From Encephalitozoon hellem ATCC 50504 (Eukaryota; Microsporidia; Unikaryonidae), in the NCBI RefSeq assembly GCF_000277815.2, contig NC_018472.1, positions 1 to 64,000 on the forward strand: DNA of 64,000 bases, given 5' to 3'. Made by a program: the position numbers and the translations under genes. Below the pieces are notes generated by a model that made no database searches, was not told where the DNA came from, and saw only the letters and a list, made by a program, of their open reading frames with translations. Every line of letters begins with the position of its first letter. Position 1 is the stretch's first letter. This document shows positions 1 through 64,000 of this stretch, in pieces.

Positions 1-842
1 CCCCCCCCCGCTCTTCCTCTTACTCTTCTTACCTGACAATTCCTTCCCTAGCAACTCAGCTGCATGCCTACTAGCCTCAATCTCCCTTCTTCTCCTCCTC
101 CCATCAACAACTCGAACAACCTTCTCAACATACTCACTATCAATCTCCTTTCCATCCTTCCCCATCATCATCTGCCTAACTATCTCAGAAATAACCTCAG
201 AACCATGCTTGACATACGCATCTACAAATAATCTAACATCAATCACCCCACAATCAGCATATCCTCTGGTGTTTCCAGACCCTTCATCTCCACCTTCCTT
301 GGCACATCTTCTCACAAACCTCTCAGCTATTATCCCTAAAACCTCCTCAGGCAAAAGCTTACTGTACATACTCACAGACGCCTCACACACTATACTCTCC
401 GCACAAACTACCCATCTCCATCTCTCAATATCACACTCAAATACCCTATCATAAACCATCAACACAACCTCACCAAACGTAAGACCCTCCTGAGCCCATG
501 CACGCAATGCATCCCTCGACACCTTCTCAAGGTGCCTCCTCATCCGCCCGAAAACATCTCAGAAAGCTCCCTAGAACTACAGCACACATTAGAAGCAGTA
601 AACGATAACACCGTGTCTCCGATATTCCGAACAAACTCCATCACACAAGCCTCCGAATCTCTACCCTTCACATCTCCAAACCGAGTCGTCGGCAGCACAA
701 TCGCATCGTCTCCACAAAAGATTAGGGGAAGCAGGACACATCCAGAATACTTTCCTAGTACAACCGCCTTATGACTCTCCGCTCCCGAGAAAGAGCAGAA
801 CATCCTAGCAATAAAAGTCACTAACAACACACAGTATCTCAT
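1..842 (-). pseudogene. DUF1609 (InterB-like) family gene, frameshifted and cut by the window edge
   Basis: Read on the minus strand, an ATG at 842 opens a frame with a hydrophobic N-terminus and the family motif LPTTRF, then stops at TGA 542-540. The homologous reading continues in another frame from 543 and stays open to base 1, through segments matching the intact copy at 4041-5729 (AESIVC, LLPEE, QMMMGKDG, IDSEYVEK). One indel near 541 therefore breaks the gene. Relative to the intact copy about 60-70 residues after that point are also missing. The sequence enters a lysine-rich stretch and ends in nine C bases at the window start (poly-G in the sense direction), where similarity to the intact copy is lost. 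DUF1609 proteins are a microsporidian subtelomeric family of unknown function. A sequencing or assembly error at the frameshift or edge is the main alternative to true decay. Confidence 0.75.
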
Positions 843-1278
843 CCCTGCTAATGCTCACACGCTTAAATGCTTCTCCTCCTTTTCTTCAGTAAATCACAGC
901 ACAACATCCAACACACCACTCACAATCTTATCAACCTACACAATCCACATCAAACAATATCACACTCACTAACCAAACAAAATATACATCAATCACAACC
1001 CTTATATATCCAAATCATAGCCATACATATCCAAAACCCTTCCATCATCATAATAACCAGCCACAGTCACAATCCCATTCCCCAAAGCCAAAATCACATA
1101 GCCCAAAAACTAAAAATAACGCTACACACAACACTCACGCACCACACAAGTCTGCATACCTGTCCACATAAGTCACTCATCTTTCTAAAAAATTCCGAGA
1201 ACCCAGAATATTCAACCTTCATTCAATGCCTCGTTAATGTTCTCGGGAAAGATAAGCTGATTAAGGATGAAGGGAATT
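843..1278. other. Gene-free subtelomeric spacer, strongly G-depleted on + strand
   Basis: I find no credible gene here. Bases 901-1140 contain about 84 C but only 7 G on the + strand, which keeps one frame open for 142 codons of His/Asn/Ile/Thr-rich low complexity without resembling a protein. No tandem repeat or RNA gene is visible. Confidence 0.6.
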
Positions 1279-2067
1279 CAGACAATCCCCATTAAATCAA
1301 TTATACTACATCTATCCATCATACTTTCCAATTCCCCCTTGCTCTTGATAATAAATTCCATATAATCGAGCTGTCCTATAGATACCTGGTTGGTCTCATT
1401 CCCACTCCTTCAGTCGTGTGCCTCTTTGGCTTCCCAGCAGACACCCTTGAGTGACTTCTTTAGGATTTCACTAGAAACATCATAAGGAATCACACTAGGA
1501 TTAGGATCTTCCAGTCCCTTTATCAAGCACATGCCTCAGAAATCTAACTTCGCCTAAAGCATCCAAATGCTTCCAGAATTCCGATGTTCGGCCGCCTCCT
1601 TGCGACTACCAACCGCCTCTTCAAGCCATCATCCATAAAAAATCCTCAACATTATGCTTCCTAAGCTAGGAAAGATATCGCAGGCTTTCTTGATATCAAA
1701 TCTTCCACTGTAACCCCCATACTTGGCCACCAGGACCTCCGCCACTCACACACCTCTGTCCATGGCATTGCAGAGAAGCTTCTCATCCTCCCCAAACTGT
1801 TGCCAGAGAAAAGATCAATCCTCCTTTTTAGCTCCAAAAGGCTGCTAATCTCCAAATACTTCTCTAGCCAGAGTTTCAATAATTTCCATATATCTTGAAT
1901 AGATACTCAGAACCAATCTCATCGTTAAGTATCCCTGTAATCTCTCCTAGAAGATCTTTCTCTAGCTCCATGTTCTCACTTGGAAGACTCTTCACCCCAT
2001 CTAAACACCCATGGTCCACAGGCTGCAACGCCTCCCAGGACACAACACCATAGACACTTGCATCCAA
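1279..2067 (-). pseudogene. Decayed protein-coding relic of unknown family
   Basis: The minus strand opens with ATG at 2067 and 63 protein-like codons (charged, with ENMELEKDLL and LNDEIGSEYL), then a stop at 1878-1876. Protein-like text continues in changing frames: one stretch around 1800-1630 (KYGGYSGRFDIKKA, with a TGA inside), another around 1580-1510, and another around 1510-1280 (DPNPSVIPYD, SSEILKKSLKG). At least three frame changes and several in-frame stops separate them, so no intact product can be made. The leucine-rich, helical text could come from a helical-repeat protein, but I cannot name the family. It lies between subtelomeric family genes and shares their C-rich + strand bias. 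Confidence 0.5.
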
Positions 2068-2160
2068 TCATATACTAATCAAAATAACAAACCCATGCAC
2101 ACCAATCATATCTTCCAATCACATCATTCTCAGATTTATATCTCATCCATATACCCCATC

Positions 2161-2928
2161 ATGAATGCACATGCTCAGCAGCCACATCCCTCAGACCTGA
2201 ATACTCACACTAACACCCCAGGAGTACACTCGACATCCTTCCTAAGCCAGTATGCCCCATTCATCTCCATACTGCTCCCAACAGTCTCCTACATTCTATT
2301 CAAGCATGACTTCAAAAGCAGTATACTCATAAGACTCATCACAATACTCCTCCCCTGCTTATACAACTCAATCCAGCACCTACTCCTCTTCCATAGCATC
2401 CTCTCAACTGAAACACAGCACATACTCCACTCAATCTTCAAACTCATCATAGCCTCCATCCTTCTTTTTCTCTCTTTAACCCCACTGATTCAAATCCTCC
2501 TAATCTCCTTCGGCAAGTCCATAGGCTACCCCCACTTCTTCCTCATCCTCCCCTCCCTCCTGGTCCTTCCCCCCTACCTACTATCCACAACACTAGAATC
2601 CAAGCATCCCCTCAACCCTGCAATATCCCTCCTTGCCCTCATAACCATATACTCATACTACAATCAACAAGCCTACTACCCATACATCGCCGCAACATCC
2701 CCCATCCTCATTCTTGCCGCATCATGCAAGCATACATCCAGCCAGCACAAGCACACAGATCTCTCTAAAACAGTCCTCTTCCTCCTCGTATCCGCCGCCG
2801 CATGCATCATCATCTTCAAAGACTCCCTTCACCAACTACAAACCCGTCTAAGCAGCAACTCAGACTACAGAAATATACAAGAAAACTACATCCAGCCATT
2901 CCTAAGACTTACTGCAGAAATATTCTAA
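2161..2928 (+). CDS. DUF2463 family multi-pass membrane protein
   Basis: Encodes about 255 residues. After a polar Pro/His/Thr-rich head come six or seven hydrophobic segments and a short charged tail. It aligns with the next gene over the whole length: both have an HPSD motif near the start, then an ILLP-type first membrane segment, an ILLPCLY/ILPCLY motif and a VLPPYLL motif. These features match DUF2463, a membrane protein family known only from Encephalitozoon-type microsporidia and clustered near telomeres; its function is unknown. I chose ATG 2161 because its MNAH start matches the MNTH start of the paralogue; the frame is open further upstream to 2011, where it overlaps the relic on the other strand. 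Codons are C-rich at the third position (CTC, ATC, TCC), in line with the regional strand bias. Confidence 0.8.
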   Translation: MNAHAQQPHPSDLNTHTNTPGVHSTSFLSQYAPFISILLPTVSYILFKHDFKSSILIRLITILLPCLYNSIQHLLLFHSILSTETQHILHSIFKLIIASILLFLSLTPLIQILLISFGKSIGYPHFFLILPSLLVLPPYLLSTTLESKHPLNPAISLLALITIYSYYNQQAYYPYIAATSPILILAASCKHTSSQHKHTDLSKTVLFLLVSAAACIIIFKDSLHQLQTRLSSNSDYRNIQENYIQPFLRLTAEIF

Positions 2929-3026
2929 TAAACCACTCATACACTCACTAGTTAAACTCACACAACAGCACTAAGCCCCCACTCCTTAACACACAGCATA
3001 ATTCCAAAAATGTATAATCGCCTCAC

Positions 3027-3827
3027 ATGAATACTCACTCCCCACCAAATCCCATCATGAACATTCCAGACATCTCACATCCATCTGACAACCCGCTCAG
3101 CAACAGGGAAAACCCCACAGCTATCTACAGCCCACTCATAAAACAGCATGCAGCAACCGTCTCCATACTACTTCCAATCGTCATAACTCTTCTGCTCAGG
3201 CACCATGTCAATACCATACCTCTCAAGCTCATCACAGTCATTCTTCCTTGCTTGTACTCAGGTCTCCAATATCTCTCCATATTCAGCCACAATAGAAACT
3301 ACCACCACATATCTCCGTCAGCACCCCTCACCACCTTTCACTTCATTTACAACATCATCCTTCTTCTATTCTCAACCATCTCATTTCTCTCAATTATTAC
3401 ATTATCTATTAACGACTGGGACAGAGGCGACTTTAACTTCTTCTCCACCACACTCTCCCCTTTCCTTGTTCTACCACCCTACCTGCTCGACACCTCATGC
3501 AATCTTACACAACCATATTCTCACTACGCAGCCACAGACTCCATCGACATACTTCTCGACCTTGTCATCTTCCTCTATCCCCTAGCAATGATAGCTATCA
3601 ATCTTCAGGAAGAGACTACCTGGATCCTTCACTCTGCCATCACCATCATCCTCTTCATCAGGTCGTATAGGAAAAGATGCCTTCCGCCCCCAAGCCATCA
3701 AGGCCCGCTGAAGGTATGGAGACTGATAGTCCCTATCATCACATTGCTTATCGGCGTAATCATATACAACGTTTTGGGATTCGGGTCCTTACTTATACTC
3801 AAAAAAAAGCTCAAGATCCATGCCTAA
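3027..3827 (+). CDS. DUF2463 family multi-pass membrane protein
   Basis: A 266-residue paralogue of the gene at 2161-2928, 98 bp downstream in tandem. It keeps the polar HPSD-containing head, the ILLP first membrane segment, ILPCLYSG, an acidic loop between membrane segments, and FLVLPPYLLD, followed by three further hydrophobic segments and a basic tail ending in a Lys-rich stretch. ATG 3027 gives the N-terminus closest to its neighbour; ATG 3057 (MNIPD) is also possible. AATAAATAAA-type sequence follows the stop directly and may serve as a poly(A) signal. The tandem arrangement indicates local duplication. Function unknown. Confidence 0.82.
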   Translation: MNTHSPPNPIMNIPDISHPSDNPLSNRENPTAIYSPLIKQHAATVSILLPIVITLLLRHHVNTIPLKLITVILPCLYSGLQYLSIFSHNRNYHHISPSAPLTTFHFIYNIILLLFSTISFLSIITLSINDWDRGDFNFFSTTLSPFLVLPPYLLDTSCNLTQPYSHYAATDSIDILLDLVIFLYPLAMIAINLQEETTWILHSAITIILFIRSYRKRCLPPPSHQGPLKVWRLIVPIITLLIGVIIYNVLGFGSLLILKKKLKIHA

Positions 3828-4040
3828 ACCAAATAAATAAACCACTACCTCCCCAGTTCACTAGTCTACATTCCAAAACCTCACAACACCATAATCTATA
3901 TCATTTTATTCATCATAGCACAGACATACTCACCTAATAACCAACACTAATAACTGTCACACAACGTCATATCATATAGCCTTCGGTCTGCATAGCACAG
4001 TCAGCCTCTTCAAAACCTCACGAGTGTTACGTCGATTCCC

Positions 4041-5729
4041 CTACGTTACAACAAACTTATCAAAGTCATGCCACACTTCACACCGCATCCCCTTCCCATA
4101 CAAAAACCCACTCCCATCCTTGCTCTCAGAAAACTCTCCACAACTGGTGCTCTCCATCTTCCTCGAAAAATCTTCTCCTTGACTTACCACTCCTCCAATC
4201 TCTTTTACATTTGTTCTTCGGAACATCAGATGGTATATAACATCACTCCCATCCTTATCCTTGTAACTACTAGCTTCTACTATCCCAGTCATCCTTTCTC
4301 CCGCTATCTCGAGCACCCCAACAGCCACTTTTCTATGTCGAGGCACATCATTCTCTACCCATGATTCCCCAGGCATAAAGAATCTATCCCTATCTTCACT
4401 TCTAAGTAGTCGCACAACCTCAACTATGTCGTGTGTTATCTTCTGCCTCTCTATATCATTCATGCTTTTGCCCTTCCATTTCTCTTCCTTTCCTCTGTCT
4501 AGTGCCCTCTTGATGCTACTTACATCCCTCATCCATACAAGAACCCTCTTGTGTATTCTATAATGATTGATACCCTTCTTGTGTTCTTGATGTTCAATAG
4601 ATAGTCCACCTACTGCACCTGCCAACTCTTCATCACGAGGCTCAGGGGACTCAGCCTCTTCCTCCATCCCTCCCAAGCTCTTCTTAGACCTTTTTCCTTT
4701 CTTCGCCTTCGCCTTCCTCACACTCTTCTTACCCAACAACTCCTCCTCTAACAGCTTATCCGCATGCTCGCTGGCTTCCCTCTCTTCCCTTCTTCTCCTC
4801 TCATCAACAACCTGTGCAATCTTCTCAACATACTCAGAGTCAATCTCCCTTCCATCCTTCCCCATCATCATCTGCTTAACTATCTCTTCAACAACCTCAT
4901 GCCCATGCTCGTCATACGCACTCAGAAGTAATTCAGTGTCAAGAATACCATATTCCATATATCCTTTTGAATCGAGCTTCTCCCCGCTAAGCCCCTTTGC
5001 CTTAAGAGTCTTCCTACAGTACCCTTCGCCCAATAGCCCCAAAATCTCCTCAGGCAAAAGCTTACCATACACACTCGCAAACCCATCACACACTATACTC
5101 TCTGCACGCATCACTCGTTTCCACCTCTTCACATCGCAACACTTCTCTCCATACCTCTTGATCATATCACAAAAAGCCTTTCTTTCGTTCCTTTCTTCAA
5201 CACTCATCCCATCGCTCATCTCCCGAATCACCCTATCGCCTTCACAGATAAGACGCTTCCCAAGTACCGTCATCATCCTACTCTCCTCCTTCTTCCCGCC
5301 GCACTCAAGCAATCTACTGCACACCATCATCACAATCTCCTTGAACGTGTTCTTCCCTCTTTTATATACACTTAATACATCCTCAGATATCTTCCTCAGT
5401 CGCTCCCCCATAACATTCGACAATATCTTCGAAAATATCTCATCAACCCTCTCGCCCCCACCCATATCGGGAATCATAAGTAACAGTATCATATCAGAAA
5501 CATGGTTCATAAAATTCATGGCATATCTCTCCTTAGCCACATCTCGACTCAGATCCTTGAATCTCGTCGTCGGCAGCACAACCACATCATTCCCAAAGAA
5601 AATCATAGGAAACACTATGATATCCTTTCTATCATCCTCTATTATCGGGCCCTCCCCAATCTTCTCTATTACAGAACTACATAACATCCCTCCAAACAGA
5701 ACACTAATTCGCACCACATCAAACTTCAT
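4041..5729 (-). CDS. DUF1609 (InterB) family protein, intact copy
   Basis: Encodes 562 residues. Order: a weakly hydrophobic N-terminus, the conserved LPTTRF motif near residue 52, a helical middle with AESIVC (209-214) and LLPEE (224-228), QMMMGKDG near 286, an acidic/basic helix (310-330), a Lys/Arg-rich patch (about 334-350), an acidic linker, and a C-terminal domain from about 385 rich in Trp, His and Arg. This architecture is that of the DUF1609/InterB proteins of Encephalitozoon chromosome ends. The basic patch could be a nuclear signal or nucleic-acid contact, which is inference only. It is the intact paralogue of the broken copy at 1-842; the two flank the DUF2463 pair. G-rich codons reflect the C-rich + strand. 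Confidence 0.82.
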   Translation of the reverse strand: MKFDVVRISVLFGGMLCSSVIEKIGEGPIIEDDRKDIIVFPMIFFGNDVVVLPTTRFKDLSRDVAKERYAMNFMNHVSDMILLLMIPDMGGGERVDEIFSKILSNVMGERLRKISEDVLSVYKRGKNTFKEIVMMVCSRLLECGGKKEESRMMTVLGKRLICEGDRVIREMSDGMSVEERNERKAFCDMIKRYGEKCCDVKRWKRVMRAESIVCDGFASVYGKLLPEEILGLLGEGYCRKTLKAKGLSGEKLDSKGYMEYGILDTELLLSAYDEHGHEVVEEIVKQMMMGKDGREIDSEYVEKIAQVVDERRRREEREASEHADKLLEEELLGKKSVRKAKAKKGKRSKKSLGGMEEEAESPEPRDEELAGAVGGLSIEHQEHKKGINHYRIHKRVLVWMRDVSSIKRALDRGKEEKWKGKSMNDIERQKITHDIVEVVRLLRSEDRDRFFMPGESWVENDVPRHRKVAVGVLEIAGERMTGIVEASSYKDKDGSDVIYHLMFRRTNVKEIGGVVSQGEDFSRKMESTSCGEFSESKDGSGFLYGKGMRCEVWHDFDKFVVT

Positions 5730-5997
5730 CCACCCTGCAGTTAGTAATCTTCTTATCCAAGAACACAGCTCTATTGAACATTCATATCTCCTTTATCCAT
5801 GCCAACCTTAGCTTAAAACCATCTTGCCAGTCAACCTATCCCGCCCTATCATATTAGCTCAAGAATCCCTAATCCACGCCCTCAAACCTAATCAATCAGA
5901 CGCCTATAGCAAACTAAATAATAAATCATCTCACTCACTTTATTCAAACAACACCACACACCTCTCAAACCTATCTTCACCAGGTGCCAGATACCCC

Positions 5998-6735
5998 TCA
6001 GGCGTCTCCTCGCTCCCTAGCATACTTCAAGATCGCCTCCACTACACGCCTCTTCTTCCCCTCAAAGTCCGTCGAGTTGTCAATAACCTCTACTCGGCGG
6101 TGCCCTCTCCATCCCTCTCTTGTCCGCTTTTCCAATACCCGTGCCTCGGAAATGTCCTCAGACCGTGCAGAGTTGTTATCTCTCCCATAATACAGAGGCG
6201 CCCCCTCGGCCGCACTCACCAGGTGGATCACACAGTCATATCTCTTGTCCCTTACCTCATCAGAACACACACCCGCCTCAGAGCATACAGCCCTCCACTC
6301 GTCCTTATCCAAATACGCAGAACAGTCCATCACCCCTCGGTCATAAATCACAATCACATTCTCTCCACGAGAGGCAAGCTCTCCGCCAATCCCGTTGTAG
6401 ACATCCTCAATCCTCATCATCACATTCAACACATCAACCTGGAACCTCCTCCTCCGGTCCTCATTCATCTCCGCATACTTCACTCCCCCTCCTAGAATAA
6501 TCGTAGCCACCTCCGGCGATCGAAATACACGCCATCCCATCCTCTCAAACTCCTCGGCCACAAACCCCTGCACAGTCGTCTTCCCTCCACACGGCCCTCC
6601 AGTCAGGCACACACGCAAAATCTGCCCTCTCACCCTCTTCCCCAGAGAAGAAACATCCCCCGTGCCCTCATCTCCTTCACCAATCGCCTTCCCACTCTTC
6701 ATGCTTCTCTCTCCTTCACCCCTTTCTGTCACCAT
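5998..6735 (-). CDS. P-loop ATPase, TTD14/NadR-type AAA domain
   Basis: About 245 residues from ATG 6735; an upstream in-frame GTG at 6750 is not a credible eukaryotic start, and ATG 6702 is an alternative. After about 35 Gly/Glu-rich residues the core begins with a P-loop, GGPCGGKT (46-53), followed by a helix and a VFRSPEVAT segment, and later YDRGVMDCSAY, which matches the DRG...DxxAY motif of the AAA_28 family (insect TTD14, bacterial NadR kinase domain, and related proteins of fungi and protists). TTD14 binds GTP and phosphoinositides; NadR phosphorylates nicotinamide riboside. Substrate cannot be read here. It stands divergently from the acquired folate genes with 302 bp between them. 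Together with a domain not typical of microsporidian cores, that makes transfer with or near the folate genes plausible but unproven. Confidence 0.72.
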   Translation of the reverse strand: MVTERGEGERSMKSGKAIGEGDEGTGDVSSLGKRVRGQILRVCLTGGPCGGKTTVQGFVAEEFERMGWRVFRSPEVATIILGGGVKYAEMNEDRRRRFQVDVLNVMMRIEDVYNGIGGELASRGENVIVIYDRGVMDCSAYLDKDEWRAVCSEAGVCSDEVRDKRYDCVIHLVSAAEGAPLYYGRDNNSARSEDISEARVLEKRTREGWRGHRRVEVIDNSTDFEGKKRRVVEAILKYARERGDA

Positions 6736-7037
6736 ATCCACCCCCAACACATCCTATTTATGCCCTTATTCCGTATAAGGAAGAACACCTTGTCCCTAAT
6801 CCCATTGCTAAACTATCAAACTTTTTATTTTTTTCTAAATCTACACATCCAATATACTAATCTCAAAACCATCACCACAAATAGCGTACACACACTAAAG
6901 TCCTCCAAAACTTACACAGCACAGCCACACCACAGAAAAACAGCATCTAAACAATCCTCAAACACTAATGCTCATAACAGCAACACAAAACCCTTCTAAG
7001 CTTCAGTACAACTAGATCGCCCTGAGCCCCTCTGCAT
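6736..7037. promoter_or_regulatory. Divergent intergenic region between TTD14-like gene and folate gene
   Basis: 302 bp, AT-rich in the middle (about 6800-6960), with pyrimidine-rich ends. It must hold both promoters. On the + side GCCCTGAGCCCC lies 8-19 bases before ATG 7038, fitting the CCC-like element seen before many microsporidian starts. On the minus side a GGGGG run lies about 8 bases before ATG 6735, and ATAAATAG lies further upstream. No coding sequence is evident. Confidence 0.35.
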
Positions 7038-8558
7038 ATGGATCTCGGGCTGGAAAGAGTCTCAAGATGCCTGGCAGACCTTGGAAACCCACACAACGCC
7101 TTTCCCGTTGTATATGTAACAGGAACAAACGGAAAGGGCTCCCTCTGCACTTTTCTCTCCAAGTTCTTTGAGCAGTACAACACCAGGAGATCAGAGTGCA
7201 TCGCCGCAGAAACACAGGCCTCCAGGGCCCCGAGAATCTGCTGGGGTGTGCTCACATCCCCTCCCCTCCTCGGCCCATGGGACACAATACAGATAGACGG
7301 CAGGGCAATCAGTAGGGCAGAGTACGAAGAAAGAAAGAGCATCCTAGAGAGCACAGTCAGCAGTTTCCCGGCCCTCACCGCATTCGAGAAGAACGTCGTC
7401 GTGGCAGTCACGTTGTTCAGGGCCCACAAAATCAGGGTCGGCATCATAGAGGCAGGGATAGGTCATTTCCTCGATGCAACCAACATATTTCCTGGAGAGA
7501 ACCTCATAACCGCCGTCCTGACATCCATTGCAATAGACCACACAGAGGTCCTGGGGAAAACCGTCGAGCACATAGTAGGACACAAGATACGCCTTGCCAG
7601 GAGCGGGAGGCCTGTGTTTGTAAGCCCTCAGCCTTCCGACAGCTTAACCAGGACGATTGCCAAGATGTACAGAGACTCCGGCATCGAGCCTATCTATTGC
7701 GTCGAAAAGATATGCAGAGTCCTCTCTGACACAGATGGACTCATCTACAGGGTCCAGGGGTTCCATGGAGAGCAGACATATCACATAAGGATTGAGCACC
7801 TTTCGCTCCTTGGAGACCACCAGGGAAGAGCCAACCTTCCCACGGCAATATGCGTATTTCTCTATGTGATCGTGGTGCATCTCAACGAAAAAGGCCAGGC
7901 CCAGGCAATCAGATCCATTGCCGATGCATGCCGCGGAATCAGGCTTCCTGGGCGTCTTGAGAGGCTGCACAACGTGTCGGACATCTTCAGGGGAATAAGG
8001 AAAACACTTCCACTTCTGGGAGACACAGAGAGACCGGGCAACGTGTCAATCATACTCGATGGCGCCCATAACGTAAGCGGAGTGTGCGAGCTGACCAGAT
8101 ATGTCGAGAAGATAAAAAGCCCGGGGCTCAGGATATGCTGGATCGTCGGGATTACAGACAGAAAGGACACACACGGGATTCTTTCACAGATCGGGAGGTG
8201 CTTGTGCAAGAGAAAAGGCATGGGAGAAAGAATCTACTTCGTAGGGTTTAAAGGGCCTGTATCGATGGAGTGGGTACGGTGCACCCCTCCTTCGGAGCTA
8301 GCAAGTGCTTTCACCGGACTCATGGACAAAGAGGCAGGGAAACAAGACAGCAAAACGAGTAGTAGCACGAGCAGAAAAGGCATTTCCGTCGTCGAAGGCA
8401 TGAGCCTGGAAGAAGCACTTGTGGACTGCATCGGCAAGAAGAGAAAGAAGACAGCAATTATTGTCACGGGGTCGCTTTACTTGGTATCAGACATCTACCG
8501 ACTGAAAGAGGCAGCTAGGGATCCAGCCCACTGCTACCGAGCAAACCGTAAAGCTTGA
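7038..8558 (+). CDS. FPGS: Dihydrofolate synthase / folylpolyglutamate synthase
   Basis: A 506-residue Mur-ligase-type enzyme that joins glutamate to dihydropteroate and/or extends folate polyglutamates, using ATP. Visible motifs: P-loop GTNGKGS (29-35), TSPPL (73-77), EAGIGHFLDATN (138-149), DHTEVLG (167-173), the HQGRANLP segment (261-268), PGRLERL (304-310), and DGAHN (341-345) in the C-terminal domain. Length fits the eukaryotic/bacterial FolC range. With FolB/K/P and GTP cyclohydrolase next door, a dihydrofolate synthase role is needed to complete the route; family motifs do not separate the two activities. It is convergent with the FolB/K/P gene and overlaps it by 44 bp. Higher GC and balanced G/C on the + strand set it apart from the flanking subtelomeric genes. 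Known (not shown here) to be horizontally acquired in E. hellem and E. romaleae. Confidence 0.92.
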   Translation: MDLGLERVSRCLADLGNPHNAFPVVYVTGTNGKGSLCTFLSKFFEQYNTRRSECIAAETQASRAPRICWGVLTSPPLLGPWDTIQIDGRAISRAEYEERKSILESTVSSFPALTAFEKNVVVAVTLFRAHKIRVGIIEAGIGHFLDATNIFPGENLITAVLTSIAIDHTEVLGKTVEHIVGHKIRLARSGRPVFVSPQPSDSLTRTIAKMYRDSGIEPIYCVEKICRVLSDTDGLIYRVQGFHGEQTYHIRIEHLSLLGDHQGRANLPTAICVFLYVIVVHLNEKGQAQAIRSIADACRGIRLPGRLERLHNVSDIFRGIRKTLPLLGDTERPGNVSIILDGAHNVSGVCELTRYVEKIKSPGLRICWIVGITDRKDTHGILSQIGRCLCKRKGMGERIYFVGFKGPVSMEWVRCTPPSELASAFTGLMDKEAGKQDSKTSSSTSRKGISVVEGMSLEEALVDCIGKKRKKTAIIVTGSLYLVSDIYRLKEAARDPAHCYRANRKA

Positions 8559-10674
8559 CAATCGATGCGTTTTCAGGCACATCATGGACCCTTACAATAA
8601 AGGTCTTACTACGGCAAAGCATAGAAGTGCCCCCAAGCGTCCCCCACAGGGTAGCGGGGTGCACACAATCTCCAGGCACAGATAGCCCGACCTTCTCGAT
8701 AAAGCTCTTCCTCGAATGTCCCACAAGACAAGGATAGCTAGAAAACGGATGATGCCTATGGTACCCAGACATCACCTCAACACTCTGCATCGGAGTCTTT
8801 GCAAACCCTATCCCGGGATCTAGAATGATGTTCCATCTGTAGACCCCACTCCTTCTGGCCTCCATCAGAATATCGTTGGTCTCCTTCGAGACTTCTTCCA
8901 GAAGGCTTTGCCCACGTGCAGAGGAAACCAGGGACCCCATCGTCCTCGGAGTCCCCCGCGAATGCATAAGAACAATCGGTACACTCAGGTCTGCAACAAC
9001 CTCATACATCTCCGCCATCCCATCTGCATGCAGAGTCGTGTTCATGAAATTTGCTCCCCGCCTCAGGCATTCACGTGCTATCCTAGCCGACGTCGTATCA
9101 ATCGATATAATGACATCCTTGTCTATCTTCCTTACATCCTCTAGCACAGGAATCACCCTGGAATATTCCTCCTCAACATCTACCGAGGCGGCCCCGGGCC
9201 TTGTGGACACTCCCCCTATGTCAACTATATCCGCACCTTGTTCCACCATCTCAATAAACCTCTTCCGAGCATCACAGAGACTAAGATAGCACCCGCCATC
9301 AGAAAAACTGTCCGGCGTCACATTCAGTATCCCCATCACCAGCGTACTTCCTAGAGACCCCCATCTGTACAGCTTGCTTCCAAGCCACATCACCCTCTCC
9401 ACACCCACAAAGGGCATCCTTTCAACATCTAGCCCAACACTAGCCCTGAGGTCAATCTTCCTCAAACAGCCCTCAAGCAGACACCTAACAGACATCTTCC
9501 GAAGAGGATCCATGAAGAAAGGATCAATGTCTGCAAGTGGCCTCAACACCCACTCACGCAGGTGCAGGCGGGGATGCGGTATCACTAGATCCCTGCTGTC
9601 AACAACAAGATCCTCGTAAAACACAATGTCAAGGTCAATCTTCCTATCATCCGTCCCCCTTGCCTTCATCCTCCCAACACGCTCTTCTATCCCCTTCACC
9701 ACCCGAAGAAGCGAGGAGGCAGAGTGCAGAGTCCTTATCTTGACCCCTGCATTCACAAACTCCCTATCAGAAACCTCCCCATCCCCTTGGTACCCGGAAA
9801 GATACAGGAACGAGGTGTCCACTATCTCAACCCCACACTCCTTCAGCAGCTTAAGCCCAGAGTGAATGTTGCCGACCTTGTCCCCCATGTTCGATCCTAC
9901 ACATATGTATGCCGTCCTCAGATCCTCTCCTCCTTTAGCCTCCGCATGCCCTCTCTCCGCCAAGGCATGCCGCGTCGCCCTCCCTATCCTCACTCCGGAG
10001 CTCAATCCTCCAAGAGCCCCATGCATCTTCTGAAGGAAAACACAGACCCTTACAAAACAGTATCTCTCCTCCACAAAATCAACAATTCGGCTTGCCAAGC
10101 ACTCCATGGTGTTATACTCTCCCCTCTCCATCTCCCCGATAATAGAGGAAATCAAAGACTGCGTGTTGATCCGAGGAAGGCGCTCCGGAGCTACCTTTGG
10201 ATACATCCCCTCAACCTCTACCCTGATATCCTGCCTCTGGCACCTCTCCGCATCCTTGCACCCTATAAGCACCCTGCCACAGATATCCCCGACCACCAAC
10301 AGCTCACTCCATCCCCCGTCTCTCCTCGCCTTGTATACAACCTCCTTCGAAAGAGAGCTACTTCCAGGAAGCTTGACTGCTACCTCAATCCTTCCCTCTC
10401 CTCCAAGCCCATCAACTATCTCGGCCATCCTTCGAGAAAAGTCCCACACATATACCGCACACTCCAAGGCCTCCCAGTACTCCCGGATCCTTCTCACACA
10501 CAACCCAAGGTCCAGCGTCCTCGACACGCAATCCCTCGCACAGACATCAGAAAGCTTGACATCCATCTTCAACGTCACTCCAACCGCCTTCTCTATCCTG
10601 TGGTCGCACTCAGAAACTATCACAGGGAGAAAGCCCTGAAGATCAGACAGCTGAAGTTGCTCAACAGGGGTCAT
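8515..10674 (-). CDS. FASP: Trifunctional folate synthesis protein: FolB (x2) - FolK - FolP
   Basis: About 719 residues from ATG 10674. Order: two dihydroneopterin aldolase-like domains (about 20-125 and 126-240), hydroxymethyldihydropterin pyrophosphokinase (about 254-390; YICVGSNMGD at 256-265, DRKIDLDI near 343, IPHPRL near 365), then dihydropteroate synthase (about 444-719; MGILNVTPDSFSDGG near 447, STRPGA, DPGIGFAKT, GHSRKSF). This is the fungal FOL1 arrangement, the enzyme family targeted by sulfonamides. The frame is open to an ATG at 10884, but those 70 residues resemble nothing and ATG 10674 is preceded by AAATATATAACAA about 20 bases upstream, so I prefer 10674. The aldolase domains look divergent and their activity is uncertain. 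The tail overlaps the converging folate synthase gene; the GTP cyclohydrolase gene lies 229 bp upstream on the same strand. Confidence 0.92.
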   Translation of the reverse strand: MTPVEQLQLSDLQGFLPVIVSECDHRIEKAVGVTLKMDVKLSDVCARDCVSRTLDLGLCVRRIREYWEALECAVYVWDFSRRMAEIVDGLGGEGRIEVAVKLPGSSSLSKEVVYKARRDGGWSELLVVGDICGRVLIGCKDAERCQRQDIRVEVEGMYPKVAPERLPRINTQSLISSIIGEMERGEYNTMECLASRIVDFVEERYCFVRVCVFLQKMHGALGGLSSGVRIGRATRHALAERGHAEAKGGEDLRTAYICVGSNMGDKVGNIHSGLKLLKECGVEIVDTSFLYLSGYQGDGEVSDREFVNAGVKIRTLHSASSLLRVVKGIEERVGRMKARGTDDRKIDLDIVFYEDLVVDSRDLVIPHPRLHLREWVLRPLADIDPFFMDPLRKMSVRCLLEGCLRKIDLRASVGLDVERMPFVGVERVMWLGSKLYRWGSLGSTLVMGILNVTPDSFSDGGCYLSLCDARKRFIEMVEQGADIVDIGGVSTRPGAASVDVEEEYSRVIPVLEDVRKIDKDVIISIDTTSARIARECLRRGANFMNTTLHADGMAEMYEVVADLSVPIVLMHSRGTPRTMGSLVSSARGQSLLEEVSKETNDILMEARRSGVYRWNIILDPGIGFAKTPMQSVEVMSGYHRHHPFSSYPCLVGHSRKSFIEKVGLSVPGDCVHPATLWGTLGGTSMLCRSKTFIVRVHDVPENASIVKLYGLLGSSGLDP

Positions 10675-10903
10675 CAGAAGAATCGAGGCACTTGTTATAT
10701 ATTTGCCTCCAGCCCCACAGAAGAGAGAAAGGCCAGGGTGCTCCAGATATCGCAAGCCCCATCGAGGTTTCCGGTGCCCGTACAGACCGGCTGCCAAGCA
10801 TCCACTCGCGGCCCATAGAGTAAGAGGGATTAAAGACGTCTTCGTGCCTCTGTACTGCCAGGCAAGGCCTTCTAGAAAAAACACCGGCCTTTGCTACGTG
10901 ACG

Positions 10904-11572
10904 TCAGAGAGAAGAATGCATAGGGTATGGAAAGCTCTTTATTGAGGTCGCCATGAAGCTGTCGAACTCTTGCTTTGTCTCCGGCCTCTCAATGAAGTCT
11001 CCACTCAGCTTCGATGTTCTTGTCCTGCATCCATGGTGGTTGACTCCCCGGGAGCAAAGGCAGAAGTGGGCTGCTGTAACGACACATGCAACCCCGCGGT
11101 TGCCCTTGCAGAACTGATCGATCGAAGTCCATATCGATAGGGTAAGGTCTTCCTGCAACTGGGGCATCCGGGCATGGAACTCGACAATCCGGTTCAGCTT
11201 GCTCAGCCCAATTATCTTTCCCTCTTTCTGCGGAATATAGGCTACATAGGCCTCTCCTATAAAAGGAGAGTGATGATGAGAGCAGATTGATTTAATGGGA
11301 ATTGGTCCATGGAAAAGAAGATCCTCATATCCTTGGGTGTTATCGAAGATAGTAATTTGTGGAGGAGGAGTGTATAGGGAAGCTGCAATGTCATTGACCC
11401 ATGCCTTTGAAACTCTGAGAGGTGTATCAATGGTGTGGGGATTCTCCTTATAGTCGATTCCAAGGGCCTCCATAAATGCCCCATAGGCCTTAGAAGCTCT
11501 TTCGATCATCTGCATCTTTTCCTGTTCTGATAAGGGACCATCTGTTCTAGAGGACAGCGGGAAAGCCTTCAT
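10904..11572 (-). CDS. GTPC: GTP cyclohydrolase I
   Basis: 222 residues, the usual length for FolE/GCH1. It opens GTP to 7,8-dihydroneopterin triphosphate, the first step of folate synthesis. Visible: TIDTPLRVSKAW (47-58), zinc-site CSHHH (97-101), GLSKLNRIVEFHARMPQLQE (122-141), and a second zinc cysteine in HFCLCSRGV (169-177), followed by RTRTSKLSG. Cys97, His100 and Cys171 correspond to the zinc ligands of FolE. The HFC.CSRGV form looks more bacterial than animal or fungal, which is an impression without a tree. It lies upstream of the FolB/K/P gene on the same strand. Base composition is less GC-rich than in the two other folate genes. Its start is preceded by AAATTT and CCC elements like those of native genes. 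Confidence 0.93.
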   Translation of the reverse strand: MKAFPLSSRTDGPLSEQEKMQMIERASKAYGAFMEALGIDYKENPHTIDTPLRVSKAWVNDIAASLYTPPPQITIFDNTQGYEDLLFHGPIPIKSICSHHHSPFIGEAYVAYIPQKEGKIIGLSKLNRIVEFHARMPQLQEDLTLSIWTSIDQFCKGNRGVACVVTAAHFCLCSRGVNHHGCRTRTSKLSGDFIERPETKQEFDSFMATSIKSFPYPMHSSL

Positions 11573-11587
11573 AGGGTTTTTAAATTT
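11573..11587 (-). promoter_or_regulatory. AAATTT and CCC elements before GTP cyclohydrolase start
   Basis: Reading on the minus strand, AAATTT (11587-11582), five A/T bases, then CCC (11576-11574), one T and the ATG at 11572. The same pair of elements precedes the ribosomal protein gene at 40121. AAATTT-like and CCC-like motifs close to starts are described for microsporidian genes. Confidence 0.55.
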
Positions 11588-11865
11588 CTACTTTCTTTCG
11601 ATATATCGTAGTTCATAATATTCAAGAAGTTTGCGAGGTAGTGTCTAAAATAAAAACATAGAAGTCATAACGAAACCATTTACTTTAATGTAATACCTTC
11701 TTAACAGATACCCAGAAACTTACTAGTATCAGGTGTCTAAGTGATAGGTCTTTCTTTCGCGGATTACTCCACCTATTATTTCATTAATTGATATGTGCAA
11801 CCAATTATACTAATTTCCCAGTAACATAAATATATGGAGCACAGAACCCCATTACTTTTGTTGAT

Positions 11866-12570
11866 ATGGATTCTACTTCGCACCAAACAGGTATCATACA
11901 AGCTTCAGCAAAGCACATTTTTGCGATTGTGTCCATTGCATTTCCAGCTGTTATGCATTTTTTAATAGGTTCTTCGATGAAAGATAGCTTGGCCTTCAAA
12001 TTCATGGCAATTTTTCTTCCATTTTTATATTCAGCATCGCAGAATTTCTCTCTGTTTCTCATCAGCAGGGATTCAGAATACAAATCTCCATCTCTCCTGC
12101 ATTCAATACTCTATTTTTTCATTACACTCTCTCTCATCGCGTTTTCTGCCATCGATGTAATCTCAACCATTATCTTTACTCTCGAAAAATACGATAATGA
12201 TGCCTCTTTCTCTATTCTTCTTCCATCCTTTGTTGTATCTAGGGCTTATCTACTATCTACTTCTTGTATCTTTGCACCAGGTTCAATTCAATTTACGGAT
12301 ACAGGTTTCAACCTTTTCATTGATATTCTAATTCTTTTGCGTATTATAGCCGGAATAGCTTTTCCGATCGATGATTCAAGCTTTATCTACATTGCTGCCC
12401 TTTCATTCATTTTTATCTTGTTAAGGTCGCTCAATCTGGGTAGTAGATTGCCACTGGACACAGATTATGCATTATGGAGGCAGCTCTTGGCTTTCTTCAT
12501 CTTTGGAATCTCGATATTTGTATATATGATAATGGCGCGTATAGTCATATCTGTTTTCATCAATCATTGA
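11866..12570 (+). CDS. DUF2463 family membrane protein, core-side copy
   Basis: 234 residues with about six or seven hydrophobic segments. It aligns with the two copies at 2161 and 3027: a first membrane segment with AFPAVMHFLI, then KFMAIFLPFLYSASQ (cf. ILPCLYSGLQ), an acidic loop with EKYDND, a LLPSFVVSRAYLLSTS segment equivalent to VLPPYLL, and a C-terminal pair of helices. The first codons are MDSTS. Base usage differs sharply from the other two: AT-rich codons and no C-rich bias, matching the core to its right. It therefore marks the inner border of the subtelomere, with the folate genes between it and its paralogues. Its divergence suggests an old copy. Function unknown. Confidence 0.8.
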   Translation: MDSTSHQTGIIQASAKHIFAIVSIAFPAVMHFLIGSSMKDSLAFKFMAIFLPFLYSASQNFSLFLISRDSEYKSPSLLHSILYFFITLSLIAFSAIDVISTIIFTLEKYDNDASFSILLPSFVVSRAYLLSTSCIFAPGSIQFTDTGFNLFIDILILLRIIAGIAFPIDDSSFIYIAALSFIFILLRSLNLGSRLPLDTDYALWRQLLAFFIFGISIFVYMIMARIVISVFINH

Positions 12571-12749
12571 ATTTCTTTGTGAATGAGCTGTTCGATAGTA
12601 TTTTACTAGTAGCTATTGAATAAACATCTTTTTTGAATGCTGATACTTATTACTTGAACTCTTTTATTCTTTCTCTGATATAGAGTTCTGTTTCAGCTTT
12701 AGATGTACGTCTTCCATATCCTTGTAGCGCTCGCAAAACTATAAGCACA

Positions 12750-15182
12750 TTAACAGCCATCATATCTACATTTTATTGCCAAGATTTCCTTGCTTTGGCA
12801 TCCTACATAAACAACCTCTCCATCCCATACAAGAGAGTTTATTGCTCCTCCTGCTTTCAGTTTACCAACACAGAATACAGAGTTATCCCAAAAGTCCCAA
12901 AACCTAAGCATTCCATCCTTAGAACCTGTCACAAATGAATCCTTCATTGATACTCCACATTTTATCCATGAGTCGTGTGCATATGGGACCGTCTTAACTA
13001 TTGACTTGTTTCTCCACCTTCTTATGGAGCAGTCTCTTCCAAAGCTTATTAAGTTATCATTATAGCATAGTAATCCCTGGATTGAATCTAAATGTGGCGG
13101 AGAAAGAGTTGTAAACTCACCGTTATAGCATTTGACTGTATGATCCCTAGATCCTGTATACGTGTCTGGCCCTATCTTCTCTATGCAAAAAACGGTTCCA
13201 GAATGTGCCTTTTCAGAAAGTACCAGCTTGCAATTTCTCTGGTCGAGCATTGAAAGTGTTCCATCTTCATGACCGGTGAATATGTAATTGTCTCTTGAGA
13301 GAAGTGCCGAGACCTCGCTCCTGAAGCCATACAATGGTCGTGTGCCTGACCTGTGATCAAATCTTTTCAGTATTCCTCTTGTTGTATACAAGAGAGTATC
13401 AGATCCCTCTATACACCTGACGCCTTCCTCTGTGAACAAAGCTTCTACTTTGTCGTTCCATTTTCTGATTTTATTGTCTATAGATGCGAATACAAGGTGT
13501 GAATCGAAGAGTGTTAATGCTGTGGGAAGGTATCCAGTCAGCTTATTTTCTATTGCTGTTGTCATTGTTATCTTTTCCTTTCTAGGTGTGAAGAGTGCGT
13601 ATTTTTTAGTATTTCTGTCTAAATCAAAAGAAACGATTCTTTTGTGTGCTTTGTTAATCTTTGGTTCTGTTTCTTGTTCTTCTACAATTTCACAAGTGTC
13701 TGATATCTCTAGGGAGTCCACGTATTTTCTTATTGTGTCAATTTTGTTGTACTCTTCTTTACTCTGATTTTCTGTTTGTATCCTGCCTTCACTGGCTTTG
13801 TTAAATACTTCTTCAGGTTTACTCAAGTGATCCTCGTTGCTCTTCCTGCTGAGATCATCTTCGGGAGAATTTGCCTTATTCTCGGAGCTTTTCCTTTTGG
13901 CAAACCCAAAACTTTTTTCGTACTTTCTAACATCTGGACAGCTGTCTATTCCTGAAGGCCTTTGTCCTTCCAAGTCCTTGGATGTCTTTTCGACCATATC
14001 TTTAAGCCTCTGGTTTTCATCTATCAGGTTCTGAACGAAAGGGTGCTTTAAAATTTCCTGTATGATGTCTTCTCTTTTGTCGTCCTTTTCAAGGCTTAGG
14101 GCCTCCACCTTTGATTTGAGAATTCTATTTTCAGATATTAATTCTTCTACATTAATTCTGGATTCTTTCCTAAATCTTTCTTTAAGCATTTGGTTTTCCA
14201 CTTTGAGCTTCTGTATTTCTTTCTTCAGAAGAAGTGTTGCGAACTTCGACCCATCAATTTGCACATTCATCTTTGCCGTGGTTTCGATAGAAGCTGCTCT
14301 ACTTGCATACTTCAAAGTGTTATGTGTTTCACCTATATCTGCGTGAGAAGAAGAAACGCAGGCAATCATCAAAATGTAGCCACTTAAGCAGCTTTGAAGT
14401 ATTCTAGTGAGCTTTGAATCTCTAAAAGGAACATGGGAAGATTTCTTGAATAAAGCAGAGATCACATTCCCAAGAGCCAAGAGTCCAGAGTTTATAGAAA
14501 TTCCCTCCTTCGCACGGTCTCCTGCACACAAAGTCCTCTTGAGCCTTTCACTTCCTGCAAGGTCGACAAAGGAGAACTTCGACGTCACAAATGATCCATT
14601 TACCTCTCTTCTATGAGAAAGAATGAATATCGCATGGCTTCTCGACGACTTTGAATTCATGTTGGTTGACTTTGTTGTTCTTTCCAAGGATCCTTTCTTC
14701 AAGGCTTCCACTCCATCTTTATATGATCTTAGAGTTACCTCTGTTGCGCCAGCGATTGTGATTTCACCATTTACCTCTCTTAGGCTCAATGGCATCTTGT
14801 GCTTGCTGAATAAATCAATTACCTCCTCATTGTAAACCTCTATGAAGATACAGCTTATTTCCTGACATGCCTTGAATATGTGTTTAAGGGACTGTGGGAC
14901 AATTCCTGTCATGTCTTCATGTGTCATTCCCATTGTGTAGGTTTTTCCGCTCCCTGTCTGGCCATATGCCATTACTGTACAATTATAGCCTTCAAGGAAA
15001 GATTCTGTAAGATGCCTGACGCTCCTGTCATACATTTGCATTTGTGATGTAGTGAGATGTACCTTGTTAAAACCATACGTCTTTGTCCCTATGGTTAGTG
15101 CTGTTGGCGTGCTTTCTATTACGTTATCCAGCCTGGGATTTATTCGTACTTCCACCTGGATTCTATTCTTCTTCTCTTCCAT
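12750..15182 (-). CDS. Kinesin-4/KIF21-like motor with C-terminal WD40 domain
   Basis: 810 residues. N-terminal motor domain (about 8-310): P-loop GQTGSGKT (74-81), switch I NSKSSRSH (176-183), switch II DLAGSE (207-212), then an ISINSGLLALGNVISAL segment. A coiled-coil region (about 310-420) and an acidic/Lys-rich linker follow, then a WD40 domain (about 535-805) with motifs such as GSRDHTVKCY, FGRDCSIRRW and GSKDGMLRFW. Motor plus coiled coil plus C-terminal WD40 is the KIF21 branch of kinesin-4, plus-end motors that restrain microtubule growth. The protein is about half the length of animal KIF21, as expected in microsporidia. It stands divergently from the NTE gene with 93 bp between starts. 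Confidence 0.85.
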   Translation of the reverse strand: MEEKKNRIQVEVRINPRLDNVIESTPTALTIGTKTYGFNKVHLTTSQMQMYDRSVRHLTESFLEGYNCTVMAYGQTGSGKTYTMGMTHEDMTGIVPQSLKHIFKACQEISCIFIEVYNEEVIDLFSKHKMPLSLREVNGEITIAGATEVTLRSYKDGVEALKKGSLERTTKSTNMNSKSSRSHAIFILSHRREVNGSFVTSKFSFVDLAGSERLKRTLCAGDRAKEGISINSGLLALGNVISALFKKSSHVPFRDSKLTRILQSCLSGYILMIACVSSSHADIGETHNTLKYASRAASIETTAKMNVQIDGSKFATLLLKKEIQKLKVENQMLKERFRKESRINVEELISENRILKSKVEALSLEKDDKREDIIQEILKHPFVQNLIDENQRLKDMVEKTSKDLEGQRPSGIDSCPDVRKYEKSFGFAKRKSSENKANSPEDDLSRKSNEDHLSKPEEVFNKASEGRIQTENQSKEEYNKIDTIRKYVDSLEISDTCEIVEEQETEPKINKAHKRIVSFDLDRNTKKYALFTPRKEKITMTTAIENKLTGYLPTALTLFDSHLVFASIDNKIRKWNDKVEALFTEEGVRCIEGSDTLLYTTRGILKRFDHRSGTRPLYGFRSEVSALLSRDNYIFTGHEDGTLSMLDQRNCKLVLSEKAHSGTVFCIEKIGPDTYTGSRDHTVKCYNGEFTTLSPPHLDSIQGLLCYNDNLISFGRDCSIRRWRNKSIVKTVPYAHDSWIKCGVSMKDSFVTGSKDGMLRFWDFWDNSVFCVGKLKAGGAINSLVWDGEVVYVGCQSKEILAIKCRYDGC

Positions 15183-15275
15183 CGGGAAGATTCTAATTAT
15201 TTTTTTTATCCTTCTGGCTTTTAGGAGCTACAATTCTGAGAAAGACATTCATAAAAATGAAGAACCCCATTGCGA

Positions 15276-17990
15276 ATGTTTCCACTAGGTCTTTTAATTA
15301 TACTGATTATTGTAGGTGGGCTTCTTGCCGGGCTCAAGCATTATGGTACCTCAAAATCCAGGGCAGCACCCTTCAAGATTAAGTCTAGGGCCATTGAGAA
15401 GGTTACATTTGCGAGGTCTCTTGGGATGACTTTAGAAGACGCAATGAAAAGGCATCCGCTATTCAATTTTTACCCAGGGCAATCTATCAAGGAAATCTTG
15501 GATAGATGGGATAGAATAACATACAAAAATGGTGAAATAATAGCAGTCGCAGGATTTGTGTTACAGGGCTCCGTAGAAATATGGTATGGAAATCAACTTC
15601 TTTGTATAAAGGAAAGAGGATCTCTTCTCAATGGGTCCATGGAGTTGCTAGGACATGGTGCAATAGGAACCAAAAAAGCAAGAGGTTTTGTCGAAATTCT
15701 TTTGATTGATCCATCTTTGGTCAGAAGCAATAGCTTGTATATTTTATTTTCCATGCTTAGAAAATCATGTATCGAAACGGCTTGCAAGTACTTTGGGCTG
15801 GAAGGCAAACTAGTGGAAAAGGAGACTATGAAGATCAGAAGTGCTGAGAAGAACCATTTAAGTCTATTTTCGACTTTTTTGTGTGATAGGTTTTTGCCAT
15901 CCCAAGATGATGGAAGAGAAATACTCGAAAAAAGCATTGAGGCCAGGTTTGTTGGCAAGGGCATGGTCCTTAAAGAAGACGAAGAACCTATGGACTATAT
16001 ACTGTATGTAGTTTCTGGAGAGATTCTGGTGATGGCTGGGGAAAATGTCTTTAGCTTTGGGAGTGGGTCTGTATTTGGATATTTTTCTTTATTCTTTGAT
16101 TCCTATGAGTCTGTTAAGATCCAGGCAAAGGAGGACTCTTCAACTTTCATATGCAACTCATCAACCTTATTTAAGCTTGGACTAGACGAGAAGAAGTTTG
16201 ACTATTCGATACTACAGGACATCGATGAATCGTTACACGTTATAGATGAATCGGTTGAATGGATAAGGCTCTCTCCTGGAAGCATGATTGCTCAGAAGGG
16301 AGAGGCCTCGAAAGAAATCTTTTACATTGCGGCTGGGAGGGTAAAATCTACATCTAAGGAATTTTCGTCTGGAAAGGCTATCGGAGGAAAAGAATGCATT
16401 TTTGGAGAGAACTGGTCGGAGTCGTTTATAGCAACTCGAATAACAGACATTATACAGATTCCATCTCTTTTGGTGGACTATTTCTTTGAGAATGACAAGA
16501 GCTTTTTCAAAAAGTACACCAAAAGGCTTTTTGAAAATGGAAACAAAAAGAATGGCAAAATAGTTAGTATAATTCCGGTTGGTCAATACAAGGACATAGA
16601 TTCCTTTTCGAGAAGGCTGAAGGGTGCGATTGGCGCGTCTTCGTTACTTTTGAGCCGTAAAGATGTTGTTGACATTCTAGCAAGGAGATCGTTTGATACC
16701 ACTGAAGAGCTCGGATTTATGGACTATCTTACAAAGATGTCTAAGTGCTACGAAATCATTCTTATTTATGTAGAAAACGAATATTCGAGATTGTTAAGGT
16801 ACTTGCTGAACTTTTCGGATGTTCTGCTGACGGTTGGAACAACTTTTACGGACATCCCGGAATACAATGTTTACTGCAGGATTGAGTTTGTTAAAATCTA
16901 CGAGGAGAGGAGAGCTCTGGGCGAAAAGAGCATGAAGAGGCGAAAGGGGATTGGATATGGATTTAGGAGAACTACAGACAAGAAGGAAGCAGAAGGGAGA
17001 TACGACAGGATCCACCACGTCTTGTTTCCTTCAAAAGCCGTTCTTTTCTGTTCAAAAGACTTTCAGAGGCTTGCAAGGTCACTTCTAGGGAAGAGGATAG
17101 GACTTGTTTTGGGTGGGGGAGGCGCTAGGGGCCTTGCCCATATAGGGGTCATCCAAGCATTAGAAGAGGAAGGCATACCTATAGACTGTGTTGGAGGCAC
17201 CAGCATGGGGGCCTTTATTGGTGCATTGTATGCAAAAGAGTGCAACAACTATTATGTGTTTAAGCAAGCAAAGAGATTTTCTAGAAAGATGTCAAACATA
17301 TGGCTTCTTCTCCTAGACCTGACCTATCCTATTTGCTCTATGTTCTCTGGGAATGCATTTAATAGGTCGTTGCATTCTGTATTTGGCGACGGATTGATTC
17401 AAGATTTGTGGCTGGAGTATTTCTGCATAACCACCAACATATCCAACTATGAAGAAGAAGTGCATAGAAATGGAATGGTCTGGAGATATGTACGTGCCAG
17501 CATGGGACTCTGTGGATACCTGCCTCCGATATGTGACAATAAGAGGTTACTGGTTGACGGTGGATACCTGAATAATGTTCCTGCTGACGTAATGATGGAG
17601 ATGCAAGTTAAGAAAATCATTACTGTGGACGTTGGAACTGTCCTGGAGAATGACTATTTTGATTATGGTGATGCTCTCAGCGGGTTCACTATTCTGTTCA
17701 ACAAGTTTTTTGGCAACAAGAAGTTTGTGACCATGGAAGAGATTCAATACAGGCTGGCCTATATTTCCACAGAACGGAAGATGAAGGAGCTTCAGGCAAA
17801 TGATAATATAGTCATGCTGAGGCCAGATCTTGGGAAGTATAGGACAATGGATTTTAAGAAGTTTGATGAGATTGTTGCGTGTGGCTATCAGTCTACGAAG
17901 GATGCAATTCTGAGGTGGAAGAAAGAGGGAGTTTTTGATGCCCTCTTTGACCTGAAAAAGCAAGCACCAAGAAGAAGGTATTCTGTGTAA
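15276..17990 (+). CDS. NTE1: NTE-type lysophospholipase (patatin domain with cyclic-nucleotide-binding-like domains)
   Basis: 904 residues from ATG 15276; the frame opens two codons earlier at a TTG. An N-terminal membrane anchor (about 3-25) precedes a long region with cyclic-nucleotide-binding-like folds (about 60-430; [22 protein letters not shown] is typical). The C-terminal patatin domain has the oxyanion motif GGGGARG (about 613-619), nucleophile motif GTSMG (Ser about 643) and the catalytic-Asp motif DGGYLNN (Asp about 761). This is the layout of neuropathy target esterase and yeast Nte1, ER enzymes that deacylate phosphatidylcholine. It is shorter than yeast NTE1. All catalytic residues are present. 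It could supply glycerophosphocholine and fatty acids from host or own lipid. Confidence 0.88.
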
Positions 17991-18189
17991 TAGAGACTAT
18001 TCTCTCACTAAATGTTTATATTATCTAATAAATCAACCATCCGTAGAGCTTATAATGCCAAGGTCCTGTATCCTGCCATTGGTTTCTTCATGGTAAGAAC
18101 GACTTTGATTTCTACTGTAACAATACTCAAACAGAGATATTCTGATTGGAGAGCCCATCAGGTTAAAAAGGGATGTTGGAGAAAGTCCA

Positions 18190-20115
18190 ATGAATCAAGA
18201 CCTGTGTGAATATCACGATGATCCTTTTGGAATTATAGATTGTTCCAAGAACGAGCAAGCAGAGTTTCTGAAGGGCTTACGTGACAGAATAACTTGTAAT
18301 GAAAGGGAGAAGGTCCTTTTATTTGAAACAGGATTCACAAAAGACAGAAACTTTGACGGAAGTATAGAAGAAAACTGCATAAGCTTGGAAATATTGGCTT
18401 TACTAGCAACATCTCAGAATCGAAGTATCAAGGAAGGGGTCAAGGAATGCATTCCTCAAATATTCGAGTTTATCAGGTCACAGCCTCTACCCCCCACCAG
18501 TGCACATGTTTCTATCTTTAGGTCTTTTAGAATAATAATATCTAGGACGGACCAGGCCTTGTTCTATAGCAATTACCTGAACTTTTTCTTAACTGTAATT
18601 GAGATCGAACATCAGTCTCTATGCCTTAGTGCAATTAAGAATGAAGTAATTGAGCTGTTTTATCAGATTCAGAAAACAGATCCAAGAATCAAGGATAGGC
18701 TCAGAAGCAAGAAAATCATTAAGATTCTGTGCAATCAAGACCTTCACGGAATAAAGCTCCTCAACGAATTGATTGATGAGGATGTGGGGAGGTATATTAA
18801 AATGGAGCGCTTGTTTGGGAGGCTGAACAACTCGAATGTAAGGAATAAGCTCGAGGTGCTTTCATGCTGTGTGAAGCTGTACAGGTCAAAACATCTTGGA
18901 GACACAAGAATAATGGAAAGGATATTGTATGAACTAGACGAACTTGTACATTACAAAAGGGAGTTTTTAGTATTGATAGGATTCATGGTTCGAGATGACG
19001 TCCAAGCACAGCTATTTTGCAAGGAGATAGGACTTGTGACCAAAATTGTCGATCGGTTTCATGAAATTCAACCAAGCATGCTGGAGCCTGAGCTTCTGTT
19101 TTGTCTGCATTCTTTAACAACAGAACTGGAAGAAAACAGAAAGACCGTTGCTAAAAGTAGCATGCTTCCCAGTATCTTTGGAGCATTCAAGCAGAGGGTG
19201 AACAAGAAGCAGATAGACCTTGTTTTTTTCATGGCAGTGATGTTGATGAAAAGCATGACCAAGAGCGTTACTTTCCTTAGATCAGATCTCTTAGATTACC
19301 CTGTTGTAGAGCTGCTGATAGCTGTTCTGGATAATAAATTCCCAAACACCATAGATGGGATTGATAGAATGATGGATGAAGAGAGCCTACATTCCGGGTT
19401 CATTGAGAAAAACATTCTAAACGTGCTAGTGAACTTGGTTATGGAGTATGGCGATTACAAAAGTAAGTTCATAGCTTCTGGCGGTGTTGAAAAGATTTTA
19501 AGTTACACACTTAGGTTTCCATGTGTGGTTTTGCAGATTTTCAAGAATTTTCTTTACGACACCGGCTTCAATTCGAGAGAAGTCTTTATTAAGGCAACAG
19601 ACAGAGGGTTTTTCAATAGGTTCCTCGCTATGTATGAAGAAAACAATGACATGGAAATACTGGAGGGTTGCTTCAACTTGATGAGGAATCTTCTATGCGA
19701 CGACACCCTCGACTACATTGTGGAGAGCTATGAAGGCATGGTCGACTCGATATTTTTTTATTTAGATAAGTTTGCTAACGGAATGGCTATTTCAGAAAAC
19801 ACTAGAGAAGAATGCGTTGTGCTACAGATACTGTACACCATAGTCAATCTAAGCGCCAACTCGGATAAGTTCAAAAGCCTGGTGCTGACCAAAAAGCATC
19901 TGGAGAACATGAAAAAGGTGAGTACAACAAGAAACCTTTCGATTGCATTTATATGGATTATAATAAACCTGTCATGGAGGGAGGAGGGATCCGAAGATAG
20001 AGTTCAAATCCTATGTGCTAATGGCATAAAGGAATGGCTGACTCGGATACAGGCCAGGGATTCAGTCCTAGCAGATAAGATAGGAACTGCATTGGAAAAT
20101 CTGAGGCTGGCATGA
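18190..20115 (+). CDS. Armadillo-repeat protein, GID5/ARMC8-like (GID/CTLH ubiquitin ligase scaffold)
   Basis: 641 residues, almost wholly helical with repeated leucine-rich ARM-type units (for example NVLVNLVMEYGDYKSKFIA at about 415-435, and NLMRNLLCDD). The C-terminus reads WIIINLSWREEGSEDRVQIL and then an ANGIKEWL segment, ending with an Ala/Leu-rich helix; this matches my recollection of the conserved ARMC8/Vid28 ending (INNLSW..EEGS..R...L...GI...L). In yeast and animals Gid5/ARMC8 recruits substrate receptors to the GID/CTLH E3 ligase. The assignment rests mainly on that last segment; a generic armadillo protein is the alternative. The gap to the NTE gene (about 200 bp) contains no gene I can support. 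Confidence 0.6.
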   Translation: MNQDLCEYHDDPFGIIDCSKNEQAEFLKGLRDRITCNEREKVLLFETGFTKDRNFDGSIEENCISLEILALLATSQNRSIKEGVKECIPQIFEFIRSQPLPPTSAHVSIFRSFRIIISRTDQALFYSNYLNFFLTVIEIEHQSLCLSAIKNEVIELFYQIQKTDPRIKDRLRSKKIIKILCNQDLHGIKLLNELIDEDVGRYIKMERLFGRLNNSNVRNKLEVLSCCVKLYRSKHLGDTRIMERILYELDELVHYKREFLVLIGFMVRDDVQAQLFCKEIGLVTKIVDRFHEIQPSMLEPELLFCLHSLTTELEENRKTVAKSSMLPSIFGAFKQRVNKKQIDLVFFMAVMLMKSMTKSVTFLRSDLLDYPVVELLIAVLDNKFPNTIDGIDRMMDEESLHSGFIEKNILNVLVNLVMEYGDYKSKFIASGGVEKILSYTLRFPCVVLQIFKNFLYDTGFNSREVFIKATDRGFFNRFLAMYEENNDMEILEGCFNLMRNLLCDDTLDYIVESYEGMVDSIFFYLDKFANGMAISENTREECVVLQILYTIVNLSANSDKFKSLVLTKKHLENMKKVSTTRNLSIAFIWIIINLSWREEGSEDRVQILCANGIKEWLTRIQARDSVLADKIGTALENLRLA

Positions 20116-20212
20116 CCTCCTCTGTCTTAGGATGATTAAAAATAGATTGAGCCAAATAAACATCAATTTTTGTGGACTCTGTGGTTTTACCGGTAATTCT
20201 TTGAACACATGC

Positions 20213-20255
20213 CTGTTTCACTTTAAGAGATGAAAATCTAAAACAGGTGAAACAG
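20213..20255. repeat. Inverted repeat upstream of a small secreted protein gene
   Basis: CTGTTTCAC (20213-20221) and its exact reverse complement GTGAAACAG (20247-20255) are separated by 25 bases. The stem would lie about 44 bases before ATG 20299. It could be a hairpin or a dyad binding site. Part of the loop (GATGAAAATCTAAA, 20229-20242) recurs with one change at 20905-20918. Confidence 0.5.
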
Positions 20256-20298
20256 TTTTAATCTATAAACGTTGACTCATGTTTGTAGCCATCTGTGC

Positions 20299-20583
20299 AT
20301 GAACATCGGCTTACACAAACTGTGCGTCATGCTTATTTCAATGATGTCTGCTCTAATCCAATGTGAGAATTCACATATTCATGATTTGAACGGAAGAGTA
20401 TTCCGTTACGGTGAATTGAGGAAATGGAGGTATCCTAGAAGCTTTTACACAAGCAGAAGGCATATCCCTGTATATGGTGGTAGAGGAATAATAACACTAG
20501 AAGATCTCAAGAAGCCAAATGTTCCCATAGTGGTTCCTTACCAAGTTACACCAAAACAGGTGCTTACGCTCCTACGCCATTAA
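20299..20583 (+). CDS. Small predicted secreted protein
   Basis: 94 residues from ATG 20299 (the frame extends upstream only to a TTG). Residues 8-20 (CVMLISMMSALIQ) form a signal-peptide core with likely cleavage just after Cys21. The mature part of about 70 residues is basic with many Arg and Tyr (RYGELRKWRYPRSFYTSRRH) and ends with VVPYQVTPKQVLTLLRH. There is no known domain. Similar small secreted proteins of microsporidia include spore-wall and polar-tube components and host-directed proteins; nothing in the sequence decides between these. Confidence 0.6.
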   Translation: MNIGLHKLCVMLISMMSALIQCENSHIHDLNGRVFRYGELRKWRYPRSFYTSRRHIPVYGGRGIITLEDLKKPNVPIVVPYQVTPKQVLTLLRH

Positions 20584-20637
20584 AAGACTTTATCTATCTA
20601 GAAGGTTTGATTTAAAATACCGAAAAACCTATTTCAT

Positions 20638-20844
20638 TTAATAAGTATTATTTGTGCTGCCCGGAGTTTTGTTCGGATATACAGTGAATCCCTGCTCTTT
20701 TAAATGCTCCATCATAAGAATGTCTTCCGCATGCAGTAACTTCTTTTCTAGCGCTTCTGCCTCTAATAGATTTTTGTTGTCAGTGTTGGTTAAGGTCTGT
20801 GCAATACACAAGTTTATAAAAAGAATGCAATGAGTTACTCTCAT
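20638..20844 (-). CDS. Very small predicted secreted protein
   Basis: 68 residues. The first 16 (MRVTHCILFINLCIAQ) form a short signal peptide; the rest is a polar, partly helical peptide (LLEAEALEKKLLHAEDILMM) ending in a Thr/Asn/Gly-rich tail. It converges on the small secreted gene at 20299-20583 with 54 bp between stops. The start codon forms one arm of a perfect hairpin (20842-20859). No homologue is recognised. A chance frame is possible, but the signal peptide and position make a gene likelier. Confidence 0.5.
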   Translation of the reverse strand: MRVTHCILFINLCIAQTLTNTDNKNLLEAEALEKKLLHAEDILMMEHLKEQGFTVYPNKTPGSTNNTY

Positions 20845-20859
20845 CCGGTTTTCCGGATG
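20842..20859. repeat. Perfect 7-bp hairpin overlapping the start codon of the small secreted gene
   Basis: CATCCGG (20842-20848), a TTTT loop, and CCGGATG (20853-20859). On the minus strand it reads CATCCGG-AAAA-CCGGATG, the last ATG being the start at 20844. A stem this GC-rich stands out in an AT-rich gap and could mask the start codon in mRNA or bind a dimeric protein. Confidence 0.55.
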
Positions 20860-21013
20860 ACGACATTATAAACTATTTGGTGTTTCAAATTCCATTGGTG
20901 AAAAGATGAATATCTAAAGATATGAGTGAACCTTAAAAACAATATTGTTTCACAATGAGAGGTCATTCTCCAGTAAGCACCGAGAACCAAGAGAAGGAAC
21001 ATAATAGCTTTAT

Positions 21014-21679
21014 TCATAGAGATTCCTTCTTATTATTATAGCTAATCATGGCTTCTAGCCATTTAAATGCCCGTGCAAGAGGGCCTGTTATGCTGTTAGC
21101 ACTTCCGCTTGTTATAGTGACATAGAAAATCTTTACAGCTTGCCCCCTCTCAGGATCCTCTTGATCTTCGATTCCTGTTTCCTGGCTAAGCCAAGACTTC
21201 CACTGATAATCTGCTTCTGCTGTTTCTGGGGTGTGACCTTCAAGATCGATTTTATTCATAAGTACAACAATTGGAGCCTTCTTCTCCAGGGACTTCACAG
21301 TCTCGTAGGCCTCTCTCACCTCAGAAAACCTTTCTACATCATGGACATCAACTATAAACACAATCCCATGGCAATCGTAGAAGTAGTCTCTCCATGCAAG
21401 TCTTGCTGCTGTATGCCCCCCGAGATCAATGACTTGTGCTTTTAGATTTCCTATTTCTATATGGGAAGTGCTAGGGTGGTGGGTAGGCATGTAGACATCT
21501 GTAGAGTCACTCTTCAACTTATTCACTAAGGTAGTCTTTCCTGCATTATCTATACCAAGAAAGAGAATTGAAGAAGGTTTTCCAAAAAGAGACTTGACGA
21601 AGTTTTGAAACACCTTTTCGTAAAACTCAGTTAGCTTGGCCTTCACTGCGCCAATATATTCTTGTATGTTATCGAGCAT
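21014..21679 (-). CDS. SAR1: Sar1 family small GTPase (COPII assembly)
   Basis: 221 residues. Sar1 starts COPII coat assembly at the ER. Visible: an amphipathic N-terminal helix (1-30) without an Arf-type myristoylation glycine, P-loop GIDNAGKTT (42-50), switch I with PTHHPS, DLGGH (switch II), LMNKIDLEG (base recognition) and a C-terminal ITSGSA segment. The internal acidic insert near SQETGIEDQEDPERG is typical of Sar1 rather than Arf. Length slightly exceeds yeast Sar1 (190). All nucleotide-contact motifs look intact. Confidence 0.92.
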   Translation of the reverse strand: MLDNIQEYIGAVKAKLTEFYEKVFQNFVKSLFGKPSSILFLGIDNAGKTTLVNKLKSDSTDVYMPTHHPSTSHIEIGNLKAQVIDLGGHTAARLAWRDYFYDCHGIVFIVDVHDVERFSEVREAYETVKSLEKKAPIVVLMNKIDLEGHTPETAEADYQWKSWLSQETGIEDQEDPERGQAVKIFYVTITSGSANSITGPLARAFKWLEAMISYNNKKESL

Positions 21680-21814
21680 TGTGTTTTGTTTTTTTCCGGG
21701 GTCTATTTTTTTGAATTTATATTCTAAGACTTAGTAAACACTTCAATCTCGCAGGGATTGAGCTTGAACTCTATTCCCTCTTAAATGTAAAATCAACAAG
21801 CATATTTTATTTTC

Positions 21815-22276
21815 CTATTTCCTTATGGAATTCTTCCTGTACAAGAAATCTAAGCTCTCAGAAAGTGGATTGTGCAGTATTTCCTTATCGATGTCCATGA
21901 AGTATGTCATGAAAAACAATGCGTCACATCCCTTTAGATATCTCTCCAGCTCTCTGAGTACTGGAACCCCTGCGCCCCCATCGATGCTAGGGTCAAAGTC
22001 AATCTCTATACAGAATACCTTCTGTTTAACTACTATGTTCACAGTCCCATAAAACTTAAGACAGAATGCCCTGAACTGAAAGAATAACCCACTTGGCGTC
22101 ATCTGCCAAGAAACCAAATCCAGCCCTACCAGCTTGATTAAGAGCTGCCTTAAGGAAAACGGAGATATATACACCCTGTTTAGCCTTATGTACCCATCAA
22201 TCTCAAATACGGTAAGTATATCTTCTAACCTGGGATTCTTTAGAAGATTATTTATCTTATGAATAAATCCCTCCAT
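21815..22276 (-). CDS. Conserved-looking protein of unknown function
   Basis: 153 residues from ATG 22276; the frame continues upstream only to a TTG. The protein is soluble and rich in Phe, Leu and Ile with alternating beta-like segments (VNIVVKQKVFCIEIDFDP) and a helical N-terminus (FIHKINNLLKNPRLEDIL). No motif is recognised. Its composition is that of a normal core protein, not low complexity. A small subunit of a larger complex is possible but unsupported. Confidence 0.65.
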   Translation of the reverse strand: MEGFIHKINNLLKNPRLEDILTVFEIDGYIRLNRVYISPFSLRQLLIKLVGLDLVSWQMTPSGLFFQFRAFCLKFYGTVNIVVKQKVFCIEIDFDPSIDGGAGVPVLRELERYLKGCDALFFMTYFMDIDKEILHNPLSESLDFLYRKNSIRK

Positions 22277-22461
22277 TCGGGGTGATATATCACACAAAAC
22301 ATTATCTTTAAACGAGGAATAAACATATTTGGATTCAGAAGAATTATCTGAACCTTTTTGTTAGGTGGATCTGTTGGATTTGCCATCTGAGGTTTATACG
22401 AGTATGAAACAACTTGTTTTACTTGAGGATTGGTATAAAAGGAAGCCATTTGGCAAGACTT

Positions 22462-23472
22462 ATGAGGATGTTTCTAATAATTCTCTCCACAGTTAATTTT
22501 GTAAGTGCAAGATCTCTATCTAGAAAGCATGCATCGCATCACAGCACTCATCACAGCCACTACCCAACAATGAGTAGTTTTAAGCACCATCATAGCGTTT
22601 TTCACCGCCCTAATAGCAGATCCCTTGGAGAGGTGGGGTTAACTGGCGCAAGAAGAGTATCCCCTGTTTATTTGCCGGGATATTCAAGTCCTTTGGTTGC
22701 AGATGCTGGCTCTAATGCCGGGGAAAGTGGGATTACGCTGGCCCCAAGAGTTATTAATGGCTCTCAAGAGAGAAATGTAGGAATATATGTTTCTCCATCA
22801 AGAAATGGAAGGTCCATAAGCAACAGAAACAGGCTGATTAATCTACATCATCTAATACACCATGCACAAGGGGAGGCGTTAAAAGCAAAAGCCATAAGTT
22901 CTGCTGCAAGATTTGAGGCCAGTGCACTGCTTGCACAGAAGCAGGAGTTAAATGCAAAGATAATGGACAACAAGGCTAAGATGTTGCAAGAGGAGGAGGA
23001 GAGGCTTGTTGCTCAAAGGTCTGCCGACCCGCTGATACTGGTGAAGGACACCGTCCCCATTGCAAATGTGGCGAATAACAATTTGAGCTTTGAACACCAT
23101 AACGAGCTTCTAAGCCAGAAGCTTAACATGATAAAGAAAGACCAAGATGACGCAGTAAAGAAAGCAGAAAACATTGCAAGACTCCACAAGGCAAGAACAA
23201 ATGTTCTTCCAGATAGTCTGGTTGCCTCTAACCCAAATCAGTTTAAGGACTTCGTTAATAGTGGGCCTACCCAGGACTTGACCTTTGAGATTCCTGTTGA
23301 TCCATCAACGGGAAATTATTATATCTCTACTAATCCTGGAGAGGACCTCCAAGGTTCTGAGACAAAGCTAACAACAGGAGATCTGCCCTATTTTGTCGCC
23401 CATGGAAGCAGCCTTGGTTCAGATAACTCTGGCAGTTTCTTGGATGCTGATGGTCTGAAGGCTCATTCCTAG
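22462..23472 (+). CDS. Predicted secreted histidine-rich coiled-coil protein (spore wall or polar tube candidate)
   Basis: 336 residues from ATG 22462 (ATG 22468 also possible; upstream frame only reaches a TTG). A clear signal peptide (MRMFLIILSTVNFVSARS) is followed by a histidine cluster (about residues 23-46: HASHHSTHHSHY, FKHHHSVFH), a Gly/Ser/Pro-rich stretch, and a long Ala/Lys/Glu/Gln helix (about 135-190; EALKAKAISSAARFEA, AKMLQEEEERL), then a second helix near 225-250 and a Thr/Gly/Asp-rich tail. No transmembrane segment follows. Histidine clusters, low complexity and coiled coils occur in microsporidian spore wall and polar tube proteins; this assignment is inference from composition only. 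Confidence 0.75.
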   Translation: MRMFLIILSTVNFVSARSLSRKHASHHSTHHSHYPTMSSFKHHHSVFHRPNSRSLGEVGLTGARRVSPVYLPGYSSPLVADAGSNAGESGITLAPRVINGSQERNVGIYVSPSRNGRSISNRNRLINLHHLIHHAQGEALKAKAISSAARFEASALLAQKQELNAKIMDNKAKMLQEEEERLVAQRSADPLILVKDTVPIANVANNNLSFEHHNELLSQKLNMIKKDQDDAVKKAENIARLHKARTNVLPDSLVASNPNQFKDFVNSGPTQDLTFEIPVDPSTGNYYISTNPGEDLQGSETKLTTGDLPYFVAHGSSLGSDNSGSFLDADGLKAHS

Positions 23473-23556
23473 GCTAAATCAATTAAAGATTAATTCTTGT
23501 AACTTTACAGTAGATGCAAACCACAGAGGTAAGAAAGTTAAAATAGAAATACAACT

Positions 23557-23751
23557 TTAATATGCGCGAAAGTCAAGATCATTATTGGTGTTACCAGACG
23601 AATCGGTTAATGCCTGGTGGTCTGCAAGCCAACTGTTATAAAGTTTAGATTCCAAAGAGAGATGAGACCCTCTTAGGCCATATCCTAGTCTGTGCCGGCG
23701 TGTTACGGCAATTTTTAAAAACAAGCATAGAAGTTGTATTTTTCTCTTCAT
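23557..23751 (-). CDS. Possible small secreted or membrane-targeted peptide
   Basis: 64 residues with a basic-hydrophobic N-terminus (MKRKIQLLCLFLKIAVT) that could be a weak signal peptide, and a polar rest ending with NNDLDFRAY. It converges on the histidine-rich gene with 84 bp between stops. It lacks any known motif. I list it because this stretch already holds several small secreted genes and the upstream 232 bp has no other tenant; a chance frame remains likely. Confidence 0.3.
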   Translation of the reverse strand: MKRKIQLLCLFLKIAVTRRHRLGYGLRGSHLSLESKLYNSWLADHQALTDSSGNTNNDLDFRAY

Positions 23752-23983
23752 ACCTCGAAGACTTTAACGCCGCCACATAAATTTCTTATTCAGTAGTTGA
23801 TTCAAAACAGTTTGAAGGAGGAGGGCATCAATAAAAAGAGTGGACGGTTTGGAAACCTGAGAACCAAGCGCCCCTTGTAATGCATGTATGATCACATCTG
23901 GCCATAACATTAATTAACTATCTTTGGCCTTGGTGCTACCTTGACTAAACGATTATATATGATGGGGAGGGCCCTTTCAAGAA

Positions 23984-25942
23984 ATGGGCAATTCAAAAGG
24001 CGCTCTAAGAGTAGAAAACGTGGAGATCACTATGGAAGGTGTGGTGGTTTGTAGAGGCCAAAGGATACTTGCAGTAGGAATCTACGGGATCGTTGGGCTT
24101 TACAACACTCTTCGAGATGCCTTTATGGCATCGATGACAGTTCCTGCAGCCACGGATAGTAACTTGAAGTTTCACGGGCGTATTTTCTTTGAAGGTAATC
24201 TCATAAGCTATAATGAGCTCCGGAGAATGATGAATCCATTCGTGATGTTCTACTCCTGCGAAAGTGTTCAAAGCTCGCTTGAATTTGTAAATCTCTCTAA
24301 GGTTAAGGATATGATAGATATTTTTGATTTGGAAGAAATCAAGAAGCTTCCCATATCAAAACTAACCGTTTCGGAGTCCAGAAGATGGGAAGCAGCTACA
24401 AGTGTTGCTTCTGAATCAAAGGTGATTGTTCTCCGGAATTTCCATACCCCCTATGAGGATACAAAAAAGTATATATCGTTTCTCGGGAAATATGCAAGAA
24501 GTAATAGAGCTGTTATCCTGGTGGAGGTAGATTCTCCCTCAGAATATGATCTGGATGGATGCGTTATCATAGGAAAAAATAATTTTGAATGCATCAATTT
24601 CCGTGTAAAAAAAGATCTTTTTAGGTACAAGGAAGTGCTGTTTGAAAGCCTTTTGAAAAGTCTTGAAGTAAAATGTAACGATAAGAAAGAAGCCAAGGCA
24701 AACGGTTCTGAGGTGCCTAGAGGCGAATCTTCTGCTACACCAACAGGTGCGAGTGAAGATTCTGATATTCCTAGAGACATCACAAGGTTTTCAGAGAAGG
24801 CAACAAGCCCTGATATGATCCAATCCAGAAATCGTTTACATCCAAACAACTATAACAGAGACTTCTTGCTGGAGACACGTGGCGTGATCAGCCATACTGA
24901 AACGAGAATCTTCGAAGATAGAATAGTTGTTCACAACATCAGAGACATCAAGCCCCCATCAAATACAGAAAAGAAGACTTTGGCTCTTGAGCTAAGGCCT
25001 TCCTGCAAATACTGTTGGCTGTATGGAATGAAAGAGTTGCTCTTTGAATGGTTCTTCTCGGTGGACATTAGACTCTCTCTGCTGCTTACAAGAAGGAAAT
25101 GCTTTCTCGAAGAAAAGAGGACCAAGGACTTCAAGAAGTTCATGGTGTCATTTTTAATGCAAATATACCTGGCAGTAATCCTGAAATTTAAGGCATCTAT
25201 ATTCAAAGATGCGGTTTCTATCTCAGACGTCTTCCAGGGCTTCCTGGAGGCATTGAAGGAAAGGTTTGTTTCCCTCTCTGGACTAACGGAAAGCATCTTT
25301 TCCACATCAATTCGCAATTTGGTATGGGGTATTATATATGTGCCTAGGTCCTGTGTTTCTATGGCACTTTCCACTGGAAGAGCAACAGGGGAATTTATCG
25401 AACGAATAAGAGCATACAACTGGGATCTTATAGATTACAAAATCATGTCAACCGGGGTGTACTTTTTAATTTTCACAAGAGGTGGCACTATGATTAACGA
25501 GGAAAAAGCCCAGTTTCATAGTAATGCCAACAGAATTTACTCTCCTGGAACTTATTTCTTCCATATCTTCATTTATCTGATTTTAAAATCATGGATCCCC
25601 ATCCTCCTAATGTCCTACATTCTTAACTTCAACTTTGCCCTAATTTTTCTTGTGACAGGTACGTTTATCTGCACCCTGCTAAACTTGGTATTGAATCTGA
25701 AGCTCAAGTATCTGCTTATGTGTATGGTTCTTGCATTTAACCTACTATATCCCCTAGATCAGGAGCTCTGTCAAAAAAGCTTCTTTCTTAGATATTCCGA
25801 GTCATTCAACTTTCTAGTTGCATGCCGGCAATTCCCTCTGGCATGCTCTAGAGAGAAGTTTACGCTTTTATACTGTCTACTAAGGGCATTCCTGTTTATA
25901 TATATTTTCTTTTGTTACATGTTTTCAAGGCTTTATGATTAA
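23984..25942 (+). CDS. ABCG-like half transporter with degenerate ATP-binding domain
   Basis: 652 residues. The N-terminal part (about 8-210) follows the ABC nucleotide-binding fold of the ABCG type, but each ATPase motif is altered: the Walker A site reads AVGIYGIVGLYNTL (30-43) with no GKT/S, the signature loop reads KLTVSES (126-132) rather than SGGE, Walker B reads VIVLRN (147-152) without the DE pair, and the switch His is replaced by an EVDSP segment. A Ser/Glu/Lys-rich linker (about 225-290) precedes a C-terminal half with about six membrane segments, containing RIYSPGTYF as in ABC2 membrane domains. It may be a non-hydrolysing partner of another half transporter, or a former transporter with a new role. 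Reading frame and codon use show no other decay. Confidence 0.72.
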   Translation: MGNSKGALRVENVEITMEGVVVCRGQRILAVGIYGIVGLYNTLRDAFMASMTVPAATDSNLKFHGRIFFEGNLISYNELRRMMNPFVMFYSCESVQSSLEFVNLSKVKDMIDIFDLEEIKKLPISKLTVSESRRWEAATSVASESKVIVLRNFHTPYEDTKKYISFLGKYARSNRAVILVEVDSPSEYDLDGCVIIGKNNFECINFRVKKDLFRYKEVLFESLLKSLEVKCNDKKEAKANGSEVPRGESSATPTGASEDSDIPRDITRFSEKATSPDMIQSRNRLHPNNYNRDFLLETRGVISHTETRIFEDRIVVHNIRDIKPPSNTEKKTLALELRPSCKYCWLYGMKELLFEWFFSVDIRLSLLLTRRKCFLEEKRTKDFKKFMVSFLMQIYLAVILKFKASIFKDAVSISDVFQGFLEALKERFVSLSGLTESIFSTSIRNLVWGIIYVPRSCVSMALSTGRATGEFIERIRAYNWDLIDYKIMSTGVYFLIFTRGGTMINEEKAQFHSNANRIYSPGTYFFHIFIYLILKSWIPILLMSYILNFNFALIFLVTGTFICTLLNLVLNLKLKYLLMCMVLAFNLLYPLDQELCQKSFFLRYSESFNFLVACRQFPLACSREKFTLLYCLLRAFLFIYIFFCYMFSRLYD

Positions 25943-26209
25943 AGATTTGATATATGGAAAACTTCTTGGAGACGGTTACTAAATGGTGTTATGCTAGACA
26001 CTCAACAGCATGATATTCTTGATCAATTTAATGGAAGTAGAAATTAATAGGGTGAATGCCCCATTATTCCTTATTACTTTCCAAGAAAAATGGTAAGCCT
26101 TTTCTATGTAATAAAGGGGAACCTGAAAATAAATTTGCTGATATCCAAATTTTCCTAAAATACATATTACCGCATAAAACTATAAATAATCAAAAAAGAT
26201 ACTCCCATC

Positions 26210-27259
26210 ATGGACAAAGGCAAGTTTCTCAGACTACTCATAGTTGTATTGCTCGGTGTGGGTATAACTGTTCTAGCATTCCTTATGCTCAAAGAAGCAC
26301 CAACAGGATCCTTTGCTGAAGACGATATTGCATCACTCAGTGAAGAAATCACATTCAGGTTTAAAGATTCAGGCGAAAACAAAGAAGATTCCGCAGTTAC
26401 CGATGTTAAGTTCTTCATTTGCTTGAATAATGTTCTGAAGTCTCTGAAGTCTGCAGACAGCAATCTCATTCGGCTTTTATGCTATGACGAAGTTCTTGAA
26501 AAAGAAGCCGGGGAAAAGGGAGGAGATGACAAAAGAGAGGCACATGTAAAGAATGCAATTACTGAAGCTAGAAATATTATGTTTAGGGCCGCCAATCCCA
26601 AAGAGGCCATAAAGGATATACTAAATAAGAAGGATGCCGAGGCCAAAAATATCAAAGGATTAACTGATGCCATTCAGAGTGCATTTTCTGGTTTCCTATC
26701 AGCAGAGAGTTCATCTGATAAGCGGGAAAAGGATGAGGAGCTCAACACCCAATTGGCTAATCTTTTAATTTGGTTGTGGTTAAAGGGATCGCTCCCAGAG
26801 AATAACAGGGTTCAACAATTCCGAAAAATTTACAGTGAAAACCAAGATTTTAAAAAGTTCTTTGAATGTCTAGACGAGGAGAGTAAGGAGGTTGCAAACT
26901 CAAAAATAACTGTTAAGATGGAAAAGAAAGAAGTTACCATGCCTGTTATAGAGCATATACTTACCTCTATATTCCAGACAAGCTTATACATGGGAAGTGG
27001 GATTTCTCAGATTAACTTAAGTGGGGTAGGAGTAATTTCTGAAATGGCGATTGGAAAAGGTTCAGAAGAGGAGAAGAAGTCCAAATCTTCTACCGAGGGG
27101 AAAGGGCTTGTGGACATTTTAGGGCTTAGAAAACTTGCATCCCTATTTAGTGGAAATAAAAATAAAGTCTCTGATAGTAGCGCTCCAGATGAAAATGTTG
27201 CTACATCTGCTATCAAGGAGGGCAAAGAGGTACTAGAGAAAAAGATGGAAGGAAGCTAA
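26210..27259 (+). CDS. Single-pass membrane protein of unknown function (tandem paralogue A)
   Basis: 349 residues. One membrane segment at residues 8-26 (LRLLIVVLLGVGITVLAFL) follows a short basic head, so the bulk probably faces the lumen or outside. The rest is helical and charged with Lys/Glu-rich stretches and a Ser-rich low-complexity tail. It aligns loosely over its length with the next gene: similar anchor, a KFFICLNNVL / SFVYKFLLTL segment, an AIKDIL / DLDEIL segment, a LLIWLWLKG / AFIYTLLKE segment, and a MPVIEHILTSIFQTS / MEIYDYLRIVMFSTS segment. No known domain. Probably an Encephalitozoon-specific pair. Confidence 0.75.
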   Translation: MDKGKFLRLLIVVLLGVGITVLAFLMLKEAPTGSFAEDDIASLSEEITFRFKDSGENKEDSAVTDVKFFICLNNVLKSLKSADSNLIRLLCYDEVLEKEAGEKGGDDKREAHVKNAITEARNIMFRAANPKEAIKDILNKKDAEAKNIKGLTDAIQSAFSGFLSAESSSDKREKDEELNTQLANLLIWLWLKGSLPENNRVQQFRKIYSENQDFKKFFECLDEESKEVANSKITVKMEKKEVTMPVIEHILTSIFQTSLYMGSGISQINLSGVGVISEMAIGKGSEEEKKSKSSTEGKGLVDILGLRKLASLFSGNKNKVSDSSAPDENVATSAIKEGKEVLEKKMEGS

Positions 27260-27541
27260 TACAGCAGACGTATAGCCAGATTGGGGTATTATATGACAAT
27301 TGATCTCAACTTTTACAGTACGTTCAAGGCCTAAAAATAAAATCTCCTTTATTTTTAATTTTATTTTTTGGTGTTAATACCTGGTTGAACTTAGGCTTTT
27401 TTTAATCAATAAAACGAATTTTTGATATTATTGTGCCTGATGCGTATACACCGGCAGTTGAGACCTGGTGATTTATAGCCGATGCCTAAAGAATTTGCTG
27501 AGCATCTCTGATTTCCGTTTAGGGAATATTTGAAAGTATAA

Positions 27542-28303
27542 ATGGCCGAAAAAAATTCGGCCCTCATGATGAAATCAAAGAGACTTTTGATTGCTAGTGC
27601 CTTTTTGCTTGTAATTGGGCTTACGATTTGGTATGCTATATATAATTTCTATTGCCTATTTATGAGTGATGAGGCTGCAAATTCGATATTTGATAAATCC
27701 AAGCTTAGAGGCAAGTTCGAGGATAGCGATAAGGTTATAGAAGGGCCAGATTTCTTCAGCTTTGTATATAAGTTCCTCTTGACTTTGGACGACAGCGTCA
27801 TAGGGGATTCGTGTGTCGAGGGAGTTTACGACAAGAATAGCATTTCTGAAAAGGAATCCTATCTCAAGGACGGACTCGAAATGGCTACCAAAACTCTCTT
27901 TAAGAACAGAAATGTAAAGAAGGATTTGGATGAAATTTTGGGATCAAGCATTTTTGATATTGTCGAGACTATGAAAAGGGAAGGCAAGGCCCAGGAATCT
28001 GAGGGTGCTGTCGAAGGGTTGAAGGACAACAGCCATATTGTCACTATGGTGTCCAAAGCCTTTATTTACACTCTTCTCAAGGAAAGGATAGACCCTTTGA
28101 AATATAATGTATATCTCGACAAGGTAAGAGGAGACTTCAATGAAAGCACCTTGGAGCACCTAAAGAGAATTGGTGCCTATGAGAAGATACTTGTTTTCCA
28201 AGGGGAAAGCGACTTCGCCATGGAGATTTATGACTACCTTCGTATTGTAATGTTCTCAACTAGTAAGCTTATTCCTGAGGGCCTTGCAGCCGTGAATAAT
28301 TGA
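27542..28303 (+). CDS. Single-pass membrane protein of unknown function (tandem paralogue B)
   Basis: 253 residues with a membrane anchor at about 15-38 (LIASAFLLVIGLTIWYAIY) after a basic head, and a helical charged remainder. It shares the segment order described for the gene at 26210 but is about 100 residues shorter, lacking the low-complexity insert and tail. 282 bp separate the two. ATG 27542 is the first in frame; later ATGs at codons 9 and 10 are possible. Function unknown. Confidence 0.75.
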   Translation: MAEKNSALMMKSKRLLIASAFLLVIGLTIWYAIYNFYCLFMSDEAANSIFDKSKLRGKFEDSDKVIEGPDFFSFVYKFLLTLDDSVIGDSCVEGVYDKNSISEKESYLKDGLEMATKTLFKNRNVKKDLDEILGSSIFDIVETMKREGKAQESEGAVEGLKDNSHIVTMVSKAFIYTLLKERIDPLKYNVYLDKVRGDFNESTLEHLKRIGAYEKILVFQGESDFAMEIYDYLRIVMFSTSKLIPEGLAAVNN

Positions 28304-28386
28304 ATTATTTGATTCTGATATTTAATTATCTTTATTTTCTTCTTTCGATTAATGTTTATTTTATTCTCCCTTGATACTAAATAAAG

Positions 28387-29604
28387 ATGTCAAAAATGTT
28401 GACAGAATATTCCGCTACAGTAGCAATGGTGACATCCATGATGGGCCCAAGCATATACTTCACTCCGGTTGCGTTCAGGTTTGTAGGATACGTTTATGGA
28501 TGGATCATTATCTTCATAGTTGCTGCACTTACGTCATTTTCTCTGTATTGTATATCATACTCTGCAATGAAAATGCCTGTAGGACCAACATATTCATCGC
28601 TGGGTGCTCACATATCTCCTAAGCTCAAGCATGTCCTCGATGCATTTGTCATTGTAAATAGTCTAACCGCAAATTTTTGTCTTTATAGGTATCTTTCGGA
28701 GTTGATTGTGGCTGCGTTTCCGACGCTACTGCTTGTCTTTCCAAGTTATGAGGCCGCTAGAAAAGGTGTTGTGGTTGCTCTTCTAGTTCCGTTTTTTATT
28801 CTTTCTTTTCATAAAAACCTCTCTAGCTTAAGATACATATCATTCGCAATGGTAATTTCCATTGTGTACTTCATTTTTCTTCTCATATCCTACAATCTTC
28901 TTTTCTACTCCGAGCATTTCACCCATGAGACGTCTCCTTCGGAAAGTAGATTCTCCTTTTCTATTCCGATCTTCATAACTGCAATGGCATGTCAATCAAA
29001 TATGGTGAAGGTTCTAGATGAGATGGCAAGCCATTCAATGAGAAAAGTCAAGTTTGTATCAATATGGAGTGGTGTTGGAGGTGGATTGATCTACGGGTTA
29101 ATAGGCCATCTTGGATATTCATTGTTTGGAGACGGGCTCAACGGAGACTTGCTAAGAATGTTTGCAGACAAAAACTCTGTGATAAATGCCCATCTAGCAA
29201 GAACTATTGATAGATATCTTATGTCTTCAAGGGTAGCTGTGTTTGGATCTATGCTGATCTTCATCGGGAGTTTTCCAATGCAGCTGAATCCACTAGTTAC
29301 CACTCTATTCAATGTCTTTCCAGAAAGTAGAAGAACAGAAAATATCCGGCTCCTTTTGATGACCTTTTTGATCTTGCTTTGCTTCTTGTTGGCTTTAATA
29401 AGAGATCTATCTGCAAGCCTTGTAATAAGCATAGCGGGTGCAACAATAACAAACTTCTTGTCATTTCTCTTCCCATTTCTCTTCTTTATATTGGCCAAGA
29501 AGAAACTCTCTTGCAGTACGTTTCTAGCTGCGCTATCAATGGCGGCTTGTGTTTCTAGCTCCATATACATGCTGTTCAATATAGCAAATAAAGGAAACGC
29601 CTAG
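28387..29604 (+). CDS. Amino acid transporter, AAAP/SLC38-type
   Basis: 405 residues with about eleven membrane segments and almost no extra-membrane domains. The first segment has the pattern of AAAP carriers (SATVAMVTSMMGPSIYFTPVAF), with PTYSSLG and LKHVLDAFVIVNSL after it. Mid-protein ACQSNMVKVLDEM corresponds to the CHxN...E segment of the family, and FPMQLNPL near 300 to the FP..L.P segment. It would move neutral amino acids across the plasma or vacuolar membrane; microsporidia depend on host amino acids. Substrate cannot be inferred. Confidence 0.85.
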   Translation: MSKMLTEYSATVAMVTSMMGPSIYFTPVAFRFVGYVYGWIIIFIVAALTSFSLYCISYSAMKMPVGPTYSSLGAHISPKLKHVLDAFVIVNSLTANFCLYRYLSELIVAAFPTLLLVFPSYEAARKGVVVALLVPFFILSFHKNLSSLRYISFAMVISIVYFIFLLISYNLLFYSEHFTHETSPSESRFSFSIPIFITAMACQSNMVKVLDEMASHSMRKVKFVSIWSGVGGGLIYGLIGHLGYSLFGDGLNGDLLRMFADKNSVINAHLARTIDRYLMSSRVAVFGSMLIFIGSFPMQLNPLVTTLFNVFPESRRTENIRLLLMTFLILLCFLLALIRDLSASLVISIAGATITNFLSFLFPFLFFILAKKKLSCSTFLAALSMAACVSSSIYMLFNIANKGNA

Positions 29605-29683
29605 CAATGTAACCTAGTTCCTTGATAAACGCATATACATCCAAGTTTTATTTAAAAGTTTAATAATTATAGGCAAGACATTT

Positions 29684-31156
29684 CTAGCTCCTAACAACCG
29701 GAGGTTCCCTAACTAATATCTTCTTTGGCCTTCCAGGGCCACGCTTGAGAAGGTTCCTGTCTGACTGGCACTTCACTGGCAGGTCTACGACAGGTGTTAT
29801 ATCTTTGAGCTTCAACAGTCTTGCCTTAGAATACAAGTCACTGACATATGAATACGGATCTTCTCCCAAATCAAGTATCTTCTTACAAGCATGGGGACAC
29901 GGTATTAGAAACTCCTGGAATCTTCCACATGTGCATGTCTGGTTCTCCAAATCGACATTGTAGGAAGCATCTGTAACATCTATAGACAAGTTTTTCTCTA
30001 TTCTACGTATGACATTGTTGCCAAACAAGTATTTCCCTTCCCCAAGAGGAGATTTTTTTCTCTGTTTCAAATTGTCGCTAGCTAGCTTCAAAATCGCACC
30101 AATGCAGTCAAAGAACGGAAGATTGAAAATCCCCAGCCCAATAAACTCGACATCGCATTCACTTGTATTTTGTAATCCAAGCATCTCTGTCTCACAGCAT
30201 CTCTTCAAATATTGCTTCTTATCTATAAAGCTAAGCTCGGGGCTGCTCCATTCCCTATCATTATTGCACTTATTCCATATATTTTCCACAGCATCAATAG
30301 ATTTTGTCTTGTTGTAGTAGAACTTACATATGTCACGGGTCTTCACGAAAAACTTTCTGTCCTTTTTCTTGAGAACATTGATAAGGTCAGCATCAAAATC
30401 TACAAGAAAGAACAGCTCTGGCATCGAATCGATAAAGTATCTAAAGGCACTCTCTTGGCACTCCAGATCCGAAACCACGCAGGAGTATATGATAGGAGAC
30501 CATGTGGGGTCCCGAAGAATTCCTAGAACAGCAAAGCCTTCTATCCTCTTGTATATCCTTATCTCAACAATTGGAACAAGGACATCGAGATATTCGGGAA
30601 AGGAGAAGAAGAACATCTTTTCTTGGCAATGGGAAACCGCACTGGGATTGAGCTCCAGAAACTCATGAGAAAATTCCTTAAGTGCTGCATCAAACAGCTC
30701 ATTCTTTCCGCCCTGCTCTAAAGGGCCCAAATTCATGTTTTCCTTCTCCATCTCGTTCTCCTGTCTCATAGCTTTCCACACAGAAAAATAACCCATCTTT
30801 ATATTCATACCCGCAAGAATAGACACAACTTCTCCTATTCTTGCATATCTATCCCCTATAGCCCTATACACCTCCATTCGGACCATTTCCTCTGGAGACC
30901 CATACTTAGATGTCACCGAAGGACACTTATGGGACAGTCTAATTCTCTTCACCACAAAAACCCCGTCCTTTTTTCTTAGTTGTGCAACAATCCTGGCTTC
31001 ACATCCAAACTCTTTTCTTCCCTTGCACAGTACGGCAACTGACTTAGGCGTCTCTTCAAGATCGTAGTTGAGATTGTTCTGTACCGCATGATTTACCAAA
31101 GCCTTCTCCGCCTCTTCCCTTGTAGGAAAGACATCGTTAACAGACAGCCCTTTCAT
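29684..31156 (-). CDS. Domesticated Mutator-like (MULE) transposase derivative with SWIM zinc finger and AT-hook
   Basis: 490 residues. N-terminal MuDR/FAR1-like module (about 1-100; VFPTREEAEKALVNHAV and a Cys/His pattern ending in LSHKCPS), a middle region placed like the MULE DDE domain (about 180-330), a SWIM zinc finger CTCGRFQEF...CPHAC (about 405-425) and an AT-hook KRGPGRPKK (about 471-479). In MULE enzymes the first catalytic Asp lies in a (V/L)DGT segment; here the matching region reads PIVEIRIYKR, so the first Asp is lost although FLVDFDAD could keep the second. No terminal inverted repeats are evident. This fits a host gene derived from a transposase, like plant FHY3/FAR1 DNA-binding regulators. 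Its target is unknown. Confidence 0.75.
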   Translation of the reverse strand: MKGLSVNDVFPTREEAEKALVNHAVQNNLNYDLEETPKSVAVLCKGRKEFGCEARIVAQLRKKDGVFVVKRIRLSHKCPSVTSKYGSPEEMVRMEVYRAIGDRYARIGEVVSILAGMNIKMGYFSVWKAMRQENEMEKENMNLGPLEQGGKNELFDAALKEFSHEFLELNPSAVSHCQEKMFFFSFPEYLDVLVPIVEIRIYKRIEGFAVLGILRDPTWSPIIYSCVVSDLECQESAFRYFIDSMPELFFLVDFDADLINVLKKKDRKFFVKTRDICKFYYNKTKSIDAVENIWNKCNNDREWSSPELSFIDKKQYLKRCCETEMLGLQNTSECDVEFIGLGIFNLPFFDCIGAILKLASDNLKQRKKSPLGEGKYLFGNNVIRRIEKNLSIDVTDASYNVDLENQTCTCGRFQEFLIPCPHACKKILDLGEDPYSYVSDLYSKARLLKLKDITPVVDLPVKCQSDRNLLKRGPGRPKKILVREPPVVRS

Positions 31157-31263
31157 TAAGGGGTTTACTATTCAACAGATTTTATTCTTATAACCGAAAG
31201 AACAACAGTGGTCCCTCCATCACTCCCGGCGCCACTCTTCAAAACATGAGCACAAAGAGTGTA

Positions 31264-31446
31264 TCAGGGTCTTTCATACTTGTTTTTATCCTTGTCTTTT
31301 CCCTTTGAGCAGTATATGCAGCATATTTTGCTCTTTTTCTTTCCCATCCCTTCATTATCAACAGTGTCCTTTGTCCAAGTCACGCGCTTTGGCTCTTTCT
31401 GCACCAGTTTAAGCTTCATTTTGGTCATGGTTATGGTGCTTGACAT
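31264..31446 (-). CDS. YPI1: Type 1 protein phosphatase inhibitor, YPI1/PPP1R11 family
   Basis: Only 60 residues, but it carries the whole family core: RVTW (21-24; the PP1-docking RVxW motif), [13 protein letters not shown] (28-40; family pattern VDNEhM.kkkSK) and CCIY (43-46; the family CCIY/F). A charged Lys/Asp tail follows. Human PPP1R11 has about 126 residues and yeast Ypi1 about 155, so this is close to a minimal form without the C-terminal metal-binding segment. It is expected to bind and regulate the PP1 catalytic subunit in the nucleus. It lies 107 bp upstream of the transposase-derived gene on the same strand. Confidence 0.82.
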
Positions 31447-31580
31447 ATCCTAGGGCTTGTTTGGATTGAATAAAAATAATGCCAAAACCATCGACGTATC
31501 TTATTATTCTCTATCTATGGGCGTGAACTAAGCACCTTAGCAATTGTCATTTCTTCTCAGCTCAAAAAATTACCCACGCA

Positions 31581-33764
31581 ATGAGGGAGTACAAGCTGAA
31601 GACAGTAATTCCAACAGAGTCAGAGGCAAAGGGGCTTCATTATGATGGGGATGTGTATTTCTCAACAAACAACCATCTATTCAAGGCTTCTAAAGGGAGA
31701 TACACTAAGATATGCGATGTTGGGGGAACTATTACGGACTTCAGTATATGCGAGAAACTCTTCATAGTCACAGAAGAAAGAATGTATATGAACAACGAAA
31801 ATAAAATGGTAGGGTCCCTCAGAAAAAGATTCTCCTGCCTATCAGTCAGCAAGGATCTGATAGCCGCAGGATGCTCAAACATCCTAGAGATATGGCATGT
31901 TCCCAAGGAATTTAAGCTCCCGTTGTTTGATCTGCATTCAAGGAACCTTGGACACTTTTTGGATATCACAAGTGTTAAGTTCATAGATGATAGCACGGTA
32001 ATAACAACAAGCAGGGACTGTACTGTCCGCCTGTTAGACATTAAGGCCAATAGATCGCTTCGAATATGCACTACAATGAGCGTTCCGATGGCTGCATACT
32101 CCACAGATGAAGAGAAAAAGGAATTGGTTGTTGTGTGTGAGGATGGGACTCTACTATACTACGCAATAGAGGGCGAGAATATTTCCTCAAAAGGAATTGT
32201 TTATTTGAACTCAAAAGTCTTGGCCACTAGCTATAGCCAGGGTTTTTTAGCCATTTCACTCGATAGAGAATCTGAAGGGAATCTGCTTATTTACAGCGGG
32301 CAGGAGATAGTCCATTGTGCCACTGTGGAACACAAGATTCTAGACATGCGTCTGCACGGAGACACTATTGCTATAAAGGGCCCTGGATTTGTTGGCATAT
32401 ACAACTTGGCCATCAACCTGTTTGAATTTGAGTTGGAGCTTCCTCGAATAATATCCATGGACATAAAGAAAGAGATGATAGCTGTTGGATGTGCAGACAA
32501 GAAGGTGAGGATATACGATAAACAAAGATGCATTCACACATTTTCAGATTCAAACATTGCACATGCTATTTTCAATGTGCATATTCTCCAGAATTCTGTT
32601 TTGTGCCTGTGCCTAGACGGAAGAGTATCTATCTGGGATATGAAGAATGGTGTCTGCTATAGATCATTCCAGATTCCAGTGAAGATGTCGGCCTCAGAGA
32701 TCAGCGACGATAACCTTTTGTTGTTTATTGCAGACTTCAATAACTATTCCATAAGAGTTGTTGATCTTCAGAGAGGAAAGGAGATTGATGCTCTGAAAGG
32801 CCATGATGGCCCTGTATTCAAAATGAAATGGGATGGCGACTCTCTGTACACACTTTCTTATGATAATACAATTAGAAGATGGAATGTCTATTCCCAGACT
32901 GTCGAGGAATTGCAGATCAGGAAGATGGCCACAGGCTTTTCTGTGAGGAACCGTAAGCTCTGTGTATCTACAGTGAATGAGCTAACTATTTATGACTCTG
33001 ACTTCAATTACGAAAGGGAAATCAAAGTGTCCCTAAAGGCCAGAAAAAGAAATGAAGCCTTCATCAGCGAAAAGCCCGTAGAGAGTCTCGACTTCACATT
33101 TGACAACAGGTTTATAATTTCTGGAGGAGAGGCGAACACAATAAAGATAATATCAGCAGATTCGGGTGACGTTGTGCAGAAAGTGCGTGTCTCCGATAAC
33201 AGGGAGTGGGAAAACTATAAGGAGGTTCTTGGAAGGGAGTCTTGCAAACCTTTTGACAAGACAAGGATTATTGAAGCCCTAAAGATAGTTCACAGCAGTA
33301 GTCAAAGGGAGTTCTACGTTCTCACAAGAGAAGGCGTGAGCATATACGAGCCTTCATTCATCAAGTTTATGCCTCTTCATCTGGATGTGTCCTTAACCCC
33401 AGAGTCTATCAGAAAGTATTTGGACTGCGAAGAGTATTTGAAGGCAGCGATTGGATCCTTAAAGATTAATGAATACGAGATTATAAAAGAGGTCATAACA
33501 TCTTGCCCAGCCGACAAGATTGAGGGTGTAGTCAAGCATCTAGACACAACGCTGGTTGGGAACCTGCGGTCTGCAGTATCGAGAATGCTTGACAATTCGA
33601 TGTACCATTTTATAGCAATCAGATGGCTAAAGTTCATTGTTTTTTACTTTGGGTCTTTAGAGATGCAAGGAACAGACCTCCACAAAATTAAGAAGAATAT
33701 CGAATTGGCATTAAGGATGGGAAAATTGAACAAATCGATGTTACTTAATATCATCAAAAAATGA
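31581..33764 (+). CDS. PWP2: UTP-B component PWP2 (UTP1), WD40 protein of the small-subunit processome
   Basis: 727 residues. Two WD40 propellers occupy about 1-530: LGHFLDITSVKFIDDSTVITTSRDCTVRLLDI matches the PWP2 repeat beginning GH.DD(I/V)TS, and KGHDGPVFKMKW...LSYDNTIRRWNV is a classic repeat. The C-terminal part (about 555-727) is the Utp12-type helical domain with LHLDVSLTPESIRKYLD, which matches the DLDVDVTPE segment of PWP2. It acts in nucleolar processing of the 18S rRNA precursor. It is shorter than yeast PWP2 (923). CCC lies five bases before the ATG. UTP13, another UTP-B subunit, is about 2 kb away. Confidence 0.85.
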   Translation: MREYKLKTVIPTESEAKGLHYDGDVYFSTNNHLFKASKGRYTKICDVGGTITDFSICEKLFIVTEERMYMNNENKMVGSLRKRFSCLSVSKDLIAAGCSNILEIWHVPKEFKLPLFDLHSRNLGHFLDITSVKFIDDSTVITTSRDCTVRLLDIKANRSLRICTTMSVPMAAYSTDEEKKELVVVCEDGTLLYYAIEGENISSKGIVYLNSKVLATSYSQGFLAISLDRESEGNLLIYSGQEIVHCATVEHKILDMRLHGDTIAIKGPGFVGIYNLAINLFEFELELPRIISMDIKKEMIAVGCADKKVRIYDKQRCIHTFSDSNIAHAIFNVHILQNSVLCLCLDGRVSIWDMKNGVCYRSFQIPVKMSASEISDDNLLLFIADFNNYSIRVVDLQRGKEIDALKGHDGPVFKMKWDGDSLYTLSYDNTIRRWNVYSQTVEELQIRKMATGFSVRNRKLCVSTVNELTIYDSDFNYEREIKVSLKARKRNEAFISEKPVESLDFTFDNRFIISGGEANTIKIISADSGDVVQKVRVSDNREWENYKEVLGRESCKPFDKTRIIEALKIVHSSSQREFYVLTREGVSIYEPSFIKFMPLHLDVSLTPESIRKYLDCEEYLKAAIGSLKINEYEIIKEVITSCPADKIEGVVKHLDTTLVGNLRSAVSRMLDNSMYHFIAIRWLKFIVFYFGSLEMQGTDLHKIKKNIELALRMGKLNKSMLLNIIKK

Positions 33765-33868
33765 CATCACAGACTCTCCATACAATTGGTTGAGGAAGCA
33801 TGGCTCCACCCAATGGCTCGAGTGGTCTTTGAGACAAAAGAATATTAGAAGAAGAAAATAAATCTCCG

Positions 33869-34240
33869 ATGTGTTGTGGAACTGATCTCTGCTGCTTCTT
33901 TGGATGCAATTCTTCCTCCGAACAGGCAGATAAGCCGGAGGGGTATCCTGAGCCTCCAAGGAAGTTCCTATGCCCTTACTGTGGATACTTGACGAATTCC
34001 GAATATAGGCGTGATAAATACTCTTTCTGCATATGCTTTATTCCGTGCATTCCATGGGGGAACAGCTATCCATATCTTTCCTGTAGCCATTGCAAAAGAA
34101 ATTTAGGAAGCATTGGTGATTATAGATGCCAAAAGTGTGGGGTAGCTACAACGTTTGAGTCAAGCAATTGCCCTAATTGTGGAGAGGAAAAAGGAAATTC
34201 CAATTCAAGTGGAGGATATAGGAGATTAGATATAAGTTGA
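33869..34240 (+). CDS. Small zinc-ribbon protein (zinc_ribbon_15-like)
   Basis: 123 residues with 15 or more Cys. Visible pairs: MCCGTDLCCFFGC at the N-terminus (a possible lipidation or metal site), CPYCG (35-39), CSHCK near 72, CQKCG near 87 and CPNCG near 101. The pattern F.CPYCG....F.IPCIPW......CSHCK resembles a widespread eukaryotic zinc-ribbon family of unknown role. The Ser/Gly-rich tail is probably disordered. The family name is from memory and tentative. Confidence 0.7.
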   Translation: MCCGTDLCCFFGCNSSSEQADKPEGYPEPPRKFLCPYCGYLTNSEYRRDKYSFCICFIPCIPWGNSYPYLSCSHCKRNLGSIGDYRCQKCGVATTFESSNCPNCGEEKGNSNSSGGYRRLDIS

Positions 34241-34308
34241 GGTAAATGGAGTAGTGATTAAAGGCTTTATTATCCTACCTGTTTTTCTTTACTTCTAGTA
34301 GAAAAGAG

Positions 34309-35550
34309 CTAATTCTTCTGTAGAATATCTATTAGCGTCCTTACGGTTCCCACTAGGGCTGCACTTGTAAATATCATGGCAAGAATGCAGACTGCTGTAA
34401 AGAATCTAATCTTCTGAGATGCAAAGATATAGCATATAAACGGATGATATACCATTAGAGGAGTTACTCCTATCACGATCAATACCAAGTAGAAATGGAA
34501 AGATCCGATTACCTCGTTGAATAGGACTTGTATAAAAACCGCGCTCAGCATAAAGAGAGATAGCATCCACAGCCTGTTATCGCTTTCTGCATTCACCAAG
34601 TTCTTGAAGGACTCAATAAACCCATCAAACTGTATCACAAACAGCGAGATACATATGATAGGGATAAGTATGCACATAGCCTTGGTTGTGATGCAATACT
34701 TATCAATTGTATACTTTTTTAGGTAGTTGTTTAGTCTGGATGACTTGAGAAATATGAGGTTTAGGATGTCCAGAGAGTTGTGGCTCGACCTTATCCATCC
34801 TGCGGAATGTAATAGAATCAGATAAATTCCAGAAACAGCTAGCGTGGTAGAGATGGCCACATACTTACCATTCTCTCCATGTCCCGACGCTCCTACGATC
34901 TTTGCGCCTCCGGATATGAACTCCATTGTATAAAATGCTATAGTGGTTACCCAAAAGAATGACGGGAGCATGTTTCTTTGGAAGTACGATGGCTTTGGGA
35001 GGGCCGAGTTCATCCCCAAGAAGTATCCAATAACTAGAGCAGCTACAAACATAATGCTTGCAGATGCAGAGGCAACTAGAAATATCTTCCTAGTAAATGT
35101 GGAAAAGACATATAGAGTTAGACCCACCAGTGCTAATCCCAGCCCAAACAGTATCTTGTATATGGCCATCGACTTTCTTATTTCGTCCAAGAATGGAAAG
35201 TAGATGAAGAGCACGTTGAAAAACACATCCACAGTAATAAGAAGAGTTGTGTACTTCGAGGCCACAACAAACACATCAACGGCTTCCGATAAAAATCTTG
35301 AAAACCCCCTCGATATATCTCCCAAGGACTTCACATCCTCTTCGCCTCTTTTCTTTCCTACATACTCTATTATGTATAAAGATAGCCCTAGGAGTATTCC
35401 AGATGCAATTATTCCATAGGTATAATACTCTGTCCTTATCCCCTTTGTGAAATATGTGAGAGACAGGAACACAGGAATCAAAGGAGAGGTTCCAATTATC
35501 TTATAGGCCTGCCCAAGCGTGGAGCATACCCGGCTTCTTGTATTTTCCAT
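34309..35550 (-). CDS. Multi-pass membrane protein, possible amino acid/auxin permease-like transporter
   Basis: 413 residues from ATG 35550 (upstream the frame reaches only a TTG). About ten to eleven membrane segments fill the protein; the first follows a short basic head and the last ends eleven residues before the C-terminus. Length and topology resemble the AAAP carrier at 28387-29604, and a helix break with SFFWVTTIAFYTMEFISGGAKI mid-protein would fit, but I see no diagnostic motif. A transporter is likely; the family is not certain. Confidence 0.6.
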   Translation of the reverse strand: MENTRSRVCSTLGQAYKIIGTSPLIPVFLSLTYFTKGIRTEYYTYGIIASGILLGLSLYIIEYVGKKRGEEDVKSLGDISRGFSRFLSEAVDVFVVASKYTTLLITVDVFFNVLFIYFPFLDEIRKSMAIYKILFGLGLALVGLTLYVFSTFTRKIFLVASASASIMFVAALVIGYFLGMNSALPKPSYFQRNMLPSFFWVTTIAFYTMEFISGGAKIVGASGHGENGKYVAISTTLAVSGIYLILLHSAGWIRSSHNSLDILNLIFLKSSRLNNYLKKYTIDKYCITTKAMCILIPIICISLFVIQFDGFIESFKNLVNAESDNRLWMLSLFMLSAVFIQVLFNEVIGSFHFYLVLIVIGVTPLMVYHPFICYIFASQKIRFFTAVCILAMIFTSAALVGTVRTLIDILQKN

Positions 35551-35677
35551 GTGTTTATTCTGTGAGAACAATAATAAGAAGAACGTGAAACATGTATCAC
35601 TAATTCAATCAGTATATTGTTTCAAAGGTGGCCAACACCTTGTGCACCTTATATCAGAAGTAAAACGATCAACTAAC

Positions 35678-38020
35678 TCATCTTTCAAAAATCGTAAATC
35701 CAAGCAGAGTGGAATAGATAGAATCTATGGAGTAAGAGTGCTTCTCTGTGATCTTGTGGATCTTGTCTATAACTTCATTGCTCATCTTCCATTTTCTCTT
35801 GAGGCCTTCCTCTATAATCCACTGTATAACAACACAATTCTTGAACGTCCCCTGCTTCAGAATGACGTCAAACAACACCTTCTGTTTGCCTTCGAAGATG
35901 TTGAAGATTTCATCGGATCCATCTCTGTAACATTTCACTAATGTCCTAAACAGCTGTTTGTAGTCATCAGTTTTGGAGAGTATCTCAACAGCTTTGACAT
36001 TGAGGTTATTCCTCAGGCATCTTTCAAGCTCAATCGCCTGCATCTCCTTTTCATTTTTCATTTCGATTCTTTTGGCCTCCACGTCTAGGGAATCATCTTC
36101 AAAGAAGGCAATCGCGCCATTTCCAGAAGTTATAAGCAGTGGCGCACTGATAAGGGACCATGCCATTCCTTTATGAACGCCGATATTCATCTCGCATATC
36201 TTCTTTTTGACATTCCAAACTTTCATTTCCCCAGTTGCACACCCTGATATAAATCTTTCATCATTCTTATAGAACTCTCCCTTCAACACACCACTTCTGT
36301 GCCCAGTAAGGGTTCCAACACACTCAAAGGTATTCATATTCCAAACCTTTATAGTGGTGTCTGCCGAGCATGTTGCTATCAGGTTTTTACCAAAATCTAC
36401 GCTCCACACACCCTTTGTGTGGCCAGAAAGTACATGAAGGAGTCTTCCTTCAAAGTCAAAAACCTTTGCCTTCTTATCCTGAGAACACGTTGCAATAAGC
36501 CTTCTCTCCTCGTTTATCTTTACTCCGTTGATTTCCTTTTCATGGACCCTTTCCATAAATACATTGTCCTTATAATCCCATATCTGAAGAATCTGGTCAC
36601 TTCCAGCAAGCACAAAAATCGTGTTTCCAAGGGCACATCCATTGAGTCCTCCGAGGCCATTTTCCAAGGTTCTGATTCTTGTCAGAGACAATGCTTTTTT
36701 CTGCCCCAAAGATGTGTCCTTTAATCCAATTTTCCAGAAAATAGCCTTTTTGTCTTTTGAAGTCGTCATTAGGAAGTCTCCGTGGATCGATAACGACATA
36801 ATGGCTTCGTTGTGGGCAGGAACAATGTGTCCAGTAAACGCATAGCTGCCCAAAGTATCATCTATAAATGTATATCTCAACCTTCCGCTGTTAGTGGCAA
36901 CAAATAACACATCATTCCATTGCCCCATATCCGTTATCTCATCATTGTTTCCAACAATAATCGAAGTGACTCTCATATCTTCGTCAACAAAGAGTATTTC
37001 CTGCTCATTGGTCAATATAATGTCTTTTGATATCCCTTCAATCGCCATCTCATCGTCTACCTCAGCTTCTTCTTCCTTCATACCGCTCCTCATATCATCA
37101 TTGTGCTTCCTTTTCTTAAATCCTTCATCAGATCCACTTTCATCTTCATAGCAGTCATCGCTATTCTCTCCACAGATTTCCCGCCGTTCCCTTACATTTG
37201 GAGATTCGTTTTCTTCGCTTTCATCCTCAAAGCTTGCATCCACCTTCCCTGACTTCACAGCAAGGTGCAACGCCTCATTTTCAGTCCCAAGAACATCTCT
37301 CTTCTGCTGAAACTTCCCGTTATAGCTGTATGTATAGACTGTTCTGCCCTTGCATACATACAAGTGCTTTTCGTCCCCAACCATCAGATCACATCTCACA
37401 CCCAACGATACTTTCTTGGACTTCTCTGGGATGGATAGGATTCCTTCTCGAGAAACAGTGCAAATGTGATGCCCATCGTATGCTATTCCCACAACATCCG
37501 GCTCACGATACTTCAAAAGATCCTCGCCTCCTTTATAGATCCACAGCTCATTCGGGTCAGCTGAGCACACCATGCTTCCAAACTTAGCCATCTTTGTTAT
37601 CATGTTTTCCATTCTATACGACCATACAGGTGTCTTACTCATTAGATCGATCTTGGAAACAGAACCGTCGACCCTTCCAACTATAATGGAAAAAACACTT
37701 GGCTTTGAATCAGAAAGCACTAGCTCATCAATAAGCATAGTACATACCTCGGACTTAGAAAGCGCAATAACATCTTCCTGTGATTCAAGTGCAATGTTGT
37801 ACACAACTATTCCCTTCGAGCACACAACCATGTAATCACCCTTAATATCAAAGCATTGGAGGGACTCAAACGGTATTTCTCTAAGAATCCTCGATGTTTT
37901 TATGTCGGTCTCTACTATGAAGTCATTGCACTGGGTGTACAGCATGTCTCCCTGTCTTTTTGGCATCCCTGAAGTTAGTATTGGCTTCATCTGTTTCCTC
38001 AGATTGAAATGTACCTTCAT
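35678..38020 (-). CDS. UTP13: UTP-B component UTP13 (TBL3), WD40 protein of the small-subunit processome
   Basis: 780 residues. The N-terminal propeller is divergent; an acidic insert (about 250-320) follows; the second propeller (about 390-640) has canonical repeats such as LSGHTKGVWSVDFGKNLIAT, CSADTTIKVWNM and GCATGEMKVWNV. The C-terminal about 130 residues are the Utp13 helical domain (AIELERCLRNNLNVKAVEIL ... CVVIQWIIEEGLKRKWKM). TBL3/UTP13 binds PWP2, UTP12 and UTP21 in the UTP-B complex. Length is close to yeast UTP13 (817). The start at 38020 is an ATG and lacks an alternative. Confidence 0.85.
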   Translation of the reverse strand: MKVHFNLRKQMKPILTSGMPKRQGDMLYTQCNDFIVETDIKTSRILREIPFESLQCFDIKGDYMVVCSKGIVVYNIALESQEDVIALSKSEVCTMLIDELVLSDSKPSVFSIIVGRVDGSVSKIDLMSKTPVWSYRMENMITKMAKFGSMVCSADPNELWIYKGGEDLLKYREPDVVGIAYDGHHICTVSREGILSIPEKSKKVSLGVRCDLMVGDEKHLYVCKGRTVYTYSYNGKFQQKRDVLGTENEALHLAVKSGKVDASFEDESEENESPNVRERREICGENSDDCYEDESGSDEGFKKRKHNDDMRSGMKEEEAEVDDEMAIEGISKDIILTNEQEILFVDEDMRVTSIIVGNNDEITDMGQWNDVLFVATNSGRLRYTFIDDTLGSYAFTGHIVPAHNEAIMSLSIHGDFLMTTSKDKKAIFWKIGLKDTSLGQKKALSLTRIRTLENGLGGLNGCALGNTIFVLAGSDQILQIWDYKDNVFMERVHEKEINGVKINEERRLIATCSQDKKAKVFDFEGRLLHVLSGHTKGVWSVDFGKNLIATCSADTTIKVWNMNTFECVGTLTGHRSGVLKGEFYKNDERFISGCATGEMKVWNVKKKICEMNIGVHKGMAWSLISAPLLITSGNGAIAFFEDDSLDVEAKRIEMKNEKEMQAIELERCLRNNLNVKAVEILSKTDDYKQLFRTLVKCYRDGSDEIFNIFEGKQKVLFDVILKQGTFKNCVVIQWIIEEGLKRKWKMSNEVIDKIHKITEKHSYSIDSIYSTLLGFTIFER

Positions 38021-38104
38021 GTAACTTGCTAATGGGCTAGAAAATATTCCTGAAATTCAACGGTTCCGACTAATCCGGCCTACAAAAAAGTTTTATTCTA
38101 TTTC

Positions 38105-38458
38105 TCACACACATTTAATGAACTTAAATCTATCAAACAGAAGGAATATGGCATCGCTATTTTCATAGAAAATACTTCTCTCCACTGCCTCCACATCCTC
38201 AAGAACATAGATCAAATCATGATCTCTGGACACCTCATCTATCTTTGCCATGCACTTAGAAACGTCATACACAACAAAAATCTCTTTTTCAACTCCTCTA
38301 AACAGCTTATATACTAGCGGTGTCTTTCCGCAAAAGTCAAAAATAGCCACTCTTGCCTCCATCTTTTTAATCTCTTCAACCTGTTTTTTGATCTCCTTCG
38401 ATTTTAGGAACTTTGCAGCTCTTTTGGCATAGTACCTATGTATGTCGACTGGCTCCAT
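38105..38458 (-). CDS. Small basic-acidic protein of unknown function
   Basis: 117 residues from ATG 38458, which directly follows GCCCC in the sense direction; an ATG at 38494 would add 12 residues but run into the promoter of the divergent TAH18 gene. The N-terminal half is Lys/Glu-rich helix (KFLKSKEIKKQVEEIKKMEAR), then alternating hydrophobic strands (VAIFDFCGK, EIFVVYDV, HDLIYVLEDV, DAIFLLFDRF). This looks like a compact alpha/beta fold, but no family is recognised. It shares a 61-bp promoter region with TAH18. Confidence 0.65.
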   Translation of the reverse strand: MEPVDIHRYYAKRAAKFLKSKEIKKQVEEIKKMEARVAIFDFCGKTPLVYKLFRGVEKEIFVVYDVSKCMAKIDEVSRDHDLIYVLEDVEAVERSIFYENSDAIFLLFDRFKFIKCV

Positions 38459-38519
38459 GGGGCTAGAAAACCATGGATACCCCATGCTTTTCATGATTAT
38501 GGCTTTGCATCCTCCCCAA

Positions 38520-40049
38520 ATGGTTCCTATTCTCTATGGCTCGCAAACAGGAACATCAATCTATGTTAGTAAATTAATAGAAAGAGCAATTCTGCATGGA
38601 TATGATGCAAAAACGATTTACAATTTGGAAAATTTCTCCTCTAGTCAAGACCAGGGAGGTACGTCTCTAGTGATGGAGATGGATCTTTTTGACATTGAAA
38701 AGATCATTGACACAGATTTTATTATATTTGTGTGCTCAACTCATGGAGACGGAACAGAGCCGTTCAATATGTCCAAGTTCTGGTCCTTTCTTTCCAATAA
38801 TGATCTTCCAAACACCATCTTGTCGCACTTGAACTTTGCTGTTTTTGGACTTGGGGACTCTTCATATGAAAAGTTCAACTACTGCTCTAAAAGGCTTTTC
38901 AATAGACTTAAGATGCTTGGGGGAAAGCCTATTCTAAGACGAGGGAGCGGCGATTCACAGGATAGGGAAGGATTTCTTTCTGATCTTAGGCCTTGGCTGC
39001 TGGAGCTTGTAACTTGCATGAAGAATTACAAGATAAAGCATATTAGCCTCATTTCTCCTGGGCCCGAAGAGTACTCTTCGAGGCTAGTTAGAAGAAGACT
39101 ACTAACACCCGAAGACCACTTTCAAAAGATAGTGGAGCTTGTCTTTGATATCCCTGAGTATAGGAGGTTTTCTCCTGGAGACTGCCTATCATTTCTCCCA
39201 GAAAACTACAACTACAGGGAGTTCATGAGATACAACGGCATAGAAGAGGAAGATGTAGATGGGGTATCATCCACGTGGCTGGTGAAGCGGGTTATAGACT
39301 TTAATGCACAACCATGCCAGCCTTTCTTTTTTGCACTTGGATACTTCCTGGATAGGAGAGCTGATGTCGAAGAAGAAATCCTTTTGAAAGTAGAGGAGAT
39401 TGCTCAGGATTATGATCTATATTATGACTATATAGTCAGGCCAAGAAGAACGATATTTGAAGTTCTCGAGGATCTAAAAGTGAGGGTTGACATTACATTC
39501 CTTAAAAGGTTTTGCCCCACTCTGTATCCAAGGTTCTTTTCAGTGACAAAGAAGGAAGGCCTTTACCACATCACTGTTTCCATTGTAAGGTACAAAACCC
39601 TTCTTGCCCAGCCTAGAAAGGGTGTTTGCTCTGAGTACCTAATGGGCATCAGTCTGAATGATACAGTTAGGGTGGGCGTTGGAAGAAGCAATCTGTACTT
39701 CGACTCAGACAAGCTATTGTTTATATGTACAGGAACCGGAATAGCCTTGCCAAGAGCCTGTGTGCATGAGTTTAAAGATAAGGAAATCATTATATTTTAC
39801 GGATTCAGAAACAGGGACAAAGATTTCCTATACTCCGACGAATGGAATGGTGAAAATGTGAGGATGATTCCTGCAGCCTCCAGGGACGACAAGGTATATG
39901 TGCAAGACATCTTCAGGAAAAGCCCTGTTGCAGGTATTGATCAGTATTTGATCTTTGTGAGTGGAAACTCAAGATTAAATAGGGTTGTAAGAGAACTACT
40001 ACAAGATGTATACGGAAAAGCGATTGTGTTCCAATCGGAAACATGGTAA
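38520..40049 (+). CDS. TAH18: Diflavin reductase TAH18/NDOR1 (cytosolic Fe-S cluster assembly)
   Basis: 509 residues. It moves electrons from NADPH through FAD and FMN to Dre2/anamorsin for cytosolic iron-sulfur protein assembly. N-terminal flavodoxin domain: ILYGSQTGTS (4-13), STHGDGTEPF (about 76), FGLGDSSYEKFN (about 116). The FAD domain holds RFFSV near 337. The NADPH domain has TGTGIALPRA (about 404), IIFYGFRNRDKDF, and a final Trp as in related reductases. Several upstream in-frame ATGs exist (38442 to 38499), but ATG 38520 gives the family N-terminus and is preceded by CCTCCCCAA. Mitosome-bearing parasites keep this pathway because Fe-S proteins remain essential. Confidence 0.88.
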   Translation: MVPILYGSQTGTSIYVSKLIERAILHGYDAKTIYNLENFSSSQDQGGTSLVMEMDLFDIEKIIDTDFIIFVCSTHGDGTEPFNMSKFWSFLSNNDLPNTILSHLNFAVFGLGDSSYEKFNYCSKRLFNRLKMLGGKPILRRGSGDSQDREGFLSDLRPWLLELVTCMKNYKIKHISLISPGPEEYSSRLVRRRLLTPEDHFQKIVELVFDIPEYRRFSPGDCLSFLPENYNYREFMRYNGIEEEDVDGVSSTWLVKRVIDFNAQPCQPFFFALGYFLDRRADVEEEILLKVEEIAQDYDLYYDYIVRPRRTIFEVLEDLKVRVDITFLKRFCPTLYPRFFSVTKKEGLYHITVSIVRYKTLLAQPRKGVCSEYLMGISLNDTVRVGVGRSNLYFDSDKLLFICTGTGIALPRACVHEFKDKEIIIFYGFRNRDKDFLYSDEWNGENVRMIPAASRDDKVYVQDIFRKSPVAGIDQYLIFVSGNSRLNRVVRELLQDVYGKAIVFQSETW

Positions 40050-40099
40050 TTCTTTCCTACAGGCTCTTCCGTGGTACTAATGGAAGGCAGTAAAAGTAA

Positions 40100-40115
40100 A
40101 AATTTGCACCACCCC
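40100..40115 (+). promoter_or_regulatory. AAATTT and CCCC elements before the ribosomal protein eS1 gene
   Basis: AAATTT (40100-40105) is followed by CCCC (40112-40115), five bases before ATG 40121. This is the arrangement described for highly expressed microsporidian genes, and the same pair precedes the acquired GTP cyclohydrolase gene. Confidence 0.6.
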
Positions 40116-40120
40116 AAGAA

Positions 40121-40876
40121 ATGGTAAGTGGAAACTAAGGATGAAGATCTAATTTTTAGGCGATACAACCACCAGGATCGTACCCGCAGAACAGCAAAAA
40201 GGGAAAAGCCAAAAAGAAGACCGGGCAGGATGCATTTGCAAGGAAGGAGTGGTACAACCTCCGATCCCCTTCTATTTTCCCAAATAATATCAACGGAAAG
40301 ACCCTTGTGGCAAAGTCTTCAGGCAAGAATGCCTACATGAAGATTATAGGAAGAAGGTACGACGTCAATCACGCAGATCTTACTAAGAATAACGATGTCG
40401 CACACAGGAAGTTCATATTCAAGATAGGTGAGGTCAAGGGTGCAGATTGCATTGGATTTTTTGATGGAATGGAGCTAACGTCTGATAAGCACAAGGCAAT
40501 GATCAAAAAATGGCATTCTCTCATCGAGGCTGAAAAGGATATAGTTGCAAAAGACCAGAGTGTTTTCAGAGTATTTGTCATGGCTGTAACCAAGAGACCA
40601 CATGGATATACAAAGAAAACATGTTATGTTAAGCACTCTGACGAGAAAAGGATCAGAAAGATCATGTTTAACGTTATCGAGGAGGAACTGGGAGGACGCA
40701 GTGTCGACGACATCATGAACAAGCTTGCAAATGAGACTGTTGGGAAAAGGATTGAGGAGCTAGGGAGCGAGATATTCCCTCTGCAGAGTTGCTGTGTTAG
40801 AAAGGTCAAGACAATCAAGAGCTACCAGACAGCTTCCATTGCTCAGCAAGGGGAAGTCAAGGCTGAAGCTAATTAA
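40121..40876 (+). CDS. RPS1: 40S ribosomal protein eS1 (S3a/S1), spliced
   Basis: The gene needs a 36-bp intron (40124-40159): exon 1 is just the ATG and exon 2 runs 40160-40876, giving 239 residues. After splicing the N-terminus reads MAIQPPGSYPQNS, then a Lys-rich tail and FARKEWYNLRSPSIF, GKTLVAKSSG, matching the TRKDWYDIKAP(S/A).F ... GKTLV segment of eS1. Further on come DHxF-like DVAHRKFIFKI, GMELTSDKHKAMIKKWHSLIEA and a C-terminal FPLQSCCVRKVK. eS1 lies on the 40S platform near the mRNA exit. AAATTT and CCCC elements lie directly upstream. Without splicing the frame meets TAA after five codons. Confidence 0.93.
40124..40159 (+). other. 36-bp spliceosomal intron directly after the start codon
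   Basis: Begins GTAAGT directly after ATG (40121-40123) and ends TTTTTAG, with a CTAAT branch-like site eight bases before the 3' end. Removing it joins ATG to GCG and restores the complete eS1 N-terminus. Short introns at the very start of ribosomal protein genes with a compact branch/acceptor are typical of Encephalitozoon. Retention gives an in-frame TAA. Confidence 0.9.
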
Positions 40877-40943
40877 AGGACTTTACTTTTCATTGCTACT
40901 CTAAAGCACTTTTTCAAAAAGTCTTGGAAAAAGAACAATATCT

Positions 40944-41726
40944 TTAATTTTCATTCAAGCCCCCAAGACCTATCTCCTTTAGCTTTTGGTCCACTTTCAG
41001 GTAGGTGTCATCAGGATTTTTAACGGTTGTTCCATTAACATCTTTATGGTTAAAGATCTCGTAATCATTCCCTCCTTCCATTGTCATGTCCCCGAAGAAA
41101 TACACATTCTCGATTCCCTCGTCCTTTATATGCCTTAGGCAGTATGTCTTGTCCCAGCCCCTTGGGAAACAATCAATCGATATTTGGCCTCCAATAGAAA
41201 ATACCAAACAGCTATCCTTGAATCTTTCTCTCATGGCCTCCACCATCTTTTCTCTAAACTTCTCTTTCTTATCAAGCTCAAAAAACTGTTTTCGTTCCTC
41301 TCTGGTGCAATCTCTTCCTACTGGGCTAACATTAATCATAGAATTCCTATATTCAATGAATTTGCTCCTCTTTACAGGAATATCCATTTTGTTAATATAT
41401 TCAAGAACAAACTCTTCAAACTCCTTGTAAAACTTCTTTCCAAGAACATCAATTATCTTCTCCTGTGACTTTAAAGTCTTGTTTTTGTAGAAGCTGACAC
41501 CATTTTCGGGAAATCCATAGTCAAACAGTTCGAGAAGATTGTCTCCGATCTGTTCCCTCTGCTTCTCAAGATCAGACCCTCCAACAAACCCTATGAGTGT
41601 CTTCTTCTTAAGCATCTCCAGCATCCTCCTCATCTTTTCAGTCATTAAAGCCCTCGATTCGGAAAGCGTTCCGTCTACATCAAACAGAAAGATTGTTTTC
41701 CCGTCCCTTTCCATGCAGCGCTCCAT
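40944..41726 (-). CDS. PMM: Phosphomannomutase (SEC53/PMM type)
   Basis: 260 residues, the usual eukaryotic PMM length. It converts mannose-6-phosphate to mannose-1-phosphate for GDP-mannose and O-mannosylation, used for spore wall and polar tube glycoproteins. HAD motif DVDGT (16-20) holds the nucleophile and acid/base Asp; GFVGGSDLEKQREQ (46-59) is the family SD(L).K..EQ signature; YRNSMINVSPVGR, SIGGQISIDCFPRGWDKT and FFGDMTMEGGNDYEI follow. All catalytic and substrate motifs are present. Confidence 0.93.
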   Translation of the reverse strand: MERCMERDGKTIFLFDVDGTLSESRALMTEKMRRMLEMLKKKTLIGFVGGSDLEKQREQIGDNLLELFDYGFPENGVSFYKNKTLKSQEKIIDVLGKKFYKEFEEFVLEYINKMDIPVKRSKFIEYRNSMINVSPVGRDCTREERKQFFELDKKEKFREKMVEAMRERFKDSCLVFSIGGQISIDCFPRGWDKTYCLRHIKDEGIENVYFFGDMTMEGGNDYEIFNHKDVNGTTVKNPDDTYLKVDQKLKEIGLGGLNEN

Positions 41727-41891
41727 CTACATTGTTTTTTATATGTTTGTTTCAAATGTTGATTGGGCAATTTCATCCCTTGCCATATCAATCAAAAGCC
41801 TCTTGAAAGCGCAATGACAGATCTCGTGGATTTCATAGAAGTCATGAAAGGCCCAAGGCCTCCCTTGTATTCTAAAGTAAAGATCACTGCT

Positions 41892-42929
41892 TTATTTTTC
41901 AATAGATTCAAAGGAAATGCACTCCAAGATGGCATCATATGCCTCATCTTCATAGCATATCCTGTAAACTGTACTCATGAGAGGAAATTCGTCAATTCTT
42001 TTTTGTCTTTTCAAGTAGTTATACACAATGAGAGCCGTGGTAGGCCCCTGGAGCTTTGTGAAGCGCATGGTTTGCTCCGCCTCCTTCAGACTCATCCTTT
42101 TTTCTGCCATAATCTTTGCACACCCAAAGTTTCTTCCAGACATACAGGACACAAGAAGATCCCCTACTCCCGACGACTGAAACAAGGATTCCGTTGTTGC
42201 CATCGGGTAGAAGAACTTGAAGAACTTTCTTATCTCGGCAAACCCATTCCTGAATATGGCAACCTTTGTGTTTGTGCTATATCCAAGGCCCTCTGCAAAT
42301 CCATATGCCATGGAAACAACATTCTTCAAAGCCCCAGAAATCTCCACTCCATAAACATCTTTGATCTTAGTAACCCGGTATGTGTAGCTGTTGAAGAGCT
42401 TGTAAACCACATCTGCAGCATCCTCATCAGTATATCCTAGCGTCCCCTCACTTATAATATCTCGCGCAACTTGATCTGCAATGTTTGCGCCCATCATCAC
42501 ACTTACATTTATATCTAGAATCCTATGGATAGACCTGCTCACTAGATCTATATCTCCATCTTCTGCATCAATAAACCCCTTTGTTAGAGACACCCCAATA
42601 CAACTATTCTTCACCAATCCCTTCAGAGGCTCTATCGCCTTTATGTATTGGTGGGGAAGAGCAAAAACAAGCACATCAGAATCCGCAAGAGTGGATATAT
42701 CGTCAACAGCTTTCAGGTTTTCAGGAAGGTGAATTCCTGGCAAGTATTTTGGATTGACTCTATCTCTGTTTATAATGTCACTTAAGGCTCTTCCCTCAAA
42801 CTCTTCACTGAATCCCCACATTCTAACATCCTTCTCAAATATGCTGCTCTCTATCGTATTATTTGCAAGAAGCCTGCCAATTGAGGTACCCCAGTTCCCA
42901 TTCCCTACAATAGAAACCTTTTTGGGCAT
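41892..42929 (-). CDS. GPD1: Glycerol-3-phosphate dehydrogenase [NAD+]
   Basis: 345 residues from ATG 42929. The frame stays open 114 codons upstream, but only from 42929 does the protein start like the family (MPKKVSIVGNGNWGTS; GxGxxG at 9-14). It reduces dihydroxyacetone phosphate with NADH. Visible: VFALPHQYI, SLTKGFIDAEDG (catalytic region of the SKG motif), GANIADQVA, VEISGALKNVVSMAYGFAEGLG (catalytic Lys in ALKN) and GDLLVSCMSGRN. In microsporidia this enzyme may work with mitosomal glycerol-3-phosphate dehydrogenase to reoxidise NADH. A CCCC lies about 20 bases before the start. Confidence 0.92.
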   Translation of the reverse strand: MPKKVSIVGNGNWGTSIGRLLANNTIESSIFEKDVRMWGFSEEFEGRALSDIINRDRVNPKYLPGIHLPENLKAVDDISTLADSDVLVFALPHQYIKAIEPLKGLVKNSCIGVSLTKGFIDAEDGDIDLVSRSIHRILDINVSVMMGANIADQVARDIISEGTLGYTDEDAADVVYKLFNSYTYRVTKIKDVYGVEISGALKNVVSMAYGFAEGLGYSTNTKVAIFRNGFAEIRKFFKFFYPMATTESLFQSSGVGDLLVSCMSGRNFGCAKIMAEKRMSLKEAEQTMRFTKLQGPTTALIVYNYLKRQKRIDEFPLMSTVYRICYEDEAYDAILECISFESIEK

Positions 42930-43061
42930 TATATTATTTATTTTTGGGGTACAAGTTATTTTTGTTAAATATTTCATTACAGCCTTATCTACAATCTCAA
43001 CAAATTCATAACTCCCAGGATGGATAGGGCTTCTTAAATCCTCTCCAGAATATCCCTCTCC

Positions 43062-43352
43062 ATGACTGCCACAAGAAAGATAACAATGAGCTATGTGGGA
43101 AATACCCGTAATACAGTGGAAATGAAGATAGAGGGCGAAACACATACACTGGGCAATCTCCTCTGTGAGGAGATGCTCGAAGACAAGAGATGTCTCTTCA
43201 GCGCATATAGGGTCGAACATCCCACAGACAATCATGTATTTCTTCGTATTACAGCAGATAAGGATTGTCAAGTAAAGGACCTGTTTCTCGAAACACTCAA
43301 GAGAATTGAAGAAGACACAATTTCTCTAATGGGTCAGTTGAAAGGGTTCTAA
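43062..43352 (+). CDS. RNA polymerase AC19/RPB11-type dimerisation subunit
   Basis: 96 residues. The family core is plain: MKIEGETHTLGNLLCEEML (cf. EEDHTLGN), LFSAYRVEHPTDNHVFLRI, then a C-terminal helix ETLKRIEEDTISLMGQL. This subunit pairs with AC40 (Pol I/III) or RPB3 (Pol II). HP..N resembles AC19/RPC19 and the short N-terminus also fits AC19, while LF.AY.V.HP resembles RPB11, so I do not choose firmly. It lies divergently from GPD with 132 bp between starts. Confidence 0.82.
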   Translation: MTATRKITMSYVGNTRNTVEMKIEGETHTLGNLLCEEMLEDKRCLFSAYRVEHPTDNHVFLRITADKDCQVKDLFLETLKRIEEDTISLMGQLKGF

Positions 43353-43425
43353 GAATATTCGCCATTGGTTTAATACTCCACTGCCTACGTCCAAAGCTAT
43401 TTATCAATATCAATAAATTCTTGTA

Positions 43426-43791
43426 TTACAAAGGAACTTCGCTGTTAATAGCCTCTTTAATCTCGGGTGTCGAGATCCTGCAGATGGCCATCTCCCCCAC
43501 CTCATCTCCTTCTTTATATACAAACTCTTCATCACCATCATTATAGACGAGCACGCACACCTCTCCTCTGTAGTCGCTATCTATAACACCACCTAGCTTT
43601 TTTATTCTGGTGGACTGGATCTTTCCAAAATAGTTTTTTGGTATTTTCATCATAAATCCCGCTGGAATCTTCGCACCAGACCGAGCCAAGACTTTGCCCG
43701 AGCTGCTTGAATATAACTTGTAAACGCCATTTATGAGCTGAGGCTCCTTTGCACCGTCCAAAACTTTCATTTTAATTGTTTTTTCTTTCAT
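43426..43791 (-). CDS. dUTPase-like protein lacking several catalytic motifs
   Basis: 121 residues, about 20 fewer than usual trimeric dUTPases. The fold is recognisable: NGVYKLYS (21-28) stands where motif I AGYDLYS should be (Asp replaced by Lys), motif II (PRSG) is gone and its loop shortened (KIQSTR), motif III is well kept (GGVIDSDYRG, 67-76, with catalytic Asp71), motif IV is altered (KEGDEVGEMAI for KKGDRIAQLI), and the Gly-rich motif V at the C-terminus is absent. It therefore probably lacks efficient dUTP hydrolysis as a homotrimer; it might act with another subunit or have a binding role. A frameshift hiding motif V downstream is unlikely since 3' sequence leads directly to the next gene. 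Confidence 0.7.
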   Translation of the reverse strand: MKEKTIKMKVLDGAKEPQLINGVYKLYSSSSGKVLARSGAKIPAGFMMKIPKNYFGKIQSTRIKKLGGVIDSDYRGEVCVLVYNDGDEEFVYKEGDEVGEMAICRISTPEIKEAINSEVPL

Positions 43792-43860
43792 GGGATCACA
43801 AGGAGGAGATTATTTGTACTCCAAGCAGAATTTTCCGAAAGGTTCTAGAAAGAATTTGTT

Positions 43861-44541
43861 TTATTCAATAACAATCTCGTCCTCCCTTATCCCAATATCC
43901 CAGTTGGTTTCAAGTGGGTATGGGTCTGATATATGGACCCCTTGGCTATCGGCATAGCCTATTTGTATTTCGTTGGATGCATTACAGTCCCTATAGCACA
44001 GAATCCTCATTGTTTCCTCAATAAGACTCGTAGCCTCCTCCCTTGTTATCTCATCTTCTCTTCCTTCTACCTTGCTTCTAAGAAATGGAAGGGCTATGTA
44101 GCTTCCTATTCCTGTGCATATTACATCTGAAAAGTAGAAGTTCCCTAGATGATTCACACATCCAAGCATCTTTTTCTCGTTAGAGATGGCACAGCCCCTT
44201 TCATGCCCCGCATTAATTCCTCCTACACAAACACTCAAATTTAGAGGGCTGATCCGGCTTCGGGCAGAATATAATATTCTTTGAATAATCTTATGGTAGC
44301 CTTTTGGATCGATTCCTCTGTTGTCTTCCTCAGTAAGTATGTTGAGTGTCTTAACTAGGTACTGCATGTCACTCACCTCTCCAGAAATCCCTATGAGTGT
44401 CTTGTCTCCAAACTTGAACATCCTTTGGATCCCGCTGTACTTCGCCAGCCGTCCATAGGATCCTCTGGTATCTGCACCCATTATGATTCCGTCCTTGTAC
44501 TTGAATGAAACAACGCTGGTCCCTGTTACAAAATTCCTCAT
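43861..44541 (-). CDS. PRE4: 20S proteasome subunit beta7 (PRE4/PSMB4)
   Basis: 226 residues. TGTSVVSFKYKDGIIMGADTRGSYGRLA (6-33) with GSYG is diagnostic of the inactive beta7 subunit; ISGEVSDMQYL follows as in the family (GASGD.AD.QYL). No catalytic Thr start with the beta1/2/5 context is expected. The propeptide is nearly absent, five residues before TGTS, in contrast to the longer yeast propeptide. It stands divergently from MLH1 with 114 bp between starts. Confidence 0.9.
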   Translation of the reverse strand: MRNFVTGTSVVSFKYKDGIIMGADTRGSYGRLAKYSGIQRMFKFGDKTLIGISGEVSDMQYLVKTLNILTEEDNRGIDPKGYHKIIQRILYSARSRISPLNLSVCVGGINAGHERGCAISNEKKMLGCVNHLGNFYFSDVICTGIGSYIALPFLRSKVEGREDEITREEATSLIEETMRILCYRDCNASNEIQIGYADSQGVHISDPYPLETNWDIGIREDEIVIE

Positions 44542-44655
44542 TCCTGGGGCATCCTGAAGAACTTCATAACATTCAGATGTTTATCGCCCAAGAAGGGATG
44601 CCAGCACCCATGAAGGTTCAAATAAAGGGTCTTGCACCTAGTGCGTACCCTTTCA

Positions 44656-46350
44656 ATGGAAATAAGAAAATTGCCCAGAGACGTGATTTCCAGAATCTCT
44701 GCTGGAGAAGTTATCACCAGGCCCTACAGTATACTAAAGGAGACAATTGAAAACTCACTTGACGCAAACGCTACTCACATAGTGGTCAGGATTGAGCTAG
44801 ATGGCCTTTCGCTTACGATAGAGGATAATGGAGATGGAATTCATGAAGAGGACTTTGGGCTGCTCTGTAAGCAGTATTGTACTTCGAAGCTTTGCAAGGA
44901 AGAAGATCTTTTTTCTCTATCCTCGTACGGGTTTCGTGGAGAGGCTCTTTCCTCAATAAGTCGATGCTCCAGAATCAAGGTCAAAAGTAAAAGAAAGGAA
45001 AGTGAAATAGGGTATGAGGCTGTGTACAGAGACACAGAAATGGTGGCAATGAAGGGTATTGGGATGAGAGATGGAACTGTTGTTGAAATCAAAAGTATCT
45101 TCTACAATAATAAGGCCAGGGAGAAGCATTTCTCAAAGAAAAGGGAAGAAGTCCGCGAAATGATGTGGCTAGTGGGAATATTCTCGGTGTTCAACGAAAA
45201 TACTTCCTTTGACCTGTTCTACGGAGAGAAGTTACAGGAGCTGCCTAAGGCCAGGTCGAACCCCCATCATGATGGGCGCTCTAACGGAGATAAAGCTCGG
45301 CAGAAAGTCAAAATGTTGAACGAGCTCTACAAAGCAAACGATGGGCTTCTTTTTGAGTTTAACGGAGACCATCTTATTATATTTTCAACTCCGCAATTCA
45401 ACCTGAAGAAAGGGGCGTTTATACTTTTTGTAAACGGAAGGCTGGTTGTAAGCCACGAGATGAAAGAAGCACTGTTCAAAGCGTATAAGGACTTGATTCC
45501 TCCCGACAGGCGGCCTTTTATATATATAGAGCTTAGTGTAGAAAAGAGCACAGTTGATGTTAATGTCCATCCAAGCAAAAGAGAGGTCCTTTTTGCCAAT
45601 GAAGAATCCGTGACCCAGGAGCTGTTCAAATGCATTTCGAATAGGCTATGTGGGATGGAATATAAGCAAAAGACATTGAAACCACTTCTCAGTGAAGTCA
45701 AGTTTCAAAGTCCGATTAAGGTGTACTCAGACCCTGGATCACAATCTATCGCAGAGTGTTTGGAAAAAGATAGAAAGGAAAAAAGAGAGTTCAGACTCCT
45801 TTCTCTCAAAAGACTGAAGTCTGAGCTAGTTGACGTTGACACTGCATTCTTTAGATCTCTGAACTACGTAGGAATAAAGGATAGAGACACGATTCTAGTT
45901 CAGCATGGATCATCGCTCCTCAATTGCAAAACTGTTCCCCTGCTCAAGGAATATCTCTATCAGTCTTTGGTTAATGACTTTGGGAACTTCGAAAAGAAGA
46001 GAACACTCATTCCCCTCCAGTCCAGGATAGAAGACAAGATAAAAGCATTGCTCGATGACTACTTTTCCATAGAGATAGTAGGGGAAAACATTGTCGGCAT
46101 TCCTGTTATATCGACGATTTGTGTAGACACTCCTGAAATATGGTCGAAATTTGACGTAAAAAAAAGCCTTGAATATGAGACGCTAGAGAGCATAATTGAT
46201 ACACTGTCCACGTTATACTCCTCGGCAGAGATGTCCTTGAAGCTATTCAACATTGTTAAAAGAAGGATAGTTGGAACACCAAGTGCATTGGAGTGCTTTG
46301 GGCTTATAACAACACTCAAGGAGCTCTACAGGAATTTTGAGAGATGCTGA
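44656..46350 (+). CDS. MLH1: DNA mismatch repair protein MLH1
   Basis: 564 residues from ATG 44656; the frame starts upstream only at a TTG. N-terminal GHKL ATPase: IRKLPRDVISRISAGEVI (3-20), KETIENSLDAN (28-38; catalytic Glu29, Mg-binding Asn33), DNGDGI (57-62), YGFRGEALSS (91-100). The transducer domain follows (VDVNVHPSKREVLF near 310). The C-terminus ends precisely in FERC, the hallmark of MLH1 that completes the PMS1/PMS2 endonuclease site; this separates it from PMS-type proteins. The linker is very short compared with yeast MLH1 (769). Confidence 0.9.
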   Translation: MEIRKLPRDVISRISAGEVITRPYSILKETIENSLDANATHIVVRIELDGLSLTIEDNGDGIHEEDFGLLCKQYCTSKLCKEEDLFSLSSYGFRGEALSSISRCSRIKVKSKRKESEIGYEAVYRDTEMVAMKGIGMRDGTVVEIKSIFYNNKAREKHFSKKREEVREMMWLVGIFSVFNENTSFDLFYGEKLQELPKARSNPHHDGRSNGDKARQKVKMLNELYKANDGLLFEFNGDHLIIFSTPQFNLKKGAFILFVNGRLVVSHEMKEALFKAYKDLIPPDRRPFIYIELSVEKSTVDVNVHPSKREVLFANEESVTQELFKCISNRLCGMEYKQKTLKPLLSEVKFQSPIKVYSDPGSQSIAECLEKDRKEKREFRLLSLKRLKSELVDVDTAFFRSLNYVGIKDRDTILVQHGSSLLNCKTVPLLKEYLYQSLVNDFGNFEKKRTLIPLQSRIEDKIKALLDDYFSIEIVGENIVGIPVISTICVDTPEIWSKFDVKKSLEYETLESIIDTLSTLYSSAEMSLKLFNIVKRRIVGTPSALECFGLITTLKELYRNFERC

Positions 46351-46429
46351 GCTCCCAAAGCGAGATGCAGGAGTATTAAAATTTTTCCTACATTCTGTAA
46401 ATTGAAAGACCTGTGTGATGACCCTCTAA

Positions 46430-48328
46430 ATGAATAAAGACGAATATGAGAAGCTGTATAGAAGATCTATTGAAGACAAGGAAGGTTTCTGGGGAGAACA
46501 GGCAAGGTCGCTCCTTAAGTGGGATAAAATGTTTAGCGAGGTTTATAATAACGATTTTGAGAATTCAAAGTGGTTTGATGGAGGTATGCTGAATGCTTGT
46601 TATAACTGCGTTGACAGGCATGCAGCCAGCGATCCAGACAGGATTGCGATTATATATGATGGAAATGATGGGGAGTCTATTCGTTACACATTTAAGGATG
46701 TTCTTGATGAGGTCATAAGGATTTCTGCGGTGCTCAAAAGGGAAGGACTTGAGAAAGGGGACACCGTGGCTATGTACATGGCCATGTCTCCGTATGCAGT
46801 CTTTTCTGCACTTGCATGTGCAAGGCTTGGGCTTGTCCACAATGCTATTTTTGGAGGCTTCAGTGCAAGTAGCGTAGCACTAAGGCTTGATGATTCGAAT
46901 GCCAAGCTGTTGGTTGTCCAAGATGTCGTTGTGAGGCAGAGCTCAACCATAAACTTTCTTGAGAACACACGAAAAGCTCTTGAAGGCAGGGCTATACCTG
47001 TTCTGGTTTTCGATACTCTTTTCAGTGAAGAAAAGATCTTAGACGAATTAGGTGGGGTTGGAGGCAGGATCCTGGTATGGTCGAAGGTCATGAAAGAAAA
47101 GAACGAGTTTATTCCTTGTGTTTCTGTCAATGCTGAGGACAGGCTTTTCTACCTGTACACAAGCGGAAGTACGGGAAAGCCAAAGGGGATCATTCATACA
47201 ACCGGTGGGTACATGGTGTATGCAACTCTCACATCCAAAATATGCTTTGATCTTCGGAAAGATGATGTCTTTGCTTGCACGGCGGATATTGGATGGATCA
47301 CTGGCCATACATACGTTATTTATGGCCCTTTGTCCAACGGAGTCACTACAGTGGTATTTGGAGGAACACCATTCTATCCTTCGCATCTCAGGCTTTTCAA
47401 AATGGTTGAGAAACACAGAATAACTCAGTTGTACACAGCACCAACTGTAATTAGGACATTAAGGAAGTGCTTTTCCACCATGCCATCAAATCATAAGTAT
47501 AACCTGACATCGTTAAGAATTCTTGGGTCTGTTGGAGAGCCTATAAATAGGCCTGCTTATTTATGGTTCAGCGAGAACTTCAACGGATGCCCTGTAGTTG
47601 ATACGTACTGGCAAACTGAGTCTGGAGGTGTATTGATTGCACCTATTCCATATGCTGTGGAAAGAAAGCCTGAATGTGCCTGCCTTCCATTTTTAGGCCA
47701 AGAAGTTATCATAGCAAGCTCGAGCTCAAAGGATGGCCAAGTTGTGGAGGCAAAGCCCTATGAGTTGGGACGCATTCTTTTCAAGGGGTCTTGGCCTGGA
47801 ATAGCCAGGGGCATTCTAGGAGACCCTGAGAGGTTTAGGAGGGGATACTTTCTCTACAAGGGGTTCTATTTTACTGGGGACGAGGGCTACAAAGACTCGT
47901 CTGGACATATATGGATTAGAGGAAGGGCTGATGACGTAATAAATGTTTCTGGTCATAGGATCAGTACTGCAGAGGTGGAAAGTGCAGCATGCATGGATCC
48001 GCATGTGGCCGAGGCGGCAGCTATTGCTGAGAACGATGAAATTACTGGGCAAGCCCTCTGCTTCTTTGTGGTGCTGAAGGACAAGGAGATCTCTAGAGAA
48101 AAGGTGAGAGCATCTCTGAGAGAAACATTAAGAAATAGAATCGGAAAGTTTGTCAATGCCAAAAGCGTTTACTTTTGTGAAGGAATTCCCAAGACTGCAA
48201 CTGGAAAGATTATGAGGAGAGTCTTGAAGAGCATTTTGGCTGGGGACTCTCCGGGAGATGTATCGACCTGCACCAATGTAGATGTTATTGAAGATTTGAA
48301 GGAAATCACCGAATCAGAGGCAAATTAA
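46430..48328 (+). CDS. ACS: Acetyl-CoA synthetase
   Basis: 632 residues, standard length. It makes acetyl-CoA from acetate, ATP and CoA. Motifs: A3 LYTSGSTGKPKGIIHT (about 241-256), GWITGHTYVIYGPL, DTYWQTESGG (about 392-401), GDEGYKDSSGHIWIRGRADDVINVSGHRIST (about 482-512), and the catalytic-lysine segment PKTATGKIMRR near 606-616. An N-terminal FWGEQARSLLKWDK segment matches the ACS_N domain. Microsporidia lack a TCA cycle, so it probably feeds lipid precursors or protein acetylation in the cytosol. Confidence 0.95.
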   Translation: MNKDEYEKLYRRSIEDKEGFWGEQARSLLKWDKMFSEVYNNDFENSKWFDGGMLNACYNCVDRHAASDPDRIAIIYDGNDGESIRYTFKDVLDEVIRISAVLKREGLEKGDTVAMYMAMSPYAVFSALACARLGLVHNAIFGGFSASSVALRLDDSNAKLLVVQDVVVRQSSTINFLENTRKALEGRAIPVLVFDTLFSEEKILDELGGVGGRILVWSKVMKEKNEFIPCVSVNAEDRLFYLYTSGSTGKPKGIIHTTGGYMVYATLTSKICFDLRKDDVFACTADIGWITGHTYVIYGPLSNGVTTVVFGGTPFYPSHLRLFKMVEKHRITQLYTAPTVIRTLRKCFSTMPSNHKYNLTSLRILGSVGEPINRPAYLWFSENFNGCPVVDTYWQTESGGVLIAPIPYAVERKPECACLPFLGQEVIIASSSSKDGQVVEAKPYELGRILFKGSWPGIARGILGDPERFRRGYFLYKGFYFTGDEGYKDSSGHIWIRGRADDVINVSGHRISTAEVESAACMDPHVAEAAAIAENDEITGQALCFFVVLKDKEISREKVRASLRETLRNRIGKFVNAKSVYFCEGIPKTATGKIMRRVLKSILAGDSPGDVSTCTNVDVIEDLKEITESEAN

Positions 48329-48391
48329 ATATCTACTGATTATTGTTTATATCTTTGATGACAGATATAATATCTCTATTTGGCTTGGGGC

Positions 48392-49558
48392 ATGAAAACA
48401 ATCAGTGAAGTAAGTGTCGAGGGGAAAAGCGTGTTTGTTCGAGTGGATTTTAATGTTCCCATTTCAAACTCCATAGTTTTGAATGATTTCAAGATAACCT
48501 CTGCTCTACCAACAATCAAGCTTATTCACTCCAAAAATCCCAAAAGGGTTATCATTGGGAGTCATCTGGGGAGGCCCAAGGGGAAGTATTCCAAGGAGTT
48601 TTCCCTCAGGCCGGTGTATTCTGTGCTAAGGGAACTTCTTAGGAGAGAGATCGATGTGGAGCTTGCTTTTTGCGACATATGGGATATTGAGAACACCCAT
48701 CATACGTGGATACTGCTTGAGAATTTGAGGTTCTGCAGTGCAGAAGAAAGGGACGATGATGAGGATGCTTCGGAACGATACAGAGATGTGTTTATGAAAA
48801 ACATGGACATTGCAGTGGTGGATGCATTTGGTTGTTTACACAGGGAATGTGGATCTATACAGAGAACTGGGTTGCCTTCATACTCTGGGCTCCTAGTTCA
48901 GAAGGAATTGGATTTTGCAGGTAGGATTGCCGAGGAGAGTATAGATCTGATGGTATTGGGCGGAAAGAAGGTATCTGATAAAGCTAAGCTACTCGAGTTT
49001 CTAGGGCAACGAGCCAAAACCCTGTTTGTTACTGGGGGAATGGCTTTCCCGTTTGTCAAATACATATTGAGAAAAGAAGTTGGAAGTAGTGTTTGTGAAG
49101 AGGTTTCAAAGGAGGAAATAGAAAGTATATATAGGTCATGCGAAGTCCATGGAACAAAAATAATCCTACCTGTTGACTTTACCATTCTCCAAAATGGAAA
49201 GGTGCAGATATCTAGAAGCATACCTTCAGAAGGAATAGCGATGGACATAGGACCTGAAACAATAGAGATCCTAAGAAAAGAGGTTTCCAAGGCAAGAGCA
49301 GTATTCTGGAATGGTCCTCCAGGCGTATTCGAAGAAAAGAACTTCTCAAATGGAACGAGAGCCCTAGTGAATGCCTTAGAGGGCCTGAAAAAAGAAGGAA
49401 AGAAGTCCTTTTGTGGCGGAGGGGAAACTGCTGGTGCAATCAAATTATTTGGTAGTTATGATGGCTTTACTTATGTATCCACTGGAGGAGGAGTACTAAT
49501 GAAGTTGTTAAGCAATGAGAAGCTTCCTGGATTGGATTTTCTATCAAAGCAGACTTGA
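48392..49558 (+). CDS. PGK1: Phosphoglycerate kinase
   Basis: 388 residues from ATG 48392; an upstream TTG start is implausible. Motifs: VFVRVDFNVP (14-23), GSHLGRPKG (about 55-63), LRFCSAEERDDDE (cf. LxNxRF...EE), DAFGCLHRE, VLGGKKVSDKAKLLEF, TGGMAFPFVK and a C-terminal FCGGGETAGAIK...STGGGVLMKLL with the nucleotide-binding loop. Slightly shorter than yeast PGK (416). It is the ATP-yielding step of glycolysis, the parasite's own ATP source. The stop lies only 21 bp from the stop of the converging Pol epsilon gene. Confidence 0.95.
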   Translation: MKTISEVSVEGKSVFVRVDFNVPISNSIVLNDFKITSALPTIKLIHSKNPKRVIIGSHLGRPKGKYSKEFSLRPVYSVLRELLRREIDVELAFCDIWDIENTHHTWILLENLRFCSAEERDDDEDASERYRDVFMKNMDIAVVDAFGCLHRECGSIQRTGLPSYSGLLVQKELDFAGRIAEESIDLMVLGGKKVSDKAKLLEFLGQRAKTLFVTGGMAFPFVKYILRKEVGSSVCEEVSKEEIESIYRSCEVHGTKIILPVDFTILQNGKVQISRSIPSEGIAMDIGPETIEILRKEVSKARAVFWNGPPGVFEEKNFSNGTRALVNALEGLKKEGKKSFCGGGETAGAIKLFGSYDGFTYVSTGGGVLMKLLSNEKLPGLDFLSKQT

Positions 49559-49579
49559 TATGGACTTGTACATGTTAGT

Positions 49580-50773
49580 CTATTTCAAGAGATGCTTGGT
49601 GCTAAGAATAACGGGGTCTCCGGAAGAAGTATCGTAGGATACAAAGGACATTTCCTCCTTGAAGCTAGGACAAGACACAAATACTACGTCTTCTACTGAT
49701 GTAACGAACGGATAAAAATCTTGGCCTACAATAAACACATCTGGAACCCCGTCAATGTCTAGGTTTGAGATTCCAAATGGATTGAAGCTGTGTTGCGACA
49801 GAACAGTCCTTACAAAAGAATCTACATAATTCCTCCCAATAAATGTTCCTTGTTCCTTGTACTTAAATACATCTTCTCGGATAACTCCTATTGAACATCC
49901 ATGAGTTTCGAGTATAAATGGATTGGTTGCAGCCCTAATGGACTTTCCATGCTCCTCGGGTATTTCTATCTCCTTTGGAAGGAATGATGGATAAAGATCA
50001 TCTGCATCAGGGCATAGGATGATGTCTGGAATTTCCACTTGAGAACTTGCTGACCTAAGGCCTTCCCTAAAACTAGTGAAAGGAATGAAAGAAGATCTTT
50101 CAGGGCAGAGCCTCCCCATGAGCACAACGATGTCTGGTGCTGTCTTGCTCAAAATTCTCCCTAGAATCCTTCCATTAATTTCATTCACTTGGAAGTCCGA
50201 AAAAAACAGTATTTTGAGGTCCTTCTTATCTATATTGGGTACTTTGCGCACTTTCTTTTCTATACTCGGGAGGTATGTCTTGAATCCCACAAACTTATCG
50301 CCAATCTTCTTGCCTTCTATGGCAACAAAGACGTTGTCACATAGGAATACATCTCCGTTGCACTTTCTCATGTCAAGAGGAATCACATCTCCTTCATCCT
50401 CAAGAACCTCTCTTCCGTTTCTATCTTTGTAATAACATCCAAAAATCGTGGCATACTCCTCACCTAGTAGGTATATGGGCTGAACCATTCTCTCTATCCT
50501 TGATAGGAGATTCCTGTACTTCAATAGCTCATTTTTCTCCTTGAATTCCTGGTTCAAAATATTATAAGCATCTTTCTTGATATTAAAAGACTCGGCAACC
50601 TCTCGGATTGAGCATATGTCTGCAAGCCTCTGCCCGTTTCTTCTTTTGTATTCTGAAGATATGGCCTTCAGCATTACCTCGTCCTTGATGTTTTCCTCCA
50701 AGTATTCCAGTACCTCGGAAGAAAGCATTATTCCTCTCTCACAAGTGAATTCCCTATAAATCCTCTCTCTCAT
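49580..50773 (-). CDS. DPB2: DNA polymerase epsilon subunit B (DPB2/POLE2-like)
   Basis: 397 residues from ATG 50773; the frame extends 12 codons to a TTG. The N-terminal helical part (about 1-110) has LEYLEENIKDEVMLKAISSEYKRR as in POLE2, an OB-like region follows (YATIFGCYYKDRNGREVLED; IPLDMRKCNGDVFLCDNVFVAIEG), then an inactivated calcineurin-like phosphoesterase domain (ILFFSDFQVN, IVVLMGRLCPERS, IPFTSFREGL, DIILCPDADD). B subunits of replicative polymerases all have this OB plus dead phosphoesterase layout; the N-terminal helices favour epsilon over alpha or delta. About 100 residues or more shorter than human POLE2 (527). Confidence 0.72.
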   Translation of the reverse strand: MRERIYREFTCERGIMLSSEVLEYLEENIKDEVMLKAISSEYKRRNGQRLADICSIREVAESFNIKKDAYNILNQEFKEKNELLKYRNLLSRIERMVQPIYLLGEEYATIFGCYYKDRNGREVLEDEGDVIPLDMRKCNGDVFLCDNVFVAIEGKKIGDKFVGFKTYLPSIEKKVRKVPNIDKKDLKILFFSDFQVNEINGRILGRILSKTAPDIVVLMGRLCPERSSFIPFTSFREGLRSASSQVEIPDIILCPDADDLYPSFLPKEIEIPEEHGKSIRAATNPFILETHGCSIGVIREDVFKYKEQGTFIGRNYVDSFVRTVLSQHSFNPFGISNLDIDGVPDVFIVGQDFYPFVTSVEDVVFVSCPSFKEEMSFVSYDTSSGDPVILSTKHLLK

Positions 50774-50815
50774 CCACAGGGGAGTTTCTTGGCCATACAG
50801 CCTTATCAAACAATT

Positions 50816-51415
50816 TTATTTAGACTTTCTGGACTCCATCTGCATTTGCTCTCTCAGCCCATTGTACTTGTCTAGCAAGTTGAAGTACTCGCTCTGGTTA
50901 TTTTTCAGTTGCTTTATCAATATGTCCCCGGACAAGATCTTTTTTCTCAGATCTACAATTTCTGCCTCCAACTCCTCTATCCTTTTGTCTTTCTTTGTAC
51001 TGTCTTCTAGCATCTCTTCGACATATTTCTTTTGATTCATGGACTGCTTTCTAAGAAGCTGTGCAGACTCTTCCTCTCTAAAGAGCAAACACATCGTTCT
51101 GACAAACATGCGGAATATAACACCAAGAAATAAGGTAAAGCCCGTCAAATACATGTTTCTCTCTGCCTGGTACAGCACAAATGGATTTATGCTGTCCTCA
51201 CCTGTGTATATCTTGTAGACAGAATCCACAAACATTATAAGTATCATTGCAAACAGGACATAGACTATGTGGAGGAAACCCCTATAGAGCTTTGACGTCT
51301 GAAAGAGCTTGATCATTCTCTTCTTAAGGTTTTTAGAAATCGGGAGTAGCATAAATGTGAACATGCACATCTCACCAAAAGCGATGCCCTGGACAAGCTG
51401 AGTGGTAATCCCCAT
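50816..51415 (-). CDS. BAP31/Yet1 family ER membrane protein
   Basis: 199 residues with three N-terminal membrane segments (about 3-22, 45-64 and 88-108) and a cytosolic coiled-coil tail (about 120-195; EELEAEIVDLRKKIL, EYFNLLDKYNGLREQM). This is the BCAP31/Yet1-Yet3 layout, ER proteins acting in export and quality control of membrane proteins. The end reads ESRKSK, not a canonical KKxx signal. It precedes the Pol epsilon subunit gene by 42 bp on the same strand. Confidence 0.8.
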   Translation of the reverse strand: MGITTQLVQGIAFGEMCMFTFMLLPISKNLKKRMIKLFQTSKLYRGFLHIVYVLFAMILIMFVDSVYKIYTGEDSINPFVLYQAERNMYLTGFTLFLGVIFRMFVRTMCLLFREEESAQLLRKQSMNQKKYVEEMLEDSTKKDKRIEELEAEIVDLRKKILSGDILIKQLKNNQSEYFNLLDKYNGLREQMQMESRKSK

Positions 51416-51493
51416 ATTGTTTAAGCATCCTGGAAAAATAAATTAAAAGACATAGGATATGAAACATTTGTTGAAAACAAATAGTTTAATGTT

Positions 51494-52696
51494 TCACTCG
51501 TCACCCCCAGGGTTTATATCCTCTGCAAGCCCTCTTCTTAGTGCAATCAGCTCACTGCGTACCCTTTGTGTGGATAAATACAATTCCTTATATGTTCCTA
51601 TTTTCATCTTGATCTTATTCAACAATGCTTCGCATATTACATTCTTGAGCCTTTCTATTTTTCTTCTTTCCAAATCCCTTTGTTCATGTGCCTTTCTTCT
51701 TCCTGCATCTAGTATGTGCTGAATGACAGAGTCCTGAGAACATTCACTTATGTACTTGATAGCTGTCTTCGCACATTCAGACGCAACCTTCGGATGAACA
51801 ATTCCACATACAAAAGCAACAATGCACATAATCGGGTTTTCTGCCGTCTCAAACAGTTTACCGATACTAAGGTCTGCCTTTGAAAGTGTGTTTTCCAATA
51901 TAGGAAGACGAAGGAAATGGAATATGCACTGCTCCTTCGTCTTGGTTTGCACATATTGGCTTACAGATTCCCACTCATCCCCAAACTTGCTAATCCCCTC
52001 CAACAGAAGAAACTCTTCCTTCTTTGACCACATTTGCTTTACCAGAGATTCAGTGATGGGAATAAAATCAGATCTTAGAACCTCTTGCGGATAATCGCCG
52101 TCGTCAATACACTTAGTGCATCTGAACACCAAAGACCTTGTAAAAAAGGTTGCTTTTCCCCCACACCCACAAGCTGCCTTCTCCAGTTGCTCCTTCACAT
52201 CAACCCTTTCTTTAGGGCACTCCTCCTTTGGAACATCTTCCATGGATTTTGTATCCACACCATCATACGACCTAAGATTCCTTATCTCCTTTTCAATCAG
52301 GCTACGATAATTGATTAGCCCCCATCTCTCAATAAACGAAAAAATTTTCAACATCATCTCAATATCTATATCTACTAATGCAAGTGCCCCTCCAATCGTT
52401 ATTGGCCTGTTTCCTTCTTCGTAACTGCCAATTATCCTGTCTCTGTTCCGCACATATTCCTCCTTTCCAATCGCTTGGATAACCTCGCCCATGCAATTGA
52501 ATTCTAATGGGCTCACCTCACCCTTTCGAAACCAGCTTGGCAACCTTACGTGGTATGTCTCGACATCCATAAAGTCCTGGGCTCCACTCTTCATTCTAAA
52601 TGCTTTGGAATCTTTCGGGGGGTTTGCATTAGGCCTCTTGCTTCCATAAATCTCTTCTATCTCAACATTTTCTTGCAACGGGAAAATGTTTTCCAT
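51494..52696 (-). CDS. SWI3/RSC8-type SWIRM-SANT chromatin remodelling subunit
   Basis: 400 residues. SWIRM domain at about 47-140 (YHVRLPSWFRKGEVSPLEF ... ERWGLINY), a zinc-binding stretch with CGCGG and CTKC (about 180-200), SANT domain at about 222-262 (MWSKKEEFLLLEGISKFGDEW, EQCIFHFLRLPI), and a C-terminal coiled coil (about 335-390). This is the order in Swi3, Rsc8 and SMARCC. The QCIFHFLRLPI segment is highly conserved in that family. Shorter than yeast Rsc8 (557). It points to a SWI/SNF-class remodeller in the nucleus. Confidence 0.88.
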   Translation of the reverse strand: MENIFPLQENVEIEEIYGSKRPNANPPKDSKAFRMKSGAQDFMDVETYHVRLPSWFRKGEVSPLEFNCMGEVIQAIGKEEYVRNRDRIIGSYEEGNRPITIGGALALVDIDIEMMLKIFSFIERWGLINYRSLIEKEIRNLRSYDGVDTKSMEDVPKEECPKERVDVKEQLEKAACGCGGKATFFTRSLVFRCTKCIDDGDYPQEVLRSDFIPITESLVKQMWSKKEEFLLLEGISKFGDEWESVSQYVQTKTKEQCIFHFLRLPILENTLSKADLSIGKLFETAENPIMCIVAFVCGIVHPKVASECAKTAIKYISECSQDSVIQHILDAGRRKAHEQRDLERRKIERLKNVICEALLNKIKMKIGTYKELYLSTQRVRSELIALRRGLAEDINPGGDE

Positions 52697-52776
52697 CCAG
52701 GGCTACCACACACAAAGAAGTTAAGAACAGCAGAGTAATTTATTCTATCTTATATCATAGAAGGAAATCCGCTTCC

Positions 52777-53937
52777 TCAGAATATCTCGTCATCATCAAC
52801 TGAAGAATAGTCTCCGTCCATTTGGTCTTCCATGTCAACTCTGTATCTTAAAATTCCGCCTATGCCCCCGAATCCTTCGATAAACTGTGTCCCTTCAGCA
52901 CTCTTGTCACTCACAAACACCAGAGCACATCCAAAGTTCTTATAGTTTTCCGCAATCCAGTCCACAAATAACTCTTCATCCCTGACATCAGGTAGGTTCT
53001 CATAAACTATAAGTGTATCCACAGCTCCCATCTCCAAGCATTGCATAGTTTCCTTCATAGTAAAACAAAACCTACCACTTTCCGTGTTGATCTCGTTGAA
53101 GAACTTTTGTAGTACTTTCTTTTCCTTAGACAGTTTCACATCCTTCAGAATGTCCTCACACAATTCAATGGCTTGGTTCAGTCCTCCCTCTCCTCCATAA
53201 TTAGTGTCAACAGTCTTTATCACCTTGATTCGACTGTCTAGCACTCGAGATAGCTCGTTCTTAAGGTCGGACTGCCCTGCCAATATAATACCCTCCACAT
53301 TCATGACACAGTTCGTCAAAAACAGATTCCCAGCTATCTCCCCAACCTTCTTGATATAGGCATTTCGCTTCTCAACTCTAAGACGTGCAAACCTTACAGA
53401 CGACTGCCCTCCTCGCCCATGCTTCTTCGGAAGATCCACGTGTATTTGCTGCAGAATCGTCTTCACGTTTCCCTGGAGGGTGGCAAACACAGTAGAGTGC
53501 CCATCCATCACAATAAATCCATACTTAGCCTCGTCTTCAAAAAGTGCTAGGAGATCATCCACATGAAACTTCGAGTCACACATGTATAGAGACGTGTTGA
53601 CAGGCTTTATAGGCTCAATCCCCACGCTGACCTTCTTTTCCTTATTCTGCTCCATAAGAACAGTCCCAACAAATATCCCGAGCCCATTGGGCGGCGTCTT
53701 GCTGTACTGCTTCAGCTTGCTCTGTGCAGAAGTAATAGCCCCTAAAACACTCAGCCTATTCACCCTCGACTTGATGTTTGATGCCGTTCCATACTCGTCA
53801 GTAAGCATCTTTGAAATCCTAGATATTTGGTCCTTAGGAGGAATGATTATCGATATCATTGAGGTCCCGTTTCCACGGCTGTCGCGAAGATTCCTCAACA
53901 GCTTCTTCATGCGCCACATCTCTACCTCATCCAGCAT
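52777..53937 (-). CDS. SUP45: Eukaryotic translation termination factor eRF1 (SUP45)
   Basis: 386 residues from ATG 53937, which gives the usual N-terminus (EMWRMKKLLRNLRDSRGNGTSM); an upstream ATG at 54006 would add 23 residues found in no eRF1. Stop-codon recognition: NIKS (54-57) and YMCDSKF (118-124, the YxCxxxF motif). Peptide release: GGQ (176-178) in HGRGGQSS. The C-terminal domain has an acidic tail (MDGDYSSVDDDEIF) as expected for eRF3 binding. Slightly shorter than yeast eRF1 (437). All termination motifs are canonical, in line with the standard code. Confidence 0.94.
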   Translation of the reverse strand: MLDEVEMWRMKKLLRNLRDSRGNGTSMISIIIPPKDQISRISKMLTDEYGTASNIKSRVNRLSVLGAITSAQSKLKQYSKTPPNGLGIFVGTVLMEQNKEKKVSVGIEPIKPVNTSLYMCDSKFHVDDLLALFEDEAKYGFIVMDGHSTVFATLQGNVKTILQQIHVDLPKKHGRGGQSSVRFARLRVEKRNAYIKKVGEIAGNLFLTNCVMNVEGIILAGQSDLKNELSRVLDSRIKVIKTVDTNYGGEGGLNQAIELCEDILKDVKLSKEKKVLQKFFNEINTESGRFCFTMKETMQCLEMGAVDTLIVYENLPDVRDEELFVDWIAENYKNFGCALVFVSDKSAEGTQFIEGFGGIGGILRYRVDMEDQMDGDYSSVDDDEIF

Positions 53938-54005
53938 CCCATGGGCAGCTCCATAAATATTTTTATACTTCGAAGATCCATGCAGTAGAATAACTAGAAA
54001 GCACA

Positions 54006-54749
54006 TTATTTTTTATTGCGTTTACAAGCATTTATATCGATGAATATATCATCAGATTCAGGCTCGTCAGGTAGATCTGTGTTCTCAAGCTTTTCCTTCT
54101 TATACTTCAGCTCAGTCGCCTTTTGAAGAAGCTCCGTTATCACATCGCAGATTTCGTTCTTCTCCTCTTCAGATTCCCTTCTCTCTTGCTCAGCCCTGTA
54201 TATCCCTATTGCTTTGTCATAATACTCTCTTCCTCTTTCAAAGTCCTCCAGAAACTCGTAGCAGTTTGCAAGAGACTGGTACACATCTGCATACTTAAAA
54301 CAGTCTTTCTCGTATATCTTGTCCATCACCGCAACACACTCAACAAATTCGTGCAGACCACTCCGGAACTCGTTGTTCAACAAACAGATCTCCCCCAACA
54401 GAAACCTTGTTCTTGCCAGCATCGAGTAATCCTTCAATATGCTAAATGCATTCTTACATATCTCCAGCAGGTTCCATGCGATCTCTAGATCATCCTCCGC
54501 CACCTTTCTCTCCTCCAGGTTTAATCCTTTCTTTCCGCTAATCTTGGATATCTCCTCGATAAAAAACATGTTGGAACTCTTGACAAGAGCATCCGCATAC
54601 TCAATATACAGATAGGGAATCCTTTCGTCGTCGGGATTCATATCCTTGAGAATTTCGCTGTATATCTCGATCCCGTGCTCAAATTCCCCTTGGACTATGC
54701 ATGCTCTGGCCTCAGAAAGCATTGGAAAGGCTTCGACAAGATCTTCCAT
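54006..54749 (-). CDS. NASP/HIF1/Sim3-type histone chaperone (SHNi-TPR)
   Basis: 247 residues of TPR helices: repeats near 10-60 (ARACIVQGEFEHGIEIYSEIL), 75-120 with the interrupted-TPR signature VAEDDLEIAWNLLEICKNAF (83-102), 115-150 (TRFLLGEICLLNNEFRSGLHEF) and 155-185 (SLANCYEFLEDFERGREYYDKAI). A Lys/Glu helix and an acidic segment (DEPESDDIF) close the protein. The EDDLEIAW...(L/A)R.. pattern is specific to the family that binds H3-H4. Much shorter than human NASP and without the large acidic insert in TPR2. Confidence 0.82.
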   Translation of the reverse strand: MEDLVEAFPMLSEARACIVQGEFEHGIEIYSEILKDMNPDDERIPYLYIEYADALVKSSNMFFIEEISKISGKKGLNLEERKVAEDDLEIAWNLLEICKNAFSILKDYSMLARTRFLLGEICLLNNEFRSGLHEFVECVAVMDKIYEKDCFKYADVYQSLANCYEFLEDFERGREYYDKAIGIYRAEQERRESEEEKNEICDVITELLQKATELKYKKEKLENTDLPDEPESDDIFIDINACKRNKK

Positions 54750-54774
54750 TCAAGGGAGAAAAAATTTCTTTATA

Positions 54775-55320
54775 TCAATGGGCATTGCTCTGGAAGTATC
54801 CCTTGGGATCAAAGCTGTGGAAGTCGCAATAGTATCTCCATCCAGGAGTAACAACATGACCTTCCTCAACCTTTGCTATCGAGAGGTATCCTTGTCTTTT
54901 TACCTGCCCCAGAAACTCGGTAAAGTCATCTTCACTCTCAAAAACCCCCGTTCTCTGTATGAAAAACCATAGTCTAGGTACCTCAATTGACTTTCGCTCT
55001 AAAATCACAAAGGTGAGCACCAGTATCAATCTTCTGCTCTCCTCCGACAAAATCTCCGTGGTTTCATTCGAAGGCTCTAACCTTCTGATGAAGTATTTTT
55101 CAGCCGTAATGGGGTCCGAAGTGCCTTCTCTGCCAACTCCAACCAGCTCAAGCCCTAGCTTCTGCAGATATCCCCTAGAAAACTCTACGAGCGCCCCTAT
55201 CTCCTTCACTCCGACCTTAAGCTGTGCCCTAACATTTTGCTTTCTTGTCGGTACCGACTTTCGATGGTTATCCATTAGTATCCTAACAAATTCCCCGGCC
55301 AAGGCTTCATTCTCACTCAT
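54775..55320 (-). CDS. NSE3: NSE3/MAGE-family subunit of the SMC5-SMC6 complex
   Basis: 181 residues from ATG 55320; the frame runs 14 codons further to a GTG. The protein corresponds to one MAGE homology domain: a winged-helix N-terminal part with SRGYLQKLGLELVGVG (62-77; MAGE pattern L...G..LV.V), and a second part with LILVLTFVILERKSIEVPRLWFFIQRTGV (cf. LL..IF..G...(E)..LW..L...G) and a final SIAKVEEGHVVTPGWRY. NSE3 with NSE1 and NSE4 links SMC5-6 arms in DNA repair. Divergent from CFT2 with only 47 bp between starts. Confidence 0.75.
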   Translation of the reverse strand: MSENEALAGEFVRILMDNHRKSVPTRKQNVRAQLKVGVKEIGALVEFSRGYLQKLGLELVGVGREGTSDPITAEKYFIRRLEPSNETTEILSEESRRLILVLTFVILERKSIEVPRLWFFIQRTGVFESEDDFTEFLGQVKRQGYLSIAKVEEGHVVTPGWRYYCDFHSFDPKGYFQSNAH

Positions 55321-55367
55321 AGAAAGGGCTGTGCGGTTATTTTCCTTGGCATTTTTACCCACAGCAA

Positions 55368-57287
55368 ATGCCTTCTAGCTTTGTGAGTCTAACTCCGCTC
55401 ATAAGAACAGACACAGGGATATACTGCCACCTACTAGAGATAGACAATGTAAGGATCCTGGTGAATTGCGGGGCGCCTTATACAATGGACATGTCCATAT
55501 ACACATCTGTTTTGCCCCAGATACTTTCCTGTGATGCCATTCTTCTAACGAGCTTTGGTGTCAACTATGTAGGGGCTTTGCCATACATCCTTCAGAACAA
55601 CTATTACAATAAGATATTTTCCTCTGTACCTATCAAAGTCCTTGGAAAGATATGCTTAGATGAGCATCTGAAGGGAATGGGGATGGAAGTAGAGGGATAT
55701 ACGGCGTGCTTCGAAAGGATATCGGAAATAAAGTATTCGCAACCAACAGTCATCGGCAATGTCGAGATATGCACATATAATTCTGGGAATTCTATTGGAG
55801 GATGCATATACAAGATAAGCAAGGGTGCCGAGAGAATCGTCATTGGGCTGAACATGAATCATCGAAAGGAAAACCATCTTGATGGGATTGGGTTTTCTGG
55901 GATAGGCGATTGCAGTCTGTGTGTGGTCAATGGAAACCACGTTCTGGCAGAAAACATCTCTGTTGCGAAGAGAGACAATATGTTTAGAGAGATTGTCGGA
56001 AGTGTTCTTAGCTCGGGAGGCAAGGTAATTCTCCCAGTCAAGTATTCTAGGTTCCTGGAGATTGCTCTAATTCTTAACAGCATGATGGCACAAAGAAATG
56101 AGAGGATTGTGTGCCTATCGTACTTTGGGCAGAGGTTTGTCGAAAGGGCAAGGTCGATGATTGAATGGGCTGGAGAGAAAGTTTCTTCCATGTTTTCTGA
56201 GGAGAAGGTCAATCCATTTGAGTTTGAGAAGATTGAGTTTGTGGGGCATTATCAGGATGTCTCTGAGTTTGATGTGGTGGTTGTTATTGACGAGTATGTC
56301 TACGGGGGGATTCTCACAACTGTGCTCCACCAGCTGAACGACGAGAACAATATGGTTCTGCTTATTGATCCTAGGATGGACGAGGTTATTAGGAAGGAAT
56401 CTAGAACGATGAAGTGGTATAGCTTCAGGCTAGTGGAAAGAATAGACGAAAAAAGGGGGACAAATGGAGAAGATTCTGTAGAAGATGTTGAAGATGATGT
56501 GTCTGATGTGGAAGGGATTGAGACTGATTGGTCTGAGATAAGGCATGAGGTGTGGTGTGAGAATGGTGACGAGGTCTTCCCATCTATGTCGAGAAGAAGG
56601 GCATATGACGACTACGGAGAGTACATGGATAGGTCATTATTTGTCAGCGAGATTCTTCCTGTGGAGGAGGTGTCTGAGGAAGAGATGGAGAAAGAAACAA
56701 TAGCGGAAGAGAGAGAGCTTGAAGGAGAGGGAATTGCGCTAAAGTACAGAATCGAGAAAATGGATCTGATGGGGATTTCCGATCTGAATTCCTGTAAAAT
56801 GATAGTTGAAACCTTATCGCCAAGGAAACTTGTGTGCGTTGGGGAGGACAGAGACACGGAGCGCTTCCTCTACCATACTTTCAAGTACATGCCATGCTTT
56901 GAGGATGTGTATGTGTGCAGAAACAAGATAGTTTTATCTTCTGATGTTTCTATGGGAATAGTAAAGTTAGATAAAGGCTTTGATGAGCTGGATTATCAGG
57001 TGATAGCAAATGACTCTGTAGGGAGCTTTAGAGGGGTCAGAGATGGAGACACGGTAAGATGCATTGGAAGTGGGCCCAGGATGGTGATAGGGCATGCAGA
57101 CATCAATGAATTGAGAAGGATGATTATTGAAAGGAACATGAGGGTGGAGCAGGAGGAGAATGGGCTTCTAGTGGAGGACAGCGTATGGATCAGGATTAAT
57201 CCTGACGGATTGACTATAGATGGAAAGGATACAGGTGTGTTTTATGCCGTACGAGATGTTGTGTACAGAAATTCGGCCCTTATATGA
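55368..57287 (+). CDS. CFT2: CPSF100/CFT2-type metallo-beta-lactamase protein (inactive), mRNA 3'-end processing
   Basis: 639 residues. N-terminal metallo-beta-lactamase fold: ILVNCGAPY replaces LLDCG, and LLTSFGVNYVGALPYIL replaces the zinc motif (S/T)HxHxDHxGALPY, so no metal site remains. The beta-CASP part has SSGGKVILPVKYSRFLEIALIL (cf. GG.VLIP....R..E.L..L) and VVIDEYVYGG. An acidic linker (about 370-465; EDVEDDVSDVEG) and a C-terminal domain follow. This is the pseudo-enzyme partner of CPSF73/Ysh1 in the cleavage and polyadenylation complex. CPSF100 is inactive in other eukaryotes too. ATG 55368 follows CAGCAA. Confidence 0.82.
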   Translation: MPSSFVSLTPLIRTDTGIYCHLLEIDNVRILVNCGAPYTMDMSIYTSVLPQILSCDAILLTSFGVNYVGALPYILQNNYYNKIFSSVPIKVLGKICLDEHLKGMGMEVEGYTACFERISEIKYSQPTVIGNVEICTYNSGNSIGGCIYKISKGAERIVIGLNMNHRKENHLDGIGFSGIGDCSLCVVNGNHVLAENISVAKRDNMFREIVGSVLSSGGKVILPVKYSRFLEIALILNSMMAQRNERIVCLSYFGQRFVERARSMIEWAGEKVSSMFSEEKVNPFEFEKIEFVGHYQDVSEFDVVVVIDEYVYGGILTTVLHQLNDENNMVLLIDPRMDEVIRKESRTMKWYSFRLVERIDEKRGTNGEDSVEDVEDDVSDVEGIETDWSEIRHEVWCENGDEVFPSMSRRRAYDDYGEYMDRSLFVSEILPVEEVSEEEMEKETIAEERELEGEGIALKYRIEKMDLMGISDLNSCKMIVETLSPRKLVCVGEDRDTERFLYHTFKYMPCFEDVYVCRNKIVLSSDVSMGIVKLDKGFDELDYQVIANDSVGSFRGVRDGDTVRCIGSGPRMVIGHADINELRRMIIERNMRVEQEENGLLVEDSVWIRINPDGLTIDGKDTGVFYAVRDVVYRNSALI

Positions 57288-57345
57288 AGAGGTCGCTTGA
57301 CATTAAATCCTGCGAATTTTAGTGATTTGCTTCTGTTGGCCCTGA

Positions 57346-59001
57346 ATGTATCTTGAGCTTCTGAATCCTTCAAGCAAGAACAAGTATGAGAAGTATGACA
57401 AGACCGACACTATAGTGATCGATAATGGGAGTTATGAGTGTAAGGCCGGATATTCTGGAGGAGCACCCCAAATGGTTTTCAAAAACGTCTTATATCGTCA
57501 TAAGGCTGTATCGTCAATAGAAAACTTCCAAGGTGCTTCGGCTAAGACTATGTTTGACGGCGATGTTGTGACCAACTTTGAGGTCTTAGAATATGTCATT
57601 GATGAGATTCTGGAATATCTGAAGCCCGAGAAGTTAAAGAACCTAATATTCACCGAAAAGATATTCAGTCCGACACATACAGAGCTTGTGAAGTTCTTGT
57701 TTGATGTCTATGGGTTTGAGAAGATACAAGTTGGAGTGGATAGCTACTACTCGTATCTATGGAACTTAGACCGGGAAGACTGCATGATTATAGACATATC
57801 CCACTCTGCAACAACATGCCTTGTCATTCAGTCAGAGCAGATTGTGGATGTTTACAAAATCAACTTTGGAGGAAAGGCAGGGGGAGAATATCTCTCTGCA
57901 GTAATGTTTAATAAGTTTTTTGACAGTAAAAAGAACTACAGAGGGCTGATTCCATATCTGAGATGTTCTCCGGATTATAGTAAGGAATCTGTTGAGATAC
58001 TTGAAGAACTGAAGGCAGGGAACTATTCGAGAAACTACTTTCTAGACGAGGAACTTGAAGCACTTAAAGAGAAGCCTGTGGATAAGAAGCATAAAGTACA
58101 TGCTGCACCGTCAGCCTCTGGTTCTATGCCTGAGATCGATATGAGGCTTCTCAACACTGCGGATTCTGACCTGGATGCAGAAGGGATTAAAGAGAAGAAG
58201 AAGCAAAAGATTCTATACCACTCAACTCTTCACAGGCTTAAGACCAGAATTGACAAGTGCCTAGAGAGGCTATCCTCTCACATCCTGTGCATGGAAGATG
58301 AGAAGGAAAAGCTGGTGGATCTTGAAGGGTTTATAAGCAAGAAGAAGGCAGAGCTTGAGGTGCTTAAAAGAGAACTAGAGATAAGAAGTAAACTGAGAAG
58401 GGATGCAAAGAATAGAAAGACATATGAATTCCAGGTAAGGTTCAAGGAAGGCGAGCTGACTTCTGACGAGAGGATACTTGCAGAAAAGATCAGGGATGCA
58501 GAAGACCTAGACAAAGAAAATAAGATCTTGGAATCTTTGAAAGGCCTTGTTACTCAGATAAAGGAATTGGATCCATATTTCGAACCATACACAGCAGACA
58601 CGGTCGATCTTCTTAACGGGCATTTCATTGGAAGAATGAATGTGAATGTGGACCTCCTGAAAATCCCCGAAATACTCTTCTCTCCTTCCATCATAGGCCT
58701 TGACCAAATGGGGCTGACGGAGATAATGGATGATGTTAGCAAAAAGTATAGGGTGAAGAAAGTGCTTCTAACAGGAGGGTTTTCGCAGATAAAGGGAATT
58801 GATGTGCGAATAAAGGACGAAATGACGAGCATGTCATTTGTAGGAGAGGTCGAGGTCATAAGAGCCTCGGACCCCATAGGTGATCCGTTCAAGGGAGCAA
58901 GGTTTTCTGATGCCTTTCCCATATACACTTTAGAGGATTACAATCGTCTGGGCCCTGACTATTTGAATGGAGCGGCATCCAATGAGGGCCTACAAGAATA
59001 A
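57346..59001 (+). CDS. ARP5: Actin-related protein ARP5 (INO80 complex)
   Basis: 551 residues. Actin fold halves: TIVIDNGSYECKAGYSGG (22-39) with the phosphate-binding loop, and KVLLTGGFSQIKGI (about 475-488), SDPIGDPFKGAR (about 507-518) near the end. VVTNFEVLEYVIDEIL (about 74-89) is the ARP5 form of the conserved early segment. Between them lies a long charged insert (about 215-420) with coiled-coil text and the ARP5-type RFKEGELTSDERILAEKIRDAED. ARP5 couples ATP hydrolysis to nucleosome sliding in INO80. Its last 12 bases overlap the converging V-ATPase E gene. Confidence 0.86.
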   Translation: MYLELLNPSSKNKYEKYDKTDTIVIDNGSYECKAGYSGGAPQMVFKNVLYRHKAVSSIENFQGASAKTMFDGDVVTNFEVLEYVIDEILEYLKPEKLKNLIFTEKIFSPTHTELVKFLFDVYGFEKIQVGVDSYYSYLWNLDREDCMIIDISHSATTCLVIQSEQIVDVYKINFGGKAGGEYLSAVMFNKFFDSKKNYRGLIPYLRCSPDYSKESVEILEELKAGNYSRNYFLDEELEALKEKPVDKKHKVHAAPSASGSMPEIDMRLLNTADSDLDAEGIKEKKKQKILYHSTLHRLKTRIDKCLERLSSHILCMEDEKEKLVDLEGFISKKKAELEVLKRELEIRSKLRRDAKNRKTYEFQVRFKEGELTSDERILAEKIRDAEDLDKENKILESLKGLVTQIKELDPYFEPYTADTVDLLNGHFIGRMNVNVDLLKIPEILFSPSIIGLDQMGLTEIMDDVSKKYRVKKVLLTGGFSQIKGIDVRIKDEMTSMSFVGEVEVIRASDPIGDPFKGARFSDAFPIYTLEDYNRLGPDYLNGAASNEGLQE

Positions 59002-59586
59002 AGTAAACTTCTCAAAATACCTGAAGATAATTTTATTGATTTCTGCCTCAAATGTGCTCTTTATTGTTTCGAGCCTTGACGCAAAGCTGTTATCCACAAT
59101 GGTGCTGTAATCCTTTGAGCATAGAAGAACCCCGCCCACACCTTCAGGCACCATTTCTCTGATCTCAACATTCTTGCATTCCTTTTCCACTACCTTCTTA
59201 TCCTTCTTATTGCAATACACAATGAATTCCTCCTCACTTATCTTCTCGGCACATTGGGCTATCAACAAGGGGCTAAGAGGCTCCTTGGAACATATCTCTA
59301 GGACTTCTTTGTAGATCTCATTCAAGATTTTAACCCTTTCCCCAAGATATTTCTGCTTGTATGTGTTTGCCAAGGAGTTCTCGGCCATCACTCTTTTCTT
59401 CTCAATCTCCTTTTGCTTCATCACAAATCCATTTTCTATACGGGAGGTTTCCTCCTTGATTATCCTGGCCTTCTCTGCATTATATTCCTGAGTTGCCTTT
59501 ATCTTCATTTCCTTAATCTTTTCGTCTGCCTCATGATTTATAAAGGCCATCATTCTTTCTATGTCCTTGCTTGGCACCCTATCCAT
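58990..59586 (-). CDS. VMA4: V-type ATPase subunit E
   Basis: 198 residues. An N-terminal helix of about 90 residues (MMAFINHEADEKIKEMKIKA ... EYNAEKARIIKEE) forms the peripheral stalk together with subunit G. The globular C-terminus has FIVYCNKKDK and VGGVLLCSKDYSTIVDNSFASRLE, where GG(V/A)...G.I...NTL..RL is the family signature. The enzyme acidifies vacuole-like compartments; the complex has a suggested role in the osmotic swelling of spores. Somewhat shorter than yeast Vma4 (233). Confidence 0.9.
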   Translation of the reverse strand: MDRVPSKDIERMMAFINHEADEKIKEMKIKATQEYNAEKARIIKEETSRIENGFVMKQKEIEKKRVMAENSLANTYKQKYLGERVKILNEIYKEVLEICSKEPLSPLLIAQCAEKISEEEFIVYCNKKDKKVVEKECKNVEIREMVPEGVGGVLLCSKDYSTIVDNSFASRLETIKSTFEAEINKIIFRYFEKFTLFL

Positions 59587-59728
59587 CTTCCTTTATCTTC
59601 AAGGGTATTGTTGTCATTACATTTCAGGGCCTCAATTTGTTCATATTTTCTAGCAACCACCCTAAACCTTGTGGGCCAGGGCCATTAGAAAGAGAGCTCA
59701 TTAGCTGTAAAACATTTATTAGGCTGCC

Positions 59729-60817
59729 TTAGACGCTCTTGACAATTTGGACAACGTCACTGTCATTCAGAATGTGCTCTTTCCCAACCTTTTGTGGATT
59801 GTGTTTGACGGAGGTTCCCCAAACCAATGCATGCTTGAACTTTGCAAGAATCCCTCTGTGTATTGCATTGCAAAAGTCAGATACGCTTCTTCTACTGCTC
59901 CTGAGGATCACAGGCTCCTCATAGTCAATGGGTTTTCCCTTCGGCTTCGGATATATCCTTACAAGATCGAGATAGTCCCACATCTTGGACAGTAGCGAAT
60001 CAAAATTCCATCCTAAATGTGCACACACAGGAACAGAGTGCGGGATCTTGTAGAGGAGGTCCAGCTCCTCCACACTGATCGAGTCAATCTTATTCAGCAC
60101 ATATATGCATGGAACATACTTTCTGTTTCCCTCGATTACATCAATAAGGTCATCAATCGTACACGGCCCACTCGTTATGACTTCTGCATTCGATATCCTA
60201 AATTCCCCAAGCACAGCCTTCACAGTGGAAAGGTCCAGGCTATCTCCGATAAGCGTCACCCCTCCCTTGTCCTTTTTAGTCACTTTAATCTTCGGAGGCT
60301 GCTTGTTGAGCCTGATCCCAACCCCCTCAAGCTCTCTTTCAATCACAGCCTTGTGCGAAACAGGTTTGAGGACGTCAAGGCAAACTATGATGAGTGAGCA
60401 CGTTCTTGCAACAGCCAAGACCTGCTTTCCTCTACCCTTTCCATCCTTTGCCCCCTCAATTATTCCCGGAAGATCCAGAATCTGAATTTTTGCTCCGTTA
60501 TAGCTTAGTACGCCAGGAACTGTCGTCAGGGTGGTGAATTCATATGCAGCAACGGCGCTGAACGTACCTGTAAGCTTGGACATGAGGGTACTTTTCCCGA
60601 CGCTCGGGAATCCCACAAACCCTACTCTTGCTATCCCCGTTTTTGCAACGTCGAATCCTCCCTCTCCAGACGAACCGGACTTCGGAGCCGACATCAGCTC
60701 CCTTCTGAGCTTGGCCAGCTTGGCCTTCAGGATTCCAAGATGATTGCTTGTTGCCTTGTTTTTCTGTGTCCTTGCCATTTCGTTTTCTATTTCTTTAATC
60801 TTTTCCATCACATTCAT
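59729..60817 (-). CDS. RBG1: Developmentally regulated GTP-binding protein, RBG1/DRG1
   Basis: 362 residues, the normal DRG length. Obg-HflX type GTPase: N-terminal helices with [24 protein letters not shown]-loop GFPSVGKST (69-77), the FTTLTTVPG segment, [19 protein letters not shown] (G3 and DRG-specific loop), LNKIDSI (G4) and a C-terminal TGS domain ([16 protein letters not shown] ... DSDVVQIV). It fits RBG1/DRG1 better than RBG2. It associates with translating ribosomes through Tma46/DFRP1. Two nearby ATGs (codons 1 and 4) could start it. Confidence 0.93.
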
Positions 60818-60878
60818 TAAGGGCCATGGGCTTTCTGCATATATCGGGAGATTTATTACTGCCTACTTGATCCTTCCA

Positions 60879-62093
60879 ATGAGGGTAGTTGCCGAGTACG
60901 ACATAAAGCTGTCGACGGAAACCGAGCCCGCGTCTCTGTATAGACTCCCAAGCACTGAAAGAAACCTCCGAATCGGTGCAGTGCGTTATAAGCCCCAGTT
61001 CAAATACTTGGAGATGGAAATGAAGCTTCCAAGGATGAGACAGAAGGCCCAGAAGATGGAGGGCAAAAAGCCTAATGTCATTACTTATGAGAGCTATGGG
61101 CTAAGGCTATCGAACACTCAGTGGTACGGGAAGGTAAACCATTCCAAGAAGATAGTTATTTTGAGGCAGATTGAGTGTGTGTATTTATTTAGCCCGAAGT
61201 TCGGAAGCCTCGAGGGAGAGAAGGGCGACAGAGAGATTGAAGGGTACCAATTCAGGAGGGCGGAAACACGCGAAGAAAAGGAGCATAGAAGAAAGAACAT
61301 CAACTTTCAGATCAAGAAGATGAATCTTGAAGGCTTTAGCACAATGGAGTACAAAAGAAGAGAAATGTCGGAGGATTTCGATGATGCACCAAGGATCCCT
61401 GTGGCCGAGGACGAGACGAGGAATATTGCTCAAATAAGAAACTCGATAGTCAACGCAAAGGTCGTCAATTTTTCTGAGCTTACACTACTTTATAGAGACC
61501 AGAATGCAATCAAGGCTGCCTTGTCCAGATACACGATCTTTGTCCAAGGAAGATATGTTCTTTCAAACACGTTCTATGAAAGAGATTTGCATATGATCCG
61601 AGACAAGGTGCTAGAGCTATTCAGGGAAAAGGAGAGGGTTCTGTGCAAAGATGTATATGCATTGGTGGGGGATGAAGAGTTTCTTATTGAGGAGATCTGC
61701 AAAAAGGATGGGAAGTACTTCCAGCTGAAGGGCTTCAACGAGCACACAAACAGATGCGGCAATGAAGACATGGGGCGAGAAATAGCTTTTCTGGTTGAAA
61801 AGCACCAACCCTGTTCGATAGAGACCATCCACAAGGAGATGCTAGTAGATCCAAGTGTCATAAAGAGGAACCTGCCTGGAGATGTGGCGGTTTTAGCCAA
61901 TGGGATGCTTGCCACTTGCAAAGGAGATGAAAGAAGAAAGAAGATAGTGGAGATGCTTGTCACTAAGAAGAGTTGGAAAAAGGCAGAAGTACTAAAAGTT
62001 GCACAGAACGAGCCCGGGAGGATTGAGGACTTTTTTGAGATGCTCTGCGAGTATTGTGAATTGAAAGGAAATGTGTGGACCATTAAAGAATGA
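60879..62093 (+). CDS. RNA polymerase III subunit RPC5 (RPC37-like)
   Basis: 404 residues from ATG 60879. An upstream frame to 60744 encodes a hydrophobic stretch antisense to RBG1 and is not credible. The N-terminal domain begins VVAEYDIKLS and has LYRLPSTERNL, RYKPQFKYLEMEMKL and SNTQWYGKVNHSKKIVILRQIECVYLFSPKF, corresponding to the RPC5/Sin_N domain (EVDIYL....LYLFQYP...; YGKV..S.....HL.PV..V.QLRP). The C-terminal half has winged-helix-like modules (about 205-400), as in animal RPC5 rather than the short yeast RPC37. It would dimerise with RPC53-like RPC4 in Pol III termination and reinitiation. Confidence 0.72.
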   Translation: MRVVAEYDIKLSTETEPASLYRLPSTERNLRIGAVRYKPQFKYLEMEMKLPRMRQKAQKMEGKKPNVITYESYGLRLSNTQWYGKVNHSKKIVILRQIECVYLFSPKFGSLEGEKGDREIEGYQFRRAETREEKEHRRKNINFQIKKMNLEGFSTMEYKRREMSEDFDDAPRIPVAEDETRNIAQIRNSIVNAKVVNFSELTLLYRDQNAIKAALSRYTIFVQGRYVLSNTFYERDLHMIRDKVLELFREKERVLCKDVYALVGDEEFLIEEICKKDGKYFQLKGFNEHTNRCGNEDMGREIAFLVEKHQPCSIETIHKEMLVDPSVIKRNLPGDVAVLANGMLATCKGDERRKKIVEMLVTKKSWKKAEVLKVAQNEPGRIEDFFEMLCEYCELKGNVWTIKE

Positions 62094-62163
62094 TGTATCT
62101 GACTCTGTGTGTTGGCTGGAAGGATGTTGAAGATAAAAATTTCATCCCTGCCTGAAGATTGAA

Positions 62164-63468
62164 ATGAAGTTTTCTTGGGCTAATAAACTGAATGAAAGGA
62201 TCCAAAGGCTTTACGACACCATGCTTGTTCTGATGCCGCTTGAGAGGGTTGGAGATAATCCGTTTGACTATTTTGAGGACGAGGTTGGATGTATAATTGA
62301 ATCTGTGGATGGAGTGCTCAAAAGTATTATGGACCGGAAGGCGGAGATGCAGAATGAGATCGATGGGGTGGTGGAGTCGATGGGCAGGGATTGCCTTAGC
62401 ATTGGAGTGGAGGCTCCCCGTATACCCAAGCTCCTCAATATGTGTGTATTGAGGGAATATGTGAAGAACGAAGCCAGAAGGATAGCGTTGATGAAAAGGG
62501 CAGTTGCAGGAAGGATGGCGGCCATTAGAGAAGAGATTGAAAAGATAAAGGAAGACATCTTTGATGTTGAGATGAGGGGGATTGACTGTGTGGGATTGAA
62601 GGCTGTGAACGGAGAGGATGATGTTTCTTTAACGAGTTTAAAGGAGCTTGAAACGCATCGGGACTTTCTGAGGAGCGAGCAGGAAAGGATGGAGGGGAAT
62701 AGAGATGGATTGTATGGGGAGCTTTGTGTGTTTTTATCGCAGCTATCGAGGAGCGATCCTGACGTGGAGATTGGGCAGAAGATTTTTATTCTTGAAAAAT
62801 TGCATAAGAAATACAAGGAGGAGATTGAGAAGAGGGATTCGGAGTTCAGGAGGCTCGAGATAGAGATAAGAAGAAGGGAGGGATATCTCGGAATGCCCTG
62901 CAGGGAGATTGAGATGGACCTTAGCGATGGAAACTTAGAGATGATGCGAAGCTACGAGAGCTATCTTCGAGGGGAACAGGAGAGATTACTGGATGAGATA
63001 TATGAAAAGAAGAGAAGCTTGCTCAAAGGCCTGGTGGATGTTTTTGGAGAAGACATGAAAGACTTCACGAAGACTGAGGAGGGGATTCAAGAAATGGCTG
63101 AGATGATTTCAAAGCTTGAATCCAAGAAAGACCTGTTTCTTTCGATAAGATCGCTGGCGGAGAAAAGAGAAGAGCTTATAAGTAAGATGAATGAGTTTGA
63201 AAAGATAGCGTCTGATCCAAAAAGACTGTTCAGGTCATCTCTGCAGCTCTTAAGTGAAGAGAAGTTCAGAAACAGCGCATATCCGAATCTAATAAGAATT
63301 GAGGAGGCGATATTTAAGCTCCTGGATGAGTATGAAGACAGATTTGGGAAGCTGATCAAAAACGGAATGGATTTCAGGAGGTCCCTGAGGGAAGAAATAG
63401 AGAGTAGGGTTGTGAACAAAACAGTGTTTATAGGCCGGTTTGATTCGCCTTCAAGGAAGAGGAGGTGA
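62164..63468 (+). CDS. ASE1: ASE1/PRC1/MAP65-family microtubule bundling protein
   Basis: 434 residues, almost entirely helical coiled coil with heptads and many Arg/Glu. The conserved microtubule-binding spectrin-like region is near 335-405: EFEKIASDPKRLFRSS followed by LLSEEKFRNSAYPNLIRIEEAIFKLL matches the PRC1 pattern (ASDP.R.....LL.EEK.R......LP.LE..L). The tail ends in a basic SPSRKRR that may be a nuclear or CDK-related segment. It would bundle antiparallel microtubules in the spindle midzone. Shorter than yeast Ase1 (885) and human PRC1 (620). Confidence 0.8.
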   Translation: MKFSWANKLNERIQRLYDTMLVLMPLERVGDNPFDYFEDEVGCIIESVDGVLKSIMDRKAEMQNEIDGVVESMGRDCLSIGVEAPRIPKLLNMCVLREYVKNEARRIALMKRAVAGRMAAIREEIEKIKEDIFDVEMRGIDCVGLKAVNGEDDVSLTSLKELETHRDFLRSEQERMEGNRDGLYGELCVFLSQLSRSDPDVEIGQKIFILEKLHKKYKEEIEKRDSEFRRLEIEIRRREGYLGMPCREIEMDLSDGNLEMMRSYESYLRGEQERLLDEIYEKKRSLLKGLVDVFGEDMKDFTKTEEGIQEMAEMISKLESKKDLFLSIRSLAEKREELISKMNEFEKIASDPKRLFRSSLQLLSEEKFRNSAYPNLIRIEEAIFKLLDEYEDRFGKLIKNGMDFRRSLREEIESRVVNKTVFIGRFDSPSRKRR

Positions 63469-63513
63469 CATTATCTGGAGCCTTTTTGATCGCTCTACGC
63501 ATATGCCAGACTT

Positions 63514-64000
63514 TCAAGAATAAGACCATATTGATGAGTATAGGTGAAGAACATATGACTCTACTTTGAGGCGGGTGCAAAAGATGGACAGGAGTACATA
63601 AGTGGATATGCTAGCAATGGGATTTCTTAGGGTATCCCACTGTGCATATATTGGAACCGTAATCTTGAGATCGAGTATGCTTGGCTTGTGAGGAATTTCC
63701 TCTAAGAGGGATACAATGTCATTATACTTTCCTGTCTTGTAGAGTATCATGAAGCCAGGAATCGGATCTTCCCCTAGAATGCATCTCCCTACCTCTTTTG
63801 AGATTGAGTCCATAAAGTTTTCTATGGACAGAGAGGCATTGTCTGGGTTCCATTCCTTTACTTCAAAAAGGCCATCCGGATTTTCAAACAGAAGACGCCT
63901 TGAGGAATGAAGAATTTTCTTCATGACTTCTAGAGTCTTTTTTTCTATCCCAGGAACTTCCCCTTCTTCTTTTTGAGGTTGTACGATGTGATGCTCCTTA
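63514..64000 (-). CDS. C-terminal part of an unidentified protein, 5' end beyond the window
   Basis: The frame is open from the right edge (base 64000) to a stop at 63514, giving at least 161 codons; an internal ATG at 63924 is unlikely to be the start because Lys/Glu/Pro-rich coding-like text (KEEGEVPGIEKK) continues upstream in frame. The visible part has a helix KKILHSSRRLLF, a segment FEVKEWNPDNASLSIENFMD, hydrophobic IPGFMILYKTGKYNDIVSLL, and a helical tail rich in Leu, Tyr and Ser. No domain is recognised. Confidence 0.65.
   Translation of the reverse strand, partial: KEHHIVQPQKEEGEVPGIEKKTLEVMKKILHSSRRLLFENPDGLFEVKEWNPDNASLSIENFMDSISKEVGRCILGEDPIPGFMILYKTGKYNDIVSLLEEIPHKPSILDLKITVPIYAQWDTLRNPIASISTYVLLSIFCTRLKVESYVLHLYSSIWSYS

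What the first reader, a model, noticed from the sequence alone, without database searches (positions are those of the whole stretch)
7038..11572. Intact three-gene folate synthesis cluster at a microsporidian chromosome end
FolC, a FolB-FolB-FolK-FolP fusion and FolE-type GTP cyclohydrolase sit together. Seen directly: intact frames and catalytic motifs in all three. Known: folate genes were reported as horizontally acquired in E. hellem and E. romaleae and partly pseudogenised in the latter. Inference: this is E. hellem, and the cluster covers GTP to dihydrofolate, leaving the parasite less dependent on host folate; a pterin triphosphate phosphatase and p-aminobenzoate source are not visible.
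Basis: partly seen in the sequence, partly recalled or inferred. Interest (0 to 1): 0.75.

Follow-up and report, generated by a model that had tools for sequence, protein, structure and literature searches.

The report
Parasite's folate genes at chromosome end
A tiny parasite of animals keeps three intact genes for making the vitamin folate near a chromosome end; this was already known for this species, but related genes in other lineages, one of them a named crayfish parasite, suggest that at least one of the three is older than a recent borrowing.

Summary
Three open frames (FolC 7038-8558 +; FolB-FolB-FolK-FolP 8515-10674 -; FolE 10904-11572 -) lie near the left end of contig C5 of an Encephalitozoon hellem assembly. 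As I recall, these intact genes are published (Pombert 2012; not readable here), so the core is not new.

Four points go further. (1) The three genes recur on three unnamed contigs of 9.1-20.3 kb. (2) The fusion also occurs in a second group with the crayfish parasite Astathelohania contejeani; nine rows, two of them named, form one clade (100/100). Vertical descent of the fusion from a fungal ancestor is not excluded and nor is transfer; FolE looks bacterial. (3) The first FolB lacks the Tyr kept by 107 of 111 other proteins, so the aldolase step is uncertain. (4) 54 bases inside FolE recur, 53 identical, at the end of contig C4, near a GC3 step.

The pathway looks incomplete: no PF00425 match (p-aminobenzoate synthesis) and no Nudix match except Dcp2.

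The parts
7038..8558 (+). FolC-type gene, probably a dihydrofolate synthase of the fungal Fol3 kind, 506 aa, P-loop GTNGKGS, DGAHN motif
8515..10674 (-). FolB-FolB-FolK-FolP fusion, 719 aa (fungal FOL1 architecture)
10318..10674 (-). FolB1, about residues 1-119: folded domain without the conserved Tyr (Leu56), second Glu (Trp77) and Lys (Leu102); probably a structural partner (inference)
9955..10317 (-). FolB2, about residues 120-240: keeps Glu143, Glu191, Lys216; Thr171 at the Tyr position
9400..9918 (-). FolK (HPPK), about residues 253-425: Arg335, Arg344, Asp347, Asp349, His367 kept; Asp343 where 105 of 111 others have Pro
8527..9354 (-). FolP (DHPS), about residues 441-716: Asn451, Asp485, Thr491, Asp526, Asn545, Asp619, Lys656, Arg695, His697 kept
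10904..11572 (-). FolE-type GTP cyclohydrolase I, 222 aa, of bacterial look; Cys97, His100, Cys171 align with the zinc-site residues (role recalled)
11171..11224 (.). 54 bases inside FolE found again, 53 of 54 identical, at G000:C4:1-54; the GC3 step inside FolE lies at codon 121, about 11209

Best explanation
This is a working, or recently working, partial folate pathway. FolE turns GTP into dihydroneopterin triphosphate. An unknown phosphatase removes the phosphates. The double-FolB unit makes hydroxymethyl-dihydropterin, FolK activates it, and FolP joins it to p-aminobenzoate taken from outside. FolC (dihydrofolate synthase) adds glutamate. DHFR, thymidylate synthase, SHMT and a second FolC-like enzyme, coded at other contig ends, then use the product. 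FolE is probably of bacterial origin. The fusion gene, and probably FolC, are of fungal type and older than the E. hellem/E. romaleae split. The cluster straddles the border between subtelomere and chromosome core, where exchange with another chromosome end seems to have cut through FolE. Shown: frames, domains, relatives, the shared 54 bases. Inferred: every reaction, the origins and the exchange.
For: Domains and frames. The three genes on contigs of equal length (9205, 20308, 9112) in three further sources. Of 15 FolK and FolP positions scored, the window keeps 14; the other is the Pro before Arg344, Asp here (which positions are catalytic is recalled). DHFR, TS and SHMT at both ends of C1; FolC-like gene at the end of C6. 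FolE apart from 31 named rows (30 Bacteroidota, 1 Pseudomonadota) in a group whose one named row is an uncultured bacterium. FolC in a 50-row group with 24 named fungi (100/99). Nine-row clade for the fusion (100/100); beside the aphelid in a reduced tree (83/65). C4 fragment and GC3 step.
Against: The FolB1 Tyr is lost, so the aldolase step may be weak or changed. No match for PF00425, PTPS or a Nudix other than Dcp2. In this assembly the whole-cluster DNA search found only the cluster itself and the 54-base fragment, so a second copy is not seen. FolC and the fusion have changed faster in E. hellem than in the nearest relative (unique changes 43 against 15 and 52 against 25; FolE 8 against 9), which fits relaxed constraint as well as base bias. 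No expression or enzyme data.
Confidence: 0.7

Rival explanations
1. All three genes were gained by horizontal transfer from separate donors in the common ancestor of E. hellem and E. romaleae (the published account, as I recall it).
For: FolE looks bacterial. Transfer of the fusion from Dikarya is not rejected (p-AU 0.474; 0.125).
Against: The fusion is also in Astathelohania and three unnamed rows beside it, in one clade with E. hellem (100/100). The three genes recur together in three further sources at 49-81% identity. The gain would have to be older, or be repeated between microsporidia.
Confidence: 0.3
2. The cluster is a decaying relic: the pathway no longer works in E. hellem because the aldolase step is dead.
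For: FolB1 has lost Tyr, the second Glu and Lys, and the FolB2 Tyr position is Thr. More unique changes in FolC, FolK and FolP in E. hellem. The closest relative's fusion frame leaves the family pattern near residue 631 and lacks the last three scored residues. As I recall, E. romaleae has pseudogenes.
Against: The window's frames are open. FolB2 keeps both Glu and the Lys, and 14 of 15 scored FolK/FolP positions are kept. The FolB1 Lys is lost in 8 of 8 rows with a letter there and the Tyr in 6 of 7, window included, so these losses are not special to E. hellem.
Confidence: 0.2
3. The FolB-FolB unit has become a different tunnelling-fold enzyme, for example one that handles the triphosphate directly, which would also explain the missing phosphatase.
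For: The only two solved chains found by sequence for FolB2 are dihydroneopterin triphosphate epimerases (named Epimerase in one of the two rows, its full name). Tyr is lost. A Tyr53Phe aldolase structure exists (title).
Against: Only weak sequence scores (E 0.0004 and 0.004). Glu143, Glu191 and Lys216 of the usual fusion are kept. Fold matches say nothing about substrate.
Confidence: 0.1

Closest known systems
Fungal FOL1 (FolB-FolB-FolK-FolP; PMC4224340, passages)
   Same: Domain order; double tunnelling fold; scored FolB2 Glu, Glu, Lys, FolP and five FolK positions
   Different: That paper lists E. hellem with a single folB and left it out of its trees as a long branch; here FolB1 is present but without its Tyr, second Glu and Lys
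Fungal Fol3 dihydrofolate synthase
   Same: In a 50-row group with 24 named fungi (100/99); GTNGKGS P-loop and DGAHN
   Different: 25-30% identity to the named fungal rows, an 18-column insert in the N-terminal part, HKIR where the fungal rows shown read xKAG
Bacterial GTP cyclohydrolase I (P0006 and similar unnamed rows; Flavobacteriaceae-labelled P0065)
   Same: 49-57% identity to the listed rows outside the E. hellem group
   Different: Enzymes with solved structures score far lower: 14 of 15 at 85-101 bits and one at 50, against 262 for P0006
Folate gene set of E. hellem, Pombert 2012 PNAS (recalled; only its reference line seen)
   Same: Same species and, as I recall, the same genes, intact

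Membership tests
GTP cyclohydrolase I | Pfam GTP_cyclohydroI over its cut-off | tested here: met
   141.9 bits, cut-off 27; none of the four NCBIfam folE cut-offs is reached (best 145.1 of 202)
GTP cyclohydrolase I | Zinc-site Cys, His, Cys | tested here: met
   Cys97, His100 and Cys171 align with Cys, His and Cys of the solved enzymes; the role of the residues is recalled
Dihydrofolate synthase (FolC/Fol3) | FolC model over cut-off, with P-loop and DGAHN | tested here: met
   186.3 bits, cut-off 162.65; motifs; Pfam Mur-ligase domains under their cut-offs
Dihydrofolate synthase (FolC/Fol3) | Uses dihydropteroate rather than folate | not testable with these tools
   Inferred from grouping with fungal rows, one named Fol3, and from a second FolC-like gene with GTKGKGS at C6
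Fungal FolB-FolB-FolK-FolP | Two FolB domains before FolK-FolP | tested here: met
   Residues 1-250 model as a double tunnelling-fold unit; first half aligns with fungal FolB1
Fungal FolB-FolB-FolK-FolP | FolB1 Tyr | tested here: not met
   Leu in the window; Tyr in 107 of 111 others and in 1 of 7 rows of the nine-row clade with a letter there (Astathelohania)
Fungal FolB-FolB-FolK-FolP | FolB2 Glu, Glu, Lys; FolK and FolP scored residues | tested here: met
   All three FolB2 residues and 14 of 15 FolK/FolP positions kept; the exception is the Pro before Arg344
Recent horizontally acquired cluster | All three trees nest in foreign donors, apart from other microsporidia | tested here: not met
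   FolE with rows of bacterial look; FolC with fungi, donor unclear; the fusion is joined by Astathelohania

The most novel reading that the evidence does not exclude
The fusion gene, and perhaps FolC, were never borrowed by E. hellem. They are remnants of the fungal folate pathway kept in scattered microsporidia and lost in most, and only FolE was replaced by a bacterial gene. In this line a double-FolB enzyme works without its active-site Tyr.
Probability: 0.4. Interest if true: 0.65.

Novelty: already known. Interest (0 to 1): 0.42.

Why it matters
The E. hellem folate genes are, as I recall, a known example of a parasite assembling a pathway by gene transfer and a sister species then losing it. 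If the fusion gene is old, the story becomes one of patchy retention with one bacterial replacement. That would change how transfer is counted in reduced genomes, and it predicts that sulfonamides should act on some microsporidia and not on others.

Tried and rejected
High GC as a sign of foreign origin: not used. GC is 52-53% in FolC and the fusion against 40% on the core side, and a neighbour (AAA_28) has 54%, but the outer 6 kb have only 44%, so the subtelomere alone does not explain it either. PMC10158259 reports composition shifts at subtelomeres in all three species studied (passages). The all-base change point inside FolE alone was not significant (70 of 300 shuffles); GC3 was (5 of 1000).

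Missing steps: the only Nudix match carries a Dcp2 box A domain. PTPS: no match (control rang in 9 of 14). BT1 carrier: no match (control rang in 4 of 14). PF01770 is uninformative because its control rang nowhere. Passages of PMC3486916 and PMC10245619 name folate transporters in microsporidia or in the parasites compared with them, so uptake by another carrier is not excluded. The lyase of p-aminobenzoate synthesis was not searched.

Donor of the fusion gene: not rejected are Dikarya (p-AU 0.474, 0.125), Ascomycota (0.109), Mucoromycota with Basidiobolus (0.447), the aphelid (0.862, log-likelihood 5.7 above the free tree) and a place outside crown fungi (0.49). A test with Nuclearia did not finish. 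The tree used the window and 50 of the 120 listed proteins; the reduced set (38 rows) leaves out P0243, P0245 and P0247 of the nine, and the FolB part. The FolC tree used 60 of 120 listed proteins and warns that the C6 gene meets another long branch.

I translated 40 of its 80 loci; 32 stayed after dereplication (72 of 159 rows in all; P0001 and P0005 dropped beforehand, P0065 lost in dereplication), and 31 of the 32 fell outside the relevant group. That group has one named row, L025, an uncultured bacterium on a long branch. No named donor, and no fungal FolE as a control.

Whether the Astathelohania group has FolE or FolC: none of its contig lengths appears in the 120 rows listed of each search, but 1374 and 7802 proteins matched, so this is open. 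The AAA_28 neighbour had no informative structure match. A paper search for the role of the aldolase Tyr gave nothing of use; that role is recalled.

Full report
What is there. Near the left end of contig C5 (the window is C5:1-64000; G000 has 2,251,784 bases in 12 contigs) three frames stand side by side: FolC, a FolB-FolB-FolK-FolP fusion and FolE. All are open and match their families, with the weak points given under the observation check. The closest named proteins are those of Encephalitozoon hellem, differing at 1 of 222 (FolE), 7 of 719 (fusion) and 23 of 506 (FolC) residues.

What is known. I recall from Pombert et al. 2012 (PNAS) that these genes are intact in E. hellem, are pseudogenes in E. 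romaleae for the de novo steps, and were read as transfers from several donors. The paper is not held; I saw only its reference line. PMC4224340 (passages) lists the E. [quoted passage not shown] Six searches of the open-licence library listed no title, and I read no passage, that describes these three genes in other microsporidia; I did not open every listed paper, and subscription papers are not covered.

Relatives. Each of the three protein searches returned the E. hellem record and then hits on contigs of 9205, 20308 and 9112 bases: FolE 81, 73, 70% identical; FolC 61, 52, 49%; fusion 65, 58, 55%. Equal lengths make it very likely that each contig holds all three genes; the contigs could not be fetched. 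The fusion also appears in Astathelohania contejeani (P0247) and in the unnamed P0245, P0246, P0248 and P0249. PMC10845963 calls Astathelohania an orphan lineage (passage); that Encephalitozoon lies in Nosematida is recalled. In a tree of 51 rows the window and eight relatives form one clade (100/100) in two halves, five rows with E. hellem and four with Astathelohania. Only these two are named; that the other seven are microsporidian is inference.

Origins. With the FolB part and three of the nine rows left out, the clade stands beside the aphelid Amoeboaphelidium (83/65), while six Dikarya rows (two of them unnamed) stand together without it (97/91). None of the six finished tests rejects its placement. 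So the data allow vertical descent and an old transfer, and speak against a gain limited to the ancestor of E. hellem and E. romaleae. FolC falls in a group of 50 rows (100/99): four of the E. hellem kind, 24 named fungi and 22 unnamed; its place inside is weak (83/79). FolE and its three relatives fall in a group of 41 rows apart from 31 named rows, 30 of them Bacteroidota (100/100); 36 of the other 37 are unnamed and one is an uncultured bacterium. The join to the nearest row, P0006, is 90/86. The bacterial reading also rests on one listed row labelled Flavobacteriaceae (P0065).

Mechanism. Of 15 FolK and FolP positions scored, the window keeps 14; relatives depart in single cases (P0244 has Lys for the first FolK Arg; P0243 lacks the last three), and all nine rows lack the Pro before the second FolK Arg. 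Across the 111 other fusion proteins, FolB1 keeps Tyr in 107 and FolB2 keeps Lys in 111, the second Glu in 111 and the first Glu in 110, while FolB1 Lys (84 of 111) and FolB2 Tyr (72 of 111) are relaxed. This pattern suggests one composite active site, Tyr from FolB1 and Glu, Glu and Lys from FolB2 (inference; that aldolase sites lie between subunits is recalled). The nine-row clade keeps the FolB2 half (first Glu in 7 of 8 rows with a letter there, second Glu and Lys in 9 of 9) but has the FolB1 Tyr in only 1 of 7. The model shows FolB1 as a well-folded domain.

Pathway. Downstream users exist: DHFR, TS and SHMT at both ends of C1, and a second FolC-like gene with a GTKGKGS P-loop at the end of C6, probably a folylpolyglutamate synthase (the meaning of the motif is recalled). 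No match was found for PF00425, PTPS or a Nudix other than Dcp2. De novo synthesis would then need outside p-aminobenzoate and an unidentified phosphatase.

Chromosome setting. C4 begins with 54 bases that match window 11171-11224 at 53 of 54, and then diverges. An E. hellem protein record labelled partial ends at FolE residue 130 (P0005). GC3 in FolE rises from 0.41 in the first 116 codons to 0.65 after them, with a change point at codon 121 (5 of 1000 shuffles), and the strongest composition step in 7038-15000 is at 11210. PMC10158259 reports segments of 3.0 to 37.5 kb shared between chromosome ends (passage). My inference is that the ends of C4's and C5's chromosomes share a segment outward from within FolE, so FolC and the fusion may exist twice while FolE is whole only on C5. 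Against it: this assembly shows no second copy. FolC and the fusion, not FolE, have more GC-rich-codon residues than three relatives each and more unique changes than the nearest relative, which fits base bias or relaxed constraint.

Verdict. The finding is real and, in its core, already known as I recall it. The additions concern its age, the FolB change and the junction in FolE.

Noticed in passing
window 5998-6735 (-): 245-aa P-loop protein of family AAA_28 (72 bits), GC 54%, the only match over the family cut-off in the genome. From memory it resembles TTD14-like proteins of animals; it could be another acquired gene.
   Followed up: partly
G000:C4:1-54 (L002, L004): Fragment of FolE at the contig end, 53 of 54 identical to window 11171-11224.
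   Followed up: yes
G000:C6:198673-199959 (L015, L021): Second FolC-like gene next to a DUF1609/DUF3654 gene; GC3 only 0.30, unlike the window's FolC at 0.61.
   Followed up: partly
G000:C1:8586-11394 and 150191-152999: DHFR, thymidylate synthase and SHMT stand in a row at both ends of C1 with equal scores.
   Followed up: partly
P0243 (unnamed contig of 9205 bases): The fusion of the closest relative leaves the family pattern near residue 631 and stops at 640, while its FolC and FolE proteins are about full length; assembly error or early decay, source unknown.
   Followed up: partly
L023:1904-3913 (G000:C4): 669-aa open frame with a phosphoribosyltransferase domain (47 bits) close to the end of C4.
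   Followed up: no
window 2011-2928, 3027-3827, 11866-12570: Three DUF2463 genes, two on the outer side of the cluster and one on the core side; GC3 0.57 in the first and 0.36 in the third.
   Followed up: no
P0121 against window 7038-8558: FolC differs between E. hellem records at 23 of 506 residues while the fusion differs at 7 of 719 and FolE at 1 of 222; a second copy or a strain difference.
   Followed up: partly
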